35,354 nt of DNA from a virus. A program made the position numbers and the translations under genes. The notes beneath the pieces are model-generated. The model did not search any database, was not told where the DNA came from, and saw only the letters and a list, made by a program, of their open reading frames with translations. The stretch spans positions 1 to 35,354 of IMG/VR virus record IMGVR_UViG_3300006077_000015. One strand, written 5' to 3'. How positions within the stretch are numbered: position 1 is the stretch's first letter; every line of letters begins with the position of its first letter. This document shows, in pieces, positions 1 to 35,354 of the stretch.

Positions 1-88
1 TTTATAATATTTAATATTGTATATATATTTTTTTCTTCTTTTGTTATTCTTTTTATTAAGAATATAATATTATATATAATATATAAAA
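1..88. repeat. Left arm of 88-bp terminal inverted repeat
   Basis: Bases 1-88 are an exact reverse complement of 35257-35344, read base by base; identity stops at position 89 (A on the left, G in the right-hand complement). The arm is almost entirely A+T, with a pyrimidine-rich stretch at about 28-57 and short AT palindromes at about 61-85. It abuts the first promoter directly. It could be a true genome terminus, or one side of a giant stem-loop in a circular molecule opened here by the assembler. Confidence 0.95.
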
Positions 89-111
89 ATTAAAAAAAAT
101 AAAAAAAAGTA

Positions 112-139
112 TTGACAAAATAAAATTAATGTGTATTAT
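112..139 (+). promoter_or_regulatory. Sigma70-type promoter next to left terminal repeat
   Basis: A perfect -35 TTGACA at 112-117 and a -10 TATTAT at 134-139 are separated by 16 bases and preceded by an A-tract (about 89-108) that could act as an UP element. It should start transcription near 146 and drives only the 80-aa gene that begins at 188. Confidence 0.75.
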
Positions 140-187
140 CTATAACCAACAACAGGGAAAAACTTTAAAATTAAGGAGGGGATTAAA

Positions 188-430
188 ATGAGTAAAAAAG
201 AAATGAGTTTGGTTTTAAAGCTGAGAGAGTTAGAGTATAATGTAAAATTTGGAAAGCCTAAAAACTTTTCCAGAAAAGTAGAGGTAGAATGGTGGGGGAA
301 AGCTCTCCCACCAGAAAACATGGGCTGGAAGTTTTGGGACAACCTCCCCAGCCCCAAAGAATGTACCACCGTTCACATTGGTTGTGAACGGGACTGGGGG
401 AAACGTCGGTTTCTTTACTTTGTTAAATAG
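188..430 (+). CDS. Hypothetical 80-aa protein, single-gene unit at genome end
   Basis: Unrecognised protein of 80 residues. It is basic in its N-terminal part and Trp-rich in the middle (WW near residue 35, then GWKFWDN near 47-53, DWGKRR near 69-74). No signal peptide or membrane segment is visible. The start is supported by a strong AAGGAGGGG just upstream at ideal distance, a near-consensus promoter at 112-139 and a dedicated intrinsic terminator at 440-469. This self-contained unit, convergent with the replication genes and touching the terminal repeat, is the typical layout of a phage moron or early host-takeover gene. Function is unknown; anti-defence is only a guess from its position. 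Antisense frames of similar length overlap it but lack ribosome sites. Confidence 0.8.
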   Translation: MSKKEMSLVLKLRELEYNVKFGKPKNFSRKVEVEWWGKALPPENMGWKFWDNLPSPKECTTVHIGCERDWGKRRFLYFVK

Positions 431-439
431 TTTCTTCAA

Positions 440-469
440 CCCCCTTACCTTCGGGTGAGGGGGTTTTTT
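440..469 (+). terminator. Intrinsic terminator with TTCG tetraloop
   Basis: Ten-base stem CCCCCTTACC / GGTGAGGGGG (440-449 with 454-463, one G-T pair) closed by a TTCG loop and followed by six T. It ends the 188-430 transcript; the stop of the convergent gene lies at 468. Confidence 0.92.
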
Positions 470-773
470 ATTGCCCTTTTCTTTTTTCTCTCCATTCCCA
501 CACCTCTTGCCAAAATCTTGACACTGCATCGCCTGCAATTTTATTTAGCAGGACCCTGTCTTCTTCCGACTCTTCCTGAATCCCTAACCTTTTCTTTGCC
601 TCTCTTCTAATTGCCCCATACACTTTACCCACAACTAAAAAGAACTGCTGCTCGTTTTTTTCAGGCCTTGGCAAATAAAGCAAATCCCATCTTAATCTTG
701 TCTGTCCTCTTATCCACTTTCTCCAAAACTCAAACTTTAATAGCTGCTCTTTTATTTTATTTATGTCTCTCAT
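468..773 (-). CDS. Hypothetical protein, distal gene of replication operon
   Basis: 101-aa unrecognised protein, rich in Arg, Lys, Glu and Trp, predicted mostly helical (for example residues 1-20 and 52-100). It is the last gene of the leftward replication operon, 80 bases after the helicase. The ATG has only a moderate AGAGG site at a slightly long distance (10 bases). The position next to the helicase suggests an accessory role in replication, but nothing in the sequence proves it. No hydrophobic segment is seen. Confidence 0.6.
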   Translation of the reverse strand: MRDINKIKEQLLKFEFWRKWIRGQTRLRWDLLYLPRPEKNEQQFFLVVGKVYGAIRREAKKRLGIQEESEEDRVLLNKIAGDAVSRFWQEVWEWREKRKGQ

Positions 774-853
774 GCACAGAATGACCTCTATTTTTAATTT
801 TAAATTGTTTTATGACTATTTATCATAAACTTATCCAAAAACTAAAAAAAAGA

Positions 854-2071
854 CTAAAATGGCGCTCTAGAAATATTTTTATATTTGCCTTCTCTATACT
901 CTAAACAAACATCTTTTGTATGCGCCCCAACTCTATTTTGCTTTGCTACTGCCAGCCATAAATATTTTCTGTTTTCTCCAGTATTTGGGTTTTTTCTGGA
1001 AAGAAAAGATTGTTTAAAATCGTCTGTAAAAAACACAGAATAGCAATAATCCAAATCGTATTGCACATCGCCACTTTCCTTTATTGCATTTAACGCTGCT
1101 AGCCTTATATCTCCACCCTGCCTAATGTCTGTTATCCCTGCCTTACTTAAACTTAGGATAAAACATATACTTACATTGTTATATTTTAGTCTTAAATTAT
1201 CGAAGAAATTAAATATTTTATTTACATAGAATCTAATCTTATTATCTATATTACTTTTACTAATAAGTCTTCTAGCAAACATCTGTAAATAATCTAAAAC
1301 AATTAATATATTCTTGTTTTTATTAGCCTCTATAAACTCTAAATAGTCTATAAAATCTGGTTTAAGAATATAATAATAATTTTCTAATTTATCTATATTC
1401 TTCTTTAAAAGCCTTATACAAAAATCTCTTTTAGTGCCTTCATATTGCGCATACAGAACCACATTGTCCTTATGCATTTTTGCAAAATTTTTAGAAATAT
1501 CTATTGCCAACTCTGTTTTACCTGCACTAGTCGCCCCAGCTAGTCCCCATATCGTACCTAGTTGAACCTTAATCTCTAAAGGTAAAAAATCTATAATCTT
1601 AAAATTTTTGTCTGTTCGTGCTTCTTTAGTTGGCCGTTCCCATTTTTGGGTTATGTTGGAATTTAAAATATCTTCCTGAATTTCTAATATATCTTCTAAA
1701 ATCTTATTTTTATTGCTTTTATTACCTTTTTTAAGCAAATAAAGGGCATTATTAAACTTTATCTCTAGATTTTCTCTTAATAAAATCTCTTTAAAAGAAC
1801 TTAAAACATCTGTAAAAGTAGTAACAAGAGGAATGCATAGAATATCTGTTAATTCTTTTAGTTTAAGATTTTCTTGTAGCCTTGAGTAAATATTTGCAAG
1901 TTCTACTTTTACATTCTCTTCTTTGCAGGCAAGGATAGCTTTATAAACTTTTCTAAAGACAGGAAATTTAAGCTGTTTAGGCTGGATAGTCTCTTGCAGG
2001 ATAGTTAGGTATTGGTCGTCTTTAAAGGCATAAGCTAGTAATAATTGTTCAAGATCTTTGCGTGTATGCAT
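854..2071 (-). CDS. DnaB-family replicative helicase
   Basis: 405-aa RecA-fold helicase, a hexameric 5'-3' fork helicase by family. Residues 1-140 resemble the DnaB N-terminal helical domain. Walker A GATSAGKT lies at about 179-186 and Walker B ILIVLDYLQM at about 255-264 (D260). A DnaB-like SGDVQYDLD is near 333-341, and KQNRVG at about 377-382 carries the conserved Lys/Arg. An in-frame TTG at 2110 would extend it by 13 residues, but the ATG at 2071 has a GAGGAG site six bases upstream and is preferred. The winged-helix initiator gene lies just upstream; no separate helicase loader gene is evident, so the initiator or a host loader may do that job. Confidence 0.93.
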   Translation of the reverse strand: MHTRKDLEQLLLAYAFKDDQYLTILQETIQPKQLKFPVFRKVYKAILACKEENVKVELANIYSRLQENLKLKELTDILCIPLVTTFTDVLSSFKEILLRENLEIKFNNALYLLKKGNKSNKNKILEDILEIQEDILNSNITQKWERPTKEARTDKNFKIIDFLPLEIKVQLGTIWGLAGATSAGKTELAIDISKNFAKMHKDNVVLYAQYEGTKRDFCIRLLKKNIDKLENYYYILKPDFIDYLEFIEANKNKNILIVLDYLQMFARRLISKSNIDNKIRFYVNKIFNFFDNLRLKYNNVSICFILSLSKAGITDIRQGGDIRLAALNAIKESGDVQYDLDYCYSVFFTDDFKQSFLSRKNPNTGENRKYLWLAVAKQNRVGAHTKDVCLEYREGKYKNISRAPF

Positions 2072-2100
2072 CGGCCGCTCCTCTATATTTACTTTACTAT

Positions 2101-2754
2101 TTATTCCCAAAAGTACATCTGAAAACCTTTCTCTTCTATTCTTTCTCTTCTTTCTTTATTTTTATTTGCTCTATTTAGCCAATTAAGGAAGAATCTATTT
2201 AGATCTTTCTTCCTCTTATTCTTATTTTCTTGTAGCCATAAAATAGCTTTTTCTTTCTCTTGTTCTATATTCAGGTAGGGATAAGCTTTTTCATACTTTT
2301 CTCGTTTAGCTTCAACTAACCGATTAAGTTCCTGATCAACCCAAAGTTCATAGGGTGGGTGCTTATTACTATTATTCTTTTTTACTATATTCTTTTTTAC
2401 TATATCTTTATTACTAAGGGTGTCGGTGCGCTCCGACGACTGCCCCACCGACGACGAGTTATCAGTCATTGGGTTTTCCGACAATATATAATTATATCCA
2501 GCAAATTGTCCTTGTTCGTTTTTTATTGAAATTCTTTGCAAATAGCCAAATTTTTCTAATTCCTGTATGGCAGACCGTATTGCGTCTTTTCCTTCTCTGG
2601 CTTGTTTTGCAATTCTCTCAATAGAAAATGCCCAGCCATCTGGTTTGGACTGTAAATAAGCAAATAGTCCTTTAGCCTTAAAAGATAATTCAGGATTGTT
2701 TAATATTTCATTGGGCACTTGCCCATATTTATTTTTAATGTAAAGTTTACTCAT
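2101..2754 (-). CDS. Winged-helix replication initiator / replisome organiser
   Basis: 217-aa protein. Residues 1-90 match the phage and plasmid helix-turn-helix replication proteins that begin with a VPNEILNNPELSFKAKGL-type segment, followed by a wing with EGKDAIRSAIQELEKFGYL. The middle (about 95-130) is a Ser/Asn/Lys-rich linker, and the C-terminal third is a charged helical region with Trp/Leu positions like DnaD-type domains. It probably binds the origin and recruits the helicase encoded next. The start overlaps the end of the RHH gene by 8 bases and has an AGGGGG site, so the two are likely translationally coupled. Low-complexity Lys/Asn codons near 2370-2410 contain a short tandem repeat (ATTCTTTTTTACTAT) in the linker. 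Confidence 0.85.
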   Translation of the reverse strand: MSKLYIKNKYGQVPNEILNNPELSFKAKGLFAYLQSKPDGWAFSIERIAKQAREGKDAIRSAIQELEKFGYLQRISIKNEQGQFAGYNYILSENPMTDNSSSVGQSSERTDTLSNKDIVKKNIVKKNNSNKHPPYELWVDQELNRLVEAKREKYEKAYPYLNIEQEKEKAILWLQENKNKRKKDLNRFFLNWLNRANKNKERRERIEEKGFQMYFWE

Positions 2755-2905
2755 CTCTATCCCCCTTTTTGTTTACTTTCTTTATGTATTCCATAACAAT
2801 CCGCCTAATAAAAGTTGAACAACTCATATCTTGTTTTTTAGCTTCTCTTTTTATGGTCTCATACTGCTCTTTTTCTAACCAGGTGTTTAAAGTATATTTT
2901 TTCAT
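2747..2905 (-). CDS. Small ribbon-helix-helix DNA-binding protein
   Basis: 52-aa protein with a beta strand (KKYTLNTWLEKEQYETI), a basic turn and a second helix (STFIRRIVMEYIKKV), as in Arc/MetJ/CopG-type regulators. The frame is open upstream to 3073, but the ATG at 2905 has an AAGGAG site seven bases before it, and the upstream extension runs through hairpins with unlikely composition, so the short form is chosen. It is the first gene after the structured intergenic region and overlaps the initiator start. It may autoregulate the initiator-helicase operon through the 2928-2956 promoter. Confidence 0.85.
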   Translation of the reverse strand: MKKYTLNTWLEKEQYETIKREAKKQDMSCSTFIRRIVMEYIKKVNKKGDRDE

Positions 2906-2927
2906 ACTAAATCTCCTTTTTTTTGTT

Positions 2928-2956
2928 AAAATAACACATTGTAAAACGGCATGCAA
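2928..2956 (-). promoter_or_regulatory. Candidate leftward promoter for RHH-initiator-helicase genes
   Basis: On the minus strand TTGCAT (2951-2956) and TATTTT (2928-2933) are separated by exactly 17 bases, just upstream of the RHH gene. This would allow the initiator genes to be expressed apart from ssb, which is followed by a strong hairpin at 3072-3146. The match is good but not consensus. Confidence 0.5.
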
Positions 2957-2957
2957 C

Positions 2958-3011
2958 GACCGCCACTGTAGAAGAGACGGTCCTTGAGCACATCCTACAC
3001 TAGGTAGGTGC
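2958..3011. other. Two tandem hairpins in intergenic region, possible origin or operator
   Basis: The intergenic stretch 2941-3015 is visibly richer in G+C than its surroundings. It contains GACCG...CGGTC (2958-2962 with 2978-2982) and GCAC..CCTAC..GTAGG..GTGC (2988-3011). Neither has a T-run, so they are not terminators. The place, directly upstream of the RHH and initiator genes, suits an operator or part of a replication origin. Confidence 0.4.
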
Positions 3012-3023
3012 ATAAAATTAGAC

Positions 3024-3051
3024 TTGACAATTTCCCCTGTACTAATAATTA
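3024..3051 (+). promoter_or_regulatory. Rightward promoter for candidate small RNA
   Basis: Perfect TTGACA at 3024-3029 and TAATTA at 3046-3051 with a 16-base spacer. It points against the surrounding leftward genes and leads into a rod-like hairpin with a T-run about 90 bases downstream, with no coding frame in between. Confidence 0.6.
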
Positions 3052-3057
3052 TGAAAT

Positions 3058-3149
3058 TTAATAATAAGCTCAAAAACTGCCCTATCTCTTTCGAAGCCCT
3101 AAGTCCCTACTTGGGAGGCATTTGTAGAAAGGATGGGGCAGTTTTTTTT
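3058..3149 (+). ncRNA. Candidate rod-shaped phage small RNA
   Basis: About 92 nt from the predicted start of the 3024 promoter to a run of eight T at 3142-3149. A long helix pairs 3072-3092 with 3127-3146 (five A-T pairs, CTGCCC/GGGCAG, then TAT/ATA-like and CTTTC/GAAAG pairs, one bulged T at 3087). An inner helix GCC-CT-AAG (3096-3103) pairs with 3110-3119 around a TCCCTA loop, leaving an asymmetric internal loop (3093-3095 against 3120-3126). The 3' end works as its own terminator. The same hairpin read leftward ends in only TTTTTG and may attenuate transcription after ssb. I do not recognise the family, and a purely bidirectional terminator is the main alternative. Confidence 0.45.
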
Positions 3150-3180
3150 GTTTATGGTGAATAGATAAAGCTATTACAAA

Positions 3181-3558
3181 TTAAAATGGTGCATCATCGT
3201 CATCGTCCTGAAACACTGCACCCTCTTGATTTTCAGGGGGTTCTTGATAGCTGGCAAACGGGATAATTTTATAAGCGACTATTTTTGTAGAGCGTTTTTT
3301 TTGACCATTTTGCTCGTATTGTTGGATTTGGATCTTGCCCTCTATAAAGACCTTGTCTCCTTTTTGCAGACCTTTTTTAGTGGGTCCTTCTCCCCAGGCC
3401 ACTATGTTTAACCAGGTGGTTCTTTGTTGCCATTCGCCACTTTGATCTTTATAGCTTTCATTTATAGCTAAATTAAAAGTTGTAACTGGCGTACCTGATT
3501 GAGTATAGCGAATTTCTGGGTCCTTGCCTAAATTCCCTATTAAAAATACCTTATTCAT
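3181..3558 (-). CDS. ssb: Single-stranded DNA-binding protein
   Basis: 125-aa bacterial-type SSB. The OB-fold spans about residues 1-104, with MNKVFLIGNLGKDPEIRYT at the start, WLNIVAWG in the middle and VFIEGKIQIQQY after it. A short linker leads to the acidic C-terminal tip ending DDDDDAPF, the peptide that recruits host and phage replication and repair partners. The in-frame ATG seven codons upstream is less likely than 3558, whose repeated AGGAG motifs give normal spacing. It overlaps the preceding HTH gene by 8 bases. Slightly shorter than host SSBs, as is usual in phages. Confidence 0.96.
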   Translation of the reverse strand: MNKVFLIGNLGKDPEIRYTQSGTPVTTFNLAINESYKDQSGEWQQRTTWLNIVAWGEGPTKKGLQKGDKVFIEGKIQIQQYEQNGQKKRSTKIVAYKIIPFASYQEPPENQEGAVFQDDDDDAPF

Positions 3559-3775
3559 CTCCTTCTCCTTCTCCTGCATTTTTGTAGAAATTATCTATCC
3601 ATTTCTCCACATCCTCTGCTCTCCACTTTGGCTTTTTAAAGCCGGGAACCTTAACTGGCTTAGGAAAATCTGCATGATACTTTACTAAATAGAACGTTTT
3701 CCCATAAGACATCTTTATCCCCTTCTCTAGGAGAATATCCCTTACTCCTTGTACTCCAACTAGTTTTTCTTTCAT
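3551..3775 (-). CDS. AlpA/excisionase-like helix-turn-helix protein
   Basis: 74-aa protein. The segment KMSYGKTFYLVKYHADFPKP followed by a basic patch and WRAEDVEKWID matches the MerR-like winged HTH of AlpA and phage excisionases (turn, FPKPVK wing, then a Trp-containing C-terminal helix). It is the first gene of the leftward module, with an AGGAGG site and a promoter at 3807-3835, facing the rightward promoter across 160 bases. No integrase is present, so a transcription-regulator role at this divergent region is more likely than excision. Confidence 0.72.
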   Translation of the reverse strand: MKEKLVGVQGVRDILLEKGIKMSYGKTFYLVKYHADFPKPVKVPGFKKPKWRAEDVEKWIDNFYKNAGEGEGDE

Positions 3776-3806
3776 AACTTACCCTCCTTTTTTGTTTTTT
3801 TTCTTT

Positions 3807-3835
3807 ATGATAAATTTCTCATTGTTTTTAGGCAA
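3807..3835 (-). promoter_or_regulatory. Leftward promoter for HTH-ssb operon
   Basis: Minus strand TTGCCT (3830-3835) and TATCAT (3807-3812) with a 17-base spacer, about 30 bases before the HTH start codon. Weaker than the facing rightward promoter at 3896-3923. Confidence 0.5.
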
Positions 3836-3875
3836 ATTTGTAAATATTTGTATTTATTTAATAAATAAAAAATAT

Positions 3876-3891
3876 AATTTTTTAAAAAATT
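3876..3891. promoter_or_regulatory. Perfect AT palindrome upstream of main early promoter
   Basis: AATTTTTTAAAAAATT is a perfect 16-base palindrome ending four bases before the -35 box of the rightward promoter. It could be an UP element or a regulator site shared by the two divergent promoters. In such A+T-rich DNA chance is also possible. Confidence 0.35.
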
Positions 3892-3895
3892 TTTA

Positions 3896-3923
3896 TTGAC
3901 AAGAGAATTTTTTTTTGTATAAT
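3896..3923 (+). promoter_or_regulatory. Main rightward early promoter (full consensus)
   Basis: TTGACA (3896-3901), a 16-base spacer and TATAAT (3918-3923), preceded by A/T tracts. This is the strongest promoter seen in the window and the only convincing one for the rightward module that runs to 14341. Predicted start near 3930, giving a leader of about 74 nt. Confidence 0.9.
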
Positions 3924-4003
3924 CCAAAATCAACAGGGTGAGGTTCTTTGAAAATCTTCATAGTTGGGTGTGGGGAGCCTGGGCAAGGGCAAGGAGGAGA
4001 GCT

Positions 4004-4426
4004 ATGAGTTTTTTTAGTATTAAAAGGACAAAGAAAAATTTTCCCGCCCTATGGGAAGAGGGTGGGGGATATACTAACACAGGAAGGGCCACAATTATTT
4101 GCGGCCCTGATGGTGAAAAGTTAAGGCCAATTTATATCAAAAGAAGAGGAGAGCTAGCATGCAGCAAGCATGCTCTCTTTGTCATAAGGCCTGAATATTA
4201 TATCATTCAGGCTGGACACCACAGGCGAGACTTTGGCGTTACTGTGTATAAAATAGTCTCCATTTCCGATTCCGACAACGAGGCCGAGGTGGAGCGTATT
4301 GCTCACTTCTCTGAGGGAGAGTGGGACAATGAACCACCTGAATTTTTGCAGGCTGCCATCAAAGCAGCCAAAAATAAGGCGACCTGCTATCACTGTAGGT
4401 CTCCTTATTATGCCAGAGAGGATTAA
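4004..4426 (+). CDS. Hypothetical early protein with C-terminal CxxC
   Basis: 140-aa protein of unknown function, first full-length gene behind the strongest promoter. A GTG at 3938 would add 22 residues but has no ribosome site; the ATG at 4004 has AGGAGG six bases upstream and is preferred. The middle is beta-rich with aromatic and basic residues. The C-terminal segment TCYHCRSPYYARED carries a single CxxC, which might bind zinc with other ligands such as the His residues near GHHRRDFG. It is followed by its own strong terminator and then by the AcrIII-1 gene, so it may be a host-takeover or anti-defence protein; that is inference from position only. Confidence 0.8.
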   Translation: MSFFSIKRTKKNFPALWEEGGGYTNTGRATIICGPDGEKLRPIYIKRRGELACSKHALFVIRPEYYIIQAGHHRRDFGVTVYKIVSISDSDNEAEVERIAHFSEGEWDNEPPEFLQAAIKAAKNKATCYHCRSPYYARED

Positions 4427-4473
4427 AATTTAACCTTTAACCGCCCACGCCCTAAGCTCCCCTCTTTTAAGGG

Positions 4474-4522
4474 GGCAGGCTTCTAGTGTTTTAATTGACG
4501 CTAGAGGTCTGCCTTTTTTTTT
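4474..4522 (+). terminator. Strong intrinsic terminator
   Basis: GGCAGGCTTCTAGTG at 4474-4488 pairs with 4499-4513 around a short A/T loop and is followed by nine T (4514-4522). A smaller hairpin CCCCTcttttaAGGGG lies just before it. It separates the first early gene from the ring-nuclease gene, yet no clear promoter follows, so read-through or antitermination is implied. Confidence 0.88.
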
Positions 4523-4557
4523 GTTTAATTTTTAAAAAAATTTTAAGGAGGTATATT

Positions 4558-4878
4558 ATGCTTTATATTCTTAATACCCCAATTTTAACAAATTATGGGA
4601 ACTATTCTTTTAGGAGAATTGACGTCCCTGGTGCTCAGGAGATTATAAATGAGTACCATGGTCAGTTTGTTTCTGCTGTCGGCCACGCTGCCACGGCGCA
4701 GGTTCTTAGTCAAATTTTGCGCTTGCCTGTGCCCTGTAATAGGGTGCAAATTAAAATGGAACCTGGAGACTGTGCGATTGTCTTCAGACTTCTCCAGAGA
4801 TTGCCTGAAGGGAAAGTTTTGTCAAAGGAAGAGTTAGAAGCTCTTCCATTTGAATTAGGTTTACTGGAAATGCTTTAA
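4558..4878 (+). CDS. acrIII-1: DUF1874 ring nuclease, type III CRISPR inhibitor (AcrIII-1 family)
   Basis: 106-aa protein of the DUF1874 / AcrIII-1 family (archaeal virus SIRV1 gp29 and STIV B116, Bacillus YddF). Family members cleave cyclic tetra-adenylate, the second messenger of type III CRISPR-Cas, and so silence Csx1/Csm6-type effectors. All hallmark parts are visible: N-terminal MLYILNTPIL strand, catalytic-His motif SAVGHAATAQVLS (H43), NRVQIKMEPGD (R62) and QRLPEGKVLSKEEL (R81, E84). H43, R62, R81 and E84 line up with H47, R66, R85 and E88 of SIRV1 gp29 at a constant offset of four. The start has AAGGAGG at ideal spacing; an upstream TTG in the terminator is rejected. The length is typical. 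Early placement between two terminators fits early anti-defence expression. Confidence 0.93.
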   Translation: MLYILNTPILTNYGNYSFRRIDVPGAQEIINEYHGQFVSAVGHAATAQVLSQILRLPVPCNRVQIKMEPGDCAIVFRLLQRLPEGKVLSKEELEALPFELGLLEML

Positions 4879-4884
4879 TTTCTT

Positions 4885-4915
4885 GCCCACGCCCTTAATG
4901 GGTTGTGGGCTTTTT
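4885..4915 (+). terminator. Intrinsic terminator after ring-nuclease gene
   Basis: GCCCAC (4885-4890) pairs with GTGGGC (4905-4910), with an inner CCC/GGG helix around TTAAT, followed by five T. The left arm GCCCACGCCCT also occurs at 4443-4453, after the previous gene. Confidence 0.85.
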
Positions 4916-4936
4916 GTTTAAGTGGGGGAGGAAGAT

Positions 4937-5476
4937 ATGTATAGAATAGCTTTAAATTTTTGTTGTTTCAAAAACAAAGGGTTTGTTTTTGCATGGCAAG
5001 TGCAAAGCTTGCGCAGACATGGATGGTCTTTTAGGGAAATTGGAGAGTTTTTTGACATCCCAAAAGGGACTGCTTATAGACTCTCCAAAAAAACCACCTT
5101 TTATTGGGAAAGGGTGGGCAACAAGAAAAAGGGCAGAGTTCGCCCTATTTGGAAATACATCTCTCCAGATTTACCTTATCGTTTTATCACCAAGATTTTT
5201 CAAGGTCCTGCAAGTTCTTTCCCTTGTAAAGAAACCCTAAGAGACTACCTTTTAGATTTTGCTTATTCTTTAGATTTGTCAAAATTAGAGCAACCTGAAA
5301 TCTATTTATGGGTTGCTCTAAAAAGGAAGTGTTACGATTTCCTAAGACTTTATGAACAAAAGAAAGGAAAATCTTTACAGGACTTTAACAACATACAAAC
5401 AAAAAAGGAGGACTGTTATGAAAATCAAAAAAATGTTCCCAACACAAGCATTTATGGTAAATTTTACAGCTCTTGA
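4937..5476 (+). CDS. Helix-turn-helix protein, sigma-like or replication-organiser-like
   Basis: 179-aa protein of unknown role. Residues about 20-50, WQVQSLRRHGWSFREIGEFF followed by DIPKGTAYRLSKK, form a clear HTH of the kind found in sigma region 4 and HTH_23-type regulators. The rest is basic and helical (EIYLWVALKRKCYDFLRLYE near 135-154). Start chosen at the ATG with GGAGG five bases before it rather than a GTG at 4922. The last 59 bases overlap the start of the next gene in another frame, so its C-terminal tail covers that gene's ribosome site. It could be a middle-gene activator or an antitermination factor, given the terminators around it, but no diagnostic domain is visible. Confidence 0.75.
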   Translation: MYRIALNFCCFKNKGFVFAWQVQSLRRHGWSFREIGEFFDIPKGTAYRLSKKTTFYWERVGNKKKGRVRPIWKYISPDLPYRFITKIFQGPASSFPCKETLRDYLLDFAYSLDLSKLEQPEIYLWVALKRKCYDFLRLYEQKKGKSLQDFNNIQTKKEDCYENQKNVPNTSIYGKFYSS

Positions 5477-6194
5477 AGAGTTGCTATCATCAGACCCCTT
5501 TCAAAAAGAGGTTTATGAAAATGAGGACGGAACGCCAAAAAGATATATTTGGAAAGCAAAAAGCGACCACGGTCGCATTGAGTTCCGTATGCCAGCAGAT
5601 ATTTACAATTTATTGTTTTCTCCAGGACAAAAAAAAGAGGTGAAAGAAGGGGATATCTTAACTGTGCGGAGATGGGAAGATATGGAAAAAGAATTCGGGA
5701 TAAATGAAAAGGGAAATATCCTCTGTAGTCTTAGATTCGTAGATAGTATGCGCAAATTTTGCGGCAAGGAAGTGACAATCGACTCTGTAGAAGGAGAATC
5801 TAACTACCGAATAAAGGAAGACAACAGAAGATATGAGTGGTCAAATGACATGTTCGAGGAGACATGCAAGCAGAGGGAAAAGGAAGACTTGCAAATAGAC
5901 AACATGCCAATAACCCCATTTTATACCTGTCTTCTCCATAAGATTATACAAAAGGGAGCGAGGGTTATTGAGACATACGATGTTTATCCTATAAATGATG
6001 CAAACTGGCAAGACATCTCTTCTCGTATCAGAGCCAGGCACTCCTGGTGCAGCACTGTTGATGAGTGGTGCGAGAAACTGTTCAAAGAAGAAGAAAAAAT
6101 AAAAAGAAAAATAGAGGAGGAAAGAGAAAAAATAAGAAAAGAAATAGAAAAAGAAATAAAAGAAAAGATAAAAGAGCAAATAGAGAAGTTATAA
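5418..6194 (+). CDS. Conserved-type phage hypothetical with charged C-terminal helix
   Basis: 258-aa protein. I do not know its function. Residues about 40-150 look like a compact alpha/beta domain with LRFVDSMRKFCGKEVTID and a YRIKEDNRRYEWSNDMFEE segment, a pattern I associate with phage proteins of unknown function. From about residue 225 to the end it is a nearly pure Lys/Glu/Ile/Arg helix, probably a coiled coil or single helix. The ATG at 5418 has GGAGG at proper spacing; an in-frame start at 5352 lies inside the upstream gene and lacks a site. Followed by an intrinsic terminator and then the recombination genes. Confidence 0.78.
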   Translation: MKIKKMFPTQAFMVNFTALEELLSSDPFQKEVYENEDGTPKRYIWKAKSDHGRIEFRMPADIYNLLFSPGQKKEVKEGDILTVRRWEDMEKEFGINEKGNILCSLRFVDSMRKFCGKEVTIDSVEGESNYRIKEDNRRYEWSNDMFEETCKQREKEDLQIDNMPITPFYTCLLHKIIQKGARVIETYDVYPINDANWQDISSRIRARHSWCSTVDEWCEKLFKEEEKIKRKIEEEREKIRKEIEKEIKEKIKEQIEKL

Positions 6195-6204
6195 ACATTA
6201 AGAA

Positions 6205-6238
6205 CCCCACTGCTTTTATTTTAGGGTAGTGGGTTTTT
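6205..6238 (+). terminator. Intrinsic terminator before recombination genes
   Basis: CCCACT (6206-6211) pairs with AGTGGG (6228-6233), extended by G-T/C-G pairs, around an A/T loop; five T follow. The ribosome site of the next gene starts immediately after, and no promoter is evident. Confidence 0.78.
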
Positions 6239-6252
6239 CAAAGGAGGACATT

Positions 6253-8061
6253 ATGGAGTTAAAATTAAAAAAACTAAAAATTAAGAACTTTAAAGGTATC
6301 AAAGATTTAAACGTCAATTTTTTCCCTATAACAACAATTGAAGGGGAAAATGGCACAGGGAAAACAAGCATATACGATGCCTACCTGTGGCTACTATTCA
6401 ATAAAGATTCCCAGGGTCAAACAGACTTTGAGATCAAACCAATTGGGACCCAGGGAGTTGAAGTTGAAGTTGAGGCTCAATTGGAGATTGACGGAAAAGA
6501 GTATTCCTTCAAAAAAGTCCTGAAAGAAAAGTGGACCAAAAAGAGAGGCGAATCTAAAAGGACATTAACTGGGCACACAACTAGCTATTTCATAAACGAT
6601 ATTCCCAAAAAACAAAGGGAATATCAAGAGGCCGTTAAAAACATCCTCCCCGAAGACCTTTTTAAAATAGTCTCAAATCCATTGTTTTTTAATGAGGGCC
6701 TTAAATGGCAAGAACGAAGAAAAAAACTTTTTGAACTTATAACTATCAAATCCGATCAAGAGCTTGCCAACGATTTTAACCAGCCTTCCCTCACTAAAGC
6801 CTTCCAAAAATATACGCCAGAAGAATACAAAAAAGTTTTAAGTAGCCAGAAAAGAAAAATCAACGACGAATTAAAGACCCTACCAGCTAGAATAGATGAA
6901 CTCCAGAAGCTCATATTGGCCGATATGCTGCCTTCTCTTAATGACCTTAATACAAAACTCACAGAAGTTAGGAAAATGCGAAATAAGGCTAATTCTGTGC
7001 ATGAGAGCGAGGATTTAAAGAAGCTTGAGGGTAAACTTTTAGACCTTCTAAACAAAAAAAAAGAAACTGAATGGGAGATTGAAACTACCCAAAAAGACAT
7101 ACAGAAAAAGAAAGACAACCTGAAAGATCTTGAACTTGAAATTGCACAACTCCAAACTGAAGTTAAAACAAAAAAAGAAAATATAGAAGGTCTCAAGAAA
7201 ATGTGGCAAAGGGTCAGAAACCAAAAGCCTCCTAAAGATATTTCTGTATGCTTTAACTGTGGCCAAACTCTTCCCCCAGCCAAACAAAAGAGCGCTCTCG
7301 CCGACTTTAACAAAAAGAAAGCTGAGGAGCTAGAACAAATCAACAGCGAGGGAAAAAGAAGAAAAGAGGAAATAGAATATTTAGAGAAAAGGATAGAGAA
7401 AATAGAAATTGCGATAATTAAAACAAAAGACGAGATTGTAAAATTAACAGAAGAAAAGAAAAAAACAAAGGAACAACTTGTCAAACTTCAAGAAGAAGAA
7501 AAGACCCTAAGATCTCAAATTGAAAAAGAAAAAGTAAAAATAGAGCAACAAAAAGACGAGACTGAAATTCAAAAGCTTGATTCTGAAATCGCAAATATAG
7601 AGTCTCAAATTGCCCAAGTTAAACAGCAAGAACAAATTCAAAAGAATATAGAAGAATTACAGAAGAGAGAAAGACAACTTGCAAATCAGCTTATTGACGT
7701 TGAAAAAGAAATTGTGGAATTGGAGAAATTTATGGTCAAAAAAGTTGAGTTGATTGAGGATAACATAAACTCCAAGTTCCAGATATGTGAATGGAAGTTG
7801 TTTAAAACCCTTATAAATGGGGGAATTGAGGAATGTTGTGAGTGTATGGTGGATGGCGTCCCTTATCGCAATCTTAACACTGGAAGCAAAATAAACGCTG
7901 GGCTGGACATAGCACAAACATTTGCAAAACATTTGCAAGTAAAGGTCCCAATTTGGGTAGATAATGCAGAGTCTATTACAAACTGGGAGGTCGGCATTAG
8001 CGATCAAGTAATATTTTTAAAGGCGGTTGAGGGTAAATCTTTAATTGTAAAGGAGAAATAA
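6253..8061 (+). CDS. SbcC/Rad50-like SMC ATPase with CxxC zinc hook
   Basis: 602-aa ABC-type ATPase with a split head. The N-terminal half-head has KIKNFKGIKDLN and Walker A GENGTGKTS at about 31-39. Long coiled coils run from about 210 to 330 and 345 to 510, separated by CFNCGQTLPP (C333 and C336), a Rad50-type zinc hook. The C-terminal half-head includes NTGSKINAGLDIAQ as a signature-like motif and PIWVDNAESI as the Walker B region. It is far shorter than host SbcC (about 1000 aa) but normal for phage versions that sit with RecT and an MBL-fold protein, as here. It likely acts in DNA-end recognition or recombination. An in-frame start at 6229 overlaps the terminator and is rejected in favour of 6253 with AAGGAGG. 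Confidence 0.92.
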   Translation: MELKLKKLKIKNFKGIKDLNVNFFPITTIEGENGTGKTSIYDAYLWLLFNKDSQGQTDFEIKPIGTQGVEVEVEAQLEIDGKEYSFKKVLKEKWTKKRGESKRTLTGHTTSYFINDIPKKQREYQEAVKNILPEDLFKIVSNPLFFNEGLKWQERRKKLFELITIKSDQELANDFNQPSLTKAFQKYTPEEYKKVLSSQKRKINDELKTLPARIDELQKLILADMLPSLNDLNTKLTEVRKMRNKANSVHESEDLKKLEGKLLDLLNKKKETEWEIETTQKDIQKKKDNLKDLELEIAQLQTEVKTKKENIEGLKKMWQRVRNQKPPKDISVCFNCGQTLPPAKQKSALADFNKKKAEELEQINSEGKRRKEEIEYLEKRIEKIEIAIIKTKDEIVKLTEEKKKTKEQLVKLQEEEKTLRSQIEKEKVKIEQQKDETEIQKLDSEIANIESQIAQVKQQEQIQKNIEELQKRERQLANQLIDVEKEIVELEKFMVKKVELIEDNINSKFQICEWKLFKTLINGGIEECCECMVDGVPYRNLNTGSKINAGLDIAQTFAKHLQVKVPIWVDNAESITNWEVGISDQVIFLKAVEGKSLIVKEK

Positions 8062-8063
8062 AA

Positions 8064-8474
8064 ATGATTATGTATGCTTTGTACTGCAAAAAATGTGATG
8101 AATTAGGTGCAACTTTTTGCATAGATGAGATATGGGGACTATTCGAAGTCCCAATTATAGATTTTTTTAAGTTTATGACTTATCACATAAAAAATTGTGG
8201 AGAGAAAAATATTAAAATTATAAATTGGGATGCTTCGGAATGGGGAGAAGACAAAAAATGTGTAACTTATCTTCTTAATACAAAAGAATATAAAGAATTT
8301 TTAAGGAAAACAGAAGGGCTCTTTCCAGAATCAAGAGATTGGTTTTTTGCTAAAGAGGTTTTGGACCAAGTAGGTTCAGAAGAATATGAGTGTGAAAAAT
8401 ATCATCGTTTAGAACAAGCTTGGCTAAAAAAACAAGGAAGAATTGTAAACAAATTAACAAAGGAGGAGGATTAA
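8064..8474 (+). CDS. Hypothetical protein within recombination cassette
   Basis: 136-aa unrecognised acidic protein sitting between the SMC-like ATPase (2-base gap) and recT (1-base gap), with AAGGAG before its ATG, so it is co-expressed and may assist recombination. It has a CKKC pair near residues 8-11 and scattered Cys/Trp residues, but no complete zinc motif and no membrane segment. The C-terminal part is helical and charged. Confidence 0.75.
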   Translation: MIMYALYCKKCDELGATFCIDEIWGLFEVPIIDFFKFMTYHIKNCGEKNIKIINWDASEWGEDKKCVTYLLNTKEYKEFLRKTEGLFPESRDWFFAKEVLDQVGSEEYECEKYHRLEQAWLKKQGRIVNKLTKEED

Positions 8475-8475
8475 T

Positions 8476-9270
8476 ATGTCAAACTTACCAGCAACACCAC
8501 AAAATCTTAAAAAAGTCTTAGCAATGCCCTCTGTTCAAGAAGAATTTAAAAGGGCAGCTGGAGAAAAATACACCAACTTCCAAGCTGCTCTTATAGAATT
8601 GGCAACCACCAATACAAATTTGCAAGGTTGCCAGCCACAGGACTTGGTAAAATGTGCCTTAAAATCTGCAATCCTGGACCTGCCATTAACTCAGGATTTA
8701 GGAATGGCCTATATTGTTCCAAGAAAAATTAAGGGACATCTTAAACCTCAATTTCAAATAGGCTATAAAGGCCTTATCCAGCTAGCCATTCGGACGGGCC
8801 AGTTCAAGACAATTAATGCTGGAATCGTATATGAAGGAGAAAAAGTTGTTATTGACAAAATTTCAGGAGAGGCACGTATAGCAGGAGAACCCACAAGCTT
8901 TAAGGCAGTTGGATATTTTGCTTATTTCAAACTTTTAAATGGATTTGAAAAATTTGAATATTGGCCAATAGAAAAAGTAATCAAGCACACTCAAAGATAT
9001 GCTCCATCTTATGGTTCCGATTTTTCCCCCTGGAAGACCGACTTTGACACAATGGCAATGAAGACTGTGCTGGCAAAGTTGCTTAGGGTCTATGCTCCTA
9101 AATCAATAGAAATGATTAAGGTCTTGTCTGAAGAAGAGGAAGAACCAAAAAACAATATTGCTCCAGAAACACCAGATACAGAAGCAGAAATACCAGAGAC
9201 CTATCCGGAAAAAGAGGAGAAGGTTGTAGGAGCTGACGGAGAAGACTTGCCAGACGAACCAGACTTTTAA
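8476..9270 (+). CDS. recT: RecT-family single-strand annealing recombinase
   Basis: 264-aa RecT protein; the family binds ssDNA, anneals complementary strands and works with a 5'-3' exonuclease. Recognisable blocks in order: TNFQAALIELATTNTNLQGC, then the CALKSAILDLPLTQDLGMAYIVP block with a PRKIKGHLKPQFQIGYKG strand near 75-100, the aromatic segment FAYFKLLNGFEKFEYW near 145-160, and MAMKTVLAKLLRVYAPKS near 195-212. The last 50 residues form a disordered acidic Glu/Pro tail, as in other RecT proteins. Strong AAGGAGGAGG site. No classical RecE or lambda exonuclease is nearby; the MBL-fold protein, the SMC-like ATPase or the VRR-NUC enzyme may fill that role. Confidence 0.95.
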   Translation: MSNLPATPQNLKKVLAMPSVQEEFKRAAGEKYTNFQAALIELATTNTNLQGCQPQDLVKCALKSAILDLPLTQDLGMAYIVPRKIKGHLKPQFQIGYKGLIQLAIRTGQFKTINAGIVYEGEKVVIDKISGEARIAGEPTSFKAVGYFAYFKLLNGFEKFEYWPIEKVIKHTQRYAPSYGSDFSPWKTDFDTMAMKTVLAKLLRVYAPKSIEMIKVLSEEEEEPKNNIAPETPDTEAEIPETYPEKEEKVVGADGEDLPDEPDF

Positions 9271-9273
9271 ACA

Positions 9274-9304
9274 AAAAGGCCCCCATTAGGGGCCTTTTCT
9301 TTTT
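9274..9304 (+). terminator. Intrinsic terminator after recT
   Basis: AAAAGGCCCC (9274-9283) pairs with GGGGCCTTTT (9289-9298) around CATTA, followed by CTTTTT. It is the fourth terminator in the rightward module; the next gene follows within 20 bases with no promoter. Confidence 0.85.
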
Positions 9305-9323
9305 GTAAACAAAGGGGTAAAAT

Positions 9324-10046
9324 ATGAATAGATTTAATTTAAAAACTTTTGGCAGCACTAGCAAAGGTGTCTGCCATGTTGTGGAAATTTACGACAAAAA
9401 AATCATGCTGGATTGTGGAATAAATCCTAAAAAGTTCTTAGAGGAACTAAAAGATGTTGATTTTGGGGTATTGGTTTGTGAGCATAGCGACCATGCGAAA
9501 CACCTTAAAGACTTTTTAAAATATCGTATTCGTTTTTATATGAGCCAGGGAACAAAGAAGGCTTTAAAAATAAAAGATAACTATGCATATCAACTTTCTG
9601 TCCCTCGCACAAAAGTCATAAGTCCAACCTTGCCACCAATGCTATTAACAATAATACCTGTTAATCACGATGCTAAAGAACCAACAGCTTTCATTATAAG
9701 CTATAAAGATGTAATAATTGCCTATTTAGTTGATTTAAAACTTAGTAATGAATATTTAGAACTAGAAAAGTTTAAACCAACACACATCATAATTGAATGC
9801 AATTACATAGACTCAATTATCGAACAAAACGTCAATAAAGGCAAAATCAATCCCTCTCTATACAAAAGAATAACCAAATACCACTCCAGCCTTGAAGATA
9901 CAAAGATTTTTTTTAAAGAACTTCAAAGATACTCACCTAATCTCGAACAAATTTATTTAACTCATATTTCAGAGGTAAATGGCGACCCAGACACAATGAA
10001 AGAAGAAATCCAAAAACTTACAGGAGTTGAGGTTTATGTTGTGTAA
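9324..10046 (+). CDS. Metallo-beta-lactamase-fold hydrolase (phage recombination type)
   Basis: 240-aa MBL-fold protein like those encoded with RecT and SbcC-like ATPases in phages; such proteins are suspected nucleases. Metal-ligand motifs in order: CEHSDHAKH (52-60; the first His of HxHxDH is Cys52 here, with H54, D56 and H57 kept), VNHDAKEP (H115), YLVDLK (D137), KYHSSLED (H187) and YLTHISE (H214). The N-terminal GSTSKGVCHVVE and IMLDCG match the family opening strands. The ATG lies after a weak AAAGGGG-type site and follows the post-recT terminator. The Cys substitution could change metal preference or lower activity. Confidence 0.88.
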   Translation: MNRFNLKTFGSTSKGVCHVVEIYDKKIMLDCGINPKKFLEELKDVDFGVLVCEHSDHAKHLKDFLKYRIRFYMSQGTKKALKIKDNYAYQLSVPRTKVISPTLPPMLLTIIPVNHDAKEPTAFIISYKDVIIAYLVDLKLSNEYLELEKFKPTHIIIECNYIDSIIEQNVNKGKINPSLYKRITKYHSSLEDTKIFFKELQRYSPNLEQIYLTHISEVNGDPDTMKEEIQKLTGVEVYVV

Positions 10047-10185
10047 AAAATGTAGAATAAAAATGTGTGAATTTCTATTCGAGAACATTAAAGGGTTCAG
10101 AGCAGAGGGTTATTGTTGTCCTAAATGTGGAAGATTAATTTATCAAAAGTCACGAGTGGAGGTGAAATATTATGACAAAAATTAA
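10036..10185 (+). CDS. Small zinc-ribbon protein (49 aa)
   Basis: Short reading frame from ATG 10036, overlapping the end of the MBL gene by 11 bases and the start of the next gene by 14. The 49-aa product begins MLCKKCRIKMCEFL and later has YCCPKCGRLIY, so two CxxC pairs (Cys3/Cys6 and Cys28/Cys31) about 22 residues apart form a four-cysteine zinc ribbon. An AGGAG and a GAGG lie just upstream. Small zinc-finger proteins of this size occur in phages as transcription or translation regulators (Com of phage Mu is one), but homology to any is not established here. Confidence 0.72.
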   Translation: MLCKKCRIKMCEFLFENIKGFRAEGYCCPKCGRLIYQKSRVEVKYYDKN

Positions 10186-10702
10186 AAACGATTTTGTCCC
10201 TTTAAAGGTAAAGGGCTATGGCAATACTTATCGAATAAATAGTCAAGGAGTTGTTGTCTCTTATGTTTATCACAGACCTCACGTAATCCAGCCAACTGTT
10301 TTAAAAAATAAAGAAATTGTTTATAAACTTGTTAGATATAAAAGCAGTATAAGTTATAAAAAAGAAAGCAGGAGACTTAAATTTCTATACAAAAAAACGT
10401 TTGGGAAAGAAATAAGCGAGAAAGACATAGAGTTCTTAAAATCAGAAGAGTTTAAGAAATTGAGGTTGGAATGGAATGAAAAACACAAAAAAAAGAAAAA
10501 ACAAAAGACAATCAACTCTCTCCCTAAAAAATACACAAGGCGTTGTCATGACTGTGGCAGGCCGACTAACAATTATCGTTGCGATAATTGTTGGGCAAAA
10601 ATAAGAGGGACTACTTATTTGGGAGAAGAGCTAACAGGGGAAGATTGGTTATATCAGGCAGAACTATCTTTACCTAAAGGAGGTGGAAGAAGTGAAATAT
10701 AA
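10172..10702 (+). CDS. Basic protein with C-terminal zinc ribbon, possible HNH/NUMOD4 relative
   Basis: 176-aa basic protein. The opening GYGNTYRINSQGVVVSYVYH resembles the NUMOD4-type beta motif that precedes HNH homing endonucleases. The middle (30-115) is Lys-rich. Residues about 123-143 hold CHDCGRPTNNYRCDNCWAKI, a four-cysteine zinc ribbon. No clear HNH catalytic His-Asn-His set is visible, so it is either a degenerate endonuclease or a nucleic-acid-binding protein. It overlaps its neighbours on both sides (14 and 11 bases), which suggests tight co-translation with the zinc-ribbon and VRR-NUC genes. Confidence 0.7.
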   Translation: MTKIKNDFVPLKVKGYGNTYRINSQGVVVSYVYHRPHVIQPTVLKNKEIVYKLVRYKSSISYKKESRRLKFLYKKTFGKEISEKDIEFLKSEEFKKLRLEWNEKHKKKKKQKTINSLPKKYTRRCHDCGRPTNNYRCDNCWAKIRGTTYLGEELTGEDWLYQAELSLPKGGGRSEI

Positions 10703-11081
10703 TAGTGAATATGAAACCCAAAAGCTAATTTTCCAATGGGCAAAATTTATGGAAGGCAAATATCCAGAGCTTGTATTATTAAATGCAAGTCTGAATGGGG
10801 TAAGGCTTACTATAGGCCAAGCTAAAAAAGCAAAGGCTGCTGGCATGAAGAAAGGTTATCCAGATTTGTTTTTGCCAGTTGCTCGAGGTGGTTATCATGG
10901 ACTTTTTATAGAGCTGAAGGTCGGCAAAAATAAAGCAACTAAGGAACAGGCTTGGTGGATAAAGGAGTTGTTAAAACAAGGCTATTATGCCTGTGTTTGT
11001 TATGGTTATGATGCAACTATTAACACAATCGAACAATATTTAAGAGAGGAACTGAGAGATGAAGACACTAACAATTTGTAG
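10692..11081 (+). CDS. VRR-NUC domain nuclease
   Basis: 129-aa stand-alone VRR-NUC (PD-(D/E)XK-type) nuclease. The family motifs are YETQKLIFQWA, N...LNGVRLT, the GMKKGYPDLFLP block with the catalytic Asp, LFIELKVGKNKATKEQAWW (E-x-K core and Gln), and the closing LLKQGYYACVCYG. Stand-alone phage members cleave branched or gapped DNA such as Holliday junctions. GTG 10692, eight bases after AAGGAGG, is preferred to the in-frame GTG at 10683 inside that site. It could supply resolution or debranching for RecT recombination before packaging. Confidence 0.9.
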   Translation: MKYNSEYETQKLIFQWAKFMEGKYPELVLLNASLNGVRLTIGQAKKAKAAGMKKGYPDLFLPVARGGYHGLFIELKVGKNKATKEQAWWIKELLKQGYYACVCYGYDATINTIEQYLREELRDEDTNNL

Positions 11082-11457
11082 TATTTTACCACTCGTTATA
11101 TTCCTAAATGTGGCAATCGTAAATTATGGTAAAGAAATATATATCCCTACCTTTCTTAAATACAATACTTATACCGTTACAGTATCTTTTTATACGCTTT
11201 CCAGAAGAGAAACGGATAGGACTCCACGCATAGGAGCACTGAACACAAAACTGAAAGTTGGGCGAGATATTGCAGTTTCCAGGGATCTAATGTTCTTGTT
11301 GGGCAAAAGGGTTTATATTGAAGGGTTTGGCGTTAAAAGAGTTGCGGATCTTATGAATAAAAGGTTTAAAAATATGGTAGATGTATTAGTCCCCAACAAA
11401 AAGATTGCTAGGAAATTAGGCATTAAAAGAAATGTAAAAATGGTGGTTTTAAATTAA
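11059..11457 (+). CDS. Membrane-anchored 3D-domain protein (double-psi beta-barrel)
   Basis: 132-aa protein with an N-terminal hydrophobic anchor or signal (residues 4-20, after MKT), then a 3D (Asp-Asp-Asp) domain: VSFYTLSRRETDRTPRIGAL, GRDIAVSRDLMFLLGKRVYI, EGFGVKRVADL and MVDVLVP. The three conserved aspartates would be those in SRD, VAD and VDV. Related domains occur in MltA-type murein lytic enzymes and clostridial/bacillar cell-wall proteins. It probably acts outside the membrane on peptidoglycan. It lies far from the endolysin-holin pair of the late operon and in the early/middle transcript, so remodelling of the wall or superinfection control is as possible as lysis. Overlaps the VRR-NUC gene by 23 bases. 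Confidence 0.82.
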   Translation: MKTLTICSILPLVIFLNVAIVNYGKEIYIPTFLKYNTYTVTVSFYTLSRRETDRTPRIGALNTKLKVGRDIAVSRDLMFLLGKRVYIEGFGVKRVADLMNKRFKNMVDVLVPNKKIARKLGIKRNVKMVVLN

Positions 11458-11485
11458 ACAAAGGTTGCAATAGGGAGAAATAACC

Positions 11486-11785
11486 ATGAAAAAATATCGT
11501 AAAAAACCAATTATAATTGAAGCAGAGCGATGGTTTAAATATGGAGATGTACCAGAAGCAAGTATATATCCCTTTAGTTTAAAATATGATTTACCAGAGA
11601 ATAAAAAAGATACTTGTGAATGGTGTGGTAAGCCTTATAAAGAACATGGAAAGTGTCCCACTCGTGGAGGCTATTATATAATATGCCCAGGTGATTATAT
11701 TATAAAAAGTATCACAGGTGAATTTTATCCATGCGACCCAGGTACTTTTGTAAAAAATTATGAAGAAATAGAAAAGGAGGATTAG
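11486..11785 (+). CDS. Conserved-type small phage protein (RKKP...GEFYPCxP)
   Basis: 99-aa protein that starts KKYRKKPIIIEAERWF and ends PGDYIIKSITGEFYPCDPGTF, a pattern common to many small phage proteins of unknown function. It carries CEWCGKPYKEHGKCP with Cys/His residues that could bind zinc, and a further Cys in IICPGD. Ribosome site AGGGAG. No function can be assigned; small soluble protein, middle-gene context. Confidence 0.78.
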   Translation: MKKYRKKPIIIEAERWFKYGDVPEASIYPFSLKYDLPENKKDTCEWCGKPYKEHGKCPTRGGYYIICPGDYIIKSITGEFYPCDPGTFVKNYEEIEKED

Positions 11786-11786
11786 A

Positions 11787-12011
11787 ATGAATTTAAATAT
11801 AATAATTTCAATAGCTACATGCGCATTATTAATAGTAATTTACCTATTAGTAATCTATATGCTATCGTGGTTTTCAATGAATTTGTTAGACCATTTTTGT
11901 GATTCATATTTTCAAAAAAATCCATTTCTAAAAAAAATAATTGTAAGATTGGTTGGTGTTATGATTTTTATAATGTTTTGTATGCCTATAGTTATGGAAT
12001 TTTTTAAATAA
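11787..12011 (+). CDS. Small two-pass membrane protein
   Basis: 74-aa protein with two hydrophobic segments (about 5-32 and 51-72) and a short polar loop with LDHFCDSYFQKNP and basic residues between. GGAGG precedes the ATG. Size and topology would suit a class II holin, antiholin or superinfection-exclusion protein, but it is expressed with middle genes and not with the endolysin. The neighbouring 3D-domain protein is also membrane-associated. Function unknown. Confidence 0.68.
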   Translation: MNLNIIISIATCALLIVIYLLVIYMLSWFSMNLLDHFCDSYFQKNPFLKKIIVRLVGVMIFIMFCMPIVMEFFK

Positions 12012-12023
12012 AAGGAGGTTTTT

Positions 12024-12575
12024 ATGCTAAAAATTAAAATCAAAAAACACCATCCAGACATGCCAGACCTTCAAAAACATGGAGATTGGATAGACCTTTA
12101 TTTTTGCGGGATACATCCTAAAAATCCAACAAAGTTTCATGAATGGCGAATATTTGAAGGGACATACACTTTTTATCAGGGGGAAACATATCTTTTGTCA
12201 TTAGGCATATCTGTTGAACTTCCAGAAGGTTACGAAGCAATAATAGCACCCAGATCTTCTTTGTCCTTGAGAAAGGGCATTCTTTTGGCCAATGGTATTG
12301 GAGTTATAGATAACGACTATTGTGGGGATGACGATATTTGGGGATTTGTTGCATATTTTTCAAGGCACACTTATTTAAAAACGTTTGAACGTATTGCTCA
12401 ATTTAGAATAATAAGAAATATGCCTGAGATATACTTGGACTATGTGGAGGAGTTAAACAACAAGTCTAGAGGGGGTTTTGGAAGCAGCGATATGAAAGAA
12501 TATAAAGACGGGACAGTTGAGTTAAAATTGGGCTGGGCAAGTGCCCTAAATGAGGAGGACAACAATGGAAGGTAG
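12024..12575 (+). CDS. dut: dUTPase (trimeric dUTP pyrophosphatase family)
   Basis: 183-aa protein of the dUTPase/dCTP deaminase superfamily. It hydrolyses dUTP to dUMP and PPi and keeps uracil out of phage DNA. Motifs: GISVELPEG (61-69), PRSSL (77-81), GVIDNDYCGDDD (93-104, catalytic Asp96), RIAQ (123-126) and the P-loop-like RGGFGSSD (149-156), which is the form that favours dUTPase over dCTP deaminase. There is an unusual insertion in the N-terminal part (about 28-50) and a C-terminal tail of about 25 residues after motif 5. AGGAGG gives the start. Confidence 0.93.
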   Translation: MLKIKIKKHHPDMPDLQKHGDWIDLYFCGIHPKNPTKFHEWRIFEGTYTFYQGETYLLSLGISVELPEGYEAIIAPRSSLSLRKGILLANGIGVIDNDYCGDDDIWGFVAYFSRHTYLKTFERIAQFRIIRNMPEIYLDYVEELNNKSRGGFGSSDMKEYKDGTVELKLGWASALNEEDNNGR

Positions 12576-13074
12576 AATAATCTATAAATTTGAAAAAGAT
12601 GAACCATATATAAATTTAGATTTCTGCCATCCAAAACCTCATTTTTCACCTCTTATCACAACACCTGCGCCTGAACCAAGGAGAGACATATTAATCGCTC
12701 CATTACTCTATGAATATATCCAACATTGTTGGATGATGATACCGGCAGGGCTTAACACAGACTACGCTAGTATCCCTCGTTTTCTTTGGCCTATAATGTC
12801 TCCATGGGGACGATATAGAGAGGCAGCCGTTGTTCATGATTATTTATATCAAAACTTAGGACATTGCATGATTTTTTTGGGGACAAGGGGGCAAGAAAAA
12901 CCTAAATGGAAGATTGTATACCGTCGTCTTAATTGCGATAAAATTTTCTATAAGGCTATGAAATGGTGTGGAGTCCCTGACTGGAAAAGACTTGTGATGT
13001 ACAAAGGCGTGAGACTTGGCGGCTGGAAGGCCTGGAACAACTACAAAAAGAGAAAGGAGAAAAAACATGGCTAA
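12565..13074 (+). CDS. DUF1353 family protein
   Basis: 169-aa protein with the DUF1353 core: MMIPAGLNTDYASIPRFLWP near 57-76 and YREAAVVHDYLYQN near 83-96, followed by KIFYKAMKWCGVPDWKRLVMY and a basic tail. The HDYLY and TDYASIP motifs suggest a hydrolase-like active site, but the biochemical role of the family is unknown; it is widespread in phages. ATG 12565 follows GAGGAGG and overlaps the dUTPase end by 11 bases; an in-frame start at 12550 precedes the ribosome site and is rejected. Confidence 0.85.
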   Translation: MEGRIIYKFEKDEPYINLDFCHPKPHFSPLITTPAPEPRRDILIAPLLYEYIQHCWMMIPAGLNTDYASIPRFLWPIMSPWGRYREAAVVHDYLYQNLGHCMIFLGTRGQEKPKWKIVYRRLNCDKIFYKAMKWCGVPDWKRLVMYKGVRLGGWKAWNNYKKRKEKKHG

Positions 13075-13501
13075 AAAAGAGCAAAAGATTATGTTCTTTT
13101 TAGGTTTTTTAGATGAAAATGTTTTTGTTTATATATTCAGGCAAACAAAACCACCACTAAAAGCATGGACATATGTAAATGCTGTTAAAAAGCATAGAGA
13201 AAAAATAAGGTTAAGATTAGCAGGTTCTTCTCCAAAAGACTGGAAAGCTGCCATAAATAAAACAAAAATGGTGCTAGATAAAATTCAAAATAAAACAAGG
13301 GCCGTTACTTTTCCTTATTTTTTGTCTTTTGTTTGTGGATTAGCGTCTGATGCTCAACAACATAAAAAATTTAAAGATATAGCAGGAAAGATAGAAGAAA
13401 ACCTTTTTAAGCTATATCAAATCTATGATCCTGAAATTAAAGAGAACAAAGAAATAGATAAGGCATGTAGACATTTAGAGTTGATTAATGATTTTTTTTA
13501 A
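13067..13501 (+). CDS. Hypothetical helical protein
   Basis: 144-aa basic, mainly helical protein, unrecognised. It opens MAKKEQKIMFFLGFLDENVF, has PPLKAWTYVNAVKKH near 27-42 and ends with the acidic LELINDFF. No membrane segment or Cys motif. The start has AAAGGAG and overlaps the DUF1353 gene by 8 bases; an in-frame ATG at 13016 has no ribosome site. Part of the middle operon. Confidence 0.75.
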   Translation: MAKKEQKIMFFLGFLDENVFVYIFRQTKPPLKAWTYVNAVKKHREKIRLRLAGSSPKDWKAAINKTKMVLDKIQNKTRAVTFPYFLSFVCGLASDAQQHKKFKDIAGKIEENLFKLYQIYDPEIKENKEIDKACRHLELINDFF

Positions 13502-13519
13502 AAGGAGGATAATAAGAAT

Positions 13520-13798
13520 ATGATAAAAGATTTTTTTCTTTGGGAAGATAGACTTACAACCAAGGTTTGGCCTGGGTTATATTTTTCCGTTAAAAGAAAA
13601 AACTTAGATATTTTTCAACAAGCTTTTAATAAAAGATTTTGTTTGAAGGGGATAAATTGGAATGTAATTTACGACGAGTTAAAAAATAAAAAATATGATG
13701 TCTATAGACTAGAATTAAAATGTCCATTTAGTGATGTATTATTTTTAAGCATGTTGGATGAAGTCTCTGAAAAAATAACTGAAAAGGAGAAAGCTTAA
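13520..13798 (+). CDS. Hypothetical small protein
   Basis: 92-aa protein with no recognisable domain. Aromatic-rich N-terminus (FFLWEDR, KVWPGLYFSV) and a charged C-terminus. AAGGAGG precedes the ATG and its stop overlaps the start of the following kinase gene region (stop TAA ends one base before the ATG), so it is co-translated. Role unknown. Confidence 0.72.
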   Translation: MIKDFFLWEDRLTTKVWPGLYFSVKRKNLDIFQQAFNKRFCLKGINWNVIYDELKNKKYDVYRLELKCPFSDVLFLSMLDEVSEKITEKEKA

Positions 13799-14341
13799 AT
13801 GTATAAAAAAATAGCATTATCAGGAGCACACAACTCAGGCAAAACAACGTTACTGAGTCTGCTTAAAAATCATTTAACCAATTACAAATATATTTCAGAA
13901 ATAGTTAGGGATGAATTTAAATCTATCATAAAAAGAGAACCAACTAGAGATGAAATAATGGAGAAAATGAGAAAAGACCAAAAGTTTGCAGACGAGATGC
14001 AAAACAAATTTTTACAGAGACAGATTCAAGCAGAAAAAGATGCTGGGGATAAATTTATATCAGATAGATCTATTTACGATATTTTAGCTTACAAAACATA
14101 TTATACAGGTTTAGGGGATATGCAAGAACAAAAATCTTTTTATCAAAAAGCTATCCCTTATTGCAATTATGACCTTATAATTATTGTCCCACCTTTTAAA
14201 AAAGCAACCCTAGCTCAACTCATGATTCATAATCTCATCATGGCCTTTATTACTGATAATAATCAAAACTATTATACGCTACAAACCAAAGGCATTTTAA
14301 GCAGACTCAACGAAATAATTACTCTTTTATATAATCGATAA
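13799..14341 (+). CDS. P-loop kinase, AAA_28 / NadR-like nucleoside kinase
   Basis: 180-aa P-loop NTPase. Walker A GAHNSGKTTLL at about 9-19, a DRSIYDILAYKTYY lid/active-site segment (DRS at about 89-91) as in deoxynucleoside and NadR-type ribosylnicotinamide kinases, and DLIIIVPP as the Walker B strand. With the dUTPase four genes upstream it points to nucleotide supply, although nicotinamide riboside salvage is also possible. The C-terminal end is short and lacks an evident adenine-binding motif. It is the last gene of the rightward module, before the convergent hairpin. Confidence 0.8.
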   Translation: MYKKIALSGAHNSGKTTLLSLLKNHLTNYKYISEIVRDEFKSIIKREPTRDEIMEKMRKDQKFADEMQNKFLQRQIQAEKDAGDKFISDRSIYDILAYKTYYTGLGDMQEQKSFYQKAIPYCNYDLIIIVPPFKKATLAQLMIHNLIMAFITDNNQNYYTLQTKGILSRLNEIITLLYNR

Positions 14342-14350
14342 GAAAGAGCA

Positions 14351-14370
14351 CCCCTAGCATTTGCTAGGGG
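14351..14370. terminator. Convergent hairpin between rightward and late modules
   Basis: CCCCTAGC / GCTAGGGG (14351-14358 with 14363-14370) with loop ATTT. The stop codon of the leftward giant gene (14364-14366) lies inside it. T-rich but interrupted tracts follow on both strands (ATTTCTTTT rightward, CTCTTTCTT leftward), so it probably acts as a moderate bidirectional terminator. Confidence 0.65.
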
Positions 14371-17300
14371 GCCATTATTTCTTTTAGTTTCTTTTTATAT
14401 TTTTCTGCTATTTTGTTCGCTCTTTTTCTTAAATCTTCCTTATTAATTTTACCTTGCTGATATTTATATTTTAATCTATACAATTCTTTTAAATATGCAC
14501 CCTCTAATTTTTTCTGCCTGTAAATTGCTTGAGCTGCTAACTCAGGTGTACCGTATTTATAAATATTTGTACCGGTTAACCATCTTTCAAATACAGGTTG
14601 CTTTGATTCCCTCCACCTTTTAATCTGTTCTATTGTAGCAGGCTCTAGCCACTGTTCTGCAACATATGCTGCACCTTTCTTTAGTTTGTCTATTTCAGTA
14701 TCAAGTGGACTATACAATTCCTTACCTGTAAAAATGTCTTTCCCCGTGATAGCTTCATATGGCACACCTAAAGGCGAACTACCAAAGCCTAATTCGCTTA
14801 GAGCTGAACCAACCTTACCTTGGCCAGCCTCATATATAGCTTTGGATAGCCAGCCAACTGGTAAAATTTGAGTAATGTCCACATATAAATGTTTCCCATC
14901 TTTTGTCATGATGTGAACAACAAGAGGATCTCTTAACCATTCAGGCCTTAATTTTTGCCCAACTTCATATTTTTTGCCATATTTCTTTTTGTAATATTGC
15001 TCTATTTTGTTTTTGAGCACATACAAACTAGATACAAGCATAGCGGTAGTTACAGGCTTATTTGCTAGTGCCCTAAATAATTGTCCAGCAGATTTTGACA
15101 TAAAAGTAATAAATGGGCTAAGCAACAGTTTTCCTGCAATGCCCTTTGTACTATCCAATCTTGGGCTCCTGACCTGCCTTACCCAATAAGGGACATAACC
15201 ATAATCATAATGAATTTGCTGAGCCTTTTTTATAGCTTCTAGCCTTGAAAGGCCTCTTTCCCTAAAAATTCTATATGTGTTTAATTTTGCAAAGTCATCT
15301 ATCCAGCCATAAGGGACTGCTGCTTTTTGAAAAAAATCAAAAACGTTGCTTAATTTACCATTTTCTCCTTTTAACTGCTGCAAGACATCTATAATTTCTC
15401 TTTTAGCAAAATTTTCTCCAATTAATCCCATTCTTAATGCTTCTTTATAATATTTGTCTTTTGTTAATATCCCTTTAACTGTCTCAGGCATTTCTTTTAT
15501 ATACCTGACAGGGTTATATCCTTCTAAAGCAAATTGAAAAATATTGGAGATAAAATTTCTAGGATAAGACCTTAGATTAAATGGAACTTTTGCAATCTTA
15601 AACCAGGTATAAATAGTAGATAAAGCCTTATCCATTTTTCCAAGTGCAGTCTCAGGCTCATTCGTGATATTCCATATAGACTTTATCTGCAAGCCAACAT
15701 CTTTATGAATTGGCGCCCCAGTTAAAATGCCATACTTAACATCATCTCCTGATAAAACAAAATAATCATCTGGGAGTTTGTCTTTTATAGATTCAATTAA
15801 AGTCTCTTTGTTTTTAATATCTTCTTTTAATTCAGACAATTTTGATTTTATTTTTTCATCTGTAATTGCCTTTTTGCCAAAATAATCCTCTAACCAAGGC
15901 AACAACTTTTCTTTAGCAAACTTAGGAGACATTTCCTTTGGAAGGCCTTCTATATTAAATGGGTTCTTTACCAAAAATTCTTGAGGAACAATTGTTGGGT
16001 CTTTTACAATTTCTTTATAAAAATCATCAGTTGCTGTGTTATGCCAATTTTTGGCAATGGTTGTCCTAATGGCAAGCTCTGGGTCCTCTATGTACCCTAA
16101 AGCTTCTCTATCTTTTTTTGCTATGTCCATTATACTTTCAATCTTTCTGTTTTTAAAAATCTTCTGTTGAGTAACTCCACCAACACTGCTAATTCCTGAC
16201 AACTTATCTTGCATATACAATCTAGCCAAGTATCTCTTTGCCCATTTTGCTCGCTGTGAAGGAGTAATAAATCCTCTTTTCATAAGCTCGTTTGAGCTTG
16301 TATCTATCGCATTTACGATTTTATCTAAATCCTTAGTTATCCCTTTAAAATCTTTCAGTTTTCTGGCAACGTCTCTAAATGTCGGGTCTTCCATATAGCG
16401 AACTATAACTTCTATAGCGGTCTGTTCTTGTTTGCTATAATTTTTTAGTAATCTTCTTACTAATTTACCAAGCTGGTCTGCTTTTAGTGCTCCCTTTGCC
16501 TGACCTGGGCGATATTCTCCATAAAGAGCGTTTTCAAATCTTTCTACACTTTCTTTAGGAAGATGTGGGAGAGGATGAGATAAAGACTTGAGCAATTGAT
16601 AGGTCTTTATAAAGGCTTTCTTATCTTGAAGTTTTTGAAAGATTTTTTGTAAACCATTTTTAACCAGTTCATCAGCCTGCTGAAGACCTTTAATGAGATC
16701 AAGTCCTGTATAAAACTCTAAAGGTTTAACATCTACCCCAAATCTTTTTAAAATATCTTCAGGCGCAGGATGGATAACAGGAGAAATTGCACCTACAAAT
16801 TTATTCCCATCATAAATAACGATATTAGGAGCATCTGTTATTTTAAAATTAAGTTGTTTATAGTTCTTTTTTAGAAATCCTATTGTATTTTTATCAATGC
16901 CAACAATATTAGAATTAATTATCTCAGCAGTTTGTGGATCTTTAATCGCAAACCAAACAACACCATCATCCTCACCGATAATAGAATTAAGATTACTTAG
17001 AGGTTCTCCAATTGATTTTCCTAATTCCTTTGATGTCCTTTCTATTCTTCCTTTTTTTGTTAAAGACTCAAACCGTTTTAAAAAATTTTTAGGAGCAGTT
17101 TCTTCTTTTAATAATAGTTTTGGCTCCCCAATAAAACCATCTGAAGTTTTTATAAAAACAGACTTCGGTTTTAAAATTTTAGTAATTGTTGTTTTTTTAG
17201 GTAAAATAGAATCTGCTTCTTTTAATTCTATTGTTTTTATACTTTGTAAAGCTTTTGCTTTTTTAGCCAGTTTTTGTGCTTTTTCTTGCCTTTCCCTCAA

Positions 17301-19091
17301 AATTCTTTTCCCTTCAGCAATAATATTTTCGTGAGCAAATTTTTCTCCCAAACTAACAGTGTCAGATGCAGCCGTTCCAGCCAGCATTGCCTTTGTCTCT
17401 TCTGGTAATTCTGGGAATTCTTTATCAACTATTTTTTGATAATAATCTTTCATTTGGTTATAAATCTTGTCCCTTTCTTTGGTCTTTTCTACATTGAGGT
17501 ATTTTGTTTTTAATTGTTCTATGTTTTCTTGTGTTTTTTTAAACCCAAAGTTTTTTTGTTCTAAATCAGAAAGTTTAATATTTTTTAATTTTCCTTCAAG
17601 ACTATCTAAAATATCAAAAAAATCATTTTGATTTGTATTTTCTACTTCAGCACGGACTTTATCCCAAATTTCTTTAGAGATAGGTACATAATCATCTTTG
17701 CTTTTACCAAAGTAAACTCTCATTATCTCTGGATTATTTTTTGCCTGCCAAAAATCAACTTTTTTACTATTTATTCCCTTTTCATTTGAAATAATACTTT
17801 CAATTAGTGTGACAGTCGCTAAATCTTTATCATTTTTATAATTTATAGGTCTCATTTTTTCTTTAACGGGAAACATTTTATTATAATCTCTCTTAATTAC
17901 CTTTTGAAGAGCATCATTTAAATCTTTAGCGCCTCCACGATCTAGTAGCTCTTGAGCTGCTAGTTTTACTTCTTCTGGATATTGTTTAGGTTGTTGTGTA
18001 ACTTTAACTTCAGGTTTTATTGGCTCCATAGGAGACTCAACAGGCCCTTCAACTGGTCCAGCAAAAACAGAAGGAGTGATTTCTTTTTGAGCTTCTCCAG
18101 TTGGTATTATCGTACCTTCTGGGATCACCTCTCCTTTTGTTATAGGACTTTCAGGCAGGGCAACCTTTTGAGTCGGTTTAATAAAGGCCTCATTTGCAAT
18201 TTTATTTATCTCAGGAATATTTTCCTGCATTGGCTGAGCTTTAGAGGGGACAGGTAAATCCCTCCTGAACTCTGGTTTGACCATTTCAAAAGCATAATCA
18301 GGAAGAGCGTATACAGTTTTCTTAAACTCATCGCTCACATTTGGGTCTTTAAGAACTAAATCAATAACTTTGCCTGCTTCTGGATTTTTGATTTCACTAT
18401 CAACAACATTTTGCAAGTCTTCTAAAGTTATCTTTTTGCTTTTAGCCTTATCAAATATTGCATTTTTTATCTTTAAAAATGCTTCTTTGTCTGCTTTATT
18501 TATAATTGCTTTTTGGAGTCTGCCTTCAAACATTTTAGCACTAGTAGCGCCGAGAGCTAACGGCACAACTAGGCCTAAACCAATTTTAATTGGAGTAGGT
18601 ATGTCGCTTTTAAAGACCTTATCTAAAATAGCTTCCGATCCAACACCAACAGGGACATCTGCTCCACTAGCAACCGCTCCACTTAATAACGCTCTGCCAG
18701 CGCTTAAACCAGCCTTAGCAGCTCCTAGGGCCCCTACTGCACCCGCTGTTATTGCTGCAACTGGATCTATAAAAGTATTCCCCAAAAATAAACTTGACGC
18801 ACTAGTTAAATCTGGTGCTGTTGCTTGTTCAAAAGTAGCTGCTTGTTTGGATTTTTGAATACTTTGTTGAGTAAGGTTTTTGTAATCACTTACAAATTTA
18901 TCTATAACCTGTTTTCTTTGACGGCCATTCAGTTCTTTAAAAGCAGGATCTCTTGTGTATAAAATTTTATACAAAGTTCCAGGCTGACTAATTAATTTTT
19001 GAGTAACAATTGTCTTTTGTTCTGGAGTAAGTTTAGCAAATAAAGGGTCTCTCTTTGCAAGAGTTTGTATTAAAAGAGGCATATCATTCAT
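14364..19091 (-). CDS. Giant internal virion / DNA-ejection protein (1575 aa)
   Basis: Largest gene of the window and last of the late operon. No enzyme domain is recognised. The N-terminus carries a duplicated motif of about 26 residues, TLAKRDPLFAKLTPEQK and ILYTRDPAFKELNGRQRK, 33 residues apart. Residues about 110-190 are Gly/Ala-rich and hydrophobic in two blocks (VAAITAGAVGALGAAKAG; IKIGLGLVVPLALGATSA), suited to membrane insertion. A Pro/Glu-rich region follows (about 290-390), then long charged helices, and a C-terminal third with LLLSPFITFMSKSAGQLF and further amphipathic segments. Length, position after the tail genes and composition match podovirus internal proteins such as the ejection proteins of T7-like phages. 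GAGG lies eight bases before ATG 19091; ATG 19097, two codons earlier, is possible. Confidence 0.78.
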   Translation of the reverse strand: MNDMPLLIQTLAKRDPLFAKLTPEQKTIVTQKLISQPGTLYKILYTRDPAFKELNGRQRKQVIDKFVSDYKNLTQQSIQKSKQAATFEQATAPDLTSASSLFLGNTFIDPVAAITAGAVGALGAAKAGLSAGRALLSGAVASGADVPVGVGSEAILDKVFKSDIPTPIKIGLGLVVPLALGATSAKMFEGRLQKAIINKADKEAFLKIKNAIFDKAKSKKITLEDLQNVVDSEIKNPEAGKVIDLVLKDPNVSDEFKKTVYALPDYAFEMVKPEFRRDLPVPSKAQPMQENIPEINKIANEAFIKPTQKVALPESPITKGEVIPEGTIIPTGEAQKEITPSVFAGPVEGPVESPMEPIKPEVKVTQQPKQYPEEVKLAAQELLDRGGAKDLNDALQKVIKRDYNKMFPVKEKMRPINYKNDKDLATVTLIESIISNEKGINSKKVDFWQAKNNPEIMRVYFGKSKDDYVPISKEIWDKVRAEVENTNQNDFFDILDSLEGKLKNIKLSDLEQKNFGFKKTQENIEQLKTKYLNVEKTKERDKIYNQMKDYYQKIVDKEFPELPEETKAMLAGTAASDTVSLGEKFAHENIIAEGKRILRERQEKAQKLAKKAKALQSIKTIELKEADSILPKKTTITKILKPKSVFIKTSDGFIGEPKLLLKEETAPKNFLKRFESLTKKGRIERTSKELGKSIGEPLSNLNSIIGEDDGVVWFAIKDPQTAEIINSNIVGIDKNTIGFLKKNYKQLNFKITDAPNIVIYDGNKFVGAISPVIHPAPEDILKRFGVDVKPLEFYTGLDLIKGLQQADELVKNGLQKIFQKLQDKKAFIKTYQLLKSLSHPLPHLPKESVERFENALYGEYRPGQAKGALKADQLGKLVRRLLKNYSKQEQTAIEVIVRYMEDPTFRDVARKLKDFKGITKDLDKIVNAIDTSSNELMKRGFITPSQRAKWAKRYLARLYMQDKLSGISSVGGVTQQKIFKNRKIESIMDIAKKDREALGYIEDPELAIRTTIAKNWHNTATDDFYKEIVKDPTIVPQEFLVKNPFNIEGLPKEMSPKFAKEKLLPWLEDYFGKKAITDEKIKSKLSELKEDIKNKETLIESIKDKLPDDYFVLSGDDVKYGILTGAPIHKDVGLQIKSIWNITNEPETALGKMDKALSTIYTWFKIAKVPFNLRSYPRNFISNIFQFALEGYNPVRYIKEMPETVKGILTKDKYYKEALRMGLIGENFAKREIIDVLQQLKGENGKLSNVFDFFQKAAVPYGWIDDFAKLNTYRIFRERGLSRLEAIKKAQQIHYDYGYVPYWVRQVRSPRLDSTKGIAGKLLLSPFITFMSKSAGQLFRALANKPVTTAMLVSSLYVLKNKIEQYYKKKYGKKYEVGQKLRPEWLRDPLVVHIMTKDGKHLYVDITQILPVGWLSKAIYEAGQGKVGSALSELGFGSSPLGVPYEAITGKDIFTGKELYSPLDTEIDKLKKGAAYVAEQWLEPATIEQIKRWRESKQPVFERWLTGTNIYKYGTPELAAQAIYRQKKLEGAYLKELYRLKYKYQQGKINKEDLRKRANKIAEKYKKKLKEIMAP

Positions 19092-19101
19092 AAACATTAC
19101 C

Positions 19102-20100
19102 TCATTTAGATTTTAAAAGTTCAAGATATGGATTAGTTTCTGTAGAGTTGCTGTTTTGCTGCATTAAGCCAAGATAGGGATTAACATTAGAAGTGGGAGT
19201 CATTGCTGATAAATCTATGTTATATGCTTGTCCAATTTGTTTATATAGCTCAACTCCAGTATCCATTAACTTAAATCCTTTCAAAACATAATCCAACAAC
19301 TTCTTTGCTTCCTGGTCTCCAGCTTGAGCCTGTTTTACCAAAAAACTTGTAAGAATCTCTCTGTTCTGAGGATTATCTAAATCCTGTTCATTTAACTGCA
19401 ACAAAGCTCCTTGATACTTGTTTTTAATAAGAGATAATGCAGTGCTAATATATTGCCTACCTGAACCAATTAACTGTTTAGCAAAATTTATTTTGCTCTG
19501 TATGTCTTTCTGAGTTGTTTGTGTTCCTTTTGTTGCTGGTTGTTGATAAATAGGAGTAGCCTTACCTTCTGGACCTACCTTTACTAGAGCATCCCCAATT
19601 TTAAAATATTTGTTGCTCGGTTTTTGTTGTTGTGGTTGTGCATACTCTTGTAATATCTTATTAATATCTTCTGGAGTAAAACCAAGTTGCAAAGATAAGG
19701 TAGTAGCATCATGCATGAATCCTACATGATCAAAAGTTCCATTTGGTTTTAAATGTTTATTGTACGCTTGTTTTAACCCTTGACTTAAAGCAAGCAATCT
19801 CTGCCTGGTTGATTGTTCTGCTGTTTTTTGAGCTTCCTGTTGCAAACTATTAATTAACATTTCTGTTGCTAATTTATTTTTTAAATGAGATTGCTGTTGT
19901 TCCTCTTGGATCTGTTGATTAAGTAAGCCTTGAGTACCTCCAGTCCAACCTCTAAGTAAACCACCAGCAAAAGAATCTGAGCCGGTCAATCCCTTTGCAA
20001 GCAACCCTGCCAACGATCCAGCTAAGAGTCTCTTTGCTGCTTCGTTATAATATCTCCCATAATTAGGTTTTTGAAAAATGTTTTCAGATAAACCAGCCAT
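19102..20100 (-). CDS. Putative internal virion protein
   Basis: 332-aa protein, Gln-rich, helical. Residues 20-60 are Gly/Ala/Leu-rich (LLAGSLAGLLAKGLTGSDSF) and may be membrane-active. A Gln-rich coiled region follows (about 60-110), then a middle with IGDALVKVGPEGKATPIY, and a C-terminus with repeated NPYLGLM and NPYLELL. It lies directly upstream of the giant protein and shares its composition, which suggests a second ejection or core protein of a short-tailed virion. AGGAG gives the start, which lies inside the 3' end of the SpeD-like gene (79-base overlap). Assignment is by position and composition, not by a domain. Confidence 0.7.
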   Translation of the reverse strand: MAGLSENIFQKPNYGRYYNEAAKRLLAGSLAGLLAKGLTGSDSFAGGLLRGWTGGTQGLLNQQIQEEQQQSHLKNKLATEMLINSLQQEAQKTAEQSTRQRLLALSQGLKQAYNKHLKPNGTFDHVGFMHDATTLSLQLGFTPEDINKILQEYAQPQQQKPSNKYFKIGDALVKVGPEGKATPIYQQPATKGTQTTQKDIQSKINFAKQLIGSGRQYISTALSLIKNKYQGALLQLNEQDLDNPQNREILTSFLVKQAQAGDQEAKKLLDYVLKGFKLMDTGVELYKQIGQAYNIDLSAMTPTSNVNPYLGLMQQNSNSTETNPYLELLKSK

Positions 20101-20492
20101 CTTTTTCTCCTATACAATATAGTTTTTGTTCTAGGCTCTCCTGTATATATTTCAGAAGAACCACACCACACCAAATATGGATTAAATGTTTTTATCGCAA
20201 CATCTATTGCTTTATTCACATTAAAATTTTTACAAGAATTTATAACAATATTTAAATATTCAAGCTCGCTCCATGTATCCACTGCAATATAGCTCTCTTT
20301 TAAAGGCTGAAAAGCTAAAAAAGAAGATAGCCCAGGATTATCAAATGGAGGATCATATTTTATTAACCTAATATCTCCATGAGACCTCATCTTTATTGCT
20401 ATTACGCAATTATTTAAAAACTCTATGATTTTGTCTGCTTTTATATAAACAGGAAGAGTTTTTAAGTGAATAACTTGCAACCTACCTCTCAT
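20022..20492 (-). CDS. speD: SpeD-like pyruvoyl decarboxylase (AdoMet decarboxylase family), atypical
   Basis: 156-aa protein of the class 1 prokaryotic SpeD family, self-cleaving enzymes with a Ser-derived pyruvoyl group that normally make decarboxylated AdoMet, the aminopropyl donor for spermidine. The core LKESYIAVDTWSELEYL lines up with the bacterial processing-site core around ES(H)xxxHTWPE. The cleavage pair Glu66-Ser67 is kept, and Cys87 falls at the exact spacing of the catalytic Cys (position 83 of the Thermotoga enzyme). The processing His (68 there) is Asp72, and the following Pro is Ser. This suggests changed processing or substrate; SpeD relatives acting on ornithine or arginine are known. 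The stop of speE overlaps its start (ATGA). Its last 26 residues overlap the next virion gene. Some alternative fold cannot be excluded, but the SpeE neighbour makes the call strong. Confidence 0.8.
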   Translation of the reverse strand: MRGRLQVIHLKTLPVYIKADKIIEFLNNCVIAIKMRSHGDIRLIKYDPPFDNPGLSSFLAFQPLKESYIAVDTWSELEYLNIVINSCKNFNVNKAIDVAIKTFNPYLVWCGSSEIYTGEPRTKTILYRRKRWLVYLKTFFKNLIMGDIITKQQRDS

Positions 20493-21343
20493 TGTCCAGT
20501 TCTCCAGCTTAAATGATTTGCTAAAGCCATCCCATAAACATACATATCGTATACACTATCGTTCGCATCCCCCTCTTTTAACCATGTTCTTAAATCTTTA
20601 CTCCAACTAGTAGCAGATAAAAACATCTGCTTGTCAAAAGCTCTTGTTTCTATATCTTTTAACCTGCCCCAAACAGGTTGAGGCTTGTGATTCATCGCAA
20701 TCCAAAAACCTTGAATACCGCCCAACATTTCAACCTTTACGGGAAAACAATATTTAAAAACTTTTCTAAGTTTTGCCCCAACTGTTGACATTACGGGAAC
20801 AATCATTCCACCACCAGCCTGAATAATAAAAACGCCTCCAGGTTTTAAAACTCTATTTATTTCTTTATAATGTTCTATTTCAAATAGTTTTTCTAACGCC
20901 AAACTAGAAGGATCTGGATAATCTGCAAACACAATATCAAACTTGTTTTTTCTGCATTCCTGTATCCATTTGTAAGCATCTTTGTTATAAATTTTTACTT
21001 TTTCAGAGTTAAAAGAATTTTTATTAAGAGCCATTATTAATTCATTTTCTTTAGCTAATCTTGTCATTTCAGGGTCTATGTCAACAACAGTCACCTTTTC
21101 TGCAAATTTAAGAGCTTCTCTTGCAGCAAGACCATCTCCACCACCTAGAATTAAAATTTTTTTAGGATCCTTTTCACACAAAACTAAAGGAGCAAATATC
21201 GCTAATTCATGATACCTATATTCATCTGCGCTGTGAAACTGAGTGCATAAATTCAAGTCAAGCCTAATATGACCAGTTTCTTTATCTGCTAACAATTCTA
21301 TCATTTGGAATTGACTATTTAAATGGAGAACTTTCTCCCACAT
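20489..21343 (-). CDS. speE: Spermidine synthase-like aminopropyltransferase
   Basis: 284-aa SpeE-family protein, Rossmann fold. The family transfers an aminopropyl group from decarboxylated AdoMet to putrescine. Motifs: TQFHSADEYRYHELAIFAP (Q35, D40, Y44, H45) from the N-terminal beta domain and gate, ILILGGGDGLAARE (glycine loop 67-71), VVDIDPEM (D88/D90), NKDAYKWI (D122), VFADYPDPSS (catalytic-loop Asp141 and Asp144) and LKPGGVFIIQ (Q175). The DYPDPSS form is nearer to DLPDPSN-type homologues than to the classical DSSDPxGP. AAGGAG gives the start. It is coupled to the SpeD-like gene and sits between virion genes, so spermidine is presumably made late, when DNA is packed. Confidence 0.9.
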   Translation of the reverse strand: MWEKVLHLNSQFQMIELLADKETGHIRLDLNLCTQFHSADEYRYHELAIFAPLVLCEKDPKKILILGGGDGLAAREALKFAEKVTVVDIDPEMTRLAKENELIMALNKNSFNSEKVKIYNKDAYKWIQECRKNKFDIVFADYPDPSSLALEKLFEIEHYKEINRVLKPGGVFIIQAGGGMIVPVMSTVGAKLRKVFKYCFPVKVEMLGGIQGFWIAMNHKPQPVWGRLKDIETRAFDKQMFLSATSWSKDLRTWLKEGDANDSVYDMYVYGMALANHLSWRTGQ

Positions 21344-21359
21344 ATTATCTCCTTATTGT

Positions 21360-22079
21360 TTATACAAATGGTATCGCTCCAGCTGTAGCTGCTGGAACCA
21401 TAGAAGGTGCAGCCATAGCAATCTGAGAACCACCGCCAAAAAGAGAAGATAAACCACTACCAATAGACGAAATACCTACTGGCAAATAATAAGCCCCTGC
21501 CATTCCTAAAGTAGTGCCAAGTGCTTGACCAAATGGCGAAGGACCACTTTGTGTAGTTATTGTTGTTGGTGGGGTTCCCATTCTGCCAGCATAAAGAGAG
21601 TTCCAAATATTAAACATCTTTTGATATTGTTTGTCTAAACCCTGTTGCTGTAATTGATCCAAGGCTGACAATCTATGTAATTTATCGGCCATAGATTGTT
21701 GTCTTAACCCTTCTAACAAACCAAGACCTCTAGTCTTTAACTCTGCTCCTCTTTCTGCTAAAGATTGTCCCAAGTCTCGCATCGCATTCTGAGTTATTGT
21801 TGAGTTTAGAACACCTCTTTGAGCAAAAGTATTCAAAAAATCTCCCCATTTTCTTTCATATGGACGCATCGATAAATAGGGATTGGAAAAAGTTTGAACA
21901 GTCTGAGGCAAAGGCTCATAAAAAGTTCGCAATGTCTGTTGCAGCTCAGGCAATGGGGTGTATGGTTTGTTAGATAAATCTACAAGCTGAGACAAAAGTT
22001 GTCTTTCTTCTGCACTTTGCCCTGGGATATTCCTTGTTGTTACAGTTTTTGTTTCTGATTTTCCAAATAGGCTACCCAT
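21360..22079 (-). CDS. Putative virion protein (tail or internal)
   Basis: 239-aa protein. Starts MGSLFGKSETKTVTT, has an Arg/Leu/Gln-rich helical middle (about 95-165, including AMRDLGQSLAERGAELKTRG) and a Gly/Ala/Pro-rich, hydrophobic C-terminal 55 residues. This pattern, small polar head plus Gln-rich helices plus a glycine-rich membrane-active tail, recurs in proteins encoded before podovirus ejection proteins. No enzymatic motif. AGGAGG precedes the ATG, and speE follows upstream of its stop by about 16 bases. Likely a minor virion component. Confidence 0.68.
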   Translation of the reverse strand: MGSLFGKSETKTVTTRNIPGQSAEERQLLSQLVDLSNKPYTPLPELQQTLRTFYEPLPQTVQTFSNPYLSMRPYERKWGDFLNTFAQRGVLNSTITQNAMRDLGQSLAERGAELKTRGLGLLEGLRQQSMADKLHRLSALDQLQQQGLDKQYQKMFNIWNSLYAGRMGTPPTTITTQSGPSPFGQALGTTLGMAGAYYLPVGISSIGSGLSSLFGGGSQIAMAAPSMVPAATAGAIPFV

Positions 22080-22090
22080 TTTTTAGCCTC

Positions 22091-22489
22091 CTAAATATTT
22101 ATTTTCATTGTGTAACCAATGTTTTCTGCATTTAAAAGCCTACCCCATGCCCTGGGATTTCTTTCTGTATTAAAATAAATACCTGTTGCTCCACTTTTTT
22201 TAGCAAACTCAATTAACGCCATTTTCATCTCTTTTGGCCTATCTGTTGAACATTGAGCAACAAATAAATCGTTATAAACGTTGTCCATAAATACTAAAGC
22301 AAAACCATGAATTTCTTTGTTATTGTTAACCAAAATTAATAATCTGTAAACATTTAAAGGTATAAAGGCCATCATTAAGCGATTTAGTTCGCCTTCTTCT
22401 AAACCTTCTTTAAGTTTTGCAATATACTTTCTCCAATAATCTTTTAGTTTTAAAATTATTTCTGGGGTTTGTACTTGTATTAGTTGCAT
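22091..22489 (-). CDS. GNAT-like acetyltransferase fold protein
   Basis: 132-aa protein resembling short phage proteins of the GNAT fold: N-terminal helices (VQTPEIILKLKDYWRKYIAK), a central strand pair YRLLILVNNNKEIHGFALVF and a C-terminal FAKKSGATGIYFNTERNPRAW with AENIGYTMKINI. The classic acetyl-CoA loop (R/Q-x-x-G-x-G/A) is not evident, so the protein may be structural or inactive. It lies between the tailspike and a virion gene. The ATG lacks a good ribosome site and is preceded by a 78-base A+T-rich gap. Confidence 0.65.
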   Translation of the reverse strand: MQLIQVQTPEIILKLKDYWRKYIAKLKEGLEEGELNRLMMAFIPLNVYRLLILVNNNKEIHGFALVFMDNVYNDLFVAQCSTDRPKEMKMALIEFAKKSGATGIYFNTERNPRAWGRLLNAENIGYTMKINI

Positions 22490-22567
22490 GTTAATATTCT
22501 TCTATGCCTATAAAGTTTTATTTTTTAAAAGCAATAAATAAATTTATATGTAAAAGATAATTTTAAA

Positions 22568-25054
22568 TTAAGTAATTGCATCATAAATTGGCAAATACCC
22601 AACAACATTTCCATCTTTATCATAAACTGCAATTTTCTTTACTACGGTACCTAACGTTGTTGCTGCTTGAACATCTTCACTTGTCCACTTATCATTACGA
22701 AAACCGACAGTAATAAATTCTGCAACTGCCTGATTTTCTAGGACCCAATATATATTATTTGTATCAGTTGTAGGGTCTTGAGCCTCTCCACCATCTTTTA
22801 GCGCTCTATAAACATAACCATCACTACCTAATACCCAATCACCAGCAATATATGTAGACGTAGAACTCCATGCTTCTTTGTACAAGGCTCCATCCGTAAC
22901 ACAAACATACTCAATTATATTTGAAGATCTTCCTGCTCTAAATCTCTGGCCAGCTTTCCAATTACCAGCTTGTGGAATACCTTCATACATAAATGTTTGC
23001 AAGTTTAAGTCTCCACTATCGCTATATCCCTCTGATGCTGTTATATAATTGCCCTGAATTTGTGGATAAGCATATCTCCAACCTGCAGTAACATCAATTG
23101 TTTTTGTACAGTTCTTTATTGTATTACCAACGACATTTGAGGTATTTGTATTGGCAGTATCTATTAAAATACCTGTCCCTTTATAAGCGACAATATTCCC
23201 ACTTACACTACAACCTAATGAAGTTGATAGAAAAATACCAATCGTCTCATCGTTATTATAATTCCTATAATTATCCTGAGACGAAAATGTCCAGGGATCA
23301 TTAGAAAAGATATTCCCTACAACAGAGGTATGATATGCCGTTGCTAAAACACATCCTTTGGTTAAACCAATTACTGTATTTCCAGAAATAGTTCCTTCGT
23401 GGGCATATTGTACAAGAATACCTGTAAAGGCGTGTACCGGAGAAGTATAAGAAGCAATTGGTGTGACAGGAGAATTTATAACATTTCCACAAATAGAAAA
23501 GTTAGTACCTTTGCCTTCTATAGTATTATTAATATCTGTTATTTTAATTCCAAAAACGCATACAAAATTTGAGTCATTTATATCCGAACTTTGTACTATT
23601 CTATTTCCAACAATTGTTATACCATGATTATTAGATCCCAAAATTGAACAATAACTATCTTTTATTTCATTTCCAATTATTTTTGATGAACCGCTTTCAC
23701 TAGCTTCAATAGCATATCCTTTTATATTGTTTAGTTTATTAGAAAAAACTGAATTTTCGGAACCACCCCAATCTCCAATACCTTCGTAACAATACTCAAT
23801 ATGATTTTGTTTCGCAACATTAGAATAACCAGCTAAAACAATAGCTTGATTACAATTATAAAAATAACATTGTTCTACAACATTATTGTTATAGTTAGAA
23901 TTGTAAGCACCAGCTTCACCAATTAAAATGCCCTCTCCACCAACATGTTTAAAACTGCAATTTTTAATTATATTGTTAGCACCGAGAGTTTGCAATCCTT
24001 TTCCACCTGTATTTGTCGCACTATCCCATCTGACTGTGGTTGTGTCCCCGCCTACAATACTTATTCCTTCTATTAAATTATTGTCCCCAGTTATTTTTAG
24101 TGCAACGGTATTTACATCTGTTTCCCAAGAAGTAGGAGGCTGGATAATATTATTATCTCTCCCACCAATTCCAATAATTTTTGTATTATTTAGTACGACA
24201 TCAAGTGTATTTGTTAACTGAAGAACTTGTCCTTTAAAATCTAAAAATATAATACTACCACCAATAGTATTTACAAATATAAGTGTTTTTTCTAAAGTAT
24301 CCCCACTAAGCAAATCACCAAACCACTCAGGGTAAACAGCCTCAATCTTAGGACTACCAGTTACAATTCCATCACCATCAAATATCTGCCAAAGACCAGC
24401 CCTAAATCCACAATTTAAAGTCAAAACGTATTGATGAGTATAATCAGCAGTTATTGCTGCTCCGCTTGCTGGAGCAGTTGTAAAAGTTATTTGGCCTGTA
24501 TCGTAATCTATTGTATAATCGGTGTCTCTTGTTTGAGCAGTCCCATCAACATAAACAGTCTCTGAATTTTCTAACACTGGAGATTCTTGTAGATTAAAAA
24601 CAGTAGTTGTTCCGTCCCCCGTTCCAACACTTTCTCCGGTTATTGCTTGAGTTTGTACATTAAATTTTCCTGGATATACAAAATCGATAAAAACATTAGA
24701 GGGAATTGTAACGTCGGTTAGAATATCAATAGTGCTAGAGACAGCTAGTCTAACATTATCACTCCCAATTAAAGTAACTACATCAGATAAACTCTTTGTT
24801 ATCCTGTCTACAACAACCCATGTCCCACTACTAGCGTCATACCTTCTTAAAATTGGCATGCCATTTGATGTATCTAGCCATAAATGATCTTGCACTGGAT
24901 CTGTTGGCGCATTAATTCCAGTATCTAACTTTCTTAATCTATTCAAATAACCATAAACTTGATTAAATTCATTAATATGCTTTTCAAGCGCCTGAGATGT
25001 AGTGTCCCCAGTCGGGGTAAAATTTACTGGATAACCTAAATCCCACTCTCCCAT
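22568..25054 (-). CDS. Beta-helix tailspike / receptor-binding protein
   Basis: 828-aa protein. The N-terminal 130 residues include a head segment with LDTGINAPTDPVQDHLWLDT and a short helix. A VGTGDGTTTVFNLQESPV to GAAITADYTHQ module (about 140-210) matches a beta-sandwich repeat often seen in phage fibres. The centre (about 290-680) consists of right-handed parallel beta-helix rungs of the form NNIIKNCSF, VVEQCYFYNC, VVGNIFSND and IVGNRIVQ, as in tailspike depolymerases and pectate-lyase-like proteins. Near 730-780, EAWSSTSTYIAGDWVLGSDG resembles a carbohydrate-binding module of the CBM5/12 type. It probably binds or cleaves a host surface glycan; catalytic residues cannot be picked out. 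GGAGG gives the start. Confidence 0.88.
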   Translation of the reverse strand: MGEWDLGYPVNFTPTGDTTSQALEKHINEFNQVYGYLNRLRKLDTGINAPTDPVQDHLWLDTSNGMPILRRYDASSGTWVVVDRITKSLSDVVTLIGSDNVRLAVSSTIDILTDVTIPSNVFIDFVYPGKFNVQTQAITGESVGTGDGTTTVFNLQESPVLENSETVYVDGTAQTRDTDYTIDYDTGQITFTTAPASGAAITADYTHQYVLTLNCGFRAGLWQIFDGDGIVTGSPKIEAVYPEWFGDLLSGDTLEKTLIFVNTIGGSIIFLDFKGQVLQLTNTLDVVLNNTKIIGIGGRDNNIIQPPTSWETDVNTVALKITGDNNLIEGISIVGGDTTTVRWDSATNTGGKGLQTLGANNIIKNCSFKHVGGEGILIGEAGAYNSNYNNNVVEQCYFYNCNQAIVLAGYSNVAKQNHIEYCYEGIGDWGGSENSVFSNKLNNIKGYAIEASESGSSKIIGNEIKDSYCSILGSNNHGITIVGNRIVQSSDINDSNFVCVFGIKITDINNTIEGKGTNFSICGNVINSPVTPIASYTSPVHAFTGILVQYAHEGTISGNTVIGLTKGCVLATAYHTSVVGNIFSNDPWTFSSQDNYRNYNNDETIGIFLSTSLGCSVSGNIVAYKGTGILIDTANTNTSNVVGNTIKNCTKTIDVTAGWRYAYPQIQGNYITASEGYSDSGDLNLQTFMYEGIPQAGNWKAGQRFRAGRSSNIIEYVCVTDGALYKEAWSSTSTYIAGDWVLGSDGYVYRALKDGGEAQDPTTDTNNIYWVLENQAVAEFITVGFRNDKWTSEDVQAATTLGTVVKKIAVYDKDGNVVGYLPIYDAIT

Positions 25055-25055
25055 A

Positions 25056-26459
25056 CTAAACCTCCGTTATTTCTAAAATTAACCCTAAAAATCTAATTGC
25101 CCCGATCACAACAATCTCGGGTTGAATATAGGGAGCTCTGAAATTTGTTCTTTTTTGAGATTCATGTCTGTTATAAAATACAGCAGGGTCATTATCCAAA
25201 TAAGCTATATCATTATCAGAATAAGCAATATCCCCACCCTTTTGTATAGTTATATTTCTGTAATAATTGTTTATTTGTATATTTACGCTCCCATCCTCAA
25301 GGCCTTCATAAGCAAATTTAACCTTCTTAATCAAAAAGGGAAAATTAGAAAACAGTCTTTTGGTTATTAACCTAGACTGTATACTTTCTCCATTGTCAGT
25401 ATGAATTAAATCATTCATCTTATATAGAACATTCCCAAGTGCAACATAAAGCGTATATGGATCTTCAGCTAAAGCATTACATTGGTCGTTAAAATAAAAA
25501 ACTGTCCAAGCATTCAATAAATAATGATAAACATAAACAAATTTATCGTCTTGAGCTCTAATCCACACCTGGCCTTTCTTTTTTGAATGCCACAACCTAG
25601 CATAATCTTTCATTGTGTTTTTTACTATCCATTTATTTACTTTATCACCAATGCTGGTAGCCCTTAAATCGCCATACTCCATGACAGTTTGTAGGGTTTT
25701 CACTCCATCACTATCCAAAAATACAAGATAATCACCAATGCTGGTTGTTGATAATCTAGATAGCCCACTTACTTTGTTTGCAACCTCATAAACAACCCAA
25801 TCAGGATACGAGCCTACCACACGATATATTCTCCCATTGTCTTTAAATACAACTATATCCCTTGATAACATTTGAACTGCAATTATATTTCCACCATCTT
25901 TGTATCCAACTTCCAACATCAAGGCCTTCCCTGAAGTGAAATCCCATTGTGTCTCATCTCCAACTCCAGACCAATAAAGATAATCACTGCCTTCTTGAGA
26001 TACTACTACTCTGCCATACTGTACATTGACATAGTCTGAATTTGGGGCATCCGAAATTGTTGTTAACGTTGTCCCATCATAGCTTTGTAATGCGCCACCA
26101 GAGGCTATCAAGACTTTGTTTTCCCACTCACAATAAATTGGAGTTTTTGTGCCAGATAGAGAACCAATAAGAGTAAATGTTCCGGTACTATATTTGTATA
26201 ACTGATTATTAGACACAACTAAGAGTTGCTGGATGTTTCTTCCGTAATACAAAGAGTCAATAGGATTTGCCAGCTCTCCTAACTTCTCTAGTCCATCCCT
26301 GGTCTTTAGCACGCCAGAACTTGGTTCAAATTCAAAATTATATAGGGCAACACATTCGTTATTTGCAATAACTTCAGGGGGGACCGCTAAATTAAGGCCA
26401 CCTGAAAAATCAACAAACTGGATAGTCTTTGTTGCTGGATGTTTACTTGATATTCTCAT
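25056..26459 (-). CDS. Beta-propeller tail (nozzle-type) protein
   Basis: 467-aa protein rich in beta strands with repeated blades of about 45 residues, such as IQQLLVVSNNQLYKYSTG, VLIASGGALQSYDG, VVVFKDNGRIYRVVG and YLVFLDSDGVKTLQ. The start IQFVDFSGGLNLAVPPEVI resembles the opening of podovirus tail proteins encoded just after the tail adaptor (P22 gp10 or T7 gp12 position). It likely forms the distal tail tube or nozzle to which the tailspike attaches. It overlaps the upstream adaptor gene by 4 bases (ATGA), and its own ribosome site is poor, so it depends on coupling. Confidence 0.78.
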   Translation of the reverse strand: MRISSKHPATKTIQFVDFSGGLNLAVPPEVIANNECVALYNFEFEPSSGVLKTRDGLEKLGELANPIDSLYYGRNIQQLLVVSNNQLYKYSTGTFTLIGSLSGTKTPIYCEWENKVLIASGGALQSYDGTTLTTISDAPNSDYVNVQYGRVVVSQEGSDYLYWSGVGDETQWDFTSGKALMLEVGYKDGGNIIAVQMLSRDIVVFKDNGRIYRVVGSYPDWVVYEVANKVSGLSRLSTTSIGDYLVFLDSDGVKTLQTVMEYGDLRATSIGDKVNKWIVKNTMKDYARLWHSKKKGQVWIRAQDDKFVYVYHYLLNAWTVFYFNDQCNALAEDPYTLYVALGNVLYKMNDLIHTDNGESIQSRLITKRLFSNFPFLIKKVKFAYEGLEDGSVNIQINNYYRNITIQKGGDIAYSDNDIAYLDNDPAVFYNRHESQKRTNFRAPYIQPEIVVIGAIRFLGLILEITEV

Positions 26460-27028
26460 ATTACAAATGGTAGTTGTCTTTCTAGGTTTTGTTTGCCAAA
26501 ATTAGCAAGGCTTAAAACTTTATCTTTAAAATTTGCTAAAAGTTGTCCTTCAGTATTAAGACTATATTCATTCCTATTTAAGGCTAGAAATATAACCATT
26601 TCTTTTAAAAGGTCTTCCATATAGTCTTTTGTTGGCAAGGTATCTGTTATAGCACCAACAGAAGGATAAAAATAAAAATAGTATAAAGTTAAGGGACTAC
26701 TAGCTTTACTATAAATTTTATCTCCAATTATTTTATATAGTATTCGACTAAGAGTTGCTGAAGGTGGCGCACTGTAAAGAGTGTAACCGTCAGAGTCCAG
26801 CACTGCTTTTTCTTTTATAAAATCAGCAGGCAAGTCTCCAACATCATCTGTTAAAGTGATTGTTGTTTCTTTTAAGAGCAAATGGGAATTAATTCCAATA
26901 AGCTCAGAAGATAAAAATCGTATGGCAATATTTAAATACTCTATTAGTTCGTCATTTGAGTATTCAACTACTCCAGTATCGTTTATTTGATACCTAACAG
27001 AACTTAAAAAATCTTCTACAGTGCTCAT
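26456..27028 (-). CDS. Tail adaptor / tubular protein A-like
   Basis: 190-aa protein, helical, with VEDFLSSVRYQINDTGVVEY and DELIEYLNIAIRFLSSELIG at the start and LPADFIKEKAVLDSDGYTLY in the middle. This is the pattern of podovirus head-tail adaptors (P22 gp4 or T7 gp11 position), which form a ring beneath the portal. It sits immediately before the beta-propeller protein, as expected for that role. The start overlaps the end of the previous small gene by 4 bases. Confidence 0.78.
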   Translation of the reverse strand: MSTVEDFLSSVRYQINDTGVVEYSNDELIEYLNIAIRFLSSELIGINSHLLLKETTITLTDDVGDLPADFIKEKAVLDSDGYTLYSAPPSATLSRILYKIIGDKIYSKASSPLTLYYFYFYPSVGAITDTLPTKDYMEDLLKEMVIFLALNRNEYSLNTEGQLLANFKDKVLSLANFGKQNLERQLPFVI

Positions 27029-27246
27029 CCGTTCATCCTCTTAAAGTTTAATGCTAAATTTGCCCTTCTTTTTAGTTTCCTGGTAACCATTATTACTTTC
27101 CCATTTGGCAACTTTAATTTATCCCCAATATTTAAGATTTTTATTTTCTCTAACAGGTTTATTGGAATTTTTTTATCTTCAGGTATCCCTAGCTCCTTAT
27201 GTAAGGCACCTTTCTTTAATTCAATGTCTTGTATCCATTTTGCCAT
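27025..27246 (-). CDS. Small basic virion-module protein
   Basis: 73-aa basic protein beginning MAKWIQDIELKKGALHKELG. The segment KKGALHKELGIPEDKKIP followed by a helix LLEKIKIL resembles short proteins found near capsid and adaptor genes of podoviruses, where they are often annotated as hypothetical. The lysine/arginine-rich C-terminus (TRKLKRRANLALNFKR) could bind nucleic acid. GTGAGG lies 10 bases before the ATG, and it is coupled by a 4-base overlap with the adaptor gene. Confidence 0.75.
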   Translation of the reverse strand: MAKWIQDIELKKGALHKELGIPEDKKIPINLLEKIKILNIGDKLKLPNGKVIMVTRKLKRRANLALNFKRMNG

Positions 27247-27257
27247 TTTTTAAAACC

Positions 27258-27428
27258 TCACTTATCTTGTTTTTGAGAAGTTTTCTTTACAACCTTATAG
27301 CCCAATTTTAAAAAATCTTTTAAATCTCCTTTTCTTATTTCTATAACATCTTTACCTTTTGTGTTATAACCTAATGTCAAGACTTCATTTTTATTTTTCT
27401 TTGACTTTTTTACAAAAACCATCTCCAT
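27258..27428 (-). CDS. Small basic protein of 56 aa in virion module
   Basis: A short frame fills the gap between the 73-aa and 97-aa genes. ATG 27428 lies six bases after GAAGGAG, and the product begins MEMVFVKKSKKNKNEVL. It contains LGYNTKGKDVIEIRKGDL and LKLGYKVVKKTSQK, ending at a TGA eleven bases before the next gene. It is strongly basic with a compact alpha/beta pattern. Function unknown; probably a head-fibre or cement-type minor protein, or a small regulator. The ribosome site and tight fit between neighbours make it convincing despite the size. Confidence 0.75.
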   Translation of the reverse strand: MEMVFVKKSKKNKNEVLTLGYNTKGKDVIEIRKGDLKDFLKLGYKVVKKTSQKQDK

Positions 27429-27451
27429 AAAAAACTCCTTCTTTATTGTTT

Positions 27452-27745
27452 TTATCTTCTTTCTTGCCTTACCCCCAAAATTTCAATTGTTAAATCTTCA
27501 GCAGCAGCTCCAGCATTTGAGGCAGAGACAGACAAGTCGCCATTGCAAGACCTTCCAAAGTCAGACACAACACTAAAAGAGCTGGTGTATTCTTTTCCAG
27601 AGAAAGTAATAGTCGCTGTCACATCTGCCCCTTTTGTTATATTTACATTTGACACTTCAAATTTAACAGAAATTACATCTGAAATACTTCCAGCCGCAGC
27701 AATTGAATAAGTTTTTACAACTCTTTCAGGGACATACCTTTCCAT
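27452..27745 (-). CDS. Small beta-rich virion protein
   Basis: 97-aa protein, Ser/Val/Ala-rich, predicted all-beta (ISDVISVKFEVSNVNITKG, VTATITFSGKEYTSSFSVV). This could be a capsid decoration or head-fibre protein. GGGAGG gives the start. No recognised domain; placed among small genes after the capsid gene. Confidence 0.72.
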   Translation of the reverse strand: MERYVPERVVKTYSIAAAGSISDVISVKFEVSNVNITKGADVTATITFSGKEYTSSFSVVSDFGRSCNGDLSVSASNAGAAAEDLTIEILGVRQERR

Positions 27746-27747
27746 AA

Positions 27748-28029
27748 TTAAATCCTCCCTTCACTTGTTCTATACTGAGGATTTTCTTTTAAGAATTTTT
27801 TCATTGCCCTATCGTCAGTCATAATTTCAATGGCCTTTTCTGAAGGTAAACTCATTAAAACATCTAATGGGATAGAGCCAATTTTGCGTATAGTCTTCTT
27901 TTTAGAAAATCCTTTACTTATTTGTCTCTTTTCCAGAGCATTTAAATATATCAAATCTCTAATATCACTAACAATATGAGCTTTATAATGTCCTTCTTTT
28001 GGTTGTTCTAAAAATACCTTTCTTTTCAT
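27748..28029 (-). CDS. Hypothetical protein, capsid region
   Basis: 93-aa basic protein with helical segments (DIRDLIYLNALEKRQISKG, IPLDVLMSLPSEKAIEIM) and a C-terminal KKFLKENPQYRT. Unrecognised. AAGGA site at acceptable spacing, 2 bases before the next gene. By position it is a minor head protein. Confidence 0.72.
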   Translation of the reverse strand: MKRKVFLEQPKEGHYKAHIVSDIRDLIYLNALEKRQISKGFSKKKTIRKIGSIPLDVLMSLPSEKAIEIMTDDRAMKKFLKENPQYRTSEGRI

Positions 28030-28039
28030 ATCAAATCCT

Positions 28040-28279
28040 TTATGTTAAAGCCACATAATGCCAAGCACCACCAGCATATACATATAATCTCTTTCCTGGC
28101 GTAGTAGCATTTGTGTCTTTTGCAACTCTTATGTCAAAATCAACGTCTGAGGGAGTTGGGGGACTATAATTAGCAAATCCTCCACCATAATCTGCTTCAT
28201 CATATCCAACTACTCCATCTAAAATACTATTTGGTTGTTTTGTAGATGAATTTTGTGCAACAATATTGGGTATAGCCAT
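28040..28279 (-). CDS. Hypothetical small virion protein
   Basis: 79-aa acidic protein rich in Asp, Tyr and Gly, with DYGGGFANYSPPTPSDVDFD and a C-terminal PGKRLYVYAGGAWHYVALT that resembles the short C-terminal strands of phage fibre or head-decoration proteins. AGGAGG gives the start. It is the first gene after the terminator that follows the capsid-linked 68-aa gene. Confidence 0.72.
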   Translation of the reverse strand: MAIPNIVAQNSSTKQPNSILDGVVGYDEADYGGGFANYSPPTPSDVDFDIRVAKDTNATTPGKRLYVYAGGAWHYVALT

Positions 28280-28300
28280 ATTATCCTCCTATTTTTTATA

Positions 28301-28325
28301 AAAAGGGCAGAGAACATCTCTGCCC
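28301..28325 (-). terminator. Intrinsic terminator downstream of capsid gene pair
   Basis: GGGCAGAGA (28305-28313) pairs with TCTCTGCCC (28317-28325) around ACA. On the minus strand it is followed by TTTTTA. It lies five bases after the 68-aa gene and inside the late operon, with no evident promoter downstream, so it probably limits rather than stops transcription of the tail genes. Confidence 0.8.
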
Positions 28326-28330
28326 AAACT

Positions 28331-28537
28331 TTATATTACAAACTCAACCTTAGTACGACCTTTTTCGTCTTTTGCGAACTTAATCGCAATTTGAGAAAAA
28401 TCTTTACCTATAAGCTTTTTGGTTGCCTCCTCTGCGATGTCTAAGATTTCTTTTACAGATAACTCCTGATCCTGGAGCGCTTCCCCAACCTTAGAGCTAA
28501 GCAGAGTAACTAAAGCAAACACCTTTAAAAAGTTCAT
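28331..28537 (-). CDS. Hypothetical 68-aa protein linked to capsid gene
   Basis: 68-aa protein with a mildly hydrophobic N-terminus (FLKVFALVTLLSSKVGEAL, possibly a helix or weak signal) and a helical/beta C-terminus (LDIAEEATKKLIGKDFSQIA). AGGAGG precedes the ATG, and it starts 13 bases after the major capsid gene ends, before the terminator, so it is made at capsid-like levels. Function unknown. Confidence 0.72.
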   Translation of the reverse strand: MNFLKVFALVTLLSSKVGEALQDQELSVKEILDIAEEATKKLIGKDFSQIAIKFAKDEKGRTKVEFVI

Positions 28538-28550
28538 AGCAAGCCTCCTA

Positions 28551-29432
28551 TTAGCTTAAATCTTTTACTATGGCATTGGCCTTTTCTGCTCTTGCTTCCA
28601 GCGTAAGTTCTCCAATTATTACCTTTTCAATGGCATCTTTAGTTTCTGCAACTGGACGAGTAGCAAAGGGACGTAGATAAGAGATCTTCCATCTGCCTTT
28701 TTCAAGTATATATATTTTATCAGTTTCCATTAATCTATGAGGAACTATCCTTAAAATCCCAAAATCTGACTCATAAACATCTATCGCAGCTATAAGTCTT
28801 TTATCTTGAGCATCTATTGTCTTGGTAGTCCCAGCAGTAAAACCGCTTATAGCCCTCTTTTTAGACCCAGAACAAACTACCATATTGGGATTTCCACCAT
28901 CTTCCCATGCAGCTTGAACACCATCGTTCAGAAGGTCTTCAGTAAGAGCTCTTGCGGTTCCACCGTTATCCAGCACGTTTGTAGTTACAAAAGCCTGAAT
29001 GCCGCCCATGGTCCTTGGAGTAGTAGCATCTCCAGCAGCAGCAGTTAGATTCCTTACAATCGCATATTCAACATCATTTGCAATCTCTTTCATGGCCTTT
29101 GTCATTTGATAGGCTATTTCAGACTTAATGCCTGCCTTTTGAACCGCTTCTTGAGTCCTGGAAACACCATACCCCTGTTCAAATATTTGAGTATAGTTGC
29201 CTTTCCTGACTCTTGTGGTTGGGGTAGAGACTGTATAATCAGCTCCCTCAACCTGAGCGTTAGATCCAGGGGTCTTTAAAGAATCTTCTACCCATTCATG
29301 GTAAGTTGCAGTAGCAGGCTCACCCCTACCAAATCCACTGTAGAGTGGAGTATCCGTTGGAGAGATATTGGTTATAATATCAGATAAATCTTCCCTGTTG
29401 CCTACAGCGTTATAAGTTATAAGATCTGCCAT
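28551..29432 (-). CDS. Major capsid protein, DUF5309 family
   Basis: 293-aa protein that matches the DUF5309 major head proteins, which have the HK97 fold. Typical start ITYNAVGNREDLSDIITNIS, then PTDTPLYSGFGRGEPATATY, EQGYGVSRTQEAVQKAGIKSE in part, a central MVVCSGSKKRAISGFTA and a closing segment IYILEKGRWKISYLRPFATR. It lies after portal and scaffold, as expected, and has an AGGAGG site. The family is common in podoviruses and related tailed phages. Confidence 0.92.
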   Translation of the reverse strand: MADLITYNAVGNREDLSDIITNISPTDTPLYSGFGRGEPATATYHEWVEDSLKTPGSNAQVEGADYTVSTPTTRVRKGNYTQIFEQGYGVSRTQEAVQKAGIKSEIAYQMTKAMKEIANDVEYAIVRNLTAAAGDATTPRTMGGIQAFVTTNVLDNGGTARALTEDLLNDGVQAAWEDGGNPNMVVCSGSKKRAISGFTAGTTKTIDAQDKRLIAAIDVYESDFGILRIVPHRLMETDKIYILEKGRWKISYLRPFATRPVAETKDAIEKVIIGELTLEARAEKANAIVKDLS

Positions 29433-29454
29433 CTTTTACCTCCTTTTTTTTAAA

Positions 29455-30411
29455 TCAGACTAGCCCCATCTTTATCAAGGCAGCAGCCTGTTCATCCTCG
29501 CTCATTCTGGCGAAATCACGAGGTTTTATTTGACTTTGAGTATCAACTTGTCCTAGGCCAGCACCTTCTAAGGTAGGTGGCTTTTTGCCTTGAGCAGTAG
29601 GAGCTTGAGTCTGTACTTGTTTTTGTTGTGTTTGAGTGTTTGTTGTACCTAAACTTTTACCTAACTTCTGTTCATAAAATTCCCGCCTACACTTCTCCCA
29701 AAAAGGGAGAACAACGCTTGCGTCTTTTTCTTGTAAGGCCCTAGCGAGCTTTAGATATTCTTTTGCAGGCAGCTCCATCAATTTCTCCTGAGCATACCTG
29801 TCAATATGATCAAAGTATGGCTCAGAGGTCTTTAGTTCTTGAAACTTCTGTTGAAGAGCTTCCTGTTTTTGATACTCATTTGAAAGCCTGCTAGCCTCAA
29901 ACGCTAGAGCAGTAATATGCTCTGGATTTAATTCATCAAACTCGCCAAACCTCTGTATTACTCTCTTTTTAGCCTCTTCCTTTATTGCATCCAAAGGGTC
30001 TTGAGGCTGAGCACTTTGTTCTTGAGGTTGGGCCTGCGTAGTTTTGGCAACGGTTTGTTTTAAAAGAGCTTCATAATAGGGCCTTAATTCTGGACTTAGA
30101 CGGTTAAAATCAACCTCATGTAATTCAAGTTGAGCCAACTCTTCAGGAGCATAATAATTTGTCTCCTGTTCGCTGGCACTCTCTCCTGTTGAAGGTTCTT
30201 CTTTACCAGCCTCTCCTTGTTGAGTAGATGTTGTATCGTCTTGATCACCTACCCAATCATTAAAGTTGCCCTGAAGACTTCCTTCTTCATCCAGAAAGAA
30301 GTCAGGACTCTCTTGAGACTGTTCACCGGAACCCTCAACAGGCTGCTGTCCTTGCACCTCTTGCCCTTCAAGAGCATCACCAGCAGTTATATTCTCTTTG
30401 TTTTCTACCAT
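29455..30411 (-). CDS. Scaffolding protein
   Basis: 318-aa acidic, Gln/Glu-rich, largely disordered and helical protein. N-terminal 100 residues are low-complexity (Glu, Gln, Ser). A helical core with EEAKKRVIQRFGEFDELNPE and FQELKTSEPYFDHIDRYAQE follows, and the C-terminus ends with a basic-acidic motif DFARMSEDEQAAALIKMGLV. This is the usual build of tailed-phage scaffolds, and it sits between portal and capsid genes. ATG 30411, nine bases after AGGAGG, is preferred to ATG 30429, which overlaps that site. Confidence 0.85.
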   Translation of the reverse strand: MVENKENITAGDALEGQEVQGQQPVEGSGEQSQESPDFFLDEEGSLQGNFNDWVGDQDDTTSTQQGEAGKEEPSTGESASEQETNYYAPEELAQLELHEVDFNRLSPELRPYYEALLKQTVAKTTQAQPQEQSAQPQDPLDAIKEEAKKRVIQRFGEFDELNPEHITALAFEASRLSNEYQKQEALQQKFQELKTSEPYFDHIDRYAQEKLMELPAKEYLKLARALQEKDASVVLPFWEKCRREFYEQKLGKSLGTTNTQTQQKQVQTQAPTAQGKKPPTLEGAGLGQVDTQSQIKPRDFARMSEDEQAAALIKMGLV

Positions 30412-30415
30412 TTTT

Positions 30416-30700
30416 TTAGTCCTCCTCATTTAAATTATCTAAATTTTGCATATCTTCTCTATAAATGTAACTATTTTTAGCATCATTTTCAAGTTTTTGT
30501 AAGAATTTGTCAAGAATTGTAAGTTCTGCTCTTATTTTGTCCCAATTTTCTACGCTAGAATTTTTCCAATCTTCAAATAAAAGCTTCTGCATTTCAACCA
30601 CATACTCACGAAAAACATCAACCAAGTCCCTGGCCTTGAGCGCCCTGAAAAATTTCTCCCGCAACTCCTCCAGGAGCTTCATTTTGTCCTGTTGCTGCAT
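30416..30700 (-). CDS. Small helical protein between portal and scaffold
   Basis: 94-aa, highly charged, all-helical protein (KLLEELREKFFRALKARDLV, VENWDKIRAELTILDKFLQK). GGGAGG precedes the ATG. The first 83 bases are out-of-frame inside the 3' end of the portal gene. A small helical protein at this place might be a portal-scaffold adaptor, but no family is recognised. Confidence 0.7.
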   Translation of the reverse strand: MQQQDKMKLLEELREKFFRALKARDLVDVFREYVVEMQKLLFEDWKNSSVENWDKIRAELTILDKFLQKLENDAKNSYIYREDMQNLDNLNEED

Positions 30701-32450
30701 TTAATCCTCCCATTTGTTGCTGTATTTTGTCTGGATCTGTTATAAAATCGTCTGCGTTTTTAAATCCTAATGTTTCAAAGTATTTTTTTGCAAAATTATA
30801 AATGTTTTTAGGCGTTACTATACCAACTTGCGTAAGCTGTGGGTAAATTTGTAATAACATTTGCATATTCCTCAAATTCTGCTCTTTAACACCTATCCCA
30901 ACCCCTGTATTTATTTCTAAATCAAATTTTCCTTGTAAATCATCTGGAGTAATTTCCATCTCTTCATTCGTAAGTCTTATGACTGTTTGTTCGCTTATAA
31001 AGCGTTGATTTAGGCCTATTAAAAATCTAAAAAAATCCTTTATTCCTGTCTCTGCAAATATCCTGGCAACCAACTCTAGCCTTTGTTGACCTGCTCCCAT
31101 TAATAACTGAATTCCAGTAGCTGTTTTGTTAAGGCTGTTTGGATCTAAACCCTGAATGTATCTACTTATCCCAGTCCTGTTTTCCTTGTGCTGCTCTATG
31201 TACTCTAAAAAATTATATGTCCAAGGCGCTAAAGGCTGTGTTCGAAGCGGCTTTATTGAATTAGGCTGCTTTACCCTAATAAAGCTTTTGTCAAGTACAA
31301 CATCCTCTAAATTTACCAAATTCTCCACAACTTCGGTTTTTGGGTCATTATTTAAGGCAATATTAACTAAAATCTGCCTTATAAGAGCAGTCTTGATATG
31401 CTGTATATCCCCAATTATATCTGAAAAACTTTTACCCCAAATTTCATATGGTTCTAAAATTGGGGCTAATGTAAAAAATGGAGGCCTTTCATACAGATTT
31501 TCTTCAACTCTTAAAATTACATTATTTACAACTGTCACAATAACAGGCTCTAAGAGCCCATCATCGTTTATATCGTACTTTGTATAGCACTCATACAGTT
31601 TGAATTTCATTCTTGCCTTGTCATCTACTCTCCCTGGAGTGAACTGACTTTGGTCTGGCTTAATGGCAACCATCAGCTCATCTTGATAGTCCAGCTCCTT
31701 GTCTTGCCCTCTTTGTATCGCTTCTTCTACTGCCTTTTTGCTATATACACCCTTTTGCGCCATACGCCTTAAGTAATCGACTGTTACTAGTTTTCTATGG
31801 GCAGAAAAAGAAGAATTAGCAACTGAGGCTGCATCGGGATAAAAAATAAACTCATTTGGTGGGATATTGTCGAATACAGGCTGATTTTTGTATGTAACCT
31901 TTTCTTTGTAAGTTACAACTGCATACAAATTATTTGGTAAAACTTGGATATTCTCTATTTCTATGTTTTGATTTTGTTTAAGTATTTCTATTTCCTGTAA
32001 AGAAAATAAAGTTTTCTTAGTCTCTTCTTTATCTTTCTGTTCCCACCAGCACTTTATAACCCCTAAACCACTTACAAAAGCATCTTTAAACCACCTGTAA
32101 AACACCAAAAAACCTGGGTTTTGCACTTGAATTTGAAAATTGAGCAATTTTTGCATCTTATCTGCTTTAGAAACGTCGTCTGCCGTCCTACCCCTCACAA
32201 CAACAACATCCTCGCCACCAAAAAATATCCGCATAAGGCTAGGCAACGCCCACTCAACCACGTCTGCAACATCGGTAGAAACTACAGAGCTTCTTTGAGA
32301 TAATTTCTTAAATAACGTCTTGTAGTATTCTTTATCTGCATTATAGATTTGATAACGCTCTATAAGTTTTGGCTTAACGTAAGAATCGAAATACTCTTCT
32401 GCGTTCTCTATATCGATTTTTACCTTATCTAAAACTTGCTGAATTTCCAT
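30618..32450 (-). CDS. Portal protein
   Basis: 610-aa portal, the dodecameric ring at the capsid vertex through which DNA is packaged and ejected. Features: N-terminal helices, VVEWALPSLMRIFFGGEDVV near 63-82, a wing with NIQVLPNNLYAVVTYKEKVT, FDNIPPNEFIFYPDAASVAN near 194-213, PYEIWGKSFSDIIGDIQHIK, the tunnel-loop region ENRTGISRYIQGLDPNSLNK, and a Gln/Gly-rich C-terminal tail with GGVAGEIFQGAQGQGLG. Length and order (TerS, TerL, portal, scaffold, capsid) match podovirus-type portals. Its tail overlaps the next gene by 83 bases. Confidence 0.93.
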   Translation of the reverse strand: MEIQQVLDKVKIDIENAEEYFDSYVKPKLIERYQIYNADKEYYKTLFKKLSQRSSVVSTDVADVVEWALPSLMRIFFGGEDVVVVRGRTADDVSKADKMQKLLNFQIQVQNPGFLVFYRWFKDAFVSGLGVIKCWWEQKDKEETKKTLFSLQEIEILKQNQNIEIENIQVLPNNLYAVVTYKEKVTYKNQPVFDNIPPNEFIFYPDAASVANSSFSAHRKLVTVDYLRRMAQKGVYSKKAVEEAIQRGQDKELDYQDELMVAIKPDQSQFTPGRVDDKARMKFKLYECYTKYDINDDGLLEPVIVTVVNNVILRVEENLYERPPFFTLAPILEPYEIWGKSFSDIIGDIQHIKTALIRQILVNIALNNDPKTEVVENLVNLEDVVLDKSFIRVKQPNSIKPLRTQPLAPWTYNFLEYIEQHKENRTGISRYIQGLDPNSLNKTATGIQLLMGAGQQRLELVARIFAETGIKDFFRFLIGLNQRFISEQTVIRLTNEEMEITPDDLQGKFDLEINTGVGIGVKEQNLRNMQMLLQIYPQLTQVGIVTPKNIYNFAKKYFETLGFKNADDFITDPDKIQQQMGGLNAATGQNEAPGGVAGEIFQGAQGQGLG

Positions 32451-32463
32451 ATCTCTTTACCTC

Positions 32464-33804
32464 TTACCAAGCTGAAACACTTGGAATTTCTATATAAGAT
32501 TTTACTATTTGATTATAATCTTTGCCTATGTTTGGTGCCACTTCTGTGTAACAAGTTAAAGCTGCTGCGTCTGCTGCATCTGGACTTCTACCTATGCGCT
32601 GTTTTAACTTGTCTTTTGGCTCTAAATACATCTTACCTTGTGAATCGAATAGGAATTTTAGGTTTGTAAGATCTAGCAATAAATCTCTGTCGTACACAAG
32701 TTTTAAACCCAGCTTTAGCTTTTCTTGTAAGTTAACAAACATCTCACATCGCATATTTTTTAACTCTGGCCTTGTGGCCTTATTGCTAACAGTAGCAGGG
32801 AAAACAGGGAAAGATAGCTGATTAAGCCTGTCATATACGCCAGCTCCAATTCCAATTGTATCCACAAAAATCGTATGAGGCCTAATTTTTGCCTTCCTGA
32901 CTTCATCACTTACAAATGTTACCACTTCCATAGTGTCTAGACCATGTCTCTTTATTAGTTCATAAATATGTAATCCTCTTCTTTTTGCTAGCACAGTAAA
33001 ATCATCGCCCCCACGAGCAACGTCAAGGCCCCAAATTTCAACTCCACTCTCGTCCGCACACTTTTTCATGTGCATTGCATCCCAAACAAGATTATAAGGG
33101 AATAAATAATTCTCAGACACATCTACAAATTCGCCATATATCTCTTGTTTAGCAATATTTCCTGGTAAATCGCTTTTCATTTCATCTATTTCTGCATGGT
33201 CGATAAAAGGATTCTCATAACTACTAAACTGATAGGCCTTTTTTCTACCAGTTTTGTCTTGTTTTGCATCCTCCCACAGTTCATAAAACAGATTTTTCCC
33301 TTTTGGAGTACCGCCTACAATAGCAACACTTTTTGGGAAATCTAGCAGCATTGGTCTAACTGCATTTTCCCATAAGTACCTGTCTTCTAAGATAATTCCA
33401 GCCTCATTCAAAAATATGTAATGATACCCAAATCCTTCCCAATTTTCTGGCCTATCTGCGCTCCTAAAATCGCATATGCTTTTATTTATACGCACAATAT
33501 TATCTTGCTTTTGCCATTCCCAAATATAACTAGGCAATTGCTTTAAAATAGGCATCCAATAACGTTGTATATAACGCCTAATATTCCCGGAAACAGTATC
33601 ACCCCACATGCATTTAATCTCATTTTGGAGCATCTGTTCTATTAAAAAATGAGACATGCACTGAGTAAGGCCTAGTCGCCTTCCTTTTGTGATTACTTTG
33701 CGCCTTAATCCTTCTTCAAATAGGACCTCTCTTAAACAAGGCACATAAGTAATTCTAAGCGTTATTTCTTTTGTTTGCTTTAAATTAGTCTTTTTTCTTG
33801 CCAT
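32464..33804 (-). CDS. terL: Terminase large subunit
   Basis: 446-aa packaging motor with an ATPase and nuclease domain. Deviant Walker A KGRRLGLTQ at about 40-48 (K40 replaces the usual lysine place), Walker B YIFLNEAG with Asn before the catalytic Glu, and the coupling motif VGGTPKGKN. The RNase H-like nuclease has WGLDVARGGDD near 253-263, IFVDTIGIGAGVYDRL and SPDAADAAAL. It is short but complete. The start overlaps the end of terS by 20 bases, with AAGAG as its site. Both terminase genes start MARKKT. Confidence 0.95.
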   Translation of the reverse strand: MARKKTNLKQTKEITLRITYVPCLREVLFEEGLRRKVITKGRRLGLTQCMSHFLIEQMLQNEIKCMWGDTVSGNIRRYIQRYWMPILKQLPSYIWEWQKQDNIVRINKSICDFRSADRPENWEGFGYHYIFLNEAGIILEDRYLWENAVRPMLLDFPKSVAIVGGTPKGKNLFYELWEDAKQDKTGRKKAYQFSSYENPFIDHAEIDEMKSDLPGNIAKQEIYGEFVDVSENYLFPYNLVWDAMHMKKCADESGVEIWGLDVARGGDDFTVLAKRRGLHIYELIKRHGLDTMEVVTFVSDEVRKAKIRPHTIFVDTIGIGAGVYDRLNQLSFPVFPATVSNKATRPELKNMRCEMFVNLQEKLKLGLKLVYDRDLLLDLTNLKFLFDSQGKMYLEPKDKLKQRIGRSPDAADAAALTCYTEVAPNIGKDYNQIVKSYIEIPSVSAW

Positions 33805-34207
33805 CTTCTCTTACAATCTTTACGGTTATGTCCCCTAAATTTTCAACCTGGTGTTTTTCCACATAGCCTCTATGCTTACCTCTGCACTTTAAAAAGAAAA
33901 ACAAAGAGGCTTCCTTGCCTTCTTTAATGTTTTTAAATAGTTGCGCTTCTGCAATGTCTAAAATTTTCTCTTCTGCTCTTTCTTTTGCAGCTAAAAGCTC
34001 TTCTGTTGCATGGACCCTTTTCCATAACGCAGAATAAGGACAACCTAGCTCCTTGGCAGCATAAGAAATAATCCCAAAATTCCGTAATAACGCCTCCTCT
34101 ATCTGCCTATCTGACCATCTTCTTTGCTTAATTTTAGCGCCTTTTCTAGGAAAATTATCTGTAGGAGCTTGCGCTTTTATGTTTTTTTCTGTCTTTTTTC
34201 TGGCCAT
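33785..34207 (-). CDS. terS: Terminase small subunit
   Basis: 140-aa protein. The N-terminal basic tail is followed by an HTH (SDRQIEEALLRNFGIISYAA, then KELGCPYSALWKRV) and an oligomerisation helix (LLAAKERAEEKILDIAEAQL), ending with the ENLGDITVKIVREDGKKKD strand and basic tail typical of TerS. It recognises the packaging site and brings DNA to TerL. The ribosome site is weak (AGGTG). Position next to terL supports the call. Confidence 0.88.
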   Translation of the reverse strand: MARKKTEKNIKAQAPTDNFPRKGAKIKQRRWSDRQIEEALLRNFGIISYAAKELGCPYSALWKRVHATEELLAAKERAEEKILDIAEAQLFKNIKEGKEASLFFFLKCRGKHRGYVEKHQVENLGDITVKIVREDGKKKD

Positions 34208-34218
34208 TTTTTTGACAC

Positions 34219-34464
34219 CTATTTTGCAAACCAGTGATAAACGACCATAGCCATCGCTCCCCCAAAAATCCCGCCCAAAAAAGCAGCACTTTTGTAATAA
34301 AGATTTTTACCTTCTATCTTTTTAAGCCTACAATCCAACTTATCTAAAGAATTCTGAATATCTTTTATTCCTTTTTGCATATCTTTAAAAAAATCGTATA
34401 TTGCATAATCTTTTTGTTCTTGAGTTAAACCTTTCCAATTATTATAACTATTTAGCTCTGACAT
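34219..34464 (-). CDS. XhlA-like holin
   Basis: 81-aa protein. An N-terminal amphipathic coil (DMQKGIKDIQNSLDKLDCRL) is followed by one membrane segment (SAAFLGGIFGGAMAMVVYHW, about 59-78) and a short basic C-terminus, the build of haemolysin XhlA-type holins. ATG 34464 has AGGAGG at five bases and overlaps the endolysin end by 13 bases, so the two are coupled. An upstream in-frame start at 34521 lacks a site. It probably lets the endolysin reach the wall. Confidence 0.83.
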   Translation of the reverse strand: MSELNSYNNWKGLTQEQKDYAIYDFFKDMQKGIKDIQNSLDKLDCRLKKIEGKNLYYKSAAFLGGIFGGAMAMVVYHWFAK

Positions 34465-35012
34465 ATAACCCTCCTGACTGGATAATCTGATAAAATAAAC
34501 CTTGTAGCTCTTCTTAGCCACCCCCGAATAAAAACAGCCTGATTTGGCCGTTTATTTACAATTTGCGCATAAAAATTAATACGCTCTGCAATAAGCCTAA
34601 AATAAGTGTCCTGTTCTCCTGCCTTTCTTACGCAAGAAACAGTTTTAGGTCCTATAATTCCATCCGGTATAGCCCCAACAGCCTTTTGCAGCCAATAAAC
34701 GGGATAAGCGCCATGCTGGACAACAGAGTCCGCCATAAACCAAAACAGAAGTAGGAAATTAATTAATTTATTTATTTTATACTTGTTAAAATACCAAGAA
34801 TAAAAGAGGTAGGCCTGGTCTTTGGAAAGGTCTTTCACAGACTTTAAGGCAGGAGCAAAAGGATCGTGTTTTTGCCACTCTTGGAAAGTTTTAGATGTTA
34901 TGCCAAAATTCGTTATTTTCCCGGAATCTTCCGGATTATCCGAATAACCACCTTCCCACTTCAAAATATCATCTATTACTATTTTTTCTAAATTTTTCAT
35001 ATACTTATACAT
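34452..35012 (-). CDS. Endolysin, GH108 muramidase family
   Basis: 186-aa endolysin. The N-terminal WEGGYSDNPEDSGKITNFGI carries the EGGY catalytic Glu (E20) of GH108 N-acetylmuramidases, followed by SWYFNKYKINKL and the VQHGAYPVYWLQKAVGAIPD peptidoglycan-binding type block with DGIIGPKT. The first ATG (35012) is used; an ATG four codons later (35000) is equally plausible since neither has a good ribosome site. It is the first gene of the late operon, unlike the usual distal place, and lies just behind the 35088-35116 promoter. Confidence 0.88.
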   Translation of the reverse strand: MYKYMKNLEKIVIDDILKWEGGYSDNPEDSGKITNFGITSKTFQEWQKHDPFAPALKSVKDLSKDQAYLFYSWYFNKYKINKLINFLLLFWFMADSVVQHGAYPVYWLQKAVGAIPDGIIGPKTVSCVRKAGEQDTYFRLIAERINFYAQIVNKRPNQAVFIRGWLRRATRFILSDYPVRRVICQS

Positions 35013-35087
35013 AAAAGTTAAAGTTTTGAGTTAGGTTTTATTCAACATTCAAAGCTCCATTTTTCTTTAATTTGCTCTTTTTTTCTT

Positions 35088-35116
35088 AAAATATCTCATA
35101 AATCCTTTAAAATCAA
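35088..35116 (-). promoter_or_regulatory. Candidate late promoter
   Basis: Minus strand TTGATT (35111-35116) and TATTTT (35088-35093) with a 17-base spacer, giving a start near 35080 and a leader of about 70 nt before the endolysin. Weaker than the early promoter, in keeping with an activated late promoter. Confidence 0.5.
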
Positions 35117-35140
35117 GTCTTTCTTGCTTACCTTACTCTT

Positions 35141-35211
35141 TATTGTTAACTAACTTACTAAAATTACTTAACAATTAACTTAAACTTTAATTATTTCTTA
35201 TACTTAACAAT
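35141..35211. repeat. Repeated TACTTAACAAT motif near right end
   Basis: TACTTAACAAT occurs twice in the same orientation (35165-35175 and 35201-35211, 36 bases apart), and the core TTAACAATA once inverted at 35141-35149. They lie just upstream of the candidate late promoter and inside the last gene-free 340 bases. They could be sites for a regulator of late genes or initiator-binding iterons. Apart from these repeats, the promoter and the terminal repeat, nothing else is seen in 35013-35354. Confidence 0.55.
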
Positions 35212-35256
35212 AAACAACAAAAATGCTCTATTTTTTTTATTTTTACAAGACAATTC

Positions 35257-35344
35257 TTTTATATATTATATATAATATTATATTCTTAATAAAAAGAATA
35301 ACAAAAGAAGAAAAAAATATATATACAATATTAAATATTATAAA
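35257..35344. repeat. Right arm of 88-bp terminal inverted repeat
   Basis: Exact reverse complement of 1-88. Ten further bases (AAACATTATA, 35345-35354) lie outside it. If the ends were joined, the result would be an 88-bp stem around this ten-base loop, between the divergently transcribed late operon and the 188-430 unit. Confidence 0.95.
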
Positions 35345-35354
35345 AAACATTATA

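Follow-up and report, generated by a model that had tools for sequence, protein, structure and literature searches.

What does a pair of polyamine gene homologues do in the virion module of a phage, and what can a SpeD contribute that carries an aspartate in place of its processing histidine? The window analysed here, a 35,354-base IMG/VR virus record, encodes on its minus strand a speE homologue, a predicted aminopropyltransferase of 284 amino acids (20489..21343), and a speD homologue of 156 amino acids with a class 1b AdoMetDC fold and an altered active site (20022..20492). The two genes are coupled: the speE stop TGA (20489–20491) and the speD start ATG (20490–20492) share bases in an ATGA overlap (20489..20492, minus strand). 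A preliminary description had proposed these reading frames, both homologies and the coupling. The frames and the overlap were verified in the sequence, and Pfam scores above the cut-offs confirmed the homologies. The last 26 codons of speD overlap the start of the next gene (20022..20100, minus strand), as they do in L001, a related contig. This next gene has a separate AGGAG, located 7 nt before its ATG.

The left neighbour of the pair is a gene for 239 amino acids (21360..22079, minus strand), which is conserved beside SpeE in relatives. The right neighbour (19102..20100, minus strand) codes for 332 amino acids and, by position, for a probable virion-associated protein. The strand of the pair also carries the large terminase, the portal (assigned via homology to relatives), an SU10 major capsid protein, an SU10 adaptor, a head-closure-like protein and a beta-helix tail protein. 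With head and tail genes on this single strand, the placement of the pair in the structural module, as proposed before, is correct, and the phage is of the SU10-capsid type. A family-model search with the 239-aa, 332-aa and 1577-aa neighbours gave no match, and the label 'internal virion' for the downstream 332-aa and 1577-aa genes is thus based on position. The terminase was closest to Campylobacter phages (42%) and the capsid to uncultured spring phages. A tRNA search of the window found none.

SpeE matched the Pfam model Spermine_synth (PF01564; E 1.7e-31, 109.7 bits, cut-off 22.9), in agreement with PDB sequence and fold matches. Alignments placed Asp141-Tyr-Pro-Asp144 (20912..20923, minus strand) on the catalytic-site aspartates of aminopropyltransferases, which have a catalytic role in this family. 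A GGGDG motif was aligned at residues 67–71 (21131..21145, minus strand) and presents Asp70 as its acid. The acid in GxG(D/E)G has been reported to separate users of decarboxylated AdoMet (dcAdoMet) from a related methyltransferase (PMC10349129), and the phage protein falls on the side of the dcAdoMet users. Because this acid and both aspartates aligned with the catalytic site are present, SpeE is most likely an active aminopropyltransferase which, judged from motifs and model, would use dcAdoMet to lengthen a polyamine. A methyltransferase would be conceivable, since the fungal NHMT is a spermidine-synthase-like protein with that activity (PMC10349129). NHMT, however, is without the GGGDG acid, and the top fold matches of SpeE were aminopropyltransferases (Z 33.5 vs 18.4 for METTL13). 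A methyltransferase function of SpeE was rejected on the retained GGGDG.

The polyamine accepted by SpeE is less defined. The predicted model (pLDDT 92) was nearest to the triamine/agmatine aminopropyltransferase of T. thermophilus (Z 33.5) and the thermospermine synthase of Medicago (33.4), at about 26–30% identity, followed by spermidine synthases with values of at most 32; such small Z differences do not settle the substrate specificity. The best PDB sequence match was a thermospermine synthase. Thermospermine synthases usually have a glutamate in motif 2, whereas the phage SpeE has an aspartate. For an aspartate in motif 2, published motif rules do not split spermidine from thermospermine synthases (PMC11107197). 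All full-length phage SpeE relatives share the acceptor-side segment VEM-x-x-GIQGFW, which is peculiar to this group in comparison with the Thermus and plant enzymes. The segment departs from the common motif P-x-Y/F and does not fix the amine acceptor. The score against the NCBIfam speE equivalog TIGR00417 was 112.9 bits, under the cut-off of 249.55. The top NCBIfam match was NF002956, the PRK03612-type polyamine aminopropyltransferase, with 188.4 bits in the C-terminal half, under the cut-off of 472; of this 522-position model, the phage SpeE is without the N-terminal half. An enzyme of the triamine/thermospermine type is as likely as a spermidine synthase.

SpeD matched Pfam AdoMet_dc (PF02675) with 30.4 bits (E 5.4e-7, cut-off 25). 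Its 24.8 bits against the NCBIfam equivalog TIGR03330 were under the cut-off of 75.65, which the canonical SpeDs of L092 (53.2) and L099 (58.7) did not reach either. A phmmer search of SpeD against PDB sequences gave no match, and a fold comparison was therefore needed. The AlphaFold2 model, calculated from 34 aligned sequences of the window and related loci, was confident in the core, which extends to about residue 115, and of low confidence in the tail. Since the tail includes the region of 3′ overlap, the real domain likely comprises residues 1 to about 115. The comparison with Thermotoga SpeD (1vr7), which the preliminary description had called for, yielded Z 15.0 and an rmsd of 2.3 over 111 residues: the protein has the SpeD fold and not an unrelated one. 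Next were Aquifex SpeD and then human and plant AdoMetDC. The model further aligned with the N-terminal domain of human spermine synthase at Z 10.0 and, at Z 9.6, with the T. brucei AdoMetDC/prozyme complex.

A match of the model to the phage SAM lyase 6zm9 had Z 7.8, a range that, according to the tool, possibly reflects only a common arrangement; this lyase has been described as PII-like. On this Z value, SpeD was not accepted as a SAM lyase. An AdoMet-degrading SpeD, a methylating SpeE or both would take the pair out of polyamine synthesis. Such a function is highly improbable.

The active site of SpeD was examined with T. maritima 1tlu (sequence verified) as residue ruler and 52 further homologues of viral, bacterial and, in one case, archaeal (DPANN) origin, or 36 once 90%-alike sequences were removed. 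None of these varies at Thermotoga positions 63 (S), 64 (H), 68 (H), 69 (T), 70 (W) or 83 (C). The canonical motif ESHxxxHTWPE reads Glu66-Ser67-Tyr68-IAV-Asp72-Thr-Trp-Ser75-Glu76 in the window (20265..20297, minus strand). The equivalents of the pyruvoyl serine (Ser67 for Ser63) and of the catalytic cysteine (Cys87 for Cys83; 20232..20234, minus strand) are retained, the cysteine being invariant in all homologues. Trp74 and Glu76 are also present; their T. maritima equivalents presumably contact the adenosyl part of the substrate. Tyr68 replaces His64, Asp72 replaces His68, Ser75 replaces Pro71 and Val83 replaces Asp79, a conserved acid. Both histidines occur in 52/52 of the other homologues.

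The combination of tyrosine and aspartate was found only in the window and in the 91%-identical L001 among the homologues compared. The patterns that fetched the viral homologues were derived from the alignment and allowed H/Y at 64 and H/D at 68, so that the Tyr and Asp forms could pass this step; their hits were then confirmed via similarity to a canonical SpeD. For the bacterial homologues, the patterns were canonical, which biases this set towards HTW. The pattern scan of viral contigs found the Tyr/Asp form only in L001, and a scan of 199 genomes of one bacterial phylum found the His form in 31 and the Asp form in 0.

According to a study on T. maritima SpeD, S63, H68 and C83 are needed for processing, and these residues were expected and shown to be conserved in the AdoMetDC, SpeDA (arginine decarboxylase, ADC) and SpeDC (ornithine decarboxylase, ODC) types (PMC10407285). 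The window and L001 have aspartate at the position of His68, the processing histidine of class 1b SpeD. SpeD has the fold and lacks a defining residue of the enzyme. Given the published requirement of His68 for processing, these alignments make an ordinary AdoMetDC unlikely, and the proposed formation of dcAdoMet by this SpeD is unsupported. The codon list bore out Glu66, Ser67, Asp72 and Cys87 as first described. The replacement of the processing histidine by Asp72 is real; it had been understated, as two invariant histidines and the equivalents of Pro71 and Asp79 are gone. Homology, fold and the columns of the 52 homologues uphold the view that SpeD is atypical enough for an altered processing or substrate.

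Loss of invariant active-site residues may indicate a decaying gene that was recently moved beside speE and has no present function. The displacement of the stop codon into the next gene fits decay, as does the 36.7-kb L005 record, which has SpeE and gave no SpeD match. Purifying selection acts on both genes, however. Between the window and L001, the only genome pair on which these estimates rest, dN/dS was 0.074 for SpeD codons 1–130 (dS 0.61) and 0.034 for SpeE, near the 0.016–0.066 of neighbouring and structural genes. Over SpeD residues 61–90, the sole difference is V71I. Synonymous changes are absent from the 26 overlapping codons, as expected for an overlapping frame. The recurrence of the substitutions in L001 and the low dN/dS indicate that the variant is neither an error nor in evident decay, and the confident predicted fold also argues against decay, which is improbable. 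On the evidence of this one genome pair, the histidine-less SpeD is a maintained protein.

A maintained SpeD could still be a self-cleaving pyruvoyl decarboxylase that acts on AdoMet, arginine or ornithine, with Asp72 and/or Tyr68 in the role of the lost histidines. The retained Ser67, Glu66, Cys87, Trp74 and Glu76, together with the constancy of residues 61–90 in two genomes, support a decarboxylase, and phage SpeDs with a changed substrate are documented (PMC9992855). The work of Li et al. 2023 covers phage SpeDs, SpeDs that have become ornithine or arginine decarboxylases, and one phage whose speD-speE pair is functional (PMC9992855). As in SpeDA and SpeDC (PMC9992855; PMC10407285), the window protein has a SpeD fold drifting from AdoMet decarboxylation. 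The loss of a conserved proline is reported for SpeDA, and Gln, Thr, Phe and Tyr as diagnostic residues for SpeDC (PMC10407285); in the window, Pro71 reads Ser. SpeDA and SpeDC, with activity on arginine or ornithine, retain the His68 that processing reportedly requires (PMC10407285), whereas both histidines are gone in the window SpeD and Pro71 and the acid at 79 are altered as well. We consider a re-wired decarboxylase, the main rival, possible but doubtful.

The explanation we favour, at about even chances, is an accessory polyamine gene pair in the structural module of an SU10-capsid phage, with SpeD as a SpeD-fold partner of an active SpeE. SpeE would transfer an aminopropyl group from dcAdoMet and lengthen a polyamine. 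SpeD, devoid of the His64 and His68 equivalents, would probably not process itself as an ordinary AdoMetDC does, and would most likely persist as a partner that assembles with SpeE or with the SpeD of the host. The dcAdoMet would come from the host enzyme. In the sister phages L090 and L092, a canonical phage SpeD would supply it. A partner function is suggested by the coupling to speE and by two precedents: the trypanosome prozyme, a non-catalytic AdoMetDC fold that aids an active partner (PMC5201418), and the N-terminal domain of human spermine synthase, an AdoMetDC fold that serves dimerisation (PMC11203672). Both precedents are eukaryotic, and prozyme is reported only in trypanosomatids. 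Unlike either, the phage SpeD retains the cleavage serine, and its partner is putative.

Some observations speak against a partner. Glu66-Ser67, Cys87, Trp74 and Glu76 are more than a pure scaffold needs. Selection was estimated from one genome pair, and the activity of SpeE is predicted, with an acceptor segment off the usual motif. A more specific proposal, made by analogy, is accordingly tentative: SpeD, its translation coupled to that of SpeE, would be a prozyme-like pseudoenzyme whose binding activates SpeE or the SpeD of the host. If true, a bacterial virus would have its own counterpart of the prozyme of trypanosomes and of the domain with a SpeD fold in human spermine synthase.

The SpeE slot is kept across a small phage lineage. 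Seven further IMG/VR contigs encode this SpeE with 62–93% identity, one of them (L093) cut at the contig end, and in all seven the same left neighbour stands beside SpeE. In the window, L001, L089, L090, L092 and L094, SpeE is located between homologues of the 239-aa gene and, after it, the 332-aa gene. L005/L091 and L093 retain the left neighbour; in L005, a tail-fibre-like gene comes after SpeE. In the more distant L009, the corresponding flanking genes are adjacent with nothing between them, the homology of the left one being weak (E 2e-4) and that of the right one not significant. This arrangement fits an insertion of SpeE into the lineage, without proving it.

Further downstream, L090 and L092 encode a canonical SpeD (ESHVYIHTWPE), which is preceded by small Lys/Arg-rich ORFs and followed by spanin-like genes. 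The SpeD region of L099 is arranged likewise, and no SpeE was found on its 29-kb contig. L089, L093 and L094 end too early to judge the presence of SpeD. Directly before the canonical SpeD, L092 (11435–12233) and L099 (4239–4995) each carry three small Lys/Arg-rich ORFs, with the spanin-like genes after it; these ORFs could encode DNA-binding virion proteins.

Against 50,697 phage records, tblastn gave no match for the window SpeD and only two Salmonella records, at about 28%, for SpeE. Among 47 capsid relatives, PF02675 was found in one record and PF01564 in two; SU10-capsid phages thus do not carry the pair in general. When bacterial genomes were scanned with a three-row SpeE alignment, no relative turned up. 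Of the bacterial SpeEs encountered, the closest, with 38% identity, lies at about 2550–3020 of L149 (Gracilibacteria) and reads through TGA codons. This lineage reads TGA as glycine, so that read-through is expected. Two of the metagenomes involved, 3300014887 and 3300021472, are Guaymas Basin sediments according to published accession lists.

Phage speD-speE pairs and the neofunctionalisation of SpeD are already published; new are the histidine-less SpeD and the SpeE slot that this lineage conserves in its virion module. The pair of an uncultured Caudovirales phage (PMC9992855) resembles that of the window in having speD and speE homologues clustered in a tailed-phage genome. The two enzymes of that phage each restored the spermidine of E. 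coli mutants, whereas the window SpeD is without the processing histidine, the window SpeE belongs to another subtype and the window pair lies among the virion genes of a phage with an SU10 capsid. A SpeD that retains the cleavage serine and cysteine, is devoid of both invariant histidines and stays under strong selection offers a test of whether the pyruvoyl group can form without His68 or whether a dead SpeD serves as a phage regulator. A Pseudomonas phage reportedly depends on the host speD, and a role in DNA charge balance at packaging has been suggested (PMC3120641). Hypothetically, the phage studied here might make polyamine late, and polyamines might condense its packaged DNA. With SpeE amid virion genes in a lineage partly from hydrothermal sediment of the Guaymas Basin, virus-made polyamines and DNA packaging become testable in one system.

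Other polyamine genes and features of the region were observed. The viral contig IMGVR_UViG_3300030012_002034 (107,381 bp) has genes for a TSH...HTWDES-type SpeD homologue (L127:4839-5225) and for a fused SpeD-SpeE protein of 427 amino acids (L150:898-2181). If the former is an ornithine decarboxylase, a route that leads from ornithine to spermidine could be present on this contig. The large protein downstream of the pair is a mosaic (window 14364–19097 vs L001:10257-15173): its ends are 70–84% identical and the middle differs. A JAB/RadC-like stretch, HNHPGGSLSFSGHD, is present in the L001 copy and absent from that of the window. An ORF of 132 amino acids (window 22091–22489) looks acetyltransferase-like by eye and matched no family model; it stands before the 239-aa gene and is kept in all SpeE-bearing relatives that have this region.
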